Source: Thalassovita autumnalis
Lineage (GTDB): Bacteria; Pseudomonadota; Alphaproteobacteria; Rhodobacterales; Rhodobacteraceae
DNA: 56,122 nt
Reading direction: 5' to 3'
Assembly: GCF_001458255.1 (NCBI RefSeq)
Contig: NZ_CYSB01000023.1
Span: forward strand, 1-56,122
Part shown: positions 1 through 56,122 of the stretch, in pieces
Layout: each line of letters opens with the position of its first letter
Position numbering within the stretch: the stretch's first letter is position 1
Made by a program: the position numbers and the translations under genes
The notes under the pieces: generated by a model
Database searches by the model: none
Seen by the model: the letters and a program-made list of their open reading frames with translations, nothing else
What the model was told of the DNA's origin: nothing

Positions 1-261
1 CACAAAAATCACAAAAAAGATCAAAAAATAAATGAATTCAATAACATAGAAGGAGGTGAAGTTGGCACATCAATGCAAAACAGACCAAAACATGCTGCAC
101 AGCGGCAAGAGACACAGCCGGCTGCATGGTTATCCACAAGATTACCCCCAGACTCGGGATATAGAACGCCGAGTCGGAAGGTAAAGAGCCCCCGAGTCGG
201 GGATGATCCGCGACTCGGGGGCTCTTTCAATCACTGTGAACGAGAGGGGTTACTCGCCAGA
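1..261. other. Left-edge intergenic region with DnaA-box match and AT-rich tract
   Basis: No gene is convincing here. Bases 1-45 are strongly A-rich and contain GATC; read on the minus strand this gives GATCTTTTTTGTG, which resembles the 13-mers of bacterial origin unwinding elements. An exact DnaA-box consensus, TTATCCACA, lies at 130-138. Downstream are two hairpins built from four copies of the 7-mer GACTCGG or its complement (151-157, 169-175, 192-198, 213-219). A short plus-strand reading frame from 73 has a Shine-Dalgarno-like AGGAGG at 51-56, but the spacing of about 16 bases is poor and the translation looks like nothing known. The left neighbour lies outside the window, so the role of this stretch is open. 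Confidence 0.5.
183..227 (-). terminator. Hairpin terminator candidate after msrQ
   Basis: A perfect 17-base inverted repeat (183-199 with 211-227) encloses an 11-base loop. On the minus strand it follows the msrQ stop by about 35 bases and ends in only three T, so it could be a terminator with a weak U-tract or a bidirectional transcription barrier. A second, shorter hairpin (151-157 with 169-175) uses the same 7-base arm sequence, so alternative pairing between the two is possible. Confidence 0.6.
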
Positions 262-864
262 TCAGGCTGCGACTCGCGCTTTCCGCCGCTTTGGCAACCG
301 TAGGGCAAAGAGGAACAGAATCGCCGCCAGATAGATCAGGGGCTCCAACTGCCAGCCTTTCACCAGCCAGACATAATGGATGCCGCCGAGCAAAACCGCC
401 GGGTAGGTCAGCTTGTGCAATTTGCGCCAGCCTGCCCCAAGCGCCCGAACCGATCTGTTGTTTGAAGTCACAGCCAGCGGCAGCAACAGGGCAAAGCCCG
501 CCATGCCAATGGTGATATAGGGGCGTTTGACAATGTCGGCCCAGACCGCCCCCAGTGTCTGCACATCCAGCACGGCCCAGACCAGAAGATGCGCCAGCAC
601 ATAGAAGAAGGACAGGAGGCCTATCGCCCGGCGGAACTTCAGCAGGTTGAGACCCAGATGACGGCGGGCGGGGGTGATCGCCAAGCCAAGGATCAGCAGC
701 TGCAGCGCCAGTTCGCCATATTCATGTTCCAGCGCTTTCACCGGATCAGCGCCCAGCGCCCCAGTGATGCCCTGCCAGAACAGAAGGGGCATCGGCAGGA
801 AACCGATCAGGTAAACCACCCAGGTGGGCAGCTTGCGCGCCTGCCGATTGATGAGATCTACCAT
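262..864 (-). CDS. msrQ: MsrQ, heme-binding membrane subunit of periplasmic methionine sulfoxide reductase
   Basis: Integral membrane partner (YedZ family) that passes electrons from the quinone pool to MsrP for repair of oxidised methionines in periplasmic proteins. About 200 residues, the normal family length, with several hydrophobic helices and histidines within or beside them (LAHLLVW, KLHKLTYP, GIHYVW) that fit heme ligation. It starts 9 bases after the msrP stop. The ATG at 864 sits at good distance from TAAGGGGG, while an in-frame GTG at 867 is too close to it, so ATG is preferred. Tail is basic. Function is by family; confident because of the msrP neighbour. Confidence 0.92.
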   Translation of the reverse strand: MVDLINRQARKLPTWVVYLIGFLPMPLLFWQGITGALGADPVKALEHEYGELALQLLILGLAITPARRHLGLNLLKFRRAIGLLSFFYVLAHLLVWAVLDVQTLGAVWADIVKRPYITIGMAGFALLLPLAVTSNNRSVRALGAGWRKLHKLTYPAVLLGGIHYVWLVKGWQLEPLIYLAAILFLFALRLPKRRKARVAA

Positions 865-873
865 CACTCCCCC

Positions 874-1782
874 TTAGAAGTATTTCGAGAGGTCCATGCC
901 TTTATACAGGCTGGCCACCTCACTCTCATAGCCATTGAACTTGAGGGTCGGGATTCGCTTGGCAAACAGACCGCCACCAATGCGCCGCTCCGAGGCCTGC
1001 GACCAGCGTGGGTGGTCCACCTCTGGGTTCACATTACTATAGAAGCCATACTCGCGCCCATTGGCCCGGTTCCAACTGGTCGGTGGTTCTTTGTCGGTCA
1101 GGGTAATCCGCACCACTGATTTGATCGACTTGAAGCCATATTTCCACGGCACCACCAAACGCAGCGGCGCGCCGTTCTGGTTAGGGATGTCTTTGCCATA
1201 GATACCCGTGGCCATAATGGTCAGCGGATGCATCGCCTCATCCAGGCGCAGCCCCTCCACATAGGGCCATTTCAACACGCGGGTTTTCTGGCCCGGCATT
1301 TCGTCAGGACGATAGAGCGTTTCAAAAGCCACATATTTGGCCCGTGACTGAACGCCCGCCATATTCAACAGATCGGCCAGTTCAAACCCGTTCCACGGCA
1401 CCACCATCGACCAGGCCTCAACACAGCGGAAACGGTAGAGCCGTTCCTCAATGGTCATATTGGCCATGATGTCTTCGAACTGATAATCGCCGGGTTTATC
1501 GACCATGCCATCGATCTTGACTGTCCAGGGGCTGGTGGTCAGGGCGCTGGCATATTTCGCCGGATCATCCTTGCCGGTGCCGAATTCATAGAAGTTGTTG
1601 TAGCTAGTGATCTCTTCAAAGGTGTTGGCTTTCAGCGCCTCGGCCCGCGCGGCGGTGGGCAGACCCGCAACGCCAGCCAGCCCGACACCGGCCATGCCCG
1701 CCAGCAGACTACGCCGCGACAGATATGCGCCCTCAGGGGTCACGTCATTTTCACTCAGGTCGTTTTTCCAGCGTCCGGCCAT
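874..1782 (-). CDS. msrP: MsrP, molybdopterin-dependent protein-methionine-sulfoxide reductase catalytic subunit
   Basis: Periplasmic molybdoenzyme (YedY family, sulfite-oxidase fold) that reduces methionine sulfoxide in envelope proteins. The N terminus carries a twin-arginine signal ([11 protein letters not shown], about residues 22-32, followed by an Ala-rich hydrophobic stretch and a plausible cleavage site near TAARA), as expected for a cofactor-loaded Tat substrate. The segment [14 protein letters not shown] holds the Cys expected to ligate molybdenum. 302 residues, close to the usual family length. AAAGGA precedes the ATG. First gene of the msrPQ pair; its promoter must lie in the 217-base gap shared with the divergent DUF302 gene. 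Confidence 0.95.
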
Positions 1783-1999
1783 AGGAAGTCCTTTCTATTC
1801 GTTGCAGGAAACCTAAGCCTTGCGGCCAGCGACACCAAACCACATCCTCTCACATTGGCGTGGCGGCATTGAAACATTCGAACATATAGAAGATCGCTAA
1901 TATGTCTTGACCTATGTCAGTGTGAATGGTCTCAAAGGCGTTAACCTCAGCCTGCCGGGGTGAACCGGCTGCACGACGCCACAGGAGGAGAGCGCCCCA

Positions 2000-2458
2000 A
2001 TGAGAAACATCCTGAACCGTAAATTCACCCTATCCCTTGCCGCCGTTTGCCTCAGCGCAACAACAGCCCTTGCGGGGGAAATGATCAGCTACACCACCAA
2101 TCAAGACATCGACGATGTGATCTTTGGTCTGGAAAACGCGATCCTAGACGAAGGTCTGGTGATCGACAGCACCAGCCATGTAGGCGATATGCTGGAACGC
2201 ACCCGCGCTGATGTCGGCTCAGACGTCATCCTGTTTGACAAGGCTGAGGTCTACAGCTTCTGTTCAGCTAAACTGTCCCGCAAGGTGATGGAGGCCGATC
2301 CGATGAATATCGTCTTCTGCCCCTATGACATCTTTGTCGCCACATTGGCTGGCAAAGAAGATGAAACCATCATCGGCTACCGCAGCTTCCCCGATGGCCC
2401 GATGAAAGAGGTTGAGGTGCTGCTGGACAGTATCGTGCAGTCCGCCATTGGCGAATGA
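2000..2458 (+). CDS. Secreted DUF302 family protein
   Basis: A 152-residue protein with an N-terminal Sec signal peptide (basic MRNILNRK, hydrophobic core, cleavage probably after ATALAG), so periplasmic. The mature part matches the DUF302 fold, recognisable by a start such as ISYTTNQDIDDV, a central DVILFDKAEVYSFCSA and a later NIVFCPYDIFVATL. Biochemical role of the family is unclear. Two cysteines in the mature chain could form a disulfide. AGGAGG lies 11 bases before the ATG. It is transcribed away from msrP and ends at a strong terminator, so it is a single-gene unit possibly coexpressed with msrPQ. Confidence 0.85.
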   Translation: MRNILNRKFTLSLAAVCLSATTALAGEMISYTTNQDIDDVIFGLENAILDEGLVIDSTSHVGDMLERTRADVGSDVILFDKAEVYSFCSAKLSRKVMEADPMNIVFCPYDIFVATLAGKEDETIIGYRSFPDGPMKEVEVLLDSIVQSAIGE

Positions 2459-2497
2459 TCGGCGCGATCTGTAGCGCGGCATATATATAAAGTGTGA

Positions 2498-2528
2498 AAC
2501 GCCCGGGCAGTGGACTGCACCGGGCGTT
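2498..2528. terminator. Bidirectional hairpin terminator between the DUF302 gene and dgt
   Basis: Arms AACGCCCGG (2498-2506) and CCGGGCGTT (2520-2528), extended inward by GCAG/CTGC around a TGGA loop with one bulged base. It lies 40 bases after the DUF302 stop and 30 bases after the convergent dgt stop, with A-rich sequence on one side and T-rich on the other, so it can serve both genes. Confidence 0.85.
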
Positions 2529-2557
2529 CTTATATCAGAGGTGATGTTTGGATTGCC

Positions 2558-3898
2558 TCAGGTGCCGGACAGCAGTTCCGCCACCTCAACCGCATAGCGA
2601 TCCGTCATACCGGACACGAAATCGGTCATCGCATGCAGCGCCTCATAGTTGCTGCGCACATCGCGCAGGTCCAAGGCCACCGCGCGCACCAGCTGGCGTT
2701 CATAATCCGGCAGTTGGCTTTCATCCCAACCGGCGCGTTCCAGTGCTTCGAACACCGGCAGGATCCCATCCAGAACAACGCGGATCACATTGCGGCCGCG
2801 CACCTCCAGTTTGGTTTTGCGGGGGGCGGTGAACAGCTGCTGTTTTGCGGCGGATTTGATCTGGGCAAATTCCGGACCCAAACGCGAATCTGCGATCAGC
2901 TCGCCCGAATACCGCCCGGCCATGATGTCATCATAGTTATGCTGGAACGCTTCAACACAGGCGTCAATCGCCTTACCGATGGCGCGGGCGCGCAGGTAGC
3001 AAACCTTTTCATAGTCGCTATAGCTGGACTGATCCCGTGCGTTTTCATCTTTGATCAGGTCCTCCAGCAGGGTGGCGACCCTTTCAAACGGCAGATCGCC
3101 AGCGGAAAACCCGTCTTCAAGATCGACAATATTGTAGCAAATGTCATCCGCCGCCTCGACCAAGAAGACCAGCGGGTGACGCCGCCACCAACGCTGACCA
3201 CCCTCCCCCTGCTCTTCTTTCAGGCCCAGCGCTGCTGCGACCTCCGAAAAAAGCGGTGCCTCAGCCTCAAACACACCAAATTTCTTGGCCCCCACATAGG
3301 CCTCATCCGTCAGAGAGGCCTGAACCGCCGCCGTCATCGGGTATTTGGTGAAGGCGCCCAATACCGCATTTGACAAGCGCATGCCGCCATCGCCGCGATA
3401 CATCTCCAACCGGGTCAGGATGCGAAAGCCCTGCGCGTTGCCTTCGAACTTGATGAACTCTTCCCAGCGGGCGCTGTCGATGCCTTTAAACACGCTGCGC
3501 GGCTCTTCGAACTTTTCAGCAAACCAGCGCCCGATGGAGGCTTCGCCGGAATGGCCAAACGGCGGGTTGCCGATATCATGCGCCAAAGCCGCCGCATGTA
3601 CGGTGCCGGCCACTTTATAGGCCTCACCCTGTGCGATGTGGCCTTCGGTTTCCAGCCAATGGCCAACCAGCATGCCCAGGTTGCGGCCCACGCTGGCCAC
3701 CTCCTGCGAATGGATCATGCGATGGCGCAGATGATCGATATCATAAAGCGGATGCACCTGCGTCTTGTTGGCCAAACGCCGGTAGGGCGCGGAGAAGATG
3801 ATGCGATCAGCATCCTGCACGTGGTTGGGGCGATCCGGCCGTTCCGCACCGCCGCTGCCATTATACCGCGCCGTGTTCAGCAGCTGTTGCCAGTTCAT
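2558..3898 (-). CDS. dgt: Deoxyguanosinetriphosphate triphosphohydrolase-like protein
   Basis: HD-superfamily dNTPase that removes tripolyphosphate from dNTPs, typically dGTP, and so influences nucleotide pools. The metal-binding core is visible: an early histidine (MIHSQEVASVGRN), the HD pair in ALAHDIGNPPFGHSGE, and a downstream acidic site in EAADDICYNIVDLEDG. 446 residues matches the longer proteobacterial dgt-like group. GAGGATGAG precedes the ATG. It lies downstream of clpB on the same strand, separated by a hairpin, and converges on the DUF302 gene. True substrate preference cannot be read from sequence. Confidence 0.93.
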   Translation of the reverse strand: MNWQQLLNTARYNGSGGAERPDRPNHVQDADRIIFSAPYRRLANKTQVHPLYDIDHLRHRMIHSQEVASVGRNLGMLVGHWLETEGHIAQGEAYKVAGTVHAAALAHDIGNPPFGHSGEASIGRWFAEKFEEPRSVFKGIDSARWEEFIKFEGNAQGFRILTRLEMYRGDGGMRLSNAVLGAFTKYPMTAAVQASLTDEAYVGAKKFGVFEAEAPLFSEVAAALGLKEEQGEGGQRWWRRHPLVFLVEAADDICYNIVDLEDGFSAGDLPFERVATLLEDLIKDENARDQSSYSDYEKVCYLRARAIGKAIDACVEAFQHNYDDIMAGRYSGELIADSRLGPEFAQIKSAAKQQLFTAPRKTKLEVRGRNVIRVVLDGILPVFEALERAGWDESQLPDYERQLVRAVALDLRDVRSNYEALHAMTDFVSGMTDRYAVEVAELLSGT

Positions 3899-3925
3899 CG
3901 CTCATCCTCGTTCTTCATTATAAAT

Positions 3926-3949
3926 GGGCCCGCCCCATAGGGCAGGCCC
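3926..3949 (-). terminator. Hairpin between clpB and dgt
   Basis: Nine-base arms (3926-3934 and 3941-3949) that pair fully on the minus strand when one G-U pair is allowed, enclosing a six-base loop, 27 bases after the clpB stop. The following bases are AT-rich but not a clean U-run, so termination may be partial, leaving some read-through into dgt. Confidence 0.6.
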
Positions 3950-3975
3950 GTCATCTTTTACGCAAGCAATGGATG

Positions 3976-6594
3976 CTAGTGAACCACCGCGTCATCCGGG
4001 CGCGGTTTGTTGCTGGCGCTGACCCGATCACCGATAATCAGACCCTCAGTTCCAGCGCCGACTGTGACCGTGTCACCGTCTTTGACATCGCCACCCAACA
4101 GCATCTCCGCCAGTGGGTTTTGCAGCGCCCGTTGGATCACGCGCTTCAGGGGCCGCGCACCAAACACCGGATCATAGCCAGCATCCGCCAGCCAGGTCTG
4201 CGCGGCACTGTCCAGATCCAGCGTAATCTTGCGGGCCGCCAGCCGTTTGGCCAGACGGCGCAGCTGGATATCGACGATCCCGTCCATGTCCTGACGTCCC
4301 AGACGGTCAAAGATGATGGTTTCATCCAGGCGGTTCAGGAACTCAGGCCGGAAATGGGCCCGCACAGCATCCATCACATCGCGCTTGGCATCTGCAGCAT
4401 CCGCCCCATCGGGCAGCTGACTGAGCGCCTGCGCCCCAAGGTTTGAGGTCAGGATGATCAGCGTCTGCTTGAAGTCCACGGTGCGACCCTGACCATCGGT
4501 CAGCACACCGTCATCCAGCACCTGCAGCAGCACGTTGAAGACATCCGGGTGGGCCTTTTCGACCTCATCAAACAGAACCACCTGATAGGGACGGCGACGC
4601 ACCGCTTCGGTCAGCACGCCCCCTTCATCATAACCCACATAGCCCGGAGGGGCACCGATCAGACGGGCCACCGCGTGTTTCTCCATGAACTCAGACATAT
4701 CGATGCGCACCATGGCGCTGTCATCGTCAAACAGGAACTCAGCCACGGCTTTGGTCAGCTCGGTTTTACCAACACCGGTCGGGCCAAGGAACAGGAATGA
4801 ACCAAGCGGCCGGTTCTCATCGTTAAGGCCCGCACGTGCACGACGTACCGCATTGGCGACAGCGGTGACCGCCGCGTCTTGTCCGATTACACGGGCATGG
4901 AGGTCCTCCTCCATCCGCAGCAGCTTCTCACGTTCACCTTCCAGCATCTTGGCCGTCGGGATGCCTGTCCAGCGCTCAACGACCGAGGCGATCTGTTCCG
5001 GGCGGACGGTCTCTTCGACCATCATACCCGAGCCTTCTTGTGCCTCAGCATCTGCCAGTTTCTTTTCGAGATCCGGAATGATGCCGTAAGACAGCTCCCC
5101 TGCGCGGGCCAGATTGCCCTCACGTTTGGCGATCTCCAGCTGTGCACGGGCCTGATCCAGCAGTTCCTTCACCTCTCGGGCCGATTCCAGCTTGTCCCGG
5201 CCCGCCTGCCAGGTGGCGGTCAGTTCGGCGCTGCGTTCTTGCAGCTCAGCCAGGGTTTTCTCACGGGTTTCCAGACGGTCCTTTGAGGCAACGTCATCTT
5301 CCAGCTTCAGCGCCTCCACCTCGATCTGCATCTGCAGGATCTGACGATCCAGCTGATCCAGCTCTTCGGGCTTGCTGTCGACCTCCATGCGCAGACGGCT
5401 AGAGGCCTCATCGACAAGATCGATCGCCTTATCCGGCAGGAAACGGTCGGTGATATAGCGGTGTGACAGGGTTGCCGCTGCCACCAGCGCCGAATCCGAG
5501 ACCCGCACGCCGTGATGGACCTCATATTTCTCTTTGATGCCGCGCAGGATCGAGATGGTGTCTTCCACCGTCGGCTCCTCCACCATCACTGGCTGGAACC
5601 GGCGGGCAAGGGCCGCATCTTTTTCGACGTATTTGCGGTATTCATCCAGCGTGGTCGCGCCAACGCAGTGCAACTCACCGCGCGCCAAAGCAGGCTTGAT
5701 CAGGTTCGCCGCATCCATTGCGCCATCGGATTTGCCCGCCCCCACAAGGGTGTGCATTTCATCAATGAAAAGGATGATTTCTCCTGCAGCTTCAGTCACT
5801 TCGGTCAGAACGGCCTTCAGGCGTTCCTCAAACTCACCACGGTATTTCGCCCCGGCGATCAGCGCGCCCATATCAAGGGCCATCAGCTTCTTGTCGCGCA
5901 GGGATTCCGGCACATCGCCATTGATGATGCGCAGCGCCAGCCCTTCGGCGATGGCGGTTTTACCCACACCAGGCTCGCCGATCAGAACCGGGTTGTTTTT
6001 GGTCCGGCGTGACAGCACCTGCATCGAGCGGCGGATCTCTTCGTCGCGGCCGATAATCGGGTCAATCTTGCCTTGCTCAGCACGTTCGGTCAGGTCCTGG
6101 GCGTATTTCTTCAGTGCGTCATAGCCTTCTTCGGCGGATGCGCTGTCAGCCGTGCGCCCTTTGCGAATATCATTGATCGCGCTGTTGAGCGTCTGCGGCG
6201 ACACGGCACCGGCAGTCAGGGCATCCTTGGCTTTGGATTTCACCAAAGCCAGCGCCATCAACAGCCGTTCGACCGGCACAAAACTGTCACCCGCCTTTTT
6301 AGCGATGCTCTCAGCCTCAGCCAGCACTTTGCCGGTGGCATTGTCCATGTAAATCTGGCCTGCATCGCCTGAGATCGTCGGCTGTTTCGCAACCGCGGCG
6401 TCCACGGCTTCGATCACCCGTTCAGGTGCGCCGCCGGCGCGGCGGATCAGGTTGGCGGCAAGCCCCTGATCATCGTCCATCAAGGCTTTCAACAGATGTT
6501 CGGGCACCAGACGCTGGTGGTTTTCCCGCATCGCAATTGTCTGCGCAGCCTGAATAAAGCCACGCGCACGTTCCGTGAACTTGTTCAAGTCCAT
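3976..6594 (-). CDS. clpB: ClpB, ATP-dependent disaggregase chaperone
   Basis: Hexameric AAA+ disaggregase that rescues aggregated proteins together with DnaK. Domains in order: N-terminal Clp repeat domain (about 1-150), first AAA+ module with Walker [10 protein letters not shown] (about 205) and Walker B LFIDEMH, a coiled-coil middle domain rich in Leu/Glu (about 410-530), and the second AAA+ module with Walker [10 protein letters not shown] (about 604) and Walker [11 protein letters not shown]. 872 residues is full length. Start is preceded by GGAGAG. A heat-shock-type promoter candidate lies about 80-110 bases upstream. Single-gene unit, or weakly linked to dgt by read-through. Confidence 0.98.
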
Positions 6595-6674
6595 CGTTCT
6601 CTCCTTTTTGCAAGCGCCCGGTCAGGTGTGGCGCCCGCTTTGCGGCACGCCCCGGTATCGGGCCTCAATCTCAA

Positions 6675-6702
6675 GGTGGGGGGAGTCCCTAATGCGTTCA
6701 AG
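6675..6702 (-). promoter_or_regulatory. RpoH-like promoter candidate for clpB
   Basis: On the minus strand CTTGAA (6697-6702) is followed after 13 bases by a CCCCCCA block, similar to the sigma-32 pattern of CTTGAA then CCCCAT. It lies about 80-110 bases before the clpB ATG. clpB is a standard heat-shock gene, which supports the reading, but the -10 block is not an exact match. Confidence 0.4.
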
Positions 6703-6842
6703 ACCCATACTTCAGAAGGTCTCAAATTTCTGCAATTGCTGCCGTATTTTCAACGCAAGAGGTTCTTAACACACGTGAGGTAGGCTGCCCCAAACCCCGC
6801 CAAGAACCGCAAACGGTAGCCATGTAAAACAGTGAGGCGAAA

Positions 6843-7097
6843 ATGCATATTACTCAGATTGAGGTTTCTGACCTGAACACCGCCAAGGGCGAGGCACGCG
6901 GTTTTGTGTCCTTTCATTGCGATCAGGGCAACGTTCAGATGCATTGTTCCATCCCCAAGGAGGGGCTGAAAAACCCGCGCCTGGCGCTGATTTCTGAGGC
7001 ACTGCGCCAATTGGCCCGCATGCCTGAGTATCGCACCGGTCGTCGCACCTTCTCCTTTGACACCAGCATTCGTGACGCGGATCCGATGCTGGCCTAA
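6843..7097 (+). CDS. Small conserved protein of unknown function
   Basis: An 84-residue soluble protein that I recognise only as the kind of short hypothetical found in roseobacters. It begins MHITQIEVSDLN and has alternating strands (GFVSFHCDQGNVQMHCSI) followed by a helix (LISEALRQLARM), with two cysteines and a basic RRTFSFD segment. No signal peptide or membrane span. It is divergent from clpB across a 248-base gap and upstream of pyrF with 125 bases between, so it could share the clpB regulatory region. Codon use is like its neighbours, so it is probably a real gene. Confidence 0.75.
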   Translation: MHITQIEVSDLNTAKGEARGFVSFHCDQGNVQMHCSIPKEGLKNPRLALISEALRQLARMPEYRTGRRTFSFDTSIRDADPMLA

Positions 7098-7222
7098 GGC
7101 CAACAGAATTCCTCTGGTGAATTTCCCAACAAAGGAAGGGCGCGCGGCGGCCTTCCTTACCTTGACCAAACCGGTCTATCCCGGCAAAAGGGCGCAGTTT
7201 TACCTGCCGTAGGAGCGCCCAA

Positions 7223-7918
7223 ATGTCCGACGATCGCCTCATTGTAGCCCTTGATGTTCCCAACGCCCTGGCGGGCTTGAACCTGGCCGAACAGCTGGGG
7301 GATGCCGTATCGTTCTACAAAATCGGTCTGGGCATGCTGACCGGCGGCGGTCTGGCGCTGGCCAATGAGCTGAAGCAGGATCACGGCAAGAAGATCTTCC
7401 TCGACATGAAACTGTTCGATATCGGCGCCACCGTGGAAAACGCGGTGCGCGGTCTGGCGCAGTTTGATCTGGATTTCCTGACCGTGCATGGCGACCCCTA
7501 TGTGGTCAAAGCCGCCAAAGAAGGTGCCGCGGGCAAGGATATGAAGATCCTCGCCGTCACCATCCTGACCTCACTGGACCGCGCGGATCTGGACGGCGCG
7601 CTGATCAAACCTGGTGACATCCGCGATCTGGTGCAGGAACGGGCAGCCAAAGCCTTTGAAGCGTGCGCAGACGGCATCATCGCCTCCCCGCAGGAGGCCG
7701 CATTGATCCGCGCCCTGCCTGAGGCCGAAGGTCGCCTGATCGTGACCCCCGGTGTCCGCCCGACGGGCGCAGCCCTTGGCGATCAGAAACGCGTCGCTAC
7801 CCCGGCGCAGGCTGTCAAAGACGGCGTCGACCACATCGTTGTTGGCCGCCCGGTCTGGCAGGCCGAAAACCCGCGCGCCGCAGCCGAGGCCATTCTGGCC
7901 GAAATGGCCGCGGTCTAA
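7223..7918 (+). CDS. pyrF: Orotidine 5'-phosphate decarboxylase
   Basis: Last step of de novo UMP synthesis: decarboxylation of OMP in the cytoplasm. A TIM-barrel enzyme of 231 residues, the usual size. The catalytic signature is intact: LDMKLFDIG with D61, K63 and D66. The phosphate-binding end of the barrel is visible as TPGVRP and HIVVGRPVW. Upstream TAGGAG fits a ribosome-binding site. The stop overlaps that of the convergent Nudix gene by a few bases, so transcription from the two sides collides here. Confidence 0.97.
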   Translation: MSDDRLIVALDVPNALAGLNLAEQLGDAVSFYKIGLGMLTGGGLALANELKQDHGKKIFLDMKLFDIGATVENAVRGLAQFDLDFLTVHGDPYVVKAAKEGAAGKDMKILAVTILTSLDRADLDGALIKPGDIRDLVQERAAKAFEACADGIIASPQEAALIRALPEAEGRLIVTPGVRPTGAALGDQKRVATPAQAVKDGVDHIVVGRPVWQAENPRAAAEAILAEMAAV

Positions 7919-8376
7919 ACGCCGCGCTCTTTCAGATACATCGCCAGCCGTTCCGCAAAATGCGGGATGGCTTTGGGGTGGGTGATATACTCCTCTGGCG
8001 CCATCAGCGCCCAGCCCTGCCCCTCATCCCCCAACACAATCTCCTTGCCCCGCTCCTCGGGCAGATGTGCAGCAAAGAACCATTCCGGCACACCTGTCGA
8101 CGATGGAAATTGCCGCGACCACTCCAAGGCGCTGAGCCGCACCTCCAGCCCCAGCTCCTCGACGGTTTCGCGCAGAACGCAGGCCTCGGGGGTTTCGCCC
8201 GGTTCCGCCTCGCCGCCCGGAAAATCCCAGTAATCGGGCCAGGGAATGTCTGGTTTGTCATCCCGCAGCAACACCGCCAGACGCTCCCCAATAAAGAGGA
8301 ACAGCTTGGTACCCCTGAACGCAGGCTGCGCGTCCGTCTTGGTTTCTGTCTTGGTTTCTGACTTCTCCACCGTCAT
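7915..8376 (-). CDS. Nudix hydrolase
   Basis: A 153-residue pyrophosphohydrolase of the Nudix superfamily. The Nudix box is complete: GEAEPGETPEACVL followed by RETVEELGL, supplying the metal-binding glutamates. The fragment DYWDFPGGE and the FPSSTGVPEWFFAAHL segment resemble NTP-cleaning (MutT-like) members, but the substrate cannot be assigned. Start chosen at 8376 because GAGGAAAGG sits directly before it; an upstream in-frame start at 8415 lacks one. The first 15 residues are a repetitive Lys/Glu/Thr stretch (SETKTETKT) with no counterpart in the fold. Divergent from dinB, convergent with pyrF. Confidence 0.88.
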   Translation of the reverse strand: MTVEKSETKTETKTDAQPAFRGTKLFLFIGERLAVLLRDDKPDIPWPDYWDFPGGEAEPGETPEACVLRETVEELGLEVRLSALEWSRQFPSSTGVPEWFFAAHLPEERGKEIVLGDEGQGWALMAPEEYITHPKAIPHFAERLAMYLKERGV

Positions 8377-8441
8377 TGCCTTTCCTCGCCCGGCAGCATC
8401 GCTTATGTTCACCACCTGTTCACGCCAAACACCTAGGCACC

Positions 8442-9710
8442 ATGCCCGCGCTCTGTAAATCCTGTCTGACCCAGTTCGACCCGCCCAAATCCGGCGGAAT
8501 CCTGCGCTGCCCCAGTTGCGGGTTGCCGCGCGTGGTGGCCCATGACGAACTGTTTGACCTGTCGATCGCTCATATGGATTGCGATGCCTTCTACGCCTCG
8601 GTTGAAAAGCGCGACAATCCGGAGCTGGCCGACAAGCCCGTGATCATTGGCGGTGGCAGGCGGGGGGTGGTGTCCACCGCCTGTTACGTGGCCCGTATTC
8701 GCGGTGTGCGTTCTGCGATGCCGATGTTCCAAGCCCTAAAGCTGTGCCCCGATGCCGTCGTGATCAAGCCCCGGATGCAGGTTTATGTGGAGGTTTCCCG
8801 TCAAATTCGCACGATGATGGAGGAGCTGACCCCCGCCATCCAACCGCTGTCCCTGGACGAAGCCTTCATGGACCTCAGCGGCACCGCCCGGCTGCACGGC
8901 GCCCCGCCTGCGGTGATGCTGGCGCGTCTGGTCAAGCGGATGCAGGAGGAGCTGGGTGTCACCGGCTCCATCGGGCTGAGCCACAACAAGTTTCTGGCCA
9001 AAGTGGCCTCGGACCTGGAAAAGCCACGCGGGTTTTCGGTGATCGGCAAGGCTGAAACCGCCGATTTCCTGCATGATAAACCCGTGCGCATGATCTGGGG
9101 GGTTGGTGCGGCGACGCAGGGCGCCTTGGACCGGGCCGGTATTCGCACCTTTACCGACCTGCTGCGCTGGGACCGTGACGATCTGTTCAAACGCTTCGGC
9201 CAGATGGGTGATCGCCTGTATCATCTGGCGCGGGGGCAAGACCGGCGGTCGGTGAACGCGCGTGAGCCGATCAAATCGATTTCGAATGAGACCACCTTTT
9301 TCGAAGACACCTCAAACCGGGACATTCTGGATGGCCACATCTGGCGCCTGTCCGAGAAAGTGGCAGACCGCGCCAAGGCGCGCGATCTGGCCGGTCGTGT
9401 GGTCACCTTGAAACTGAAGACCGATGATTTCAAAACCATCAGCCGCCGCCACACCCTGCGGGATGCCACCCAATTGGCGGATGTCCTTTATCATGAGGCG
9501 CGCGCGCTGTTTGATGCAGTGCCGGGGCCGGGCCCCTACCGGTTGATCGGTGTTGGTCTGTCCAATCTGGTGCCCGAGTCGCAGGCGGGGCTGGCGGGCG
9601 ATCTGCTGGATCCGGAGGCCGCAACCCGCAGCAAGGCGGAACGCGCCACCGATGCAATCCGCGAACGCTTTGGCAAAGACGCCATCAAAAAGGGCCGCGC
9701 CCTGCGGTGA
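8442..9710 (+). CDS. dinB: DNA polymerase IV (Y family) with N-terminal zinc-ribbon-like motif
   Basis: Translesion DNA polymerase, 422 residues from the ATG at 8442. The Y-family core is clear: HMDCDAFYASVE with metal-binding Asp, a palm segment YVARIRGVRSAMPM, and SLDEAFMDLSG with the catalytic Asp-Glu. A helix-hairpin-helix region and little-finger domain follow, ending in a basic tail. Unlike E. coli DinB, about 35 residues precede the core and contain two CxxC pairs (C5/C8 and C23/C26), suggesting a bound zinc. No clear Shine-Dalgarno; an alternative start at 8376 would add 22 residues without homology. No LexA box was recognised upstream. Confidence 0.95.
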   Translation: MPALCKSCLTQFDPPKSGGILRCPSCGLPRVVAHDELFDLSIAHMDCDAFYASVEKRDNPELADKPVIIGGGRRGVVSTACYVARIRGVRSAMPMFQALKLCPDAVVIKPRMQVYVEVSRQIRTMMEELTPAIQPLSLDEAFMDLSGTARLHGAPPAVMLARLVKRMQEELGVTGSIGLSHNKFLAKVASDLEKPRGFSVIGKAETADFLHDKPVRMIWGVGAATQGALDRAGIRTFTDLLRWDRDDLFKRFGQMGDRLYHLARGQDRRSVNAREPIKSISNETTFFEDTSNRDILDGHIWRLSEKVADRAKARDLAGRVVTLKLKTDDFKTISRRHTLRDATQLADVLYHEARALFDAVPGPGPYRLIGVGLSNLVPESQAGLAGDLLDPEAATRSKAERATDAIRERFGKDAIKKGRALR

Positions 9711-9760
9711 TCCCCTATTTCAAAGTTCCAGTTGAACGCTCTTGCGGTCAGCCTTAATCA

Positions 9761-9777
9761 TGGATAAATTTTATCCA
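9761..9777. promoter_or_regulatory. Perfect palindrome, candidate Rrf2 operator
   Basis: TGGATAAA-T-TTTATCCA, arms of eight bases around a single T, 52 bases before the start of the Rrf2 regulator gene. Its position and dyad symmetry fit an autoregulatory operator of the dimeric winged-helix Rrf2 protein encoded next. It overlaps a TTATCCACG that is one base from a DnaA box, which is probably coincidental. Confidence 0.55.
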
Positions 9778-9829
9778 CGAATCATCCGCAAGGATCTGGC
9801 CACAAGCGCTGCACCAGAAAGGGACCGCC

Positions 9830-10330
9830 ATGAAGCTAAGTGATGGGGTAGAAACCGCGATCCACTGCACCGCAGCCGTTGCCGGCCTGCCGCAGGGGGC
9901 CGTGATGGCAGCGGCCGATCTGGCTGAGTTTCACGGTGTGTCCGCCAGCTACCTGCTGAAACACCTGAAAGCGCTGGTGAAAGCCGACCTGTTGGTTTCG
10001 GTGCCCGGCCCAACAGGCGGCTACCGGTTGGCCCGCCCGGCCAATGAGATCACGCTGCTGGATGTTGTTCTGGCGGTTGAGGGGCCGGAGCCCGCGTTTC
10101 GCTGCAAGGAAATCCGCCGCAACGGCCCCTGTGCGCCCGGCCCCTCGGCCTTTCCGCGGCCCTGCAACATCAACCGCGCCATGTTGAAGGCTGAACAGGC
10201 CTATCGCGCCGCCCTGTCGCAAACCACCATCGCCGATCTCAACTCGGAATTTCTGGCTACCAGCGACCCACGGGTCGTGGAGCGGGCCGACAACTATTTC
10301 ACGGCGCAGATGCGCCCACAGAAGACCTAG
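9830..10330 (+). CDS. Rrf2 family transcriptional regulator, possible Fe-S sensor
   Basis: A 166-residue winged-helix repressor of the Rrf2 family (relatives IscR, NsrR, RsrR, CymR). The DNA-binding part is at residues 1-70, with VSASYLLKHLKALVKADL as recognition region and PGPTGGYRLARP as the wing. Three cysteines follow at C92, C101 and C112 (spacing x8 and x10) in the region where IscR/NsrR bind an iron-sulfur cluster; another Cys is at 13. Spacing differs from the classical members, so the ligand is unclear. It is 24 bases upstream of an AhpD-like gene and 52 bases downstream of a perfect palindrome, suggesting an autoregulated redox-responsive pair. Confidence 0.9.
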   Translation: MKLSDGVETAIHCTAAVAGLPQGAVMAAADLAEFHGVSASYLLKHLKALVKADLLVSVPGPTGGYRLARPANEITLLDVVLAVEGPEPAFRCKEIRRNGPCAPGPSAFPRPCNINRAMLKAEQAYRAALSQTTIADLNSEFLATSDPRVVERADNYFTAQMRPQKT

Positions 10331-10354
10331 CACCAAACGGAAAAGGAGATTTCC

Positions 10355-10813
10355 ATGCAACCGCGTCTAAATCACTGGGCTGCGGCCCCTGACCTTATGC
10401 AAGCTTTCCTGGCTCTGAACACCGCAATTGAATCCGCTGGTTTGGAAAAGAGCCTGATGCATCTGGTGAAACTACGTGCCTCACAGATCAATGGCTGCGC
10501 CTTCTGCGTTGACATGCATACCCGTGAGGCCCGCAAAGACGGCGAAAGCGAACAGCGCCTTTACCTGACCTCTGCCTGGCATGACAGTTTTCTCTACTCA
10601 GACCGGGAACGGCTGGCCCTTGGCTGGACCGAAGCTTTGACCCGCCTTGGGGCCGAGACCCCGGATGACGCAAGCTATGAGGCGATGAAAGCCCTGTTCA
10701 GCGAACAGGAGCTGATCCAGCTGACTGCGGTGATCACCATGATCAACACGTGGAACCGCCTGTCGATTGCATTCCGCGCGGTTCACGCCGGCGCGGATGC
10801 TGCAGCGGCCTAA
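10355..10813 (+). CDS. Carboxymuconolactone decarboxylase / AhpD-like alkylhydroperoxidase family protein
   Basis: A 152-residue all-helical protein with the AhpD active-site signature CAFCVDMH (C48, C51, H55), in which the two cysteines form the redox-active disulfide in characterised AhpD enzymes. Likely a thiol-dependent peroxidase-type activity; the carboxymuconolactone decarboxylase label applies to the fold only. AAAGGAGA precedes the ATG. Cotranscribed with the Rrf2 regulator, a common pairing for stress-inducible AhpD-like genes. Physiological substrate unknown. Confidence 0.9.
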   Translation: MQPRLNHWAAAPDLMQAFLALNTAIESAGLEKSLMHLVKLRASQINGCAFCVDMHTREARKDGESEQRLYLTSAWHDSFLYSDRERLALGWTEALTRLGAETPDDASYEAMKALFSEQELIQLTAVITMINTWNRLSIAFRAVHAGADAAAA

Positions 10814-10826
10814 CCCAAGCCCCGGA

Positions 10827-11702
10827 TCACTCCGCCGCCAGTCGTTGTTCCCCCCGCATGCCGATCTCGGCGATACGGGCAATGACACCGCGCAGCAGGC
10901 TGCGGAAGGCATTGAAGTCCGCATTGGGCTTAATCAGCCGCTCGTTCATATAGAGCGAGCGGTCGATCTCAATCTGGACCGCATGCTGGCGACGTGAGGG
11001 CCGGCCGTAATGCGACGTGGTATAGGCACCGGCAAAGGGGCTGTTGCGCGCCACCTTCAGGCCAGCATCCAGAAATGCGGTTTCGATCTGGTCCACGATC
11101 TCACCATCCGCCGCAGCCCCGAACCGGTCGCCCAGCACGATCTCAGGCCGTGGTTTACCGGCGCGCACCACGCCATCCACCGCCTCATGCGGCATGGAGT
11201 GGCAATCTATCAGAATCGCCTCACCAAAGCGGGCGTGCGATTCGTCCAAAAGCTTCTGAAGCGCAGTGTGGTATGGCCGGTAATAGTCCGAGATTCGCGC
11301 CTGCGCCTCAGCCAGACTCATTTTGCCGCTGTAAATGATCCGACCGTTGGCGACCACACGCGGGATGATTCCCAAGCCGGAGGCAATTCGCGGGTTATGC
11401 CCGCCGCCCCGCACCCCTTCGATCAGGGCCGGATCCAACTCTTCGGCGCTGCGGTTCATATCAATAAAGGCACGCGGCGCACCGGCCTTCAGGAAAGGGG
11501 CACCAAAACGGGTTGAACTGTCAAAGAGCCTGTCTACAAAGGCATCTTCCGAACTGCGGATGGTATGTTGATCCAGAATCGTGCGAGAGAGGAAGCTGTG
11601 CGGATAGTCCCGGCCGGAATGGGGGGAGGCAAAAACAACACTTGTCACGCGTTTGTCTGGATGGACAATCTCATAGGCAGCTCGGGGGGCAGATCGGGGC
11701 AC
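10827..11702 (-). CDS. N-formylglutamate amidohydrolase family protein
   Basis: A 291-residue member of the FGase family (hutG-type), which hydrolyse N-formylglutamate or related N-acyl amino acids. Recognisable landmarks are VVFASPHSGRDYP near the N terminus, GAPRAFIDMNRSAEELDP, LIDCHSMPHEA and RNSPFAGAYTTSHYGRP, supplying His, Asp and Glu for metal binding. GTG start with AAGGAG six bases upstream. It converges on the AhpD-like gene with 13 bases between stops. No other histidine-utilisation genes are visible, so a role in formylglutamate breakdown is only a family-level guess. Confidence 0.88.
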   Translation of the reverse strand: MPRSAPRAAYEIVHPDKRVTSVVFASPHSGRDYPHSFLSRTILDQHTIRSSEDAFVDRLFDSSTRFGAPFLKAGAPRAFIDMNRSAEELDPALIEGVRGGGHNPRIASGLGIIPRVVANGRIIYSGKMSLAEAQARISDYYRPYHTALQKLLDESHARFGEAILIDCHSMPHEAVDGVVRAGKPRPEIVLGDRFGAAADGEIVDQIETAFLDAGLKVARNSPFAGAYTTSHYGRPSRRQHAVQIEIDRSLYMNERLIKPNADFNAFRSLLRGVIARIAEIGMRGEQRLAAE

Positions 11703-11854
11703 TGGCGTCTCCTTGTTCGAGAAATATCATAGCCGGAAAAATCTTCTGCTCGAAAGCCCTTGAAACCCCCAACGACTCCTTTTATAGAACCGCAACCGGC
11801 GCGGAATTCCGCGCCCCTTTCATTGAGAGGGGACGGCCTGCACGGTTTAGATAT

Positions 11855-11929
11855 GGGCGGTTAGCTCAGCGGTAGAGCACTTCGTTGACATCGAAGGGGT
11901 CACAAGTTCGATCCTTGTACCGCCCACCA
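11855..11929 (+). tRNA. tRNA-Val (GAC anticodon)
   Basis: A 75-base cloverleaf with encoded CCA. Acceptor arms GGGCGGT (11855-11861) and ACCGCCC (11919-11925) pair perfectly. The D arm has TTAGCTCAGCGGTAGAGC, the anticodon stem CTTCG/CGAAG encloses loop TTGACAT giving anticodon GAC, and the T arm contains GTTCGATCC. It lies directly upstream of rpmJ. Confidence 0.97.
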
Positions 11930-11998
11930 TTTACTTCGCTCCTTATGGGGCGACCCGCAACCCAGGCGCAAGACGCGCCGCGAAGAAGGAGAAGACCC

Positions 11999-12124
11999 AT
12001 GAAGGTCAAGAACTCGCTCCGCTCGCTGAAGCAGCGTCATCGCGACTGCCGTATCGTGCGCCGTAAGGGCCGCGTCTACGTCATCAACAAGACGCAGCGT
12101 CGCTTCAAAGCTCGTCAGGGCTAA
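11999..12124 (+). CDS. rpmJ: 50S ribosomal protein L36, zinc-independent (C-) form
   Basis: A 41-residue highly basic ribosomal protein of the large subunit. The sequence [17 protein letters not shown] followed by [19 protein letters not shown] is the longer form of L36. It has one cysteine only, so it lacks the CxxC...CxxxxH zinc site of the classical 37-residue form. GAAGGAG lies just before the ATG. It sits 70 bases after tRNA-Val and ends at a strong terminator. Too short to be picked by length alone, but identity is certain from the sequence. Confidence 0.96.
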
Positions 12125-12148
12125 ACTGACGCGCTCCTGTGAGCATGA

Positions 12149-12182
12149 AAAAGACCGCTTCGAGTTTTCGAAGCGGTCTTTT
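12149..12182. terminator. Strong intrinsic terminator after rpmJ
   Basis: Perfect 15-base arms (12149-12163 and 12168-12182) with a GTTT loop, T-rich on the plus-strand 3' side and A-rich on the 5' side, so it works in both directions. It lies 24 bases after the rpmJ stop and 27 bases after the convergent frameshifted gene. Confidence 0.95.
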
Positions 12183-12208
12183 CTTTTGTCCTGAGCCACC
12201 AGCCGCAG

Positions 12209-13806
12209 CTAGCGCAGGCTGGCGGCGGTCAGACGCGCCATTGTATCACGGCTGACATAGCCGGTGCGGGGCAGTTTGGCGCTGCGCTGAAACGCCTTGA
12301 TGGCGCGGCGGCTGCGCTGGTCAAAACGGCCATCCACCGGCCCGGGATTATGCCCCACCTTTTCCAGCGCCCGCTCAATCAGCAAACGCGCCACAGGGTT
12401 TGAGGCAACCACCCGTTCCTCAGCCTTGTCCTTGGCAACCTGGGTGTCGGTGGCCGTCTGTCCTGTGCCTGTGTTCTGCAGGATATCAATGCGTGAGCGG
12501 GCCTGCTCAGCCAGCGGCCCATTGGGATAGCGGCGCAGGAAGTCCTGATAGGCCACTACGGTGTCCAGCTGCTGCGCCTCGCGAAAGGCGACCTCAGCCT
12601 CTTCGGCAAGGATCACCGCCAGCTGGTCGCGGGCATCTTCGGAAAACACGCCGTTGGGATATCGCTCCAGATAGGCCTCAAGATCCTCTTTCACCCCGGT
12701 AATGCCGGTGCGCTGCCAATAGGCGCGATCCTCTGCCTCAACCTCTTTGCGGCGGGCATCAGCATCGCGCACCAGACGGGTGACCATGGCACGGGTCAGA
12801 TAGCCTGTGTCGCGAAACCCACGGCTGCGCTGAAAGGCACGGATCGCACCACGGGTGCCCGGCCCGAAGACACCATCGACGCCACGAGTGTCAAACCCCA
12901 GCAGCGTCAGATCACGCTGTACGGACCGACGGTCATTGCGGCTGAGGTTCAGCGCTTTTTCCTCGGCGGCGGCCTGTTGCTGCGGGGTGTCTTGCGCACC
13001 CTGCAACAACCGCTGAGCCTCGGTCACAAACAGACCATTGGGAAACCGTCTGAGGTAGGCCTGATAGCCGGCGGCGGTGTTGATATCGCGCACCGCACTC
13101 CAGTAGGCCCTGTCACTGTTGTCGACTGGATCCGGCTCAGAGGCGCTGAAGCCTGCATTGCGCGGCAGGTAGCCCCTAAGGTTCACACCATGCGGGGCCC
13201 GCGCGGCAGCATCGGCCAAAGGCTCCGCCCCCTGCAGCACCTCCCGCAGGGCCGCCTGCACATCCGCGCCATACCCTGACATCAGGGTCACCCCCTGCCC
13301 CGGCTGATGCCCCCCAGGCCAACTCGCAGGCCCTGACCGGGTGCTTTGCGGCTGCGCCATGCCGGTGCAACCGCCATCAAGCTTTGCCCGGGATAGTCCG
13401 CCAAGAGATCATCCAGAACGGCAAGCGACAGACCCTGCTGTGCGGCAGTCAGGTCTGAAACCTCGCCCGCCTCACGTCCCAGAAACCAGCTGTCCCCCTC
13501 GCCTGCAAAAACCCGCCCTGACAGGACGATCAGGGCGCGCTCCAGCTCCGCATCGTCGGCCAGGGCGTCACGGAACTCAGCCGCGCGGTCAGCCATCACA
13601 CGGGCCACCAGATTGTCACCGCCGATCACCTGAAACCCGGCATCGCGCAATTGTCGGCTGATCTGGTCAAACCGCAGCGCCGCTGTTTCCTGACCATCGG
13701 CATAGACCCGGTTGGTCAACACCAGGGCGATATCCGCAGCCCACAAAGGCCCGGCCGCCCCGGCCGCGGCTACTAAGGCAGTGATCATGGTGCGCAGGAT
13801 CTTCAT
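12209..13806 (-). pseudogene. Secreted peptidoglycan-binding-repeat protein, interrupted by a frameshift
   Basis: Two reading frames form one gene. The 5' part (13806 to about 13315) has a signal peptide (basic MKILR, Ala-rich core, cleavage near LWA-AD) and a domain starting ADIALVLTNRVY that resembles the caspase-like N terminus of related roseobacter proteins. The 3' part (about 13315 to 12209) resumes with QPGQGVTLMSGYGADV and holds two peptidoglycan-binding domains (VDGVFGPGTRGAIRAFQ and VDGRFDQRSRRAIKAFQ) and three helical repeats of the type AYQAYLRRFPNG. Adding one base to the six-C run at 13310-13315 would restore a single frame of 532 residues. Possible causes: true inactivation, slippage or sequencing error. 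Confidence 0.85.
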
Positions 13807-13924
13807 CTCAGACCTCCCATCGTTTGCCCCAGCCTAACCCGGTGGCCAAAACAAGCGTATGGTTTTTACCAAGTGCCTCTGATTTCGGCCAAATCCCGCA
13901 GGCCAGAGGTCACGACAAAAGAAA

Positions 13925-13945
13925 AGGCCGGGACATGCCCGGCCT
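13925..13945 (-). terminator. Terminator of the ABC-transporter/ligase operon
   Basis: Arms AGGCCGGG (13925-13932) and CCCGGCCT (13938-13945). On the minus strand the hairpin is followed by TTTTCTTTTG and lies 30 bases after the stop of the phenylacetate-CoA-ligase-like gene, the last gene of the operon. Confidence 0.85.
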
Positions 13946-13974
13946 CAGATCAGTTCTGACAGGGGAAAACACCC

Positions 13975-15195
13975 TCACTCGTAAACGCGTTGATCGTCGA
14001 TAACCTTGCCATCATTGGGCAGGCTGCCCTTGGCAACCACTTCAATCTTGCCCTTCAGCTTCAGCGTATCGACCACAGTCTGCATATAGTGGTCGGCGCT
14101 GCCGCCTTCGGCTTCGATCTGGACGGTCATCACATCCATTTCGCCTTCGCGCCCGGCAATCACGCGGGCCTTGGCGATTTCATCATGTTTGGCCACCAAT
14201 GCGGCAACCTGCTCGGGCCGGACGAACATGCCTTTGATCTTGGTGGTCTGGTCCGCACGGCCCATCCAGCCCTTGATCCGCATGTTGGAGCGGCCGCAGG
14301 GGCTCTCGCCTTCCAGAACCGCGGACATGTCACCCGTGGCAAATCGGATCAGCGGATAGTCGGGGTTGAGGGTGGTCACAACAACCTCGCCCACTTCACC
14401 CGGGGCAACGGGATCACCGGTGCCGGGGCGGACGATTTCAACAATCACGTTCTCATCCACGATCATGCCGTCCATCGCCTCAGATTCATAGGCGATGTTA
14501 CCCAGATCCGCGGTGGCATAGCACTGCAGGCAGGAAATCCCGCGATCCGCATATTCCTGACGCAGCGAGGGGAACAGCGCACCGCCACCAACGGCGGCTT
14601 TGGTGATGTTCAGCTTCAGGCCCATGGTGTCGGCCTTATCAAGGATCACCTTCAGGTAATCCGGTGTCCCGGCATAGGCGGTGACGCCTACGTCATGGGC
14701 CGCACGGGCCTGCAATTCGGTTTGGCCGGTGCCGGCAGGCAGCACCGCCGCGCCAACAGCACGCGCGCCGCTTTCAAAGATCATGCCCGCAGGCGTCAGG
14801 TGATAACCAAAACAGTTCTGCACGATGTCGCCCTGACCAATGCCACAGGCATTCAGGAAGCGGCCCATGCGCCACCAGTCATGTTCGCCGCCACCCGGTT
14901 CATAGATCGGGCCGGGCGACTGAAAGATATGGGTGAAGCCGCTGGGGGCACGGGTGGTCAGGCCACCAAACGGGCAGGAGGTGCTTTGCGCCTCAACCAG
15001 AGCGGACTTGCGCAAGACCGGCAGGCTCGCCAGATCCGCAACCGAGGTCACCACCGCCGCATCAACAGCGCTGAGGCTGCCCCCATAACCCGGCAAAGCC
15101 TGCGCACGGGCCACCTGCTGAGGCAGCGCGCTGGCATAGGCCTCTTCGCGGGCCTCCGGCTTACGGGTTTCAAGTTCGTCAAAGAAACGGCTCAT
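13975..15195 (-). CDS. Phenylacetate-CoA ligase family (PaaK-like) AMP-forming enzyme
   Basis: A 406-residue adenylate-forming enzyme of the PaaK branch, which activates aryl or acyl acids with ATP and CoA. Visible are GGLTTRAPSGFTHIFQSPGP near residue 77 in the place of the phosphate-binding loop, LQCYATADLGNIAYE, the late RFATGDMSAVL, and a C-terminal domain with GRADQTTKIKGMFVRPEQV that carries the hinge and acyl-phase residues. The usual Ser/Thr/Gly loop is altered, so substrate and activity need care. Last gene of the Liv-type operon, 97 bases downstream of livF; its presence with a second CoA ligase at the operon start suggests the transported compound is an acid that is CoA-activated. 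Confidence 0.85.
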   Translation of the reverse strand: MSRFFDELETRKPEAREEAYASALPQQVARAQALPGYGGSLSAVDAAVVTSVADLASLPVLRKSALVEAQSTSCPFGGLTTRAPSGFTHIFQSPGPIYEPGGGEHDWWRMGRFLNACGIGQGDIVQNCFGYHLTPAGMIFESGARAVGAAVLPAGTGQTELQARAAHDVGVTAYAGTPDYLKVILDKADTMGLKLNITKAAVGGGALFPSLRQEYADRGISCLQCYATADLGNIAYESEAMDGMIVDENVIVEIVRPGTGDPVAPGEVGEVVVTTLNPDYPLIRFATGDMSAVLEGESPCGRSNMRIKGWMGRADQTTKIKGMFVRPEQVAALVAKHDEIAKARVIAGREGEMDVMTVQIEAEGGSADHYMQTVVDTLKLKGKIEVVAKGSLPNDGKVIDDQRVYE

Positions 15196-15259
15196 ATCTG
15201 GTTACTCCGGGTCGGGTGCCTGCACCCTATTTGGGGACTATTTGGGGGAGTTTGGGGAA

Positions 15260-15281
15260 CCGGGCAGCTGCAGCCGCCCGG
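15260..15281 (-). other. Intergenic stem-loop between livF and the PaaK-like gene
   Basis: Arms CCGGGC (15260-15265) and GCCCGG (15276-15281) with an inner GCTGCAGC palindrome. No U-run follows on the minus strand, so it looks more like an mRNA-processing or attenuating stem than a full terminator. Confidence 0.45.
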
Positions 15282-15292
15282 CAGGAGTGCTA

Positions 15293-16117
15293 TTAGCTCA
15301 GCCAACGCTTCCGGCGGCGGTAGGAACGCACATCACGGAAGCTCTTGCGGCCTTCGTCGGACATGCCGAGGTAGAACTCCTTGACGTCCGGGTTTTCGCG
15401 CAGATCTGCGGCAGGGCCATCCATCACAACACGGCCCGATTCCAGGATGTAGCCGTAATGGGCAAACCGCAGGGCCACGTTGGTGTTCTGTTCCGCCAGC
15501 AGGAAAGTTGCGCCTTCTTTTTCGTTAAGGTTCTTCACGATGTTGAAGATCTCTTCCACCAGCTGCGGCGCCAGACCCATCGAGGGTTCATCCAGCAGGA
15601 TGGTCTCAGGGCGGCTCATGATGGCGCGGCCAATGGCCACCATCTGCTGCTCACCACCCGAGGTGTAGCCGGCCTGGCTTTTGCGGCGTTCTTTCAGGCG
15701 GGGGAAATAGTTGTAGACCATCTCAAGATCGGCATCGACTGCACCTTTGCCGTCTTTGCGGGTATAGGCGCCGGTCATCAGGTTTTCTTCGACGGTCAGG
15801 TGTTCAAAGCAGTGACGGCCTTCCATCACCTGAATAACACCTTTGTCCACCAGCGCTGCCGGGCTAAGGTCCGCCACGCCTTCACCGCGATAGGTGATGG
15901 TGCCTTTGGTCACCTCGCCGCGTTCGGAATGCAGCAGGTTGGAAATCGCTTTCAGTGTGGTGGTCTTGCCCGCCCCGTTGCCACCCAGAAGCGCGGTGAT
16001 ACCGCCTTTGGGCACCTTCAGGGACACGCCCTTAAGCACCAGGATCACGTGGTTATAGATCACCTCGATGTTGTTGACCTCTAGAAGGGTCTCTTGGGGG
16101 CGTCCTGCGTCCAGCAT
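15293..16117 (-). CDS. livF: LivF-type ABC transporter ATP-binding protein
   Basis: One of two cytoplasmic ATPases of a branched-chain-amino-acid-type (HAAT) importer. Walker A GGNGAGKTTTLKA, signature SGGEQQMVAIGRA, Walker B ETILLDEPSMGL and switch LLAEQNT are all present. 274 residues, longer than E. coli LivF (237) because of an N-terminal leader and a C-terminal basic tail (SYRRRKRWLS). That tail is unusual for the family and could interact with membrane or partner. Follows the binding-protein gene after a stem-loop. Confidence 0.92.
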   Translation of the reverse strand: MLDAGRPQETLLEVNNIEVIYNHVILVLKGVSLKVPKGGITALLGGNGAGKTTTLKAISNLLHSERGEVTKGTITYRGEGVADLSPAALVDKGVIQVMEGRHCFEHLTVEENLMTGAYTRKDGKGAVDADLEMVYNYFPRLKERRKSQAGYTSGGEQQMVAIGRAIMSRPETILLDEPSMGLAPQLVEEIFNIVKNLNEKEGATFLLAEQNTNVALRFAHYGYILESGRVVMDGPAADLRENPDVKEFYLGMSDEGRKSFRDVRSYRRRKRWLS

Positions 16118-16152
16118 CTCGTGTCTACTTTCCGATTAACTCTTGTTCAGGG

Positions 16153-16182
16153 GTCCGGCCGCACCCGCAGATGCAGCCGGAC
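16153..16182 (-). other. Stem-loop downstream of the binding-protein gene
   Basis: Arms GTCCGGC (16153-16159) and GCCGGAC (16176-16182), 13 bases after the binding-protein stop, without a U-run. Such stems often protect the 3' end of the abundant binding-protein mRNA and reduce expression of the genes that follow. Confidence 0.55.
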
Positions 16183-16194
16183 AGGGAGGAGCGC

Positions 16195-17478
16195 TTAGTT
16201 GCAGCGCGCTTCGATGTTGTTTTCGGCGGCGTAGGCTTCGGAATCTTCCTTAACCAGCGCGTCGATCACGTCTTTGTCCGACGGTTCAAAGCCCGAGATC
16301 AGGCTCCATTCACCGGCCGAGGCATCCCACTGCTGTACCGCGCCGAGGCCCGGACCACCGTGGTTTTCACAGGTCACAGTGAAGTCAGGGCCGAAGCCTG
16401 CCAGACCGTGCTTGTCCATCAGCTCCTGAGTGACCTCGAGGGCTTCCATGCCCTTGATCATGTCACCCTGAGAAATGTCGGACTTGCCGGCAATTTCCTG
16501 AGCTTTCTCAGCGGCCATATGCGCCAGATAGGCAGCGTAGAGACCACGGTTGTAGAGAACGGTGCCAACCTGATCGCCAGCGCCGGCCGCTTTGCCTGCG
16601 TCGACAACATATTTCTGAATGTCGTCAAACACCGGGAAGTCGGACCCAACGTTGTGGAAGGTTACAGCCTTGTAGCCGTTCGCCGCGTCGCCAGCCGGCT
16701 TCACGTCGTTTTCCGAACCCGACCACCAAACGCCGATGAAGTTTTCCATCGGGAAGCGGATGTTCACAGCTTCCTGGATCGCGACCTGGTTCATAACGCC
16801 CCAGCCCCACATGATCACATAGTCAGGACGCTCACGGCGGATCTGCAGCCACTGCGATTTCTGTTCCTGACCGGGGTGGTCAACGGCCAGCAGGCTCAGG
16901 TCGAAACCGTGCTTGCCCGACAGCTCTTCCAGGGTACGGATCGGTTCCTTACCGTAGGCCGAGTTGTGATAGACCAGCGCCACTTTCTTGCCGCTCAGGT
17001 CACCACCGTTGACGTCCAGCAGGTGGTTGATCGCAACCGAGGCACCATCCCAGTAGTTGATCGGGTAGTTGAACACGTTCGAGAAGATCGAACCGTTCTT
17101 CGCCGAGGTCCGGCCGTAACCCATGGTGTGCATGGCGATGCCGTCTGCGGTCACTTTGGGGATCAGCTGGTAGGTGATACCGGTCGACAGCGGCTGATAC
17201 ACTAGGGTGCCTTCGCCTTTGGTCGACTCGTAGCATTCCACACCTTTTTCGGTGTTATAGCCGGTCTCACATTCCAGGAAGTTGATCTTTTCACCGCCGA
17301 TACCGCCGTCACGCTCGTTCAGCAGGGTGAAATAGTCGGCGTAGCCATCTGCGAACGGGATGCCGTTTGCAGCATAGGGGCCGGTCCGGTAGCTGAGCGA
17401 GGTAAAGGTCAGGTCCGCAATTGCGGGGCTGGCCGCCACCATTGCAGCAACGGCTGCGGTGATCAGTTTGGTCTTCAT
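16195..17478 (-). CDS. Periplasmic substrate-binding protein of the Liv-type ABC transporter
   Basis: A type I periplasmic binding protein (leucine-binding fold) of 427 residues. It begins with a Sec signal peptide (MKTKLITAAVAAMVAAS, cleavage likely after PAIA), followed by the two-lobed domain; landmarks include LLNERDGGIGGEKINF and VALVYHNSAYGKEPI. ATG at 17478 chosen because GGAGGAG lies 8 bases upstream; an in-frame GTG at 17487 is within that spacing. Four or more cysteines (ECETGYNTEKGVECY, VTCENHGG, C-terminal ARCN) suggest disulfides. Ligand unknown; the neighbouring CoA ligases point to an organic acid rather than leucine. Flanked on both sides by stem-loops. Confidence 0.92.
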   Translation of the reverse strand: MKTKLITAAVAAMVAASPAIADLTFTSLSYRTGPYAANGIPFADGYADYFTLLNERDGGIGGEKINFLECETGYNTEKGVECYESTKGEGTLVYQPLSTGITYQLIPKVTADGIAMHTMGYGRTSAKNGSIFSNVFNYPINYWDGASVAINHLLDVNGGDLSGKKVALVYHNSAYGKEPIRTLEELSGKHGFDLSLLAVDHPGQEQKSQWLQIRRERPDYVIMWGWGVMNQVAIQEAVNIRFPMENFIGVWWSGSENDVKPAGDAANGYKAVTFHNVGSDFPVFDDIQKYVVDAGKAAGAGDQVGTVLYNRGLYAAYLAHMAAEKAQEIAGKSDISQGDMIKGMEALEVTQELMDKHGLAGFGPDFTVTCENHGGPGLGAVQQWDASAGEWSLISGFEPSDKDVIDALVKEDSEAYAAENNIEARCN

Positions 17479-17550
17479 CGGTAACACTCCTCCCTTGGTT
17501 TAGTCCGATGTTCGTCGGTCGCCAGACACTCCTCTCATCTGGCGGTGGAT

Positions 17551-17581
17551 GTGGCCCCGCGCTTAGTGCGGGAAGGGCCAC
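17551..17581 (-). other. Stem-loop spanning the livM stop, upstream of the binding-protein gene
   Basis: Nested arms GTGGCCC/GGGCCAC (17551-17557 with 17575-17581) and CCGC/GCGG (17557-17560 with 17568-17571). It covers the last codons of livM and lies about 75 bases before the binding-protein start, a suitable place for an RNase-processing or 5'-stabilising structure. Confidence 0.5.
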
Positions 17582-18639
17582 AGCCGTAGTTTTTCCTTGG
17601 CCACGCGCCACAACTGGGCAAGGCCATGGGGTTCCGCGATCAGGAAGATGATAATCAGAGCCCCCACGATCATGAATTCGAGATGCGCCGCCAGATCGGT
17701 CGGCCAGCCCAGCATGCCCACCAGCACGTTCTTCAGCAGTACCGGAAGCAAGACCAGGAAGGCCGCGCCAGCGAAGGAGCCAAAGATCGAGCCCAGACCA
17801 CCAATGATGATCATGAACAGAACCAGGAACGATTTATTGATGCCGAAAACCTCACCCACTTCAACCGCGCCCAGATAGACCGAGAAGAACAGGGCGCCAG
17901 AGACACCGATGAAGAACGAGCTGACAGCAAAGGCCGACAGTTTCGATTTCAGCGGGTCCACACCGATGATTTCGGCGGCGATGTCCATGTCACGAATGGC
18001 CATCCACTTACGGCCCGTGGTGCCGCGTGTCAGGTTCCGTGCGATGAGCGCACAGATCGTCACAAAGATCAGGCAGAACAGATAGGTGGCCCATGCAGCG
18101 GTGTTCGGGCCTGTCACGGCAATGCCGAACACCGTCCGCTCGGGCGCCGAGATCTGACCAGAAGCCGAGTAGTTATAGAACCACGGCACCTTGTTGAACA
18201 GCCACACCAGGAAGAACTGCGCCGCCAGTGTTGCCACGGCAAGGTAGAACCCTTTGATCCGCAGCGACGGCAGGCCAAACGCAACCCCCACCAAAGAGGT
18301 GACACCACCTGCCAGCAGGATATGGATGAAGATGCTGACCTCGGGGAAGGCTGTCATAAGCTTGTAGACCGCATAAGCGCCCACTGCCATGAAGCCCCCG
18401 GTGCCCAGCGACACCTGACCACAATAGCCCACCAGGATGTTCAGGCCGATCGCCGCGATCGAGTAGATCAGGAACGGCATGAAGACGGCGTTCACCCAGT
18501 AGTCATTGATGACAAAGGGAACGATCAGGAAGGCAAAGAACAGGACAGCGTAGTACCGGTACCGATCAAATTTGATCGGGAAGGTCTGGTTGTCATCGGC
18601 ATAGGTGGTCTTAAAGTCACCCGCTTCACGATAAAACAT
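17563..18639 (-). CDS. livM: LivM-type ABC transporter permease
   Basis: A 358-residue inner-membrane permease of the HAAT family with about nine hydrophobic helices. The LivM signature appears as GLNILVGYCGQVSLGTGGFMAVGAYA and, near the C terminus, GGLGSIFGSFAGAAFLVLLP. The N-terminal about 35 residues are cytoplasmic and polar. Starts 7 bases after the small membrane-protein gene; AAAGGA precedes the ATG. Works with LivH as the transmembrane pathway. Confidence 0.93.
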   Translation of the reverse strand: MFYREAGDFKTTYADDNQTFPIKFDRYRYYAVLFFAFLIVPFVINDYWVNAVFMPFLIYSIAAIGLNILVGYCGQVSLGTGGFMAVGAYAVYKLMTAFPEVSIFIHILLAGGVTSLVGVAFGLPSLRIKGFYLAVATLAAQFFLVWLFNKVPWFYNYSASGQISAPERTVFGIAVTGPNTAAWATYLFCLIFVTICALIARNLTRGTTGRKWMAIRDMDIAAEIIGVDPLKSKLSAFAVSSFFIGVSGALFFSVYLGAVEVGEVFGINKSFLVLFMIIIGGLGSIFGSFAGAAFLVLLPVLLKNVLVGMLGWPTDLAAHLEFMIVGALIIIFLIAEPHGLAQLWRVAKEKLRLWPFPH

Positions 18640-18645
18640 GGTCCT

Positions 18646-18873
18646 TTACCCTTCCTGAGGCGCGTGGCGGAAATTCAGCGCGGTATTGTTGATGGTTTGT
18701 CCTTTGGACAGGGCCAGATAGGCCCCAATCCCGGTCAAGAAGCCCAGTCCAGCCAGGCTGGTGGCGGTCAGGATCTGCTGATCTGTCAGGTTAGTCGCCG
18801 TCAAGGCGATGTAACCGAAGGACCAGAACCCCGACCAGGACACCACAGTTATGATGGCGATCAGCTTCTGCAT
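18646..18873 (-). CDS. Small two-helix membrane protein within the transporter operon
   Basis: A 75-residue protein with two predicted membrane spans (about residues 4-24 and 37-57) and a polar C-terminal tail (NTALNFRHAPQEG). It lies between livH and livM: its ATG shares one base with the livH stop (TGATG), and livM starts 7 bases later, so it is translationally embedded between the two permease genes. I do not recognise a family. Position and size suggest an accessory subunit or assembly factor of the importer; this is inference only. Standard LivHMGF transporters lack such a gene. Confidence 0.8.
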   Translation of the reverse strand: MQKLIAIITVVSWSGFWSFGYIALTATNLTDQQILTATSLAGLGFLTGIGAYLALSKGQTINNTALNFRHAPQEG

Positions 18874-19874
18874 CAGACCCTCTCGATGATCTTTTCGCCG
18901 AAGAGGCCCTGCGGACGGAACACCAGGAAGACCAGCGCCAGCACATAGGCGAACCAGTTCTCGGTTGCGCCGCCGACCATCGGGCCGACGATGAACTCAA
19001 ACATCTTTTCACCCACACCGATGATCAGACCGCCGACAATCGCCCCGGGGATCGAGGTGAAGCCACCCAGCATCAGAACCGGCAGTGCCTTCAGCGCGAT
19101 CAGCGACAGTGAGAACTGCACGCCCGATTTGGCGCCCCACATGATACCGGCAACCAGCGCGACAAAGCCCGCAAGCGACCAGACCATCACCCAGATGAAG
19201 TTCAGCGAGATACCGACAGACAGCGCGGCCTGGTGGTCATCTGCCACCGCACGCATCGCACGGCCCTGTTTGGTGTACTGGCTGAACAGCACCAGCGCGG
19301 CCACCAGAACAACGGCGATGCCGGTTGCGATAATGTCCAACTGATCCAGGAAGAAGCCGTAGAACCGTTCGTTGCCGAAGCCCAGCCACTGGGTGTTTTC
19401 TTCGATCCAGAAGCTACCGCCCTGCGGCAGACCAACGTCCAGCTTCTTAATGTCCGAGCCCCACATGATATCGCCGAGGCCTTCCATGAAGTAGGCCAGA
19501 CCAATAGTGGCCATGAACAGGATGATCGGTTCCTGCCCCACCAGATGGCGGAACACGTAACGCTGCACACACCAGGCCAAGGCAACCATCACAGCCATCG
19601 TGATGATGATGCCGAAGAAGGCGTTCACATGCCAGCCGAAGTGATGCACCTCAGTGCCAAGGATGGCGTTGATCAGATGCGCGAAGGGGATCTGCCCCTC
19701 CATGATGCCCACCAGCGTCAGCGCCGCAAACAGGGCCATAACACCCTGCGCGTAGTTGAAGATGCCGGACGCCTTGTAGATCAAGACGAAGCCCAGCGCG
19801 ACGAGAGCATAGAGAACGCCTGCCATCAGGCCGTTCAGGAAAACCTCTGCCCCAAAGAGTAGCTGTTCAGGCAT
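18873..19874 (-). CDS. livH: LivH-type ABC transporter permease
   Basis: A 333-residue inner-membrane permease, HAAT family, with about eight helices. Landmarks are NGLMAGVLYALVALGFVLIY at the N terminus, NYAQGVMALFAA, and the C-terminal GGFTSIPGAIVGGLIIGVGE loop that contacts the ATPases. A periplasmic insertion (about 135-160, DIMWGSDIKKLDVGLPQGG) is longer than in E. coli LivH. TAAGGGGG lies before the ATG. Its stop overlaps the next small gene by one base. Confidence 0.93.
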   Translation of the reverse strand: MPEQLLFGAEVFLNGLMAGVLYALVALGFVLIYKASGIFNYAQGVMALFAALTLVGIMEGQIPFAHLINAILGTEVHHFGWHVNAFFGIIITMAVMVALAWCVQRYVFRHLVGQEPIILFMATIGLAYFMEGLGDIMWGSDIKKLDVGLPQGGSFWIEENTQWLGFGNERFYGFFLDQLDIIATGIAVVLVAALVLFSQYTKQGRAMRAVADDHQAALSVGISLNFIWVMVWSLAGFVALVAGIMWGAKSGVQFSLSLIALKALPVLMLGGFTSIPGAIVGGLIIGVGEKMFEFIVGPMVGGATENWFAYVLALVFLVFRPQGLFGEKIIERV

Positions 19875-19916
19875 CGTTACGCCCCCTTAAACAGTTGAAT
19901 ACGTTGTGCGGTACGA

Positions 19917-20738
19917 TCAGTCATGGCTCACCCCCAGATAGGCGTCGATCACGTCCTGATTGTTGCGCACTTCGTCCGGGGTGCCGTCCCCAATCTTTTT
20001 GCCGTAATCCATCACGACCACGCGGTCGCTGAGGTCCATCACAACGCCCATATCGTGTTCGATCAGGGCGATGGTGGTGCCGAATTCGTCGTTCACGTCG
20101 AGGATGAAGCGGCTCATGTCCTCTTTCTCTTCGACGTTCATGCCCGCCATCGGTTCGTCCAGCAGCAACAGATGCGGCTCAACGGCCAGCGCACGGGCCA
20201 GTTCCACACGTTTCTTCAGACCATAAGGCAGACGGCCCACCGGGGTTTTCCGGATCGACTGGATTTCCAGGAAGTCGATGATCTTCTCAACAACTTCGCG
20301 GTTCTCCACCTCTTCCTTCTCGGCCTTACCTTTCCAGATCGCTTGCTGGAACATGTTGGTCTTCATGTGGTTGAGGCGACCAGTCATCACGTTGTCCAGC
20401 ACGGACATGCCTTCAAACAGCGCGATGTTCTGGAAAGTCCGGGCGATGCCCTGCTGGGCCACCTGGTAAGGTTTCATCTGCGGGCGTTTTGCGCCCTTGT
20501 ACCAAACCTCACCTTCCTGCGGTACGTAGAAGCCCGAGATCACGTTCAGCATCGAGGATTTACCAGCGCCGTTCGGGCCGATGATGGCGCGGATCTCGCC
20601 TTCCTTGATGTCAAAGCTGATGTCGGTGATTGCCTTCACCCCGCCAAAGCGCAGCGTGATGTTTTTCATCTCCATCAAGGTGCCGCCGATTTTGCGGCCG
20701 TCCTCGGTGATGTAGCCTTCTGTCATCTGATCGCTCAT
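19917..20738 (-). CDS. livG: LivG-type ABC transporter ATP-binding protein
   Basis: Second ATPase of the importer, 273 residues. Walker A GPNGAGKSSMLNVI, Walker B LLLLDEPMAGMN and switch LIEHDMGVVM are intact. The ABC signature reads LPYGLKKRVELARAL rather than the LSYGxQRRLEIARAL seen in typical LivG, a Ser-to-Pro change that may be characteristic of this subfamily. ATGA overlap of four bases with the upstream acyl-CoA synthetase gene shows translational coupling of activation enzyme and transporter. Confidence 0.93.
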   Translation of the reverse strand: MSDQMTEGYITEDGRKIGGTLMEMKNITLRFGGVKAITDISFDIKEGEIRAIIGPNGAGKSSMLNVISGFYVPQEGEVWYKGAKRPQMKPYQVAQQGIARTFQNIALFEGMSVLDNVMTGRLNHMKTNMFQQAIWKGKAEKEEVENREVVEKIIDFLEIQSIRKTPVGRLPYGLKKRVELARALAVEPHLLLLDEPMAGMNVEEKEDMSRFILDVNDEFGTTIALIEHDMGVVMDLSDRVVVMDYGKKIGDGTPDEVRNNQDVIDAYLGVSHD

Positions 20739-22756
20739 TCTGCTGCCACCTTCCCGCTGGTCACGGCAACCACAGGGGCGTCAATCAACGTCAGGTTGGC
20801 GCTGATCGACCCTTTGCGGCCGTCTTCATAGGTCACTTCGGTGGTGGTGTAGATCTCATCCTTGCCGCCATAGAGCGCGTCGATCAGATCCGAGAATTTG
20901 TCCTCAACAATCCGACGGCGCACCTTACGGGTCCGGGTCATTTCGCCATCGTCAGCGTCCAGTTCTTTGTGCAGAACCAGGAAGCGGTGGATCTGACAGC
21001 CCGAAAGCATCTCATCCTGCGCGACCGATTTGTTGACCTCCTCGACGTGCGATTTGATGGTTTCCAGAACCTGCGGATGCCCCGCCAGTTCCTGATAGGA
21101 GGAATAGGCGATGTTGTTGCGTTCGGCCCAGTTGCCAACAGCGGTCAGGTCGATGTTCACAAAGGCCATACATTTGTCACGGCCATTGCCAAACAGCACT
21201 GCTTCCAGCACGTTGGGGAAGAACTTCAGCTTGTTCTCAACGTATTTCGGCGCAAACAGGCTGCCATCGGCCATTTTACCAACGTCCTTGGCGCGGTCGA
21301 TGATACGCAGATGACCGGTGTCTTTCTCGATGAAACCCGCATCACCAGTGGCCACCCAGCCTTCGGCGTCTTTGGTGCCTTTGGTGCTTTCTTCGTTCTT
21401 GTAATAATACTCGAACACACCGGGGCTGCGGTAGTGAACCTCACCATTGTCATCGATCTTCAACTCAACACCCGGCGACGGCACACCAACGGTGTCCGAA
21501 CGCACCTGACCATCGGGCTGCGCGGTGATGAACACCGTTGCCTCAGTCTGGCCGTAAAGCTGTTTCAGGTTGATGCCCAGCGAACGGTAAAACGCAAAGA
21601 TTTCCGGACCGATCGCTTCACCGGCGGTGTAACCCACCCGCACACGGCTGAAGCCAAGGGTGTTTTTCAGCGGGCCGTAAACCATCAGGTTGCCCAGCGC
21701 GTATTTCATCCGGTCGCCAAACCCAACAGGGTTGCCATCCAGAATGTCGCCGCCCACTTTCTTGGCGTGCTCCATGAAGTAATGGAACATCTTGCGCTTC
21801 ATCGGACTGGCGTCTTCCATCCGGATCATCACGCTGGTCAGCTGAGTTTCAAACACACGTGGCGGCGCGAAGTAGTAGGTCGGACCAATTTCACGCAGGT
21901 CGACGTTCAGCGTCTCGGCGCTTTCAGGGCAGTTCACGCAGAAACCACACCAGTAGGCCTGACCAACCGAGAAGATGAAATCACCCACCCATGCCATCGG
22001 CAGGTAGGCCAGAATTTCTTCGTCCGGGCGCAGATTGTCGAACTCGGAGGAGTTCTTGGCGCTTTCGATCACGTTGCGGTTCGACAGAACCACACCTTTG
22101 GGTTTGCCAGTGGTGCCCGAGGTATAAAGCATCACACAGGTGGAGCTGTAATCCAGCTTGGAACGACGACGCTCCAGCTCGGGGGTCAGCTCATCACGGG
22201 CGGCAAAGCCCTGTTCCTGAATGTGGCTGAATTCATGCAGCTGAGTATGATCGTATTTCCGCATACCGCGCGGATCGAGATAGATCATATGCTCAAACTG
22301 ATGCAGGTCTTCTTGGATATCGATGACCTTATCGACCTGTTCCTGATCTTCTGCGATCACAAAGCGCGCGCCGCAGTGATCCAGCACATAGGCCATCTCT
22401 TCTGCTGCCGCATCCTGGTAAAGCGGAACCGGAATTGCGCCAACGGATTGGGCGGCAACCATCGACCAGTACATGTAGGGACGGTTGCGGCCAATGATGG
22501 CGATGAAATCGCCTTCTTTGACGCCGAGGTTCAACAGGCCACGGGCCAGGTTATTGATCTGATGTTCGGTCTCACGCCAGGTCCAGCTCTGCCAGATCCC
22601 GAATTCCTTCTCCCGATAGGCGGGGCGATCCGCCATCTCGGTGGCGTTGCGGTGCAACAGCGCCGGAATGGACTGAAGTCCACCCGCCGCCTGTGACGAC
22701 TGTGCCAATTCTGTTCCTCCCAAATGCTCGGTCTTCATCGAGCGCACGGCCTCCAC
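20735..22756 (-). CDS. AMP-dependent acyl-CoA synthetase (long-chain-type)
   Basis: A 673-residue adenylate-forming ligase. The ATP loop YTSGTTGKPKGVVLSNRN is intact, as are YGQTEA, ATGDAGFIE and the hinge LRIIDRAKD; the catalytic-lysine region near the C terminus is less clear. Organisation and length resemble long-chain fatty-acyl-CoA ligases (FadD15/FAA type). First gene of the transporter operon, overlapping livG by four bases, so it probably activates what the transporter brings in; chain length or aromatic preference is unknown. GTG at 22756 has GGGAGA about 9 bases upstream; ATG at 22738 is the alternative. Confidence 0.9.
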   Translation of the reverse strand: MEAVRSMKTEHLGGTELAQSSQAAGGLQSIPALLHRNATEMADRPAYREKEFGIWQSWTWRETEHQINNLARGLLNLGVKEGDFIAIIGRNRPYMYWSMVAAQSVGAIPVPLYQDAAAEEMAYVLDHCGARFVIAEDQEQVDKVIDIQEDLHQFEHMIYLDPRGMRKYDHTQLHEFSHIQEQGFAARDELTPELERRRSKLDYSSTCVMLYTSGTTGKPKGVVLSNRNVIESAKNSSEFDNLRPDEEILAYLPMAWVGDFIFSVGQAYWCGFCVNCPESAETLNVDLREIGPTYYFAPPRVFETQLTSVMIRMEDASPMKRKMFHYFMEHAKKVGGDILDGNPVGFGDRMKYALGNLMVYGPLKNTLGFSRVRVGYTAGEAIGPEIFAFYRSLGINLKQLYGQTEATVFITAQPDGQVRSDTVGVPSPGVELKIDDNGEVHYRSPGVFEYYYKNEESTKGTKDAEGWVATGDAGFIEKDTGHLRIIDRAKDVGKMADGSLFAPKYVENKLKFFPNVLEAVLFGNGRDKCMAFVNIDLTAVGNWAERNNIAYSSYQELAGHPQVLETIKSHVEEVNKSVAQDEMLSGCQIHRFLVLHKELDADDGEMTRTRKVRRRIVEDKFSDLIDALYGGKDEIYTTTEVTYEDGRKGSISANLTLIDAPVVAVTSGKVAAE

Positions 22757-22783
22757 AGCCGCGATTCTCCCTTTCTCAAGGGT

Positions 22784-22800
22784 GCGTAATTAGATTACGC
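22784..22800. promoter_or_regulatory. Perfect palindrome in the divergent promoter region of the transporter operon
   Basis: GCGTAAT-TAG-ATTACGC, arms of seven bases. It lies 28 bases before the acyl-CoA synthetase start and 109 bases before the divergent histidine-kinase start, the only dyad of this quality in the gap. It fits an operator for a dimeric regulator, either the OmpR-type regulator encoded next door or an unlinked repressor. Confidence 0.5.
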
Positions 22801-22908
22801 GGTCAACTTTTTCCTGATCATTTCCCAATCCTAACGAATTGTAACAGCTCTAAATCTGACGCTTTTCCCCCGCCGCGCGGAATGCTAGCCAATGGGTGGG
22901 AGGAGCTG

Positions 22909-24843
22909 ATGGCCTTGGCAAAAAACGATACAGCCGCAATGACCAGCGCCGGTCTGAATCTGATTCAGCAGGGTCTGTCGATCTATGATGAACACCTGAA
23001 ACTGGTGATTTGTAACCGCCCGTTTCTGGAGATGTTTGATCTGCCAGAAAACCACGGCAAGCCCGGGGCCCGCTTTCAGGACACCATCCGCCTGCTTGTG
23101 GAACGTGGCGAATACGGGCCGGTGGATGACGTGGCTGAGGCGGTGGCGATGCGTGTGGAACAGGCCCGCGCCTTTACCCCCCACTACATGGAACGCGAAC
23201 GCGCTAACGGCCGCTGGGTTTCGGTGGAGGGATCGCCCCTGCCCCAAGGCGGCTGGGTCGCCGTTTACACCGACATCACCCGTGCCAAACGCCAGGAGGC
23301 CTTGCTGCGCACCCGGTCAGAGGCGCTATCAGACAAGGTGCTGGGCTACGCCGAAGAACTGGCCGCGGCCAACCGTGAGCTTGAGGCAACCATCACCGCC
23401 CTGGAAGAAGCTAAACGCCAACTGGCCGAGACAGAGGCCCGCACCCGCCAAACGACCGAGATGATGCCGGCCCATATCGCCCATGTGGACCGCAACCGGC
23501 GTTACACGTTTTCCAACCGCAAGCTGTCCTCGGTAATGCCCGGCCGCCCGTCAGAAATCACCGGCCTTGATATCGAAGAGGCGCTTGGCGAAGAGATCTA
23601 CACAGCCATCGCGCCGCATCTGGATAAGGCGTTTGCCGGTGAGGCGTCGGTCTTTGAGTTCTTCATCGAAAGCAGCTCGCGCCGGATCCGCGCAGCCTTC
23701 ACCCCGGCGCAGGATCTGGACGGGCCCAGCGGACCAGACAGTGGCGGCGTCTATATCCTGTCGATGGACATCACCCGCGAAGCACAGGCACGCACGGCCC
23801 TGCAACAGACCCGCCGCCGCGAAATGGCGGCGCAGCTGACCAGCGGCATGGCGCATGATTTTTCCAATCTGCTGACCATCATCCTTGGCAGCCAATCCCG
23901 GCTGCAGCGCATGGATCTGCCGGGGTCGGCCCAGCAGCAGGTTGAGGCAACCCTGTCTGCGGCTCATCGCGGCGGGTCACTGTTGAACCGGATTGCCGAT
24001 ATCACCGGCGCACGCGAATGGAACCCGGCCCCGGCCGATGTGGCGCTCTTGCTGGATGACATGAAGATCCTCGCCACGCCCGCGCTGCCCAACGGCTTTA
24101 CGCTGCACATCTCGAACCTGTTGCATGACAATATGCTAATGCTCGACACCGGGATGCTGCAGGATTCCCTGTTGAATTTGATCCTCAACGCCCGTGACGC
24201 CTGTGGTAAATCGGGTGAGATTTCCCTGACAGTGGCCCCGGTGCAAAACCTCTGGGCCGAATTCATCGTCGAAGACACCGGTCCGGGGTTTTCTGACGCA
24301 GCACTCAGCCGTGCGATGGAACCGTTTTACACGACCAAGGGCGGTGAGGGGTCAGGACTGGGCCTGTCGATGGTCTATGACATGGCCAAACTTGCAGGCG
24401 GCAGGCTGCGCGTCGCCAATGGCGAAAAAGGCGCCCGGATCACCCTGCGCCTGCCGCTCCGCCCGGCCCCGCCCCCCTTGGCACCGGGTCTGGTCCTGCT
24501 GGTCGAGGACAGCGCGGACATCCGCGAAGTTCTGCGCCCGATGCTGACGGCCATGGGCAACACCGTGGTCGAAGCCACCTCATTTGACGAAGCATTGACT
24601 TTGATCGAAGGCCTGCCTGAAATCAAACGCATCCTTTCTGACATCTCGCTCATTGGGGAAAAAACCGGTATCGATCTGCGCAACGCCTTGCCTGAAAACG
24701 CACCGCCCATTCACCTGATGACATCGCGCCCCCCTGATGATGCGCTGCACAAAACCGCCGCCGCCGATGGCCCGGTACTGCGCAAGCCCTTCACGCAGTC
24801 GCAACTGACTTCCTTCCTGCAACAGGACCCGAACAGCCCATGA
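22909..24843 (+). CDS. Soluble PAS-domain hybrid sensor histidine kinase
   Basis: A 644-residue kinase without membrane spans. Order: an N-terminal PAS-like domain (about 10-125, GLNLIQQGLSIYDEHLKLVI), a coiled coil (about 135-190), a second PAS domain (about 190-300), a HisKA-type dimerisation helix with H316 in GMAHDFSNLLTI, a HATPase with N-box NLILNARDA and G-boxes EDTGPGFS and GSGLGLSM, and a C-terminal receiver with D578. Start at 22909 chosen for GGGAGGAG five bases upstream. Stop overlaps the response-regulator start by four bases (ATGA). Divergent to the acyl-CoA synthetase/ABC operon, so it likely senses a cytoplasmic signal tied to that pathway. Confidence 0.92.
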   Translation: MALAKNDTAAMTSAGLNLIQQGLSIYDEHLKLVICNRPFLEMFDLPENHGKPGARFQDTIRLLVERGEYGPVDDVAEAVAMRVEQARAFTPHYMERERANGRWVSVEGSPLPQGGWVAVYTDITRAKRQEALLRTRSEALSDKVLGYAEELAAANRELEATITALEEAKRQLAETEARTRQTTEMMPAHIAHVDRNRRYTFSNRKLSSVMPGRPSEITGLDIEEALGEEIYTAIAPHLDKAFAGEASVFEFFIESSSRRIRAAFTPAQDLDGPSGPDSGGVYILSMDITREAQARTALQQTRRREMAAQLTSGMAHDFSNLLTIILGSQSRLQRMDLPGSAQQQVEATLSAAHRGGSLLNRIADITGAREWNPAPADVALLLDDMKILATPALPNGFTLHISNLLHDNMLMLDTGMLQDSLLNLILNARDACGKSGEISLTVAPVQNLWAEFIVEDTGPGFSDAALSRAMEPFYTTKGGEGSGLGLSMVYDMAKLAGGRLRVANGEKGARITLRLPLRPAPPPLAPGLVLLVEDSADIREVLRPMLTAMGNTVVEATSFDEALTLIEGLPEIKRILSDISLIGEKTGIDLRNALPENAPPIHLMTSRPPDDALHKTAAADGPVLRKPFTQSQLTSFLQQDPNSP

Positions 24844-25547
24844 ATACCGCCGCGCCCCTTGTGACCATCCTGGATGACGAACCCGCAATCCGCTCGATGC
24901 TTTCGGACGCACTGGAAGAGGCCGGGTTCCGCACCTTAAGCTTTGGCCGCGCCACTGAATTTGAGGCCGCGTTGCAATCGGCCACGCCGGATGTTTGCCT
25001 TGTGGACCTGTCACTGCCGGACAAAGACGGACTGACACTGGTGCACCGTCTGGCGCTGGAACAGGGCGCAACGGTCATCATCATTTCCGGCCGCGCACAG
25101 GTGCAGGACCGGGTCACCGGGCTGGAGTTGGGGGCGGATGACTACATCATCAAACCCTTTGACCCAGCTGAGGTGGTCGCACGCATCCGCGCCCGGTTGC
25201 GCCGCGGCCAGGCGCAGCCACAATCCGGCAACACGGCGCGGTTTTCCGGCTGGGTGGCGCATTTTGACAGCTATGTTCTTGAGGATGAGAACGGCGAAAA
25301 AACACCGTTTTCCCATGCCGAAGGCGAGGTGCTGCGCCTGTTCCTTGAACGGCCGAAACGGCTGATTTCCCGCGCTGTCATGCAGGAAAGCCTTGGTGGT
25401 GCCGCTGGCGAAAGCTTTGACCGGGCGATGGATGTACGGATTTCACGGCTGCGCACCAAACTGCGTGAGGATCCCAAAAACCCCCATCTAATCAAGACGA
25501 TCTATGGCGCGGGCTATATCTTTCTTGGGGACGTGCACTGGGGCTGA
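24840..25547 (+). CDS. OmpR-family response regulator
   Basis: A 235-residue two-domain regulator. The receiver (about 1-120) has the acidic pair DD at 12-13, phospho-acceptor D56 in CLVDLSLPDKDG and the conserved lysine in IIKPFD. The C-terminal winged helix (about 140-232) has the typical MQESLGG, FDRAMDVRISRLRTKL and TIYGAGYIF. Coupled by ATGA to the kinase gene. The obvious target is the divergent transporter operon with the palindrome at 22784-22800, but that is inference. Confidence 0.95.
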   Translation: MNTAAPLVTILDDEPAIRSMLSDALEEAGFRTLSFGRATEFEAALQSATPDVCLVDLSLPDKDGLTLVHRLALEQGATVIIISGRAQVQDRVTGLELGADDYIIKPFDPAEVVARIRARLRRGQAQPQSGNTARFSGWVAHFDSYVLEDENGEKTPFSHAEGEVLRLFLERPKRLISRAVMQESLGGAAGESFDRAMDVRISRLRTKLREDPKNPHLIKTIYGAGYIFLGDVHWG

Positions 25548-25625
25548 ACCCCTGCGCGACGGCAGTTTATGGCAGGCGATTCGCTAGCCCTTGCGTGCGC
25601 CGAATCGCCGTCCTAGAATCACCGC

Positions 25626-25865
25626 ATGACTTGCTGCCTGCTGTACCGCTCTTCCGAGCAGAACTTCCGCCCCCGGTTTTACCGGGTGGAAATCGCCATG
25701 AACCTTTTTGAAGAGGTTTCAGTTCTGCGCGAATGGGGCATCTCGGGCGGCAAAGGCACGTCAAAGATCGATATCTTCGGCAATCTGCGCCACGCCTCTG
25801 AAGCGGCGGACAAGGCGCGCCGCTCGGCCATGCGCCGGGGATATCGCCGCAGCGACGCAGCATAA
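25626..25865 (+). CDS. Stand-alone WGR domain protein
   Basis: A 79-residue basic protein that consists almost wholly of a WGR domain, recognised from FYRVEIAMNLF, the name-giving VLREWGISGGKG (Trp-Gly-Ile here) and the following basic helix AADKARRSAMRRGYR. WGR domains bind nucleic acids in poly(ADP-ribose) polymerases and in some MolR-type proteins; the free-standing bacterial versions are uncharacterised. No strong Shine-Dalgarno. An internal ATG at 25698 would remove the first strand of the domain, so the upstream start is preferred. Confidence 0.82.
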   Translation: MTCCLLYRSSEQNFRPRFYRVEIAMNLFEEVSVLREWGISGGKGTSKIDIFGNLRHASEAADKARRSAMRRGYRRSDAA

Positions 25866-25987
25866 GTCCCCAACGTCAAAGCCAGCCCTCGCCCAATCCG
25901 CGCAGCCCGCGACGGTTTTTCTTGCAAACCCCATTGCGTCCTCCGCATCCATTGCCTACCCAGATGGCAACCGGATAAAGGGATCCA

Positions 25988-26647
25988 ATGTCCAACATTA
26001 CACTTGTCCGCCACGGTCAGGCCAACACCGCCGCCCGTGACGAAGCCAACTATGACGCGCTCAGCGATCTTGGCCACCAGCAAGCCAGCTGGCTGGGTGA
26101 TCATATGCGTTCCAGTGGCGAACACTATGAACGCATCTATTGCGGCACCCTGATCCGCCATCGCCAAACCGCGGACGCTATGGCGCTGTGCGACGGCGCT
26201 GAGGTCATCGTGGATGACCGGCTGAATGAGATGGAGTTTTTCACCCTCGCCAATCTGCTGCTGGACCAACAGGAGATCCAGATCCCGCGTGAGCGCGAAG
26301 ACTTTGTCAGCTACCTACCGATGCTGATGGGCAAATGGCAGGCGGGCGAAATCCTGAACCCGCCGGAAAGCTATCAGGACTTTGAGTATCGCACCGCCTC
26401 GGTCATTGCCGAAATCGCCCAGGGCCGGGGATCGGCACTGGCTGTGACCTCTGGCGGGCTGATCGCAATGGCCCTGCGCGGCGTGCTGAAACTGGACACG
26501 CACGGGTTTTCCCGTCTGGCGCTGGCGATCATGAACAGCTCCGTCCACCGTCTGCATCACGTCGGCGGTGACTTTATGATGACCCAATTCAACGCCGTGC
26601 CGCATCTGGATCGATCCGACCGGCAGCACGCGCAAACACATCTGTAA
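25988..26647 (+). CDS. Histidine phosphatase superfamily protein
   Basis: A 219-residue phosphoglycerate-mutase-like enzyme. The phosphohistidine motif is near the N terminus, LVRHGQA (residues 6-12), with the second arginine in GTLIRHRQTADAM and the late histidine in MNSSVHRLHHVG. The active-site set is complete, so it is likely an active phosphatase or mutase. Substrate cannot be named. Upstream of the saccharopine dehydrogenase pair on the same strand with a 60-base gap, so possible cotranscription. Confidence 0.88.
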   Translation: MSNITLVRHGQANTAARDEANYDALSDLGHQQASWLGDHMRSSGEHYERIYCGTLIRHRQTADAMALCDGAEVIVDDRLNEMEFFTLANLLLDQQEIQIPREREDFVSYLPMLMGKWQAGEILNPPESYQDFEYRTASVIAEIAQGRGSALAVTSGGLIAMALRGVLKLDTHGFSRLALAIMNSSVHRLHHVGGDFMMTQFNAVPHLDRSDRQHAQTHL

Positions 26648-26706
26648 CATCCCACGCCCCGGTGACGCCCAAAGCGGCAGGCAGGGGCCAAGAAAAGGCA
26701 ACCAGA

Positions 26707-27762
26707 ATGACACATCTTTGGGTTCGCGCCGAACAGCGCCAGAACGAAGACCGCGTTGGCCTGACCCCCGAAGGCGTCAAGGCCCTGATCGCAGCGGGCA
26801 TCCGCGTCACCGTCGAAGAGAGCAGCACCCGGGCGCTGCCAATTGATGGCTACCGCGAGGCCGGTGCGGACATTGCACCGGAAAACGCCTGGCCCGAGGC
26901 CCCGCTGGACGCGATCATCTTTGGCCTGAAGGAACTGCCCGAAGATGGCTCCCCCCTGCCCCATAAACACATCATGTTCGGTCATGCCTATAAGGGCCAG
27001 CATTCGGGCAAGGCCCTGCTGGAACGGTTCAAAGCGGGCGGCGGCACGCTTTATGATCTGGAATATCTCGTCGATGAAACCGGTCGCCGTGTTGCGGCCT
27101 TTGGCTATTGGGCGGGCTATGCCGGGGCGGCCGTGACCCTGAAAACCTGGGCGGCGCAGCAACGGGGTGAGGTCTGCCCGCCCGTCGGCGTCTACAAAGA
27201 CAAAGATGCGCTAAACGCCGAATTGCTGGCCGAGGTTGAAGCCACCGGCAAACCGCTGCCCAAGGCCATCGTGATCGGCGCCCTGGGTCGGGTTGGCACC
27301 GGCGCAGCGGATCTGTGCGAAGCCATGGGTGTTGCGGTCACCAAATGGGATATGGCCGAAACCGCCAGCGGCGGCCCCTTCCCGGAAATTCTGGAACATG
27401 ACCTGTTCCTGAACTGCATCTTTGCCCGTCCCGGCACGCCGGTCTTTGTCCCGCGTGAGGCGCTGGCGCAGGACCGCAACCTGACCGCCATTGGCGATGT
27501 CGCCTGTGACCCCGACAGCGATTATAACCCGATCCCCGTCTATGACCGTGCCACCACCTGGGCCGAACCCGCCCTGCGCGTCGCCGATGCCCCGGTGATG
27601 GACGTCATGGCGATTGATAACCTGCCCTCGATGCTGCCTGCCGAAAGCTCCGAGGATTATGCAGCCCAACTCTTGCCCTCCCTCTTGACGCTGACCGAGC
27701 TGGACAGCGGCGTATGGGGTCGGGCCGAAGCAACCTTTGCCGAACATGTGGCCAAGGTCTGA
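26707..27762 (+). CDS. Saccharopine dehydrogenase (NAD+, L-lysine-forming type)
   Basis: A 351-residue LYS1-family oxidoreductase that interconverts saccharopine with lysine plus 2-oxoglutarate. Recognisable parts: an alanine-dehydrogenase-like N terminus (LWVRAEQRQNEDRVGLTPEG), a loop with HIMFGHAYKGQ, FGYWAGYAGAA, and the NAD-binding fold VIGALGRVGTGAADLCEAMG. ATG at 26707 is favoured by AAAAGG upstream; a start at 26662 adds 15 residues without homology. 20 bases upstream of the second saccharopine dehydrogenase gene, with which it would turn lysine into aminoadipate semialdehyde (or reverse). In non-fungal organisms this route is mainly catabolic. Confidence 0.9.
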   Translation: MTHLWVRAEQRQNEDRVGLTPEGVKALIAAGIRVTVEESSTRALPIDGYREAGADIAPENAWPEAPLDAIIFGLKELPEDGSPLPHKHIMFGHAYKGQHSGKALLERFKAGGGTLYDLEYLVDETGRRVAAFGYWAGYAGAAVTLKTWAAQQRGEVCPPVGVYKDKDALNAELLAEVEATGKPLPKAIVIGALGRVGTGAADLCEAMGVAVTKWDMAETASGGPFPEILEHDLFLNCIFARPGTPVFVPREALAQDRNLTAIGDVACDPDSDYNPIPVYDRATTWAEPALRVADAPVMDVMAIDNLPSMLPAESSEDYAAQLLPSLLTLTELDSGVWGRAEATFAEHVAKV

Positions 27763-27782
27763 GAATTAGGAGGATATACGAT

Positions 27783-28919
27783 ATGACTATTCACTGGTGT
27801 GGCACCGGCCTCTCCGCCATTCCCGGCCTGCGTCGCCTGCTGGAAAACGGCCATGACGTCACTGTTTGGAACCGGACCGTCGCCAAGGCTGAGGAAGCGG
27901 TTGGCGATCTGACCAAAAACATCCGCGCCTTCTCGATGGAGGCTGTGGCCGAAGCGGTCAGCGCGGGCGACGTTGTCGTCTCAATGCTGCCGGCAGATCA
28001 ACACGTGCCGCTGGCCGAGATGTGCCTTGGCAAAGACGCGCATTTCGTCTCCTCCTCCTATATCGCGCCGGAAATGGCGGCCCTGGATGCGGCGGCCAAG
28101 AACAAAGACCTGTGCTTTGTGAATGAGGTTGGTCTGGACCCGGGCATCGACCACCTGATGGCCCATTGGCTGATGGCGGATTACAAAGCCTCCGATGCCT
28201 TTGACGCGGAAAATGAGCTATCGTTCATTTCCTACTGCGGTGGCGTGCCCAAGCACGAAAACCCCTTCCGCTACAAATTCAGCTGGTCGCCGTTGGGCGT
28301 GCTGAAGGCGCTGCGCTCGCCTTCAAAATCCATCCTGGACGGCAAAGAGTTCAACGCCGCACGGCCCTGGGACGCGCTGTCCAGCTACACTGCGCCGCTG
28401 CCCACCCCGGAAGCGTTTGAAGTCTATCCGAACCGCGACTCCCTGCCCTTCATGGCGGAATACGGCTTTGAAAAAGACTGGAACGTCAAACAGTTCGTCC
28501 GTGGCACCCTGCGTCTGAACGGCTGGGCCGAGGCCTGGGGCGATGTCTTCAAAGAGATCGAAACGCTGGAAGGCGCGGCGGGCGATGCCCGGCTGAAGGA
28601 AATGTCCGATCAGTTCTGGGCCGAAAACTCCTATGATGAGGGCGAACCGGACCGCGTGATCATGTGCGTGGGCTTCAAGGCTGAAAAAGACGGCCAGCCG
28701 GTCTGGCACAAGACCTACACGATGGATGCCTGGGGCGATGAGCGCGGCACCGCGATGGCGCGTCTGGTTTCGATCCCGGTCTCGCTGGCGATTGAGGCGG
28801 TGCTGGATGAGCGCATCCCCACCGGCGTGTCCGCCGCGCCCAGCCAGGCGGATCTGGTCAATGACTGGCTGGATGTTGTTGACGATCTGGCACAGCACCT
28901 GGGTGTGGTCACCCACTAA
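27783..28919 (+). CDS. Saccharopine dehydrogenase (L-glutamate-forming type)
   Basis: A 378-residue LYS9-family enzyme that cleaves saccharopine to glutamate and 2-aminoadipate 6-semialdehyde. The start IHWCGTGLSAIPGLRRLLEN is the nucleotide-binding loop, with VSSSYIAPEM and NEVGLDPGIDHLMAH following as in the family. AGGAGG lies eight bases before the ATG at 27783. Ends at a strong terminator, so it closes the lysine operon. Together with the preceding gene it gives a two-protein form of the bifunctional eukaryotic enzyme. Confidence 0.92.
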   Translation: MTIHWCGTGLSAIPGLRRLLENGHDVTVWNRTVAKAEEAVGDLTKNIRAFSMEAVAEAVSAGDVVVSMLPADQHVPLAEMCLGKDAHFVSSSYIAPEMAALDAAAKNKDLCFVNEVGLDPGIDHLMAHWLMADYKASDAFDAENELSFISYCGGVPKHENPFRYKFSWSPLGVLKALRSPSKSILDGKEFNAARPWDALSSYTAPLPTPEAFEVYPNRDSLPFMAEYGFEKDWNVKQFVRGTLRLNGWAEAWGDVFKEIETLEGAAGDARLKEMSDQFWAENSYDEGEPDRVIMCVGFKAEKDGQPVWHKTYTMDAWGDERGTAMARLVSIPVSLAIEAVLDERIPTGVSAAPSQADLVNDWLDVVDDLAQHLGVVTH

Positions 28920-28951
28920 GCCAGGTGTGAAACACCCCACATAGAAACGCC

Positions 28952-28975
28952 AAAGCGCCCCATTTGGGGCGCTTT
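28952..28975. terminator. Intrinsic terminator after the saccharopine dehydrogenase pair
   Basis: Arms AAAGCGCCCC (28952-28961) and GGGGCGCTTT (28966-28975) with ATTT loop and TTTCTTTTTC beyond. A-rich on the other side, so it can also serve the convergent DUF3775 gene. Confidence 0.93.
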
Positions 28976-29001
28976 TCTTTTTCGATCAAGGCGTTGCCAT
29001 T

Positions 29002-29328
29002 TTAGCCGCCGCGCATCAGCTCATCTTCTTCATCGGACGCCGATAGGCCCAAAGCCTCCAACCCGTTTTCCAGATGGTCCGACAGATGCGGCGTGCCAAT
29101 CAGATAATCCGCCGTCGGGGTTGTGGCCTCAGCCACTGCTGTGCCGCGGGCTTCGTCCCATTCCTCGGCTTCAAAGCTGCCACGACCCACCCACATCAGC
29201 GCCACCATATCGGTCTGCTCTTCCTCGGTCAGCCGATCGATGAAGGCGCGCAATTCACCCTCAGCGCGGCCCAATTCACGGGACATCAATATGACATTGG
29301 CAACTTTCTCAATAGAAACGTTCAGCAT
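29002..29328 (-). CDS. DUF3775 family protein
   Basis: A 108-residue acidic, mainly helical protein matching the DUF3775 pattern (LNVSIEKVANVILMSRELGR, then MVALMWVGRGSF, then TADYLIGTPHLSDHLENGL). Start set at 29328 because GAGGAGC precedes it at suitable distance; the same frame remains open upstream to 29487 but that extension looks non-coding. No known biochemical function. Isolated gene, convergent with the lysine operon. Confidence 0.82.
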   Translation of the reverse strand: MLNVSIEKVANVILMSRELGRAEGELRAFIDRLTEEEQTDMVALMWVGRGSFEAEEWDEARGTAVAEATTPTADYLIGTPHLSDHLENGLEALGLSASDEEDELMRGG

Positions 29329-29507
29329 GGGGTCAGCTCCTCTTCGCGCGTGGTTTCGCGAAGGATATTGCCCGGTGCAGACCTGACTTGCTTTGATCTG
29401 GGGCAAATGCGGGTGGCGCCCGCAATTCGACATGTTGTGCATTTGAGTATTTTTGAAACAGTGAAAGCGCCTTTCAGTGTTCCCCAAATACTCACTGCAC
29501 CGCGCCC

Positions 29508-30830
29508 TTAGCTTTTGTCAGCTTCCAGAAGGTCGCGCTGGACCTCTGGCCCGGTCGGTTCCGGCTCGGGTGCGAGTTCTTCGAAATCGAAATTATCCAG
29601 CTTATGGGCGCGTTTGTTGGCGCGGGTTGCAGCGGTCAGAATGCCGGCCACATCGTCACCCGCCTGGCGCAAATGGGTTTCCAGCTTGCCAGCGCGTTCG
29701 CCGACAATTTCAACATCGCGGTGCAGGTTGCGCAGGGCTTTGCGGATCTCGCCCGCCTGTTCGCGCATCCGCGCATCTTTCAAGATGGCCCGCATGGTGT
29801 TGAGCGTCGCCATACAGGTGGTTGGGGAAACGATCCAAACCCGTTTCTCAAACCCTTCCCGGACCAGATCGGGAAACTTGGAGTGCAACTCGGCATAAAT
29901 CGCCTCGGACGGCAGAAACATCAGCGCCCCATCTGCGGTTTCGCCTTCGATCACATAGCGCTCGGCGATGTCTTTGATGTGTTTGCGAACTGAGGTTTTG
30001 AACAGCTGAATACCCGCCTTCAACTCAGCCTCGGTTTGCGAGGCCAGCATCGCTTCATAGGCCTCCAGCGGGAATTTGCTGTCGATCACAATCGGGCCCG
30101 GCGGGTTCGGCAGATGGATCAGACAGTCCGCGCGTTTGCCATTCGACAGCGTATGCTGCAGCGCGTAGCTGTCACGTGGCAGCGCCTTACCCACGATATC
30201 ATTCAGTTGAATTTCCCCAAAGGCGCCGCGCGTCTGTTTGTTCGACAGGATATCCTGCAACGACAGCACATCGCCGGACAGTTTGGTGATGTTTTCCTGC
30301 GCCTTGTCGATGGTGGCCAGACGTTCCTGTAACTGGGTCAGTGAGGTGGCCGTCTGCTTGGCGTTCCCCATCAGCGAGGTGTTGAGTTTTTCCTGCAGAT
30401 CAGTCAGCGCGTGATTGGTCCGCAGCTGCATATTGGCCAGGTTTTCCTGCATCTGCAGCTGCTGCGCCGCCATCGTGTCCGACATTTTCTGCTGCATCAT
30501 CGCTAGGTTTTCACCGGTGCCCCGCTGCACCTTGGCCAGGTTTTCATGCAGGTTGACCTGCACCTCACCCAGGCGTTGCTCCATCAGCGTGGCGATCTGC
30601 CCCTGCGTCTGTGCCTGCGCCCGCAAGCCCCCATCTAACTGCGCCTGTCCGGCTGAAAGCGCCTCCACCCGTTGGGCCATCTGGCCCATGTGCTGGACGA
30701 TCAGCGCCTCGGTCCGCTCCGCCCGTTTCTGCGCGCCGCTGCGCAGGATCAAGGCCAGCACAAATAGCGCGACTAGCCCCAGCCCAGTCAGGACCGTCGG
30801 GTTTTGCAGGAGGGTATTCAGATCAGTCAT
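29508..30830 (-). CDS. rmuC: RmuC family DNA recombination protein
   Basis: A 440-residue protein with one N-terminal membrane anchor (about residues 12-28), a long Gln/Leu/Met-rich coiled coil (about 35-180), and the RmuC domain, a restriction-endonuclease-like fold (about 195-390; landmarks GAFGEIQLNDIVGKALP and IVIDSKFPLEAYEAM). RmuC limits inversions at short repeats in E. coli. Starts within the mutL stop codon (TGATG, one base shared), so the two genes are cotranscribed and probably coupled. Confidence 0.93.
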   Translation of the reverse strand: MTDLNTLLQNPTVLTGLGLVALFVLALILRSGAQKRAERTEALIVQHMGQMAQRVEALSAGQAQLDGGLRAQAQTQGQIATLMEQRLGEVQVNLHENLAKVQRGTGENLAMMQQKMSDTMAAQQLQMQENLANMQLRTNHALTDLQEKLNTSLMGNAKQTATSLTQLQERLATIDKAQENITKLSGDVLSLQDILSNKQTRGAFGEIQLNDIVGKALPRDSYALQHTLSNGKRADCLIHLPNPPGPIVIDSKFPLEAYEAMLASQTEAELKAGIQLFKTSVRKHIKDIAERYVIEGETADGALMFLPSEAIYAELHSKFPDLVREGFEKRVWIVSPTTCMATLNTMRAILKDARMREQAGEIRKALRNLHRDVEIVGERAGKLETHLRQAGDDVAGILTAATRANKRAHKLDNFDFEELAPEPEPTGPEVQRDLLEADKS

Positions 30831-32743
30831 CAGGTGCGTCCAAACAGGCGTTCAATATCGCTGAGTTTCAATTCCACATAGGTGGGGCGGCCGTGGTTGC
30901 ATTGGCCGGAATGCGGTGTCGCCTCCATCTCCCGCAGGAGGGCGTTCATCTCCTCGGCGCGCATCCGGCGGCCCGAGCGAATGGAACCATGACAGGCCAC
31001 CCGGCTGAGGATCGCTTCAATCCGCGCTTGCAGGGTCTGGCTGTCGCCCAGTTCGGCCAGTTCATCCAGAATATCCAGCACCATCTGGCGGGCGTTGACC
31101 TCACCCAGGATGGCGGGGGTTTCGCGCACGGCAATGGCACCGCCACCGAAGGGTTCCAGCCCAAGACCCAGCTTTTGCAGATCCTCGGCATGTTCCATCA
31201 GCCGTGCGCAGTCCCCTTCGGAAAGCTCCACAATCTCAGGGATCAACAGGGCCTGCGCCGCCACGCCGTTTTCGGCCATCTGGTGCTTCAGCTTTTCATA
31301 GACCAGCCGTTCATGGGCCGCGTGTTGATCGACGATCACCATGCCGGTTTCGGTCTGCGCAACAATGTAGTTTTCATGCACCTGCGCCCGGGCAGCGCCC
31401 AGCGGCAGCGCCTCAAGCGGCGGCGCATCGGCGGTGTGTGGCTGGTCCACCACCTCCTCCACCCGCGCGGAATAGCTACCTTCAAGTTCGGCAAAACCAC
31501 TGGGCTGCGGGGCCTCATAGCGGGGCGCGTCATAAAGCGGTGTCTCAATCGGGGCCTGCCCCTGATAGCTGCTGCGCAACGCGCCCGCTGAGGGCCGGTC
31601 CATCTGATAGACCCGTGGACCACCCGTGGCTGTTGTTGTCGGCTCAGGCCGGAAGGCCCCCAAGGTCGCCCCCGCCACAGTGGTTGAGGCACGATGCCCC
31701 GCCTCCGCCAAAGCATGGCGCAGGGATGAGACGATCAGCCCACGTACGATGCCCGGATCACGGAACCGCACCTCGGACTTTGCCGGGTGCACGTTCACAT
31801 CGACCAGATGCGGATCACATTCGATAAACAGCGCCGCCGCCGGATGACGATCCCGGCTGAGGAAATCAAAATAGGCCCCGCGCAGCGCGCCAACCAGCAG
31901 TTTGTCCCGCACTGGGCGACCGTTCACAAACAGGAACTGCGCCACCGCAGAGCCGCGCGAATAGGTCGGCAGGGCGGCATAGCCGGTCAGCAGAAATCCT
32001 TCGCGTTCGGCATCGATCTTCAGCGCGTTTTCGGCAAACTCATTGCCCAGGATACGGCCCAGCCGGCCATGCAGCGCGTCAAACAGATCACCGGTTTCGG
32101 GATCAGCGCGGAAGGTCACCCGCCCGTCGCCACCGCCCGAAACATCGCGCAGGGTAAAGCCGATGAAGGGTTCAGCCATCGCCAGCCGTTTGACCACATC
32201 GTTGATCGCCTGTGTCTCAGCCCGGTCAGTGCGCATGAACTTCAACCGCGCCGGTGTGGCAAAGAACAGATCCCGCAGCTCGACAATCGTACCGCCGTTC
32301 AGCGCGGCCGGTTTCACGGGATCCATCACCCCGCCAGAGACGGCGATCTGCGCCGCCTCATGCCCTTCGGCGCGGCTGGTGATCGTCAGACGCCCCACCG
32401 CCCCAAGGGATGGCAGCGCCTCACCACGGAAGCCAAAGCTGTGAATGTCCAGCAGATCGGTGCCGTCAATCTTGGAGGTGGCATGGCGCGACAGTGCCAA
32501 AGGCAGCTGATCCGGCGTGATCCCACAGCCGTCATCGGTCACACGGATCAGTGTCTTGCCGCCATCCGCAATTGCGATCTCAATCCGGCGCGCACCAGCA
32601 TCGATGGCGTTTTCCACCAATTCCTTCACGGCCGAAGCCGGGCGTTCCACCACTTCACCAGCAGCAATCCGGTTGATCGCCGCATCATCCAGCTGACGGA
32701 TGACGGGTTGGTTTTCGCTCATATTGGGGGCTGCGTTGGACAT
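30830..32743 (-). CDS. mutL: DNA mismatch repair protein MutL
   Basis: A 637-residue GHKL ATPase of mismatch repair. N-terminal motifs: [17 protein letters not shown] and [12 protein letters not shown]. The C-terminal domain carries the endonuclease motif [12 protein letters not shown], and ACHGSIRSG plus CNHGRPT, the metal-site motifs, so this MutL should nick DNA itself, as in bacteria without MutH. Start at 32743 chosen; an in-frame ATG at 32722 is also possible and lacks a Shine-Dalgarno, while codons up to 32770 lack homology. A Pro/Ala-rich linker (about 340-430) joins the halves. Upstream neighbour on the same strand is the RNA methyltransferase. Confidence 0.97.
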
Positions 32744-32831
32744 ACAACAAGACCTAGCACATCTGGGCACGATTCGACCATGTGGGAATTCCGGCCCGTT
32801 GTTCCTGATTATCCGCTTTACGCGCCGCGCC

Positions 32832-33950
32832 TCAGGGCAGCGGCGCCGTTTGGTAAAGCTTCACCTTCAGGCCGCCATGCGGCACCGGGGGACCGGGCGG
32901 CAGGAACGGCAATCCGGTGGCTTTGGCCAGGGAACCATCGGAGGTCACGATGCCAACACGCCAGCCGCTGAACCGCTCTTTCAGCACCTCACCCAACGCG
33001 CCGTGCAGGGCAAACAACAGCTTTTTGTTGCCGATCCGGGTGCCATAGGGCGGGTTCACAATGACCAGCCCCGGCGGACCTTCGGGCCGCTGCAGATCGC
33101 TGACGGCAGCCTTGGTGAACCGGGTCAGCACCGCGACACCAGCCCGATCGGCATTGGCGGTGGAGTTGGCAATCGCCCCTTCGTTGCGGTCTGATCCGTG
33201 AAAGGTCAGATCGCCAAGGTTTTCAGACGGTGTTAGCACCTCCGCCTTCACCCGCGAATATTGGCTGTTGTCAAAGGTAGCGAGCTGCTGAAACGCAAAG
33301 TCCCGCGCGCGCCCGGCCGCCAGGCCCATCGCCTGCTCAGCCGCCTCAATAACAAAGGTGCCAGAACCGCACATCGGGTCCAGCACCGGCTCGGCCCCGT
33401 CATACCCCGCCGCCCGCAGAAACAGCGAGGCCAGCGTTTCGCGCATCGGTGCTTTGCCGACCGCCTCTTTATGGCCGCGTTTGTGCAGTGACTCGCCCGA
33501 GGTGTCGACGCTAAAGGTGACCAGATTGTCATCAATCCGCGCCTTCACCTGCACCACACCTTTGTCAGAAACCTCTGCCCCCAGCGTTTCGGCGATGGCC
33601 TTTTCAATCCGCTGTTTCGCGGCCCCGGCGTGGTAGATCTTGGACTTCTTACAGGTCACTTCGACCCGCACCGAAACATCCGGTCGCAAAACCTCCGACC
33701 AGGGAAATTTGCGCGACCGCTTGTCCAACTGGGCCAGATGAAACGCCCGGAAGGAGCCGATCCGCGCCAGAACCCGTGTGGCGCCGCGCAGATACATATT
33801 GGCGCGCCAAACGTCGGACCAGTCACCATCAAAGCTGACGCCGCCGGGTTCGGTACGCACTTTGGCAAAACCCAGATCGCTGGCCTCATCACGCAGCATC
33901 GGTTCCAACCCCGGCGGGGCCACGAGGAAGATTTCAAAAGGTGTATCCAT
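32832..33950 (-). CDS. THUMP-domain class I SAM-dependent RNA methyltransferase
   Basis: A 372-residue enzyme resembling the N-terminal half of E. coli RlmKL (23S rRNA m2G2445 methyltransferase, RlmL). A ferredoxin-like plus THUMP RNA-binding region occupies about 1-155. The catalytic domain shows [20 protein letters not shown] for SAM binding and NPPYGTRIG as the N6/N2-amino methylase motif. The RlmK half found in enterobacteria is absent, as in many alphaproteobacteria. Target base is inferred by family only. 88 bases upstream of mutL. Confidence 0.9.
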
Positions 33951-34429
33951 CCCCGTTCCTTAGCTGGGAACGCCGAGCGGCGCGACAAGAAAGTCCCGCG
34001 GGGATCGAGCGGTAGGAAGCGATTGCCTATAAGATTGACGCCGCAAACCACTTGAAAGGATGCAACCTGTGATCCGGCACGCTAGACCCAAGCGAAGGGG
34101 AATAAAGTGCCAAAAATCTAGCAATAGTGATCTTACATTTAAATTAATTGCATCTTCTCAGCATTAAAACTCCCGGAAAACGAACACCCGGCAATCAACT
34201 AAAGAGTGTTTTTTGGGCGGTCGACTTACAAAAATACATACTTTCGTATGTAATTTGCACGCACCCCCGCTCTCTTTCGTATGTAAGCAAGACTCTGGAA
34301 AGAGTTCGCCCGCTACGGTGAAACGCAATTGGTTCGCAGATTTAAAAAAACATAAAGCTCTGACGCAGATCAGAGAGTGGACTGGAACGCGTAGGAGTTT
34401 CAAACCACGGAGGGAAGAAAGAGGTCGTA
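33951..34429. promoter_or_regulatory. AT-rich divergent intergenic region with repeated CTTTCGTATGTAA motif
   Basis: Bases from about 34085 to 34360 are clearly richer in A and T than the flanks. A 13-base direct repeat, CTTTCGTATGTAA, occurs at 34241-34253 and 34274-34286, start-to-start distance 33 bases, about three helix turns. The first copy is part of an inverted repeat TACATA-N6-TATGTA (34235-34252). These look like tandem regulator-binding sites upstream of the 993-residue kinase. A weak sigma-70-like pair TTGGTT (34329) and CATAAA (34351) with 16-base spacing lies downstream. No RNA gene or real coding frame was recognised. Confidence 0.5.
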
Positions 34430-34575
34430 TGAAAGCGATTTCCTATACGCCGAAGGGCGATGTTAACGTCGTCAGCTTTGGCTATGAACAGAAAGAAAAT
34501 CGCGGCGGGAAGAGCGCCGAACCACTACGTACGCCCTCCAGACCCCATAGGTTTAAACTTAGGAGGCCACGATGA
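34430..34575 (+). CDS. Small basic ORF translationally coupled to the hybrid kinase
   Basis: A 48-codon reading frame starting MKAISYTPKGDVNVVSFGYE and ending in an Arg-rich tail. AGAGG precedes its ATG, and its TGA overlaps the kinase ATG by four bases (ATGA), so ribosomes finishing it would be placed on the kinase start. It may act as a leader that couples translation, or be a remnant of another gene: the first residues faintly recall the N terminus of zinc-type alcohol dehydrogenases. Not certain to encode a functional peptide. Confidence 0.4.
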
Positions 34576-37553
34576 GCAGACGTCGTCGCCTACTTAACGG
34601 ATCCGTCTACCTGCTGGCGATCATCGCCCTGGTCGCGGGTTATCTGGTGGTGTCTGACATTTTACGCCGCCACTACGCTGATAGCCTGTCAGCCCTGTTG
34701 CAGAGCAATCTACAAAACAGTGAACGGGCGGTTGAGCGTTGGGTAGATACCCGCACGTCAGAGGTGCTGGCCCATGCCAATGACCCGATGTTGTTAGCCG
34801 CGGTGGAAGAACTAATGCCACTGAAGGGCGATATAGACGCCCTGCTATATTCAGATGCGCAGCGGCGCCTTAGAACCTTCTTCGGCTCATTTCTCTATCT
34901 GCAGCACGTTAACGGCTATTTCTTGATCGCGCCGGATGGCACCAGTCTCGCTTCCTCACGCGATGGAAACATCGGCACCCCGAACCTGCTGCTGGAACAG
35001 CCCAAAATGTTTGAGCGGTTGCTACAGGGTGAGACGCTGCTGACCCGGATGACCCGCTCAGATGTGCAGCTCTCAGGGAGTGACGACATCCGCGAAAACG
35101 TCACCAATTTCGCCGCCACTCCGTTGCGCAATTACGACGGGTCTGTCGTGGCTATCCTCGCCTTGCGCCTATTTCCCCAACAAGAGCTGTTCCAGCTGCT
35201 GAACTTCGTCGAAAGCTCGGCCCATCTGCACACTTATGCCTTTGGCGCGCAGGGTGCACTCTTATCTCATGTGAATGAAATCGAGGCCTTGGAGGCAGCA
35301 GGGCACTGGCAAAAGGGCCGTGACCACCTGCTTCTTGAGCCTCCCGGCACGCAATCAGACAGTGCCCTCCCCGAACGGATGATCCTGCCCGTCCGACGTG
35401 CACTCCAGGGAAGCAACGGCTCTGATATTCACGGATACACCAATTACGCCGGCGACAAGGTCGTTGGGGCCTGGCACTATTTTGAGGATCTGGGCTTTGG
35501 CATCGTCATTGAGCAGCCTTATGAGGACGCCTACGGCCTGGCGAACACCTTCCAGACTCTGACAATTGTTGCCTTTTCGATCGGGCTGATCGTCGTGACG
35601 TTAATCTTTCTCTGGATGCTAGAGGCAGGCAAGCGAATTGACGCGCATCGTAAGCGGCTGCTGGCCACGATGAAAGCCACGCGCGACGTCAATTTTCAAG
35701 TCAACAGCGATGGCATCATCCACAACGTGAACGATGCGCTTCGTCCTGTCTTTGGCCTGGAGCGTCGATCTGGCATCGGGCATTCAGTGTCCCGTTTTCT
35801 GGATCTTGGTGAGAATGAATTGCTGCAGCTGACTGGATCCGGTCTGCGCAAACTCGCCAACCAAACTCAGGAGCAGGTGCTGCGCTGCACGGGCATCCGT
35901 GACGATGGCAGCATGTTCCCCATCGGCATTCGCGTTGAACCGCTGTCCACGATCGGCAAAGCCCCGGTCGAGTTTCTGATCGTTGCGCATGACTATAGCG
36001 ATATCGACCGGCGTGAGAATGAGCTGCGCGAGGCGCTGCAACGCGCGGAATCGGGCAGCCGCACCAAATCTTCGTTCCTGTCGACCATCAGCCACGAACT
36101 GCGCTCACCGCTGATCTCGGTTATTGCAGCGCTGGAACTGCTGACCGAACGTGCCAGCAGCACCGAAGATCGCAATTTGCTGGATTCGTCACAACGTTCC
36201 GCCCAGCTGCTGCTGGGGATTATTGACGATATCTTGGACTTCTCGCGGATGGAGGCCGACAAGCTGGAACTGTCGCGTCAGCCCATCTCGCTAGAGGCGG
36301 TGCAGTCTGATGTGATTGAAATGCTGCGCTGGCAGGCCTGGAACAATGACGTTGACCTGATCCCCTACTGCGATCCTGCCCTGCCGCTGGTACAGGCCGA
36401 TGGGTTGCGGTTGCGCCAGATCCTGCTGAACCTCACCTCGAACGCGATCAAGTTCAGTGCGCAGATGCGCCATCCAGGCCGCGTGTCCGTCGCCATCCGG
36501 GCCCGCGAAAGCAGCACTGACATGCTGGATGTCACGCTGACCGTGCGCGACAATGGCATCGGCATGACCCAGGACACGATGGAGCAGATCTTCCAGCCAT
36601 TCACCCAAGCCGATGGATCGATCCGGCGCAAATATGGTGGGACCGGTCTGGGGCTGACGATTTCGGATCGGCTGATCAAGATGATGGATGGCCACATCTC
36701 CGTCATGAGTGACCCGGGTGACGGCACCCGCTTCGAGGTAAAACTGCAGCTGCGGCGGGCGGAAAAACTGGCCGAGCCTGTACCCAGCCTCGCAGGGTGC
36801 AACATCCTGATCAGTGCCGCCGATAGTGAGGTTGCCGACACCTTGGCGCGCTATGCCCGCGCGGCAGGGGCCAAGGTGGCGCTGGCCGATGATCCTTCGG
36901 TCGGCACCCAAGGCTTTGACGCCAACCTGCTGGTTCTGCAATCCGTTGGTGCGGCAGAGGCGGCGCGATTGTTGGACAGTCTGGGGCCGATCCCGGTTCT
37001 GCAGATTCGCAGCAATGGGCGGGAGTTGCCACCGGCAGTGCAGGGGCAGAGCACCATCGCGATGACCTCCCTCCTGCCGGCTGATGTGGTGAATGAACTG
37101 GCAGCCCTGCATCGCGGCACCACAGCGCCTGCGGATAGCGCCAGCATCCCGCAAAGCCGCGTGCTTCTGATCGAAGATGATGAAATGACCCGCGAAATCA
37201 CCCTGCGCATGCTCAAGCAATTGGGGATTGTCGCCGATGCGGTGATCAACGGCCAAGAGGGGCTGGAACTGTGGCGGTCTGGCCAATATGCGCTGCTGCT
37301 GTCGGATTGCCATATGCCGATCATGGATGGGTTCCAGATGGCCGCCCGCATCCGCGATGAAGAAGGTGAGCGTAACCTGCCGAAAACGCCGATCATTGCG
37401 GTTTCCGCCGACCTGACGATGGAGGTGGAGCGCCTCTGCGTGGATTGTGAGATTGACGAATATGTGCCGAAACCGCTGACCCCGGCCAAGTTACGGGCGA
37501 TCCTGCAAACCCATATCCGCAATGGCAAAGGTCAGGGACAACTCGATTCTTAA
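34572..37553 (+). CDS. Membrane-bound hybrid sensor histidine kinase with two receiver domains
   Basis: A 993-residue kinase. Order: N-terminal span (about 9-28), a large periplasmic sensor region of Cache type (about 30-320), second span (about 325-347), PAS-like domain (about 360-480), HisKA with H near residue 507 (STISHELRSPLISVI), HATPase with NLTSNAIKFS, DNGIGM and GGTGLGLTIS, a degenerate receiver (about 735-855) lacking the phospho-acceptor pattern, then a canonical receiver with the acceptor Asp near 911 (LLSDCHMPIMDGF) and KPLTP. No HPt domain, so the phosphate must go to another protein. AGGAGG precedes the start. Lies next to, but opposite in strand from, the che operon. Confidence 0.93.
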   Translation: MSRRRRLLNGSVYLLAIIALVAGYLVVSDILRRHYADSLSALLQSNLQNSERAVERWVDTRTSEVLAHANDPMLLAAVEELMPLKGDIDALLYSDAQRRLRTFFGSFLYLQHVNGYFLIAPDGTSLASSRDGNIGTPNLLLEQPKMFERLLQGETLLTRMTRSDVQLSGSDDIRENVTNFAATPLRNYDGSVVAILALRLFPQQELFQLLNFVESSAHLHTYAFGAQGALLSHVNEIEALEAAGHWQKGRDHLLLEPPGTQSDSALPERMILPVRRALQGSNGSDIHGYTNYAGDKVVGAWHYFEDLGFGIVIEQPYEDAYGLANTFQTLTIVAFSIGLIVVTLIFLWMLEAGKRIDAHRKRLLATMKATRDVNFQVNSDGIIHNVNDALRPVFGLERRSGIGHSVSRFLDLGENELLQLTGSGLRKLANQTQEQVLRCTGIRDDGSMFPIGIRVEPLSTIGKAPVEFLIVAHDYSDIDRRENELREALQRAESGSRTKSSFLSTISHELRSPLISVIAALELLTERASSTEDRNLLDSSQRSAQLLLGIIDDILDFSRMEADKLELSRQPISLEAVQSDVIEMLRWQAWNNDVDLIPYCDPALPLVQADGLRLRQILLNLTSNAIKFSAQMRHPGRVSVAIRARESSTDMLDVTLTVRDNGIGMTQDTMEQIFQPFTQADGSIRRKYGGTGLGLTISDRLIKMMDGHISVMSDPGDGTRFEVKLQLRRAEKLAEPVPSLAGCNILISAADSEVADTLARYARAAGAKVALADDPSVGTQGFDANLLVLQSVGAAEAARLLDSLGPIPVLQIRSNGRELPPAVQGQSTIAMTSLLPADVVNELAALHRGTTAPADSASIPQSRVLLIEDDEMTREITLRMLKQLGIVADAVINGQEGLELWRSGQYALLLSDCHMPIMDGFQMAARIRDEEGERNLPKTPIIAVSADLTMEVERLCVDCEIDEYVPKPLTPAKLRAILQTHIRNGKGQGQLDS

Positions 37554-37590
37554 GCGGTGACGCCAAACCAGACACCGCCCCCAAGAAGCA

Positions 37591-37630
37591 AAAGCCCGGA
37601 CCGGATGGAGACATATCCGGCCCGGGCTTT
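37591..37630. terminator. Bidirectional terminator between the kinase and the che operon
   Basis: Nested arms: AAAGCCCGG (37591-37599) with CCGGGCTTT (37622-37630), and CCGGAT (37601-37606) with ATCCGG (37615-37620). It is 37 bases after the kinase stop and 22 bases after the convergent MCP-like gene stop. Confidence 0.9.
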
Positions 37631-37652
37631 GCCCTTCTAAAGAAGGCAGTTC

Positions 37653-39362
37653 TTAAAAGAAGATGTCATCCAGATCATCCACGTCATCCGACGCCGCGGT
37701 CGGCTCGGGTGCGGCGGCAACCTCCTCTTTGGTTTCTTCCGATTCATCCCCTTTCAGCTGCGAGAACATGACATCCTGAATGTCGCGCTCTGCCTGCATG
37801 GTGTAGCACTTGTGGATCTCGGCCAGATGGGTGGTGAACTCTTCACTGATGATCGCATCTTCCAGCGGCAAAGGCGCCAGGGCGACCTTTTCCACCTGAT
37901 CCAGCAGTTCCAACTCTTCCACGAAGCTCTCGAACGCGTCCGCACTTGAGGTGATCGCATTGGCGATCTGGGGTGCGTCGTTTTCCAGGCTAGGCAGCAG
38001 CTTTTCCAGAACCTCACGGGCCTGCTGCAGCGCAGGGTCTTCCCCTTCCATGCTGCTCAGGTCGTGACCTTCGCCACCTTCTGCTTCGCGGGCCGACCAG
38101 GCCTGCATCTTGGTCTTGGTCAGCTCCATGGTCTCAGCGAACTTTTCAAAGGTCACCGGGGCCTCGGAAATCACCTCATTGATCTGCTGCGAGATCATGA
38201 TCATGTCCATCGCCTGCTTAAAGCCACGGGCACAGGTGATGATGGTGTTAAGCGCCGCCAACTGCATCTGGAACGCATTGTCCGACAGGGTCTTGGACCG
38301 CACCGCCAAAGCGCCATCAGCTTCCTGCAGACGGGCCTGAACACGCTCTTCAGCTTCAGCATTGGCCGCAAAATCAAACGCCTTGCTGTCAATGGGTCGG
38401 GCTGCTGCGGCCAGCGCCAGGGCGCTGTCCTCAAACGAACCGGCAATTTCACGGCACCGCGCCAGGAAGTCATGCTGGCGGTTCGACAGACTGGCAAACA
38501 ACTGACGCGCTTTGCGGGTGTCGGTGATGGTTTCGGTCACCGTTTCCTGCATCTGCGCCCGCGCCAGCAACATCAGGCTGGTCGCTTCGGTCGAATGCGG
38601 ATGATAAAGCGCCGCACGTTCCGAGATGAAACGCACATGTTCAGCACGCTGGCGAGACCGGTCACCGACCTGCAACGCCGAGATCACTTCGGACACGTCT
38701 TTTTCAGCAACCGCTACATATTCCGACAGCCACGACGACGCGGTTGAGGCCGCTTTCATGCCTTTTTCCAGCGCGGTCAGAGCCGCTTCCAGCGCCTTGG
38801 CCTTGGGTTTCAGGGTTGAGAACAGCGCGCGGGCGCGCTCTTCTACGTTCTGGCCCATTTCCTCGGTGGTGGTGACGATGGTGTCGATCACCTCAAACAT
38901 TTCCGACACCAGATTGGTGGCGTCACCGGAAATGTCCGAAATGCTCTCAGCCAGACGCACCAGTTGCGCACCCAGCGCACGGTGGCGGTGGCTTTGCGCA
39001 ATGATGCGGGCGTTCAATGACACGATGTTGGACGACTGAATGATCTTTGACAGTTCTTTCAGCGTCGAAGACATCTTGCGGCCATTGTCACGCAGATCCT
39101 GCACGAAGGCTTTCGCGTCTTTGCTGTTGGCATCAATCTGATCCATCAGCTGAGCGATCGTCGCCTGTTTCTCATTGATGCGAACCAGGTTCTCAGGCTC
39201 AAGCAGGCGGTCCAGATCCGCCACACCTGCGCGCAGGGTCTTGGTCGCATCGAAAGCGAAGAACAGCTTATCTAGGATATCACTGAGGACGCTTTCCATG
39301 CGCAGGAAGGGACCGTCGTTCAGCCCCTGCGCTGCTGCTGGTACACTACGAAAATGCTGCAT
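37653..39362 (-). CDS. Soluble MCP-like protein with two degenerate signalling hairpins
   Basis: A 569-residue, largely helical cytoplasmic protein, last gene of the che operon, starting at the cheB stop. No membrane span or HAMP. A helical hairpin near 105-145 (SNIVSLNARIIAQSHRHR, then LVRLAES) looks like the tip of a chemoreceptor (compare [19 protein letters not shown] in the receptor of this operon), but the key Glu and Arg-Ala-Gly-Glu residues are changed. A second related hairpin lies near 358-400 (QMQLAALNTIITCARGF). Between them is VGDRSRQRAEHVRFI, similar to a motif of atypical MCP-like proteins. Tail is acidic and ends DDLDDIFF. Probable scaffold, adaptor or phosphatase-type partner; role unknown. 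Confidence 0.8.
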   Translation of the reverse strand: MQHFRSVPAAAQGLNDGPFLRMESVLSDILDKLFFAFDATKTLRAGVADLDRLLEPENLVRINEKQATIAQLMDQIDANSKDAKAFVQDLRDNGRKMSSTLKELSKIIQSSNIVSLNARIIAQSHRHRALGAQLVRLAESISDISGDATNLVSEMFEVIDTIVTTTEEMGQNVEERARALFSTLKPKAKALEAALTALEKGMKAASTASSWLSEYVAVAEKDVSEVISALQVGDRSRQRAEHVRFISERAALYHPHSTEATSLMLLARAQMQETVTETITDTRKARQLFASLSNRQHDFLARCREIAGSFEDSALALAAAARPIDSKAFDFAANAEAEERVQARLQEADGALAVRSKTLSDNAFQMQLAALNTIITCARGFKQAMDMIMISQQINEVISEAPVTFEKFAETMELTKTKMQAWSAREAEGGEGHDLSSMEGEDPALQQAREVLEKLLPSLENDAPQIANAITSSADAFESFVEELELLDQVEKVALAPLPLEDAIISEEFTTHLAEIHKCYTMQAERDIQDVMFSQLKGDESEETKEEVAAAPEPTAASDDVDDLDDIFF

Positions 39363-40501
39363 TATTTGGCGCCTTTCACCGCGAGTCTTGCCAGGTGACC
39401 ACGGTCAAACGACGTGATGTTTTCGGCGATTTTTGTCAGCGGCACGGCGCGCTCAGCCGCGCCACGCTCCATAGCTTCGCGGGGCATCCCGTAGACCACA
39501 CAGGACGCTTCGTCCTGGGCAATGGTCGGCGAGCCTGCCTGGCGCATTTCCAACATGCACTGCGCCCCATCATCACCCATGCCGGTCATGATCACGCCCA
39601 TGGCGTTGGCACCAGCCTGGATCGAAAGCGAACGGAACAGCACATCCACCGACGGGCGGTGACGGCTGACCGGCGGGCCATCGATCACACGGCAGGTGTA
39701 GTCGCGGCCGGTCCGCTCCACGATGATGTGGTGGCTGCCGGGGGCCACAACCGCCATACCGCGGGTCAGCTTGTCACCGTCGCGGGCTTCCTTGACGGTG
39801 ATGTCGCACAGTTTGTTCAACCGGTTGGCAAAGGCCTCGGTGAATTTTTCCGGCATGTGCTGCACGATGGCGATCGGCGGGCTGTCAGCCGGCAGCATCT
39901 TCAGCATTTTGGCCAGCGCTTCGGTCCCACCCGTGGAGGCACCAATGCCCACAATCGGCGGTGTTTTCAGCACGGCAGGCGCATTGGGATGGCGCGCCGC
40001 CATGATCACATCTGCCGACTGTTTCTTCAGCGGCTTCAGCTCACGTGCCGGTGGTTTGCGCTTCTTGGCCTTCGGGTTCACCCGCGCATGTGCTGCTGCA
40101 CGAACAGCATCACAGACCCGGTTCATACCCTCATCATCGCTCGACAGGGCGCCGATTGATGACTTGGCCAAGACCTCAACAGCGCCCATTTCCAGCGCCT
40201 TCATCGACGCCGAGGAGCCCTTTTCGGTATGGTTCGAACAGATCACCACAGGCATCGGATGCTGGGCCATGATCCGACGCAGGAAGGTCAGACCATCCAT
40301 GCGCGGCATTTCCACATCCAGCAACATCACGTCCGGCAGCCCTTTACGCATCTTGTCGGCGGCGTCAAAGGGATCCTTGGCCATGTCCACGACCTTCAGG
40401 TCGGGCTGGGTTTCGATCATATTCTTGAGCATGGTGCGCGCGGTGAGGCTGTCCTCAACGATCATCACCTTAATTTGCTCATCACTCGTTACTGCATTCA
40501 T
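39362..40501 (-). CDS. cheB: Chemotaxis protein-glutamate methylesterase/glutamine deamidase
   Basis: Removes methyl groups from chemoreceptors, activated by CheA. 379 residues: N-terminal receiver with D62 (LLDVEMPRMDG), a linker (about 130-190, Lys/Pro rich), and the catalytic domain with GIGASTGGTEAL (Ser nucleophile), IVQHMPEKFTEAFANRL (His) and MTGMGDDGA (Asp). ATG at 40501 has AGGAGG seven bases upstream; a GTG at 40504 overlaps the cheR stop and is too close. Followed directly by the MCP-like gene. Confidence 0.97.
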   Translation of the reverse strand: MNAVTSDEQIKVMIVEDSLTARTMLKNMIETQPDLKVVDMAKDPFDAADKMRKGLPDVMLLDVEMPRMDGLTFLRRIMAQHPMPVVICSNHTEKGSSASMKALEMGAVEVLAKSSIGALSSDDEGMNRVCDAVRAAAHARVNPKAKKRKPPARELKPLKKQSADVIMAARHPNAPAVLKTPPIVGIGASTGGTEALAKMLKMLPADSPPIAIVQHMPEKFTEAFANRLNKLCDITVKEARDGDKLTRGMAVVAPGSHHIIVERTGRDYTCRVIDGPPVSRHRPSVDVLFRSLSIQAGANAMGVIMTGMGDDGAQCMLEMRQAGSPTIAQDEASCVVYGMPREAMERGAAERAVPLTKIAENITSFDRGHLARLAVKGAK

Positions 40502-40503
40502 CA

Positions 40504-41337
40504 CTAGGCCTCCTTGCGGAAGACAGCCGCGGATTTCTGGACCAAACGGGGGTCCGACGCGACCGAGGTTTCTGAGTGGCCCACAAACAGATAACCACCA
40601 GGTTTCAAATGGTCTGTGACCGAAGACACGACCTGGCGCTGAGTGACCTCATCAAAGTAAATCAGCACGTTACGCAGGAAGACCACGTCCAAGTTCTTCT
40701 CTACCGGATAGACCTTGTCCATCAGGTTCATCTGGGCAAAGCCCACCCGATCCCGCAGCTGCTTGACCACCCGCGACAGGGGGCGACCAACGCTGTCATG
40801 GCCTTGTTCCAGGTAGAGCGCCTGCATGTCGTCAGGCACATCAACGATCTCTTCCGGCGTGTAGATGCCTTTGCGCGCTTTGCGCACCACCTCGGTCGAC
40901 AGATCCGTGCCGATGATCGAGTAGGTGAAACCGGGTTTGCGCTTGGCATGTTCGTTCAGCACCATTGCGGTGGTGTAGGCCTCTTCACCCGAAGAACTTG
41001 CCGCCGACCAGACCTTGAACGGTCTGCCTGCAGCATGTTCCGGCAGGACGTTGCGCACCAGATAGTCAAAATGCGCGTCTTCCCGGAAGAAGTCGGTTTT
41101 GTTCGTGGTCATGACGTTGATGATATGGGGCAGTTCTGTTTCCAGCATGCCGTCATTCATCACCATCGACAGATACGTCCGAAGGTCGCGTACACCTAAT
41201 GCCCGAACCCGCTTACGTAAGCGGCCCTCGATCATGGTGCGTTTATTCTCTGGTAACTGGATCCCTGTTTTACTGGTTACAATCTCGCAGAGTTTCTTCT
41301 GCAGTACGCGATCAGCCTCGAGCGTTCCTGTAGTCAT
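40504..41337 (-). CDS. cheR: Chemoreceptor glutamate methyltransferase
   Basis: SAM-dependent methyltransferase that methylates receptor glutamates. 277 residues: an N-terminal helical receptor-binding domain (about 10-75) and the catalytic domain with TTNKTDFFREDAHFDYL, KVWSAASSSGEEAYTTAMVL for SAM binding, and DVVFLRNVLIYF. No tetratricopeptide extension. ATGA overlap with the upstream cheW. Works with cheB for adaptation. Confidence 0.97.
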   Translation of the reverse strand: MTTGTLEADRVLQKKLCEIVTSKTGIQLPENKRTMIEGRLRKRVRALGVRDLRTYLSMVMNDGMLETELPHIINVMTTNKTDFFREDAHFDYLVRNVLPEHAAGRPFKVWSAASSSGEEAYTTAMVLNEHAKRKPGFTYSIIGTDLSTEVVRKARKGIYTPEEIVDVPDDMQALYLEQGHDSVGRPLSRVVKQLRDRVGFAQMNLMDKVYPVEKNLDVVFLRNVLIYFDEVTQRQVVSSVTDHLKPGGYLFVGHSETSVASDPRLVQKSAAVFRKEA

Positions 41338-41861
41338 CCCGCCTCCCGATACTCTTTACTGTCCGTGTCCACTTGATCGTGGAATTCGGAAATTACACCA
41401 GAGCTGAGCATCCCATCGAGATCCAGCACGGTCACAAACTCACCATCACGACGGCCTACACCGGCAACCATGCGGTTGTCCCAGTTCAGCAGGCCTTCAC
41501 GGGCGAACTCCTCCAGTCGGTCGTCGTCCAGACGGGTCACCTCAAACACGCGATCCGCGCGCAGGCCCACCGAATGTTCCTGACCATTGATGTTCACCAG
41601 CAGCACGATGATGCGGGTGTCCGGTTCGTTTTCGCGGTACGGGCGCGCCAGAAGCAGGCGCAGGTCCGCAACCAGGATGCTTTCGCCACGCAGATCGATA
41701 TATCCCAGCAGGAAATCGGGCGTATGCGGCAGCGGGGTGACCGGTTTGGGGTCGAGGATTTCTTTGACGCGCACAACAGGCAGCGCCACTTTCTCTTCGC
41801 CCAGACCACAGGTCAGGTAGGTTTTTTGGACTTCGTCCACAGTTGTCGTCGTATCAAACAC
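41334..41861 (-). CDS. cheW: CheW coupling protein (first copy by position)
   Basis: A 175-residue SH3-like adaptor linking receptors to CheA. Typical features are YLTCGLGEEKVALPVVRVKEIL, PHTPDFLLGYIDLRGESILVADLR and GVGRRDGEFVTVLDLDGML. GTG start with AGGAGG six bases upstream. Longer than the other cheW of the operon, with a C-terminal acidic tail. A 31-codon frame in the preceding gap overlaps its start by eight bases. Stop overlaps cheR. Confidence 0.95.
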   Translation of the reverse strand: MFDTTTTVDEVQKTYLTCGLGEEKVALPVVRVKEILDPKPVTPLPHTPDFLLGYIDLRGESILVADLRLLLARPYRENEPDTRIIVLLVNINGQEHSVGLRADRVFEVTRLDDDRLEEFAREGLLNWDNRMVAGVGRRDGEFVTVLDLDGMLSSGVISEFHDQVDTDSKEYREAG

Positions 41862-41963
41862 CTTGGGCCTCCTGCGGCAGCGGATTACGGCAGAGGCGGG
41901 GCGGAGGCCCGGCGGCTGCCATCAGTTCAAGTTTGGTTTGTTCGCGCATGTTTCGGGTCGCCC

Positions 41964-42464
41964 TTAGTGAAGGCTTTCGTCCGTGGGGACAGCACCAAGA
42001 TAGGTCTCGGCGATCTTCTCCACGTCGATCAGGTTGACAAAACGGTCCTTCCAGCGGCCGATGCCTTTGATGGCACCCTGCGGCCAGCGGGTTCCGACCG
42101 ACGGCACCTTCTGGATGCTCTCAGGATCCAGCGCCAGCACCGCATGAACCTTCTCGGCGATCACGCCGATGGTCATGGTGCCTTCTTCCAGCGCCAGTTC
42201 CAGAACCAGAACACGGGTGTCGATGTCGAAGGGCTTCTGCTCCATCTCAAAGAGGGGGCGCAGATCGGTGACCGGCAGAACCACGCCACGCACGTTGATC
42301 AGACCTGCCGAATAGGGGCCTGCCAGCGGCACACGGGTCAGCTTCGGCGGTTCCAGCACTTCGCGCAGGATCCGGGTGGGCACGACCAGCAGTTCGCCGC
42401 CCATTTCGAAGGCCACCATGTCCTTCAGATCGTCTTCGCTTGCAGTTACCAGTTCAAGGGTCAT
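41964..42464 (-). CDS. cheW: CheW coupling protein (second copy)
   Basis: A 166-residue CheW, one of two in this operon. Landmarks: DMVAFEMGGELLVVPTRILREVLEPPKLTRVP, then GLINVRGVVLPVTDLRPLFE and GIGRWKDRFVNLIDVEKIAE. Starts by ATGA overlap with the cheA stop. The two copies are clearly different in sequence, so they may connect different receptors or the MCP-like protein to CheA. Confidence 0.95.
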   Translation of the reverse strand: MTLELVTASEDDLKDMVAFEMGGELLVVPTRILREVLEPPKLTRVPLAGPYSAGLINVRGVVLPVTDLRPLFEMEQKPFDIDTRVLVLELALEEGTMTIGVIAEKVHAVLALDPESIQKVPSVGTRWPQGAIKGIGRWKDRFVNLIDVEKIAETYLGAVPTDESLH

Positions 42465-44491
42465 GCTGCCTGCTCCTTATTGTCGTGATCCAGACCTTCG
42501 GCCTTGACCAGTTGGGCCACGTCTACGATCAGCGCCACATCGCCATCGCCCAGGATGGTTGCGCCGGAGAAGACGTTGAGGCGGCTGTGCATAGGCGACA
42601 GCTGTTTGATCACGGTCTGGTAGGACCCGATGATACGGTCCACGGCCAGGCCGATCTGCTGATCGCCGGTACGGACCAGAACCACTTTGGGGTGATCCGC
42701 GCGGGTGCCGCCGGTTTCAAAGATCTCACGCAGGCGCATGATCGAAATCAGCTTCTCACGCAGTTCAACAGTGGTGGTCGACTCGGTGCCGTCGCGGATC
42801 TCTTCAGGCTCTTCTACGATGCCCTCAACTGCTGCCAGCGGCACGGTGTAACGCTCTTCGCCAACCTGCAGCAGCAGGCCGTCGATGATCGCCAGAGTGA
42901 GCGGCAAGCGCAGGGTGAACGAGCTGCCCTGACCCAGTTCCGATTCAATCTCAACCGAGCCACGCAGCGCCTCAACGGTGGATTTCACCACATCGGTGCC
43001 AACCCCGCGACCCGACAGATCGGTGACCTGTTCCGCGGTCGAGAAACCGGGCGCCATCAGCAGATGGAAGATCTCATTGCGCGACAGGTTTGCATCTGCC
43101 GAGATCATGCCGCGATCAACCGCACGGTTGAAGATGAACTCAGGATCCAGACCTTTACCGTCGTCCTGAACCGAGATCAGAACATCAGCACCCGAGTAGG
43201 AGGCTTTCAGGCGCACCGTACCACGGGCGGGTTTGCCGGCGGCGACGCGGGTGTCGTTATCTTCCAGACCGTGGTCCACAGCGTTCCGCAGGATGTGCAC
43301 CAGCGGATCCGACAGTTTCTCGATAACGGTCTTGTCCAGTTCGGTCTCTTCGCCTTCGATGACGAAATCGAAGTCCTTGCCGGTTTTGCCCGCCAAGTCA
43401 TGGGCCAGACGCTGGAAGCGGCCGGTGATCGAGGACATCGGGGTCAGGCGGATCGCCATGGTGGTGTCCCGCAGACCCAGCGCCAGACGCTGAATGTCTT
43501 CGACAACCTCGGTCAGGTTCGGATCGTTCAGCTTCTGCGCCAGATCCGACAGACGGGCCTCGGCAATCACCAGTTCGCCAACGCGGTCCATGATGTCATC
43601 CAGACGCTCGGCCGAAACACGCATCTGCACGTTGGCAGAGCCGGATTTCTTACCGCCCGACTTCTTGGCCTCAGCTTTAGGTGCCTCAGTCTTGACCGCT
43701 TCTGCCGGGGCAGCTTCGGCGTCTACCGGGACGGCTTCGGCTTCAACGGGGGCCGCTTCGACAACCGGGGCAGCGCCACGGATTGCGGTCAGCTCCAGCT
43801 CCATCGAGTCTTCGTGGAACATGAAGACATCGCGGATGTCACCTTCGTCAGCCGACGGCGGCAGGATCATTTCCCACGCGGTGTGCAGCTCATTCGGCTT
43901 CAGCTCCGCCAGCGCAGGCAGACCGTCCAGCAGCGCTTCAACCTTGGTGTCCGGGCCGCCGATTTCCATCAGCTCTTCCAGGATGGCCACCGGGTTGCCC
44001 CCGATTTCCATGAACTCAGGCGGCAGTTTGAAGCGCAGCTTCCAGCCTTCCAGTTCACCTTCGGCGGCAGGGGCCTCTTCAGCGGCGTCGCCGGCTGCTG
44101 CGGCTGCCGCGGGGGCCGCGCCACCCGAGGTTACAGCGCCCAGGGCGGCCTTCAGTTCGGCGTCCTGTTCGGTCGGCGGCTCTTCACCTTCCAGCAGGGC
44201 GACGATCAGGTCATAGGCCTTCAGCGACACCGCGATCAGATCGGGGGTCACAACGGCATTGCCCGAACGCACCTGTTCAAAAGCGGCTTCGAAATCGTGA
44301 ATGAACTCAGCCAGACGGGCAAAGCCGAACATGGCGCCGGTGCCTTTGAGGGTATGCAGGTCACGGAAAACCTGTGTCACCAGCTCCATATCATCCGGAG
44401 TTGAGTTCAGCTGCAGGAGGCATTCCTGCAAGCTCTCAATCAGCGCTTCCGTCTCCTGGCGGAAGATTTCCTGGGTTTCTTCATCAATCAT
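42461..44491 (-). CDS. cheA: Chemotaxis histidine kinase CheA
   Basis: A 676-residue kinase. Order: HPt domain with phosphorylated H46 (DLHTLKGTGAMFGF), an Ala-rich linker, a P2-like CheY-docking region (about 150-250), a Glu/Ala/Pro-rich linker (about 255-300), dimerisation domain (VQMRVSAERLDDIMDRVGEL), HATPase with HILRNAVDHGLE, DDGKGLDP and GRGVGTDVVKS, and the CheW-like regulatory domain at the C terminus. All motifs are intact. Overlaps both cheY and cheW by four bases, so cheY-cheA-cheW are translationally coupled. Confidence 0.97.
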   Translation of the reverse strand: MIDEETQEIFRQETEALIESLQECLLQLNSTPDDMELVTQVFRDLHTLKGTGAMFGFARLAEFIHDFEAAFEQVRSGNAVVTPDLIAVSLKAYDLIVALLEGEEPPTEQDAELKAALGAVTSGGAAPAAAAAAGDAAEEAPAAEGELEGWKLRFKLPPEFMEIGGNPVAILEELMEIGGPDTKVEALLDGLPALAELKPNELHTAWEMILPPSADEGDIRDVFMFHEDSMELELTAIRGAAPVVEAAPVEAEAVPVDAEAAPAEAVKTEAPKAEAKKSGGKKSGSANVQMRVSAERLDDIMDRVGELVIAEARLSDLAQKLNDPNLTEVVEDIQRLALGLRDTTMAIRLTPMSSITGRFQRLAHDLAGKTGKDFDFVIEGEETELDKTVIEKLSDPLVHILRNAVDHGLEDNDTRVAAGKPARGTVRLKASYSGADVLISVQDDGKGLDPEFIFNRAVDRGMISADANLSRNEIFHLLMAPGFSTAEQVTDLSGRGVGTDVVKSTVEALRGSVEIESELGQGSSFTLRLPLTLAIIDGLLLQVGEERYTVPLAAVEGIVEEPEEIRDGTESTTTVELREKLISIMRLREIFETGGTRADHPKVVLVRTGDQQIGLAVDRIIGSYQTVIKQLSPMHSRLNVFSGATILGDGDVALIVDVAQLVKAEGLDHDNKEQAA

Positions 44492-44856
44492 GCGCCCACC
44501 ACCTTTTTGACAACGGCAAGCAGCTTGGCCTGCTCAAAGGGTTTCATCACCCAGCCCAGGGCACCGGCGGCCTTGGCCTGGTTCTTCAGGTCACCTTCGC
44601 TTTCCGTCGACAGGAAGATGATCGGCACGCCCGAGGACGAGGGATCATTGCGATAGGCTTCGATGAATTCGATTCCAGTCATGTTCGGCATGTTCTGGTC
44701 GGTGATGACCATGTCGAACCGTTTGGCTTTGGCGGTGTCGAGCCCCTGTGCGCCGTCTTCACACTGGGTAACCTCATAGCCTTCCTGCTGTAGGGTCATT
44801 GCGACCATTCGCCGGACGGAGGGCGAGTCGTCGATAATCAGGATTTCTTTACTCAT
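44488..44856 (-). CDS. cheY: Chemotaxis response regulator CheY
   Basis: A 122-residue single receiver. Acidic pocket DD at 9-10, phospho-acceptor D53 (VITDQNMPNMTG), T84 (FLSTESE) and the conserved Lys in MKPFEQ. ATG at 44856 is preferred over an upstream in-frame start near 44940 that would run into the previous gene. Stop overlaps cheA. Controls the flagellar motor, or another output, by phosphorylation from CheA. Confidence 0.96.
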   Translation of the reverse strand: MSKEILIIDDSPSVRRMVAMTLQQEGYEVTQCEDGAQGLDTAKAKRFDMVITDQNMPNMTGIEFIEAYRNDPSSSGVPIIFLSTESEGDLKNQAKAAGALGWVMKPFEQAKLLAVVKKVVGA

Positions 44857-44884
44857 TGAGATACTACCTTCAGCAATTTGGGTC

Positions 44885-45175
44885 TTAGGCCGCTTGGGCC
44901 AGGGCATTGTCAAAGCCCGTGGTGGCGCACATCGCGCCAAAGGGGGCTAATTCTTTCAACGTCAGGACGGCGTCGGATTTAACCTTTCCTTCGCGGACAG
45001 CCGCACAAAGCAGCTGACCAAGGCCGAAAATCACGGCGCTGGGGGTGTCCTCCGCCAGATCCGCTTCAAAGGTGGCGTCATCCCCACCCGCCGCGGCCAG
45101 TTGATCGCGAAGCGACACCAGAGCGTCAAAGGTGCTGGTGCTGTCCAGCGAGATCTGAAGAACGGTCTCAGACAT
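44885..45175 (-). CDS. STAS-domain-like protein of the che operon
   Basis: A 96-residue small protein with a STAS-like fold pattern (VLQISLDSTSTFDALVSLRDQL, then LEEDTPSAVIFGL-type segment, then TLKELAPFGAM). Such anti-anti-sigma-like proteins occur beside che genes in alphaproteobacteria. The conserved phospho-serine motif of SpoIIAA is not obvious, so it may act by binding rather than by phosphorylation. Between mcp and cheY, 28 bases before cheY. Function is unknown. Confidence 0.7.
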   Translation of the reverse strand: MSETVLQISLDSTSTFDALVSLRDQLAAAGGDDATFEADLAEDTPSAVIFGLGQLLCAAVREGKVKSDAVLTLKELAPFGAMCATTGFDNALAQAA

Positions 45176-45260
45176 TGGTTTCTTCCTTTTTCTGCGACCC
45201 CAATTTCAGGGTCTTGGGGTCTGCGGTTTTGGCGACCGGAGAGGAGCGTCGCCCTGCGGG

Positions 45261-45282
45261 CTGCGGGCGCGGACGCCCGCAG
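45261..45282 (-). other. Perfect stem-loop between mcp and the rest of the che operon
   Basis: Arms CTGCGGGCG (45261-45269) and CGCCCGCAG (45274-45282) with a CGGA tetraloop, nine bases after the mcp stop. GC-rich and without a following U-run; likely an attenuator or processing site that lets mcp be expressed more than the downstream genes. Confidence 0.6.
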
Positions 45283-45290
45283 TGCATGTC

Positions 45291-46892
45291 TTACGAAGCG
45301 AGTTTGAAATCGCCTGCGTCTTCATCGTCGGATCCAAGATCCAGCATCGGACCGGTCTCTTCTTCGGCAGCGGGGGCCGGGGTGGCTGCCCCATCCACGC
45401 GGAAGAAGGAGATCACATCGGCCAGTTGCTCAGCTTGGCTCGACAGCTCGGTCGCTGCCGAAGACATCTCTTCTGCGGCCGAGGTGTTTTCCTGGGTCAC
45501 GCTGTCCAGACGCTGCACCGACTCGTTGATCTGGGTCGAACCGATGGCCAACTCACGCGAGGCGCCGGTGATGTCGCTCACCAGCGAGGAGGTTTTTTCA
45601 ATGTTGGGCACCAGGGTCTCCAGCATTTCACCTGCCAGAGCCGCGCTCTTCACGGTGTCGCCGGACAGTTTGGAGATTTCAGCCGCCGCCTGCTGGCTGT
45701 TTTCAGCCAGTTTGCGCACCTCGGAGGCCACCACAGCAAAGCCACGACCATGTTCACCCGCACGGGCCGCTTCTACCGCTGCGTTCAGCGCCAGGAGGTC
45801 GGTCTGACGGGCGATTTCCTGCAGAACGTTGATCCGCTCACCGATGGTTTTCATCGCTTTCACGGCGTCAGCTACGGCGGTGCCGGAACGCTGCGCCTCA
45901 TCTGCGGCACGGCGCGCCATGTCTTCGGTGGCAATCGCATTTTCCGAGCTGGCCGAGATATTGGCCGACATCTGTTCAACAGCCGAAGATACCTCTTCGG
46001 TCGAACCGGCCTGAACCGATGCACCTTCGGACAGCGATTCCGAGGTACCTGCCATCTGATCCGCACCTGCGGCCAGATTGCGCACTGCGGTCGCGACATT
46101 GTCTACGGTTTCGCGCAGTTTCAGAACCATGCCGTTCTGGGCGTTCAGCAGATCCGCAATCTCATGGTTGCCTTTGACGTCAACGGTGTTGGTCAGATCG
46201 CCATCCGCCACCTGACGCGCCATCGCGATCGACTGGGTCAGACCACGCGACAGGGTGCGCAGGATCATCGCGGCGGAAACCAGCGCGATCACACCGGCAA
46301 TCACCGCTGCGGTCAGCAGATTGGTCCGGGTGTTTGCATACTGCACCGCCGACTGTTCGATCGAGGCATTCAGCTCAGCCGAGAAAGAGGTCTGCAGATC
46401 ACGGGCAATGATTGCGGCCTCACCGATCGCGGTTGCAGCATCGTGGTGATAGATCTCATTGGCCTGGCTGTCGCCTTCCAGCTCAAACTCGATGGCAAAT
46501 TCGCTCTGCTCGATGAACTCACCTATTTTCAGCACCAGCTGATCCAGCTTGGCCTTTTCTTCCGCGTTAGCCAGTTTGCGCAGCTCGTCGATCACTGCCA
46601 TCAGTTGGTAGTTCTGCGTTTCAATCTCACCCTGCAGCTTTTCGATGCGGTTCGGGTCTTCCTCGCCACCTTCCCAGCCAATCAAAATGTCGGCGGTGTC
46701 CAGACGGATGCCTTGCCCCAGAATGAAAATCTGCTGAGCAAAAAGAAGCTTCGAGGCATCTTCTTTGGCCACTCGGTTCAACGAGTCATTGGCAGCGCTA
46801 AGCTGCTGAAGCGCGACAAAGACGCTGCCCGCAAAGATGAGCAACAGCGCGGCAAAAGTCATCGCCAGTCGGGCTTTGATGGTTATACGCAT
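45291..46892 (-). CDS. Methyl-accepting chemotaxis protein
   Basis: A 533-residue receptor: N-terminal span (about 9-30), periplasmic four-helix bundle (about 31-190, Glu/Gln rich), second span (about 195-215), HAMP (about 216-268), and a cytoplasmic signalling domain whose tip [20 protein letters not shown] is canonical. There is no C-terminal CheR-binding pentapeptide; instead an acidic tail ending DAGDFKLAS. Start at 46892 chosen for GAAGGA upstream; residues encoded up to 46925 are not conserved. First gene of the che operon; ligand unknown. Confidence 0.95.
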
Positions 46893-47284
46893 TGGGGGGT
46901 ATCCTTCTGGGGCCTGCAGAGGCACTGGAATTAGGGTAGGGAGCAGACACGATCAATCAGCGCACGCTGGCCGGCGGCGCTGAGACGCGAAGGAGCAAAA
47001 CGGTTGCTCAGATCTTTGGGAAATACCGAAACCACGGACAGACACCCAACTGCACTAAATCACTACACACACGGCACATCGCGCGCCGTGACATTAACAA
47101 CGGCAGGAGACCCGGCCATTTTCCGTGATTCTCTGGTTTTTTTGGGTCAACTAGGAATGAGTCTAGTTTTGGGGGCATACTTTTGGGCAGTCGAAACGCC
47201 CCAAGGCATTGGTTTTGAGGGATCAGACCAAGACAAAAGCCCGGGTCATGCCCGTTCCAAGTGCACCAAAGGTATTGGAAACGC
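46893..47284. other. Intergenic region upstream of mcp
   Basis: A 392-base gap between mcp and the 3' end of the minus-strand kinase gene. It must hold the che operon promoter. A hairpin CACGGC-N9-GCCGTG lies at 47070-47090 and a weak hairpin CGGG/CCCG at 47242-47254 followed on the minus strand by CTTTTGTCTT, which may terminate the kinase gene. No coding frame was convincing. Confidence 0.45.
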
Positions 47285-49480
47285 TCAGCCCGATGCTTGA
47301 GCCAGTTGTGGTCCCGTCAGACGTTCGATCTGACGTTGCAGATCCGGCATCGACACGGGTTTGAGCATATAGTCGTTCATGCCCGACCGCAGGAAGCGCT
47401 TGTCACTGCCCTGCGCAATATCGGCCGTCAGCGCCAGAATGGGCACATGCGACACGCCTTTTTCGCGCTCTTCCTCACGAATGGCGCGGGTCATTGCATA
47501 GCCTGAAAGATCTGGCATCTCACAATCCGTGATCACCATATCCACGCGTTCAGACCGCCAGGTCTGCAGCGCCTCGCGCCCGCCAGAGGCGGTCACCGCA
47601 AGATGGCCCAGCAGTTCCAGCTGCGCCTTCAACACATGCAGGTTGATCGCGTTGTCATCGACAATCAGGATCCGTTTGCCGCGCACCGGGTTTTGCCCCA
47701 TTGCCGCCAGCGCCGGGCGCAATTCCTCAACGTTGGCGCCCCCCATATCAGCGACCTCATCCTGCCCGGACAGTTCCGCCAGCGCCGTGAACAGATCGCT
47801 GCGCATCATCGGATGAACCGGCAGCACGTAGAGCTTATCGTCCAGTTTCTCCAACAGCTGGCTACGGTCCGGGGTACAGCGCAGCAGGGCCGCATCGGGG
47901 TAATCAGCCAGAACCGCCTGATGCACCTCTTCCTGCTTTTCTGGATCGGTCGGCAACAGCAGGAACACCACACGTTCACCCAGCTTTACATGTGACCGCG
48001 CCAGATCCTCATAGCGGCTGAGGTAGGTCATGCGAACGCCACCCTTGCCCAGAACCCCGTTTAGGCCCTGTTGTAGGTTCTGGTTCACCTGACCGATGCA
48101 GACCACATGCAGCCCGTCAAGGTTCGGCAGGTCCGCCGTCCCCCCCACGGCCTCATAGGGCAGTTGGATCGTTATCGTGGTCCCCTTGCCCTTAGTGCTG
48201 CTGACGTGGAGCTTGCCCTTCATCAGAGATAGCAAACGGGTGGTGATGGACATACCAAGCCCGGTGCCACTGACCTTGGAACTGGCCGCTTCTTTGCCCT
48301 GCACAAAGGGATCACAGAAGGTATCCACCAGGTCCTGATCCATCCCGATCCCGTTGTCGGTCACCACGATCTCAAGGCTGGGGGCGTCATCCTCATTCAG
48401 CAAAGGTGCCGGACGGATAAAAACACCCACCTCACCCGCGCGATCTGTAAGCCCGCTTGCCGAATACTTGATCGCATTGCTGATCACATTCAACAGGATC
48501 TGCCGAACGCGCCCCCCATCCAGATTGACCCAAACCGGTACGTCATAGTCAATAAACAGGCGCTGGCGCACCCCGTGGGTCGAACAAAGCGGCACCAAAG
48601 TCAGCGCGACCTGTTCCACCAGCTCTGGCAGTTCGGTGCGGCTGGGCACCACCTCCAGCTTGTCCGCTTCGATCTTTGAGGCATCCAGCACATCATCAAT
48701 GATGCGCAGCAGCGAAAAGGCCGATTCCCGAATGGTGGACATCGGTTGCTGCTGGTTTGCCTTGATGCCCGAGTGTTCCAGAATATCCAGCGTGCCGATA
48801 ATACCGTTCATCGGCGTGCGGATCTCATGGCTCATATTCGCAAGGAACCGGCTCTTGGCTTGATAGGCATCACGGGCCTCCTGCATGGCGCGGGTCACCT
48901 CATATGACGTGCGCTCCGCGTGATAGGCAAAATACCCAAGCTGCATCATCACCAGCATGCCGACGGTGACCACGATGCCCAGACGGATACCTGGCAGCAC
49001 CTCATAACCACCAGAATTGGGCCAACCAAAGTGGTTGGCGAGGCTCCAGCTGAAATCAACGAAAGCAATGCTGGCAAAAAGCGACAGCACCAAGACAGTG
49101 CCGATCATCGCCCGCTGCTCTTCCCGCCAGGACAGCAACAGGAAAGGCATGCCGAGGTAAACAAGGAAGATCAGTTCCGGCGGCGCATCGCCCACAAAAT
49201 GAACGCTGTAGATCAACGCCCAAAACGTTGTTGCAACCATCCAGCCCACCCGGGCCAGCAGATCATAGCCGCGATTGTAAAGCACGATGACAGCTAGGCC
49301 GACGGGCACAAAGGCCGCCGCATAACTCAGGCCCAGCCAGTCCTGGAAGATAAGGAAAAAGCCAATCCAAGGGATCGTTAGAACCAAAGTGAGATAGGCC
49401 ACAAACCGCCCCAACGCGATTCGCCGCCGCCGCTCCTCCCGCATGCGGAAGGACATGACGTCTTCTTCTAACTCACTCAT
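47285..49480 (-). CDS. Membrane-bound hybrid sensor histidine kinase
   Basis: A 731-residue kinase. The N-terminal part (about 20-190) has six membrane helices and no large external domain, so it may sense a membrane or lipid-phase signal. Kinase core: H218 in ANMSHEIRTPMNGIIG, NVISNAIKYS, DNGIGMD and GTGLGMSIT. A degenerate receiver-like domain (about 465-590) precedes a canonical receiver with D652 (VITDCEMPDLSGY) and KPVSMP. No HPt. Shares the pseudo-receiver plus receiver order with the 993-residue kinase across the che operon. Confidence 0.92.
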   Translation of the reverse strand: MSELEEDVMSFRMREERRRRIALGRFVAYLTLVLTIPWIGFFLIFQDWLGLSYAAAFVPVGLAVIVLYNRGYDLLARVGWMVATTFWALIYSVHFVGDAPPELIFLVYLGMPFLLLSWREEQRAMIGTVLVLSLFASIAFVDFSWSLANHFGWPNSGGYEVLPGIRLGIVVTVGMLVMMQLGYFAYHAERTSYEVTRAMQEARDAYQAKSRFLANMSHEIRTPMNGIIGTLDILEHSGIKANQQQPMSTIRESAFSLLRIIDDVLDASKIEADKLEVVPSRTELPELVEQVALTLVPLCSTHGVRQRLFIDYDVPVWVNLDGGRVRQILLNVISNAIKYSASGLTDRAGEVGVFIRPAPLLNEDDAPSLEIVVTDNGIGMDQDLVDTFCDPFVQGKEAASSKVSGTGLGMSITTRLLSLMKGKLHVSSTKGKGTTITIQLPYEAVGGTADLPNLDGLHVVCIGQVNQNLQQGLNGVLGKGGVRMTYLSRYEDLARSHVKLGERVVFLLLPTDPEKQEEVHQAVLADYPDAALLRCTPDRSQLLEKLDDKLYVLPVHPMMRSDLFTALAELSGQDEVADMGGANVEELRPALAAMGQNPVRGKRILIVDDNAINLHVLKAQLELLGHLAVTASGGREALQTWRSERVDMVITDCEMPDLSGYAMTRAIREEEREKGVSHVPILALTADIAQGSDKRFLRSGMNDYMLKPVSMPDLQRQIERLTGPQLAQASG

Positions 49481-49636
49481 GCCGTACCGTCGTCCATCTT
49501 CCCGACGCTATCAGTAACGGCGCAAAATTGAAAAAGAATAATAAGATTCACCACTTACGCGCCCATTGCGCGCAGGATCAGCAAACACACAATCCAGAGT
49601 CATGTTATAAGTCCCGATAAATAAGACATGAATCCG

Positions 49637-49646
49637 CCCCCCCCCC
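49637..49646. repeat. Ten-base poly-C tract
   Basis: An uninterrupted run of ten C between the kinase start and tRNA-Met. Runs of this length are rare even in GC-rich DNA and prone to slippage; the tract is about 155 bases upstream of the kinase start. Confidence 0.9.
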
Positions 49647-49722
49647 GGCAAAAACCCATGATGCCAAAAAACCGCATATTTCCGCGAGGCGCGGGCCGGT
49701 TTACGTTTCGATGTGAGGGGAA

Positions 49723-49799
49723 TGGTAGCGGAGGAGGGACTTGAACCCCCGACACGCGGATTATGATTCCGCTGCTCTAACCAACTGAGCTACTCCGCC
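49723..49799 (-). tRNA. tRNA-Met (CAT anticodon, elongator type)
   Basis: A 77-base cloverleaf with encoded CCA. Acceptor stem GGCGGAG pairs with CTCCGCT with a terminal G-U pair. D arm TAGCTCAGTTGGTTAGAGC; anticodon stem GCGGA/TCCGC encloses loop ATCATAA with anticodon CAT; T arm GGTTCAAGTCC. The body looks like elongator tRNA-Met. A tRNA-Ile with modified CAT cannot be fully excluded by sequence alone. Confidence 0.92.
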
Positions 49800-50212
49800 G
49801 AAGTGAGCGTGGAATTACGGCGAAGGGCGCGGGGGGTCAAGGGCGAAAATGACAAAATGCAGCAGAATTTTCGCAAGCCCTTATTTTGTTCCCTCTGCAA
49901 CGCTCCGGCTGCTGTGCATGACGGGCGTCTGACAGGGATCCCGAAAACCCATTCCGCAATCGCCCGCCAATTGGTCAAATCGACAACTTAACGCCCAAAA
50001 AAACAGCAACTACCAAGCAGCCCCCACGCTCTGCCCAAAATTCAGGCAGCGCCTCTTGTTCCCGTCCCCGGCCAAGCGCCTGATGCCGTCCGGATTGTAC
50101 TCAGCACGCAAGAGGCAGCGCCATCACACTGGCCACACATATCGCAACACAGGGTGCCACCCCTGCAGATACGGCACAGCAACCCCGCGCGCGTGGGCAG
50201 GCGGAGCTTGCT
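49800..50212. other. Gap between tRNA-Met and ureD
   Basis: A 413-base stretch with no gene convincingly assigned. Its last part (50084-50212) is open in the ureD frame and encodes [14 protein letters not shown] just before the usual ureD motifs, so the real ureD may start here. No NtrC, NikR or sigma-54 site was recognised that would show nitrogen or nickel control. Confidence 0.4.
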
Positions 50213-50980
50213 GTGAAATGCCGTGCGCCGAAAACGGCGATTGCCGGGCTGAAAACTTCGGGCTGCATGAAGCTGCTGTTCCCCCAGGTGCAGGAAGTCG
50301 CGATGACCGCGGTCACCCTGAACACGGCGGGGGGCATCACCGGGGGCGATCAGCTGAAGCTTAACGTCTTTGTCGGTGAAGCCGCCCATCTGCGGCTGAC
50401 CACCCAGGCCGCTGAACGGGTCTACCGCGCCCACCCCGGTGAGGTTGGCAGCGTCAACACTCAGCTGCAGATCGCGGCAGGGGCCCGTCTGGATTGGCTG
50501 CCGCAGGAAACCATCCTGTTTGATCATGGTGCGCTCAACCGGCGACTGACCATCGACATGGCCGGGGATGCCCGGCTGTTGCTGGTCGAACCCCTGGTGT
50601 TCGGACGCGCCGCCATGGGTGAGGTGATCACCCAGATCACCCTGCGCGATCACCTGAGGGTCCACCGTGACGGCACACTGATCTTCGCCGATACCCTGCG
50701 GTTTGACGGGGATCTGCATCAGCAGATGCAGCGCATGGCCCTCGGTGGCGCTGCTGGCGCAATGGCCTCGGCGCTGCTGGCCAGCACAGAAGCAGAATGT
50801 GAGGCCCTGTTGCCGCAATTGCGGGCGATGCTGCCCGACAATGCCGGCGTCAGCCTGCTGCGGCCGGATCTGCTGTTCCTGCGCGCCGTTGCCACAGACA
50901 GCTTTGATTTGCGGCGCGTCCTGATCCCGGCCCTGACCCTAATGAACGGCGCGGCGTTGCCACGCACCTGGACGATCTAA
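50213..50980 (+). CDS. ureD: Urease accessory protein UreD
   Basis: Nickel-insertion chaperone that binds apo-urease and recruits UreF and UreG. 255 residues from a GTG at 50213 with GGAG six bases before. Family landmarks: [43 protein letters not shown] and GRAAMGE. The family normally has 15-30 more N-terminal residues; the bases before 50213 are in frame and encode [12 protein letters not shown], which looks like that N terminus, but no ATG, GTG or TTG exists before the stop at 50081. First gene of the cluster. Confidence 0.88.
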
Positions 50981-50993
50981 CGAGAGTAACCCG

Positions 50994-51296
50994 ATGCAAC
51001 TGACACCCAGAGAAAAAGACAAGCTGCTGATCGCCATGGCGGCCGAGGTGGCCCGCAAACGTCTGGCCCGTGGCGTGAAGCTCAATCATCCCGAAGCCAT
51101 CGCCCTGATCACCGAAGCCGTGGTTGAGGGCGCCAGAGATGGGCGCTCGGTCGCGGATCTGATGCAGGCCGGGGCCGAGGTGATCAGCCGCGACGACTGC
51201 ATGGAGGGCATCGCCGAGATGATCCACGAGGTGCAGGTTGAGGCCACATTCCCCGATGGCACCAAACTGGTGACCGTGCACGCGCCGATCCGCTGA
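50994..51296 (+). CDS. ureA: Urease gamma subunit
   Basis: A 100-residue structural subunit of urease, which hydrolyses urea to ammonia and carbon dioxide. Contains [41 protein letters not shown] and [17 protein letters not shown], all as expected. Starts 13 bases after ureD. Confidence 0.98.
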
Positions 51297-51339
51297 GCGC
51301 CATGAGCATTTTTGGAACACTGAAAGAGGAGGCCCCGAC

Positions 51340-51648
51340 ATGATCCCAGGAGAAGTTTTCCCGGCTGAGGGCGTGCTGGAGTTGAACGCCGGCCAGCCTG
51401 TTGTCACCTTGATGGTGGCCAATACCGGCGATCGTCCGGTGCAGGTGGGCAGCCACTACCACTTTGCCGAGGCCAACCCGGGCCTGGAGTTTGACCGCGC
51501 CGCCGCGCGCGGGCTGCGGCTGGACATTGCCGCCGGCACCGCCGTGCGGTTTGAACCGGGACAGAGGCGTGAGGTTTCGCTGGTGCCACTGTCTGGCGCC
51601 CGGCAGGTCTATGGCTTCAACCAGCAGATTATGGGGGCGCTGGACTGA
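51340..51648 (+). CDS. ureB: Urease beta subunit
   Basis: A 102-residue structural subunit. Landmarks: [54 protein letters not shown] and [16 protein letters not shown] before the ATG. Separate gene rather than fused to ureA, as usual in proteobacteria. Followed by 127 bases before ureC. Confidence 0.98.
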
Positions 51649-51735
51649 TCGGCAACGGGGCAGAATACCATCTGCGCAAGGCCCAGCGTGCCTGGCTGAT
51701 CTGAAAGAAAAGCGAACCGAAGACTTAAAAGACTT

Positions 51736-51752
51736 AGCGCAGACGCTGCGCT
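51736..51752 (+). other. Short perfect stem-loop upstream of ureC
   Basis: Arms AGCGCAG (51736-51742) and CTGCGCT (51746-51752) with ACG between, 23 bases before the ureC start and within an unusual 127-base gap between ureB and ureC. May affect translation of ureC or mRNA stability. Confidence 0.45.
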
Positions 51753-51775
51753 TCTAGCGACAACAGGAGAGGCCC

Positions 51776-53485
51776 ATGCCTGCCACGATTTCCCGCGCGG
51801 ATTATGCCGCGATGTTTGGCCCCACCACCGGCGACCGGCTGCGGCTGGCAGACACTGATCTGATCATCGAGGTGGAGAAAGACTTCACCAGCTACGGCGA
51901 AGAGGTGAAATTCGGCGGTGGTAAAGTGATCCGCGATGGCATGGGCCAGTCGCAGGCCACCCGCGCCGACGGGGCGGTGGACACGGTGATCACCAATGCC
52001 TTGGTCGTGGACTGGACCGGCATCTACAAGGCGGACGTGGGCCTGAAATCAGGCCGCATTCACCAGATCGGCAAGGCCGGCAACCCTGACACCCAGCCCG
52101 GGGTGGACGTGATCGTCGGCCCCGGCACCGAGGTAATCGCCGGCGAAGGGAAAATCCTGACGGCGGGCGGCTTTGACAGCCACATCCATTACATTTGCCC
52201 GCAACAGATTGAGGATGCGCTGCATTCGGGCCTGACCACCATGCTGGGCGGCGGCACTGGCCCCGCGCATGGAACGCTGGCCACCACCTGCACGCCGGGG
52301 CCTTGGCACATCGGGCGGATGCTGCAATCCGCTGATGCCTTCCCGATGAACCTGGCCTTTGCAGGGAAAGGCAATGCCTCCCTGCCCGCCGCATTGGAAG
52401 AGCAGGTCAAAGGTGGCGCTTGTGCGCTGAAACTGCATGAAGATTGGGGCACCACACCGGCGGCGATCGATTGCTGTCTGTCGGTCGCCGATGCAATGGA
52501 TGTTCAGGTGATGATCCACACCGACACGCTGAATGAATCGGGGTTTGTCGAACACACTGTGAAGGCGATGAAGGGCCGCACCATTCATGCCTTCCACACC
52601 GAAGGGGCCGGTGGCGGCCATGCGCCCGATATTATCAAGATCTGCGGCGAAGAGCATGTGCTGCCCTCCTCCACCAATCCCACACGGCCTTTCACCGTGA
52701 ACACGGTGGATGAGCATCTGGACATGTTGATGGTCTGTCACCACCTCGACAAATCGATCCCCGAGGATGTGGCCTTTGCCGAAAGCCGGATCCGCCGTGA
52801 AACCATCGCGGCGGAGGATATCCTGCACGACATGGGGGCGTTTTCGATCATCGCATCTGACAGTCAGGCGATGGGGCGTGTCGGTGAGGTGCTGATCCGC
52901 ACTTGGCAAACCGCCGACAAGATGAAGAAACAACGTGGCCGCCTGGCCGAGGAAACCGGTGACAATGACAATTTCCGGGTCCGCCGCTACATCGCCAAAT
53001 ACACCATCAACCCCGCCATCGCCCATGGGATCAGCCATGAGATCGGCTCTATCGAGGCAGGCAAACGCGCGGATCTGGTGCTGTGGGACCCGGCCTTCTT
53101 TGGGGTGAAGCCCGAAATGGTGCTGATCGGTGGCTCAATCGTCTGCGCCCAGATGGGCGATCCCAATGCCTCGATCCCGACGCCGCAACCGGTCTATTCG
53201 CGCCCGATGTTTGGCGCCTATGGCCGCGCGGTGGAAAACGCGGCTGTCACCTTTGTTTCAGCCGCCGCAGCGGCCGAGGGGATCGGCGATACGCTGGGGC
53301 TGGCGAAGCAGGTGGTGGCGGTTGAGAACACCCGCAACATCGGCAAAAGCGCCCTGAAGCTGAACCATGCGACCCCGCATGTGGAGGTGAACCCGGAAAC
53401 CTATGAGGTGCGCGCCGATGGCGAATTGCTGACCTGCGAACCAGCTGAAAGCCTGCCTATGGCGCAGCGCTACTTCATGTTCTGA
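51776..53485 (+). CDS. ureC: Urease alpha subunit
   Basis: Catalytic subunit, 569 residues. The nickel site is intact: HIHYICP (two His), KLHEDWG with the lysine to be carbamylated (about 219), [20 protein letters not shown], and the flap histidine in [19 protein letters not shown] holds the late metal-binding Asp. Length and start [20 protein letters not shown] are standard. AGGAGAGG lies before the ATG. Requires UreDEFG for maturation. Confidence 0.99.
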
Positions 53486-53506
53486 GGCAGCGCGAGGGTA
53501 TTTGGA

Positions 53507-53830
53507 TCAATGCTGCAGCGGATCGGCAAACAGACGATGGATTGGCCAGCCGGGGCGGGTGCCACGGCCCTCAATCGGGGTGCATTCCACCCGAACGTTG
53601 ATCTGTTCGCGCCAGTAACGGGGATTGTCGCGCACTTCGCGCGGCAGCAGCGCCGGGTCAAAATCTGTCTGGCGACGGGTCACAACCGCCACCCGGCTGG
53701 TCCGTCCGTCTGGCACCGTGCCTTCGCTGGCGTGTACCGCCGCTTCCAATGCGGCTTCGCGGTCTTTCAGGCGGGCAATCTCTGCCCGGATTTCCGCCAG
53801 TTCATCTGCCAGTCCAATTTTGTGCATCAT
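53507..53830 (-). CDS. Small coiled-coil protein, opposite strand inside the urease cluster
   Basis: A 107-residue protein on the minus strand between ureC and ureE. It begins MMHKIGLADELAEIRAEI with a coiled-coil helix (about 5-40), then a segment RTSRVAVVTRRQTDFDPALL and a C-terminal part PREVRDNPRYWREQINVRVE. I do not recognise a family. The frame is open further upstream to 53989, but that extension overlaps ureE and looks non-coding. It converges with ureC, so it interrupts the urease transcript direction; a role in urease is not shown. Confidence 0.6.
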   Translation of the reverse strand: MMHKIGLADELAEIRAEIARLKDREAALEAAVHASEGTVPDGRTSRVAVVTRRQTDFDPALLPREVRDNPRYWREQINVRVECTPIEGRGTRPGWPIHRLFADPLQH

Positions 53831-53862
53831 CTTAAGTACCCCAATTACCCTTGTTTCCACCG

Positions 53863-53903
53863 GAGCGGCCCCGGTTTGAGAGTGTTCAAACACCCGGCCG
53901 CTC
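53863..53903. promoter_or_regulatory. Large nested hairpin between the coiled-coil gene and ureE
   Basis: Outer arms GAGCGGCC (53863-53870) and GGCCGCTC (53896-53903); inner arms GTTTGA (53874-53879) and TCAAAC (53886-53891). It lies 33 bases before the minus-strand gene and 79 bases before ureE, so it sits in the leader of both; terminator, attenuator or protein-binding RNA are possible. Confidence 0.5.
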
Positions 53904-53982
53904 AAGGAATTTTCTGCAAGGGCCGCGCCAACCCTCATGAGTTGAACGAAGACTCCCAAAAGAATCGCATGGATCGGCAAAA

Positions 53983-54489
53983 ATGACACAACGCAAGCTT
54001 GCTCAGACCTATATCGCCCGCCCGGATAGCCCGGTTTCCGACACGCTAACCCTCACCTATGAGGCGCGGTTCCTGCGGCGCAAGCTGTTGGTGACGGATG
54101 CTGGTGAAACGGTGCTGGTGGATCTGGGTCAGGTCACTTCACTGGATCACGAAGGCGCGCTGCAATGTGGGGATGGCACCCTGATCGGTGTGCGCGCCGC
54201 GCCGGAACCCCTACTGCAGGTTACAGGTGAGGCCCTGCCGCGTCTGGCTTGGCATATCGGCAACCGCCACACCCCCTGTCAGATTGAGGCGGAACGTCTG
54301 TTGATCCAGCAGGACCCTGTGATCCGCACCATGCTGGCCCATCTGGGCGCTGACGTGAGCGAGGTTGAGGAGCCCTTCACCCCAGAGGGCGGTGCCTATG
54401 GCCACGGTCGCACCCATGCGCATGAACATGGCCACAGCGCCCATTCTCACGCGCCGGACCAGCCACACGGGCACGACCATGCTCACTGA
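53983..54489 (+). CDS. ureE: Urease accessory protein UreE (nickel metallochaperone)
   Basis: A 168-residue nickel-delivery protein. The N-terminal peptide-binding region (about 1-70) is followed by the metal-binding domain with AWHIGNRHTPCQIE (conserved His) and RTMLAHLGADVSEVEEPF. The last 30 residues are a His-rich tail (THAHEHGHSAHSHA, then PHGHDHAH) for nickel storage. Starts 498 bases after ureC, separated from it by the opposite-strand gene. Stop overlaps ureF by 11 bases. Confidence 0.96.
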   Translation: MTQRKLAQTYIARPDSPVSDTLTLTYEARFLRRKLLVTDAGETVLVDLGQVTSLDHEGALQCGDGTLIGVRAAPEPLLQVTGEALPRLAWHIGNRHTPCQIEAERLLIQQDPVIRTMLAHLGADVSEVEEPFTPEGGAYGHGRTHAHEHGHSAHSHAPDQPHGHDHAH

Positions 54490-55123
54490 TCCCAAGCTGC
54501 TGACGCTGACGCAATGGCTGTCGCCCGCCTACCCGGTGGGGGCATTCAGCTATAGTCACGGGCTGGAATGGGCGGTGGAGGCGGGCCATGTCACGGATGC
54601 CGCCAGCTTTGCCGAGTGGCTGCGCGATATTCTGGAACAGGGCACGGGGCGCAACGATACCATCCTGATGGCCGCGGCCTATCGATCAACGCCGGAGGCT
54701 TTGACGAAGGTCGACGCACTTGCCTGCGCTTTTGCCTCCAGCAAGGAGCGGCTACTGGAAACCCAGGCGCAGGGCGCAGCCTTCTGCAAGGTGACCGCAG
54801 CGATCTGGGGGCACATGCCACCTGCATTGACTTATCCCGTGGCCCTTGGCCATGCGGCGGCGACCCAAGGCATTCCGCTGGATCAGACCGCGGTGATGTA
54901 TCTGCACGCTTTTGCCTCAAACCTCTGCGCGGCCGCAATGCGTCTGGTACCGCTGGGCCAGACCGAGGGCAACCAAGTGCTGCATCAGCTGGCCCCGATC
55001 TGCGAAGCGGTGGTCGCCGCGGCGCTGCCCCTCACCACAGACGATCTGGGCGGCGCCTGCGTCCTGGCCGAAATCGCATCGATGAAACATGAAACCCAAT
55101 ACACAAGGCTGTTTCGCACATGA
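54479..55123 (+). CDS. ureF: Urease accessory protein UreF
   Basis: A 214-residue helical protein that joins the UreD-urease complex and controls UreG GTPase. Landmarks: [41 protein letters not shown] and [17 protein letters not shown] at 54479 sits inside the end of ureE; a more distal in-frame start at 54365 would duplicate ureE sequence. Overlaps ureG by four bases (ATGA). Confidence 0.96.
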
Positions 55124-55734
55124 GCAAATTGAACGGACCCCTGCGCGTCGGAATCGGCGGCCCGGTGGGCGCTGGCAAAACGACCCTGACCGCCAACCTC
55201 TGCAAAACCCTGGGGGCGAAATACTCCATCGGGGCGATCACCAATGACATCTACACGCAAGAGGATGCCGAGGCCCTGATGCGACTGCAGGTGCTGGCGC
55301 AGGACCGGATCATCGGCGTAGAAACCGGCGGTTGCCCACATACCGCCATCCGCGAAGACGCCTCTATCAATCTGGCCGCCGTGGAGGAAATGCAGAAACG
55401 CCACCCTGACGTTGAGGTGGTGCTGATCGAAAGCGGCGGGGACAACCTCTCGGCCACTTTCAGCCCGGAACTGGCGGATCTGACACTCTATGTCATCGAT
55501 GTGGCCGCCGGCGAAGAGATCCCCCGCAAGGGCGGGCCGGCGATCACCAAATCAGATCTGCTGATCATCAACAAAACCGACCTCGCCCCACATGTTGGCG
55601 CATCGCTTGAGGTGATGGAACGGGACGCAACCCGCATGCGCGCCGGCCGGCCCTTCATCTTCGCCGCCCTACGCCATGGCCAGGGCGTGGAAGACATCGT
55701 CGCCAAGATCGAAGAGATCGGCGGGCTGGGGTAG
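55120..55734 (+). CDS. ureG: Urease accessory GTPase UreG
   Basis: A 204-residue SIMIBI-class GTPase that powers nickel insertion. P-loop [13 protein letters not shown] (about 11-23), metal-binding [12 protein letters not shown] (Cys-Pro-His), [19 protein letters not shown] and the base-recognition NKTDLAP are all intact. Overlaps ureF. Last gene of the cluster; no clear terminator follows in the 137-base gap to the next gene. Confidence 0.98.
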
Positions 55735-55871
55735 TTGGAGAGGCAGGCGCGGGTTGGCAGGAACAGCAGCGCTACTCTGGTGTTGCGGCGGCGCAGAGGA
55801 AGTCTGCTTTGAGCCCAATTGAACTCTAGTACTTCAGCATAATGCAGAATTTGACTGCAACCGTCGTACAA

Positions 55872-56122
55872 CTAAGAATAAGGGATTGGGTGAAAGCCAA
55901 ACCTCTTCATTAGGTACTTCTGATATTGTTTAGGCATGACATAGATGAGGTCTAGCCGTTCTTCATTCGAAATGTCTCTTTTTTCCATAAGAGCTTGTAC
56001 AAAAAAGTACATTGCACCTTCATCCTGCGTCAGGACCGAAGAATGTTCTGTGCCAAGCAATGCTATTTCGTATCCGTCCGGTATCGGGGCGGTTTCAGGC
56101 TTTTTCGGGGCGCCAGTTCCAT
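55872..56122 (-). CDS. Unrecognised protein, partial (5' part beyond right edge)
   Basis: The frame is open from the right window edge to a TAG at 55872, encoding at least 83 residues. The end reads LDLIYVMPKQYQKYLMKRFGFHPIPYS, rich in Tyr, Lys and Phe, with QDEGAMYFFVQALMEKRD before. A TTG at 56060 could be taken as a start, but the upstream codons (GAPKKPETAPIPDGYEIALL) look coding, so the gene probably continues outside. No family recognised. Base composition is more AT-rich than the neighbouring urease genes. Confidence 0.5.
   Translation of the reverse strand, partial: GTGAPKKPETAPIPDGYEIALLGTEHSSVLTQDEGAMYFFVQALMEKRDISNEERLDLIYVMPKQYQKYLMKRFGFHPIPYS

Follow-up and report, generated by a model that had tools for sequence, protein, structure and literature searches.

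What does the last gene of a che operon contribute when its product matches no Pfam or NCBIfam family at the family's own cut-off and its genome has no CheZ? The question is raised by P0001, a 569-residue protein encoded in a 56,122-nucleotide stretch of Thalassovita autumnalis DNA (the window, meaning the whole stretch analysed), where the gene order is mcp, P0009, cheY, cheA, cheW, cheW, cheR, cheB and finally P0001. The first-pass annotation put the protein at the end of the operon but gave no strand; the open reading frame is 39362..37653, on the minus strand, the plus-strand frame at the locus being interrupted by stops. The genes are as follows.

37653..39362, minus strand: P0001, TlpC-family gene, 569 aa, ATG start at 39362
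39362..40504, minus strand: cheB (PF01339, E 4.9e-65)
40504..41337, minus strand: cheR (PF01739, E 7.9e-55)
41334..41861, minus strand: cheW, second copy (PF01584, E 3.6e-31)
41964..42464, minus strand: cheW, first copy (PF01584, E 6.2e-28)
42461..44491, minus strand: cheA (Hpt, H-kinase_dim, HATPase_c and CheW domains)
44488..44940, minus strand: cheY (PF00072, E 9.5e-29, from residue 33)
44885..45175, minus strand: P0009, 96 aa, without a convincing family
45291..46925, minus strand: mcp with an ordinary signalling domain (PF00015, E 1.7e-33)

The ATG of P0001, a single-copy gene in its genome, overlaps the cheB stop by one base. The cheY frame is listed from a TTG, and its start is likely the ATG at 44856. 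P0009, STAS-like by eye only, has a counterpart at the equivalent place, between mcp and cheY, in several relatives (L041-L050). The absence of CheC, CheX and CheZ, first noticed for the window, extends to the whole genome, in which profile searches gave 0 matches for each; within P0001 itself there is no match to PF04509 (CheC), PF13690 (CheX) or HAMP.

P0001 is, as judged by profile and gene position, a member of the TlpC family of Rhodobacter (Cereibacter) sphaeroides. The likeness is traced through Cereibacter johrii, where a 580-aa family member follows cheA-cheW-cheW-cheR-cheB (L098), and through genome G051, with an equivalent operon and also a 580-aa member (L183); it takes in the full-length profile, the place after cheB, the length (580 aa), a DxxxQ motif and the tail. 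The relationship to the L098 protein is nevertheless distant, about 20% identity in alignment A3. The full-length A3 profile (37 rows, taking 36 of the 80 fetched loci) scores 578 bits in the genome of P0001 and 557 bits with the G051 member, P0001 being itself a row of A3 and the members of A2 and A3 having first been found with P0001 alone. Elsewhere in G051 a 567-aa MCP lies beside CheA proteins of 1095 and 399 aa (L182). Because lengths of 580 and 567 agree with those given for R. sphaeroides TlpC and TlpT in the available text of PMC3964821, we infer that G051 is R. sphaeroides or a near relative.

The first-pass annotation had said that its view of the protein would be undercut if the protein strongly matched a known, characterised family. 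TlpC has indeed been named and localised, to the cytoplasmic cluster of R. sphaeroides (PMC3964821, PMC6829392), but the available parts of these two papers report no activity for it. It is described as being without a typical transmembrane domain, sensory domain or glycine turn (PMC6829392, in part). Published work regards it as a receptor with an influence on the form of the cluster, which tells against the enzymatic role proposed below. The sources differ on its partner: PMC10924463 suggests control of CheA4, whereas PMC6829392 has interaction with CheA3 and CheW4 (both as available in part). The accessible text of PMC2924250 states that R. sphaeroides lacks a CheZ homologue and that CheY6 is its only chemotaxis regulator with a known phosphatase. 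TlpC is not called CheZ-like in the available portions of PMC10924463 and PMC2924250, which are open-licence literature, and earlier notice elsewhere is possible.

A contig scan confirmed 86 family loci, of which 80 were kept, in Rhodobacterales, Devosia and relatives, Sphingomonas and Novosphingobium; the nearest named relative of P0001 is in Thalassovita mediterranea (82%). Position is well conserved. The gene directly upstream is cheB in 76 of the 80, the remainder being two at contig ends (L089, L107), one that adjoins a different che set (L096) and one with no che match found (L110). With P0001 alone, matches were obtained in 10 of 149 genomes of its own taxonomic family, its own included. 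The A3 profile raised this to 26 of 149 at E <= 1e-12; 20 of these score at least 75 bits and the other six are partial, confined to the C-half, at 47-54 bits. At class level profile A2 matched 167 of 385 genomes at E <= 0.001, most of the listed matches being partial and in the receptor-like region, and among those listed only L012, L013 and L014 (truncated) are strong besides the own genome. A tblastn search of plasmids with P0001 returned nothing, although three family members occur there. One of them, L186:8109-9857 (+), on a Sphingomonas parapaucimobilis plasmid, lies directly after cheB and is annotated 'hypothetical protein'; another, L188:8978-10708 (-), on an Agrobacterium leguminum plasmid, adjoins a ParA family gene and is annotated 'chemotaxis protein'. 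A second, 595-aa copy, L184:11087-12871 (-), is found beside a cheY-cheA-cheW-cheR-cheY set in a Cereibacter-type genome, and L096 and L107 are similar.

Five features of the protein matter for what follows.

38928..39050, minus strand: first degenerate receptor tip, residues 105-145, SLNARIIAQ; N-half match to MCP-FQD hairpins
38634..38678, minus strand: putative CheZ-like helix ALQVGDRSRQRAEHV, residues 229-243, with D234-Q238 at 38649-38663
38163..38291, minus strand: second degenerate receptor tip, residues 358-400, AALNTIITCAR; C-half match to MCPs
37773..37805, minus strand: conserved block YTMQAERDIQD, residues 520-530, family form YTMxxERxIHD
37656..37688, minus strand: acidic-hydrophobic tail, DDVDDLDDIFF at residues 559-569, a proposed peptide for the capture of CheY-P

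Both degenerate tips had been picked out at first pass, at about 105-145 and 358-400, and both are borne out by hhalign, the second against MCPs in general and the first against MCP-FQD proteins (MCPs with a QFQDxxxQ helix) only. The C-half aligns with MCPs at 93.7%, E 2e-7 (reversed control 0.4%), and the family profile finds the MCP structure 2ch7 in the PDB at E 2.8e-15 over profile positions 280-520. The N-half reaches a non-significant 8-12% with ordinary MCPs, and 97.9%, E 4.9e-13 over 187 columns, with an MCP-FQD alignment of three sequences (reversed control 1.1%). As a single sequence P0001 has a weak match to the MCP 3g6b (E 0.0016, residues 44-217), and a protein A coil scores better (2.7e-5). 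The Pfam searches proposed at first pass gave a divided answer: PF00015 is detected at E <= 0.01 in 10 of the 37 members of the alignment, at best 4.7e-5, and has no match in P0001 itself. The two halves also match each other (93.8%, E 1.7e-7); this likeness is partly coil bias, because reversed controls reach 60-68%, and an N-half/C-half repeat was not accepted as a clean signal. P0001 resembles MCPs in having two MCP-type hairpins and departs from them in its degenerate tip residues, in the lack of a PF00015 match and in the apparent addition of a CheZ-like helix and a tail.

The hairpins invite a structural interpretation, namely that a degenerate receptor packs with CheW and CheA and shapes the cytoplasmic cluster, DxxxQ serving for packing or docking with no catalysis. 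The C-half is a clear MCP relative, as this would have it, and in R. sphaeroides TlpC interacts in two-hybrid assays with itself, CheW4 and CheA3, its loss giving a diffuse cluster (available text of PMC6829392). We nonetheless consider this account unlikely, as it leaves unexplained a D and a Q, four residues apart, that belong to the few strictly invariant positions while MCP tip residues vary, and it accounts neither for the tail nor for the resemblance between the FQD helix and CheZ.

The segment VGDRSRQRAEHVRF, originally described as joining the two tip-like segments, does lie between them; it also holds the DxxxQ motif (D234, Q238). Both residues are invariant in 52 of 52 aligned rows, a set made of A3, 12 later matches and three plasmid members (L014, truncated, L165, with an over-long frame, and the near-duplicates L152-L161 were omitted from alignments). 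In the 37 rows of A3 only Q231, D234, Q238, N372, E525 and R526 are strictly invariant. Where the neighbours of the motif have been lost, as in L046 (VVDRTNQR) and L120 (MGDTLRQQ), the D and the Q are both kept. The pair is likewise kept in 20 of 20 own-family genomes with a match of at least 75 bits, these having been found with a profile of the whole protein, motif columns included, and the motif as a pattern is present in 78 of the 80 scanned loci, a count that is not independent since the motif was one of the two patterns of the scan. The three plasmid members, reached from cheB to the next large gene without use of the motif, carry DxxxQ in 3 of 3 regions fetched.

The spacing, on an assumed helix, is that of the CheZ catalytic pair. 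In E. coli CheZ (MAQDFQDLTGQVIKRM) these are D143 and Q147, which we take to be the catalytic residues. DXXXQ is the phosphatase motif, Asp165 and Gln169 in Azorhizobium CheZ, with an adjacent AXXFQ (PMC7750401, in part). The distant family members L168, which reads AAMQFSDRLAQRLDHV (QFSDRLAQR), and L171, which reads TAIQFADRLAQRLDHL (QFADRLAQR), are close to alpha-CheZ, EACNFQDITGQRITKV (NFQDITGQR); P0001 itself has VG before the D where CheZ has FQ. A simple helical wheel gives a mixed picture, with D234 and Q238 off the hydrophobic face yet I227 and V223 on the D234/Q238 side. From the tip asparagine to the motif D is 117 residues in P0001 and 111-119 in the family (115 in 32 of 52 rows).

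Proteins that bridge to this helix were collected with a motif helix profile (A4, 23 rows), which matched at E <= 0.001 in 89 of 398 phylum genomes. Loci were obtained for 30 of the matches and 26 were examined (L193-L218), 14 of them in other proteobacterial classes (L205-L218): a TlpC-like protein (L205), a PAS-MCP (L213), four proteins between 569 and 588 aa in length, four MCPs of 384-408 aa, and four short proteins of 178-201 aa, one of the last open at a contig end. In the three of the 384-408 aa MCPs that were scanned PF00015 is at E about 1e-25 or better. All 14 proteins end in F, most with DIELF, DITFF or similar, while L213 is without an acidic end. QFQDxxxQ lies exactly 115 residues past the tip in 4 of 4 MCP-FQD proteins, and in the 3 of 3 examined for neighbours (L222-L224) cheY and then cheA are downstream. 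In these three MCPs, L222:3752-4975 (+), L223:3793-5004 (+) and L224:4593-5723 (-), each about 400 aa long, the tip is of the ordinary kind, QFQDxxxQ lies at +115 and the tail is DITFF or DDVTFF.

Among the ten neighbourhoods fetched, L225 follows cheW-cheR-cheB, che genes are near L227 and L228, and L226 is accompanied by one receiver-like gene and one MCP-like gene. At the stand-alone FQD loci L219-L221 there is no che gene beside the motif protein; Pfam assigns four L220 and three L221 neighbours to M16 peptidases and to methyltransferase, nitrite-reductase, Fe-S and molybdopterin proteins, with one left without a family. The proteins encoded at L208, L210 and L214 (also L219-L221) are 189-201 aa long, carry QFYDxxxQR and end in a DIELF tail, again with no che match beside them. 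A 132-aa frame beside cheR, L227:10597-10992 (-), with SLQFEDMVTQ and a DIELF tail and no Pfam match at E <= 1e-4, is perhaps a minimal CheZ-like protein.

The FQD helix from 13 sequences aligns with CheZ at 95.4%, E 1.7e-8 and a score of 48.1, against 15.7 for reversed CheZ and at most 16.2 for 60 permutations; by subtype the values are 53%, 73% and 97%. The FQD set was retrieved with the TlpC motif profile and not with CheZ, and its match to TlpC (98.6%) is therefore expected. The TlpC motif window alone gives 24.3% with CheZ, score 23.7, a score reached by none of 60 permutations (reversed 0.7%). Of 26 sliding windows those with the motif are best forward, at 20.9-23.6%, yet reversed CheZ gives 31-36% at other windows. 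The best CheZ alignment of the N-half lies away from the motif. Against the PDB the FQD profile has CheZ (1kmi, chain 118-161) at E 4.6, rank 16 of 18, and CheZ is absent from the best 60 of 109 PDB matches to the family profile. Two stronger propositions were rejected. Formal CheZ membership fails, PF04344 having no match in P0001 at E <= 1 nor in seven relatives at E <= 10, and direct full-length homology of TlpC and CheZ is not significant (hhalign 1.9%, E 0.025). What argues for a CheZ-like helix is the invariance, the permutations and the bridging FQD set. In sum P0001 shares with CheZ (PF04344) a DxxxQ helix and an acidic-hydrophobic C-terminus, and differs in having no Pfam match, receptor-like hairpins and 569 aa rather than 214 aa.

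The tail ending in DDLDDIFF was correctly read at first pass, which missed its likeness to that of CheZ. The C-terminal peptide of CheZ binds CheY. In E. coli it is QDQVDDLLDSLGF, acidic with a hydrophobic end and akin to the P0001 tail in composition and position. If the tail type is defined by three or more acidic residues among the final 11 together with an end that passes from acidic to hydrophobic, 73 of 79 family members have it (L110, truncated, excluded), versus 1 of 514 CheA, CheW, CheR, CheB, CheY and MCP frames of these loci. Comparison with the FliM N-terminus was uninformative. In the YTMxxER block shortly before the tail, E525 and R526 do not vary in any of the 52 rows; YTMxxERxxH recurs outside the alphaproteobacteria, in 5 of the 14 relatives examined there (L205, L206, L211, L212, L215).

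Such a tail could, as part of a CheY-P buffer or adaptor, bind CheY-P close to the array or steer phosphotransfer, with no hydrolysis. CheY binding alone would explain why the tail is conserved, and R. sphaeroides has several CheYs along with a CheY6-specific phosphatase in CheA3 (PMC2924250, as available), but the invariant DxxxQ helix is left unexplained and we think this very improbable. Almost no credence goes to the remaining idea, that DxxxQ is the ordinary D..TQ element of a typical MCP descending helix and like CheZ by chance: D...Q of the IQQLDKVTQ type does occur in ordinary MCPs of the family loci (88 regex matches at one place among 99 MCPs, a first regex having matched 91 of 525 che-hit frames), but its register differs, at +93 from the tip asparagine as against +111 to +119 in the family and +115 in 4 of 4 MCP-FQD proteins, the spacing on which it was rejected, and ordinary MCP windows give CheZ 3.8%, score 19.2, aligned in another part of CheZ.

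The first-pass annotation had offered a decoy, a scaffold, a CheA inhibitor or an uncharacterised CheY phosphatase, unranked. The evidence favours the last of these combined with array docking: P0001 is probably, though with a good deal of room for doubt, a TlpC-family, MCP-derived soluble protein that acts on CheY-P as a phosphatase of the CheZ type while docked at the receptor array. This draws together what sequence comparison shows of family, receptor homology, invariance, spacing, tail and synteny. The proposed scaffold is two degenerate MCP hairpins in one chain, with DxxxQ on the return helix of the first. The tail would capture CheY-P as the CheZ C-terminal peptide does, and D234 and Q238 would enter the CheY active site and help water to hydrolyse the aspartyl phosphate. 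The hairpins would no longer sense or drive kinase; they would keep the phosphatase close to CheW and CheA, and signals would thereby end at their site of origin.

There are precedents for phosphatases in CheZ-less alphaproteobacteria. CheT of Sinorhizobium meliloti has DXXXQ and a CheZ-like predicted structure; the likeness is by description only, and receptor-like halves are not mentioned in the available text (PMC12654446). In R. sphaeroides, which also lacks CheZ, the phosphatase domain of CheA3 acts on CheY-P (PMC2924250, in part). As a relative of TlpC it was rejected, the CheA3-like protein of G051 being unmatched by the TlpC profile and without A..[FY].D...Q.

How far might a docked phosphatase of the proposed kind account for signal termination where CheZ is lacking? 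CheZ is found in 0 of 149 genomes of the taxonomic family and 109 of 289 in the class. All 20 genomes with a TlpC match of at least 75 bits fall within the 77 of 149 that have a CheW match, and in these 20 of the 77 the TlpC member could fill the CheZ gap. The other 57 have neither CheZ nor a TlpC match of at least 75 bits, so other signal-ending routes must exist and a TlpC-type phosphatase is not generally required.

A wider proposal is more tentative. The proteins described here may belong to an unrecognised, widespread receptor-phosphatase hybrid class in Proteobacteria, defined by an MCP hairpin, DxxxQ about 115 residues past the tip and a C-terminal CheY-capture peptide, in which receptor state could gate the phosphatase directly; a single protein would then both organise the array and terminate the signal it gives rise to. 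Its putative members would be the roughly 400-aa MCPs whose genes come immediately before cheY and cheA, TlpC, which would have gained a second hairpin, and the shorter forms. TlpC might in that case supply the phosphatase still missing for CheY3, CheY4 or CheBs in CheZ-less Rhodobacter.

A CheZ-type motif would give the puzzling TlpC of Rhodobacter a testable job. If TlpC proves to be a phosphatase of the CheZ type built on a receptor scaffold, the ending of signals in a model organism could be probed through two residues. MCPs with the equivalent element elsewhere would, if this is true, be receptors that can shut down the output they generate.
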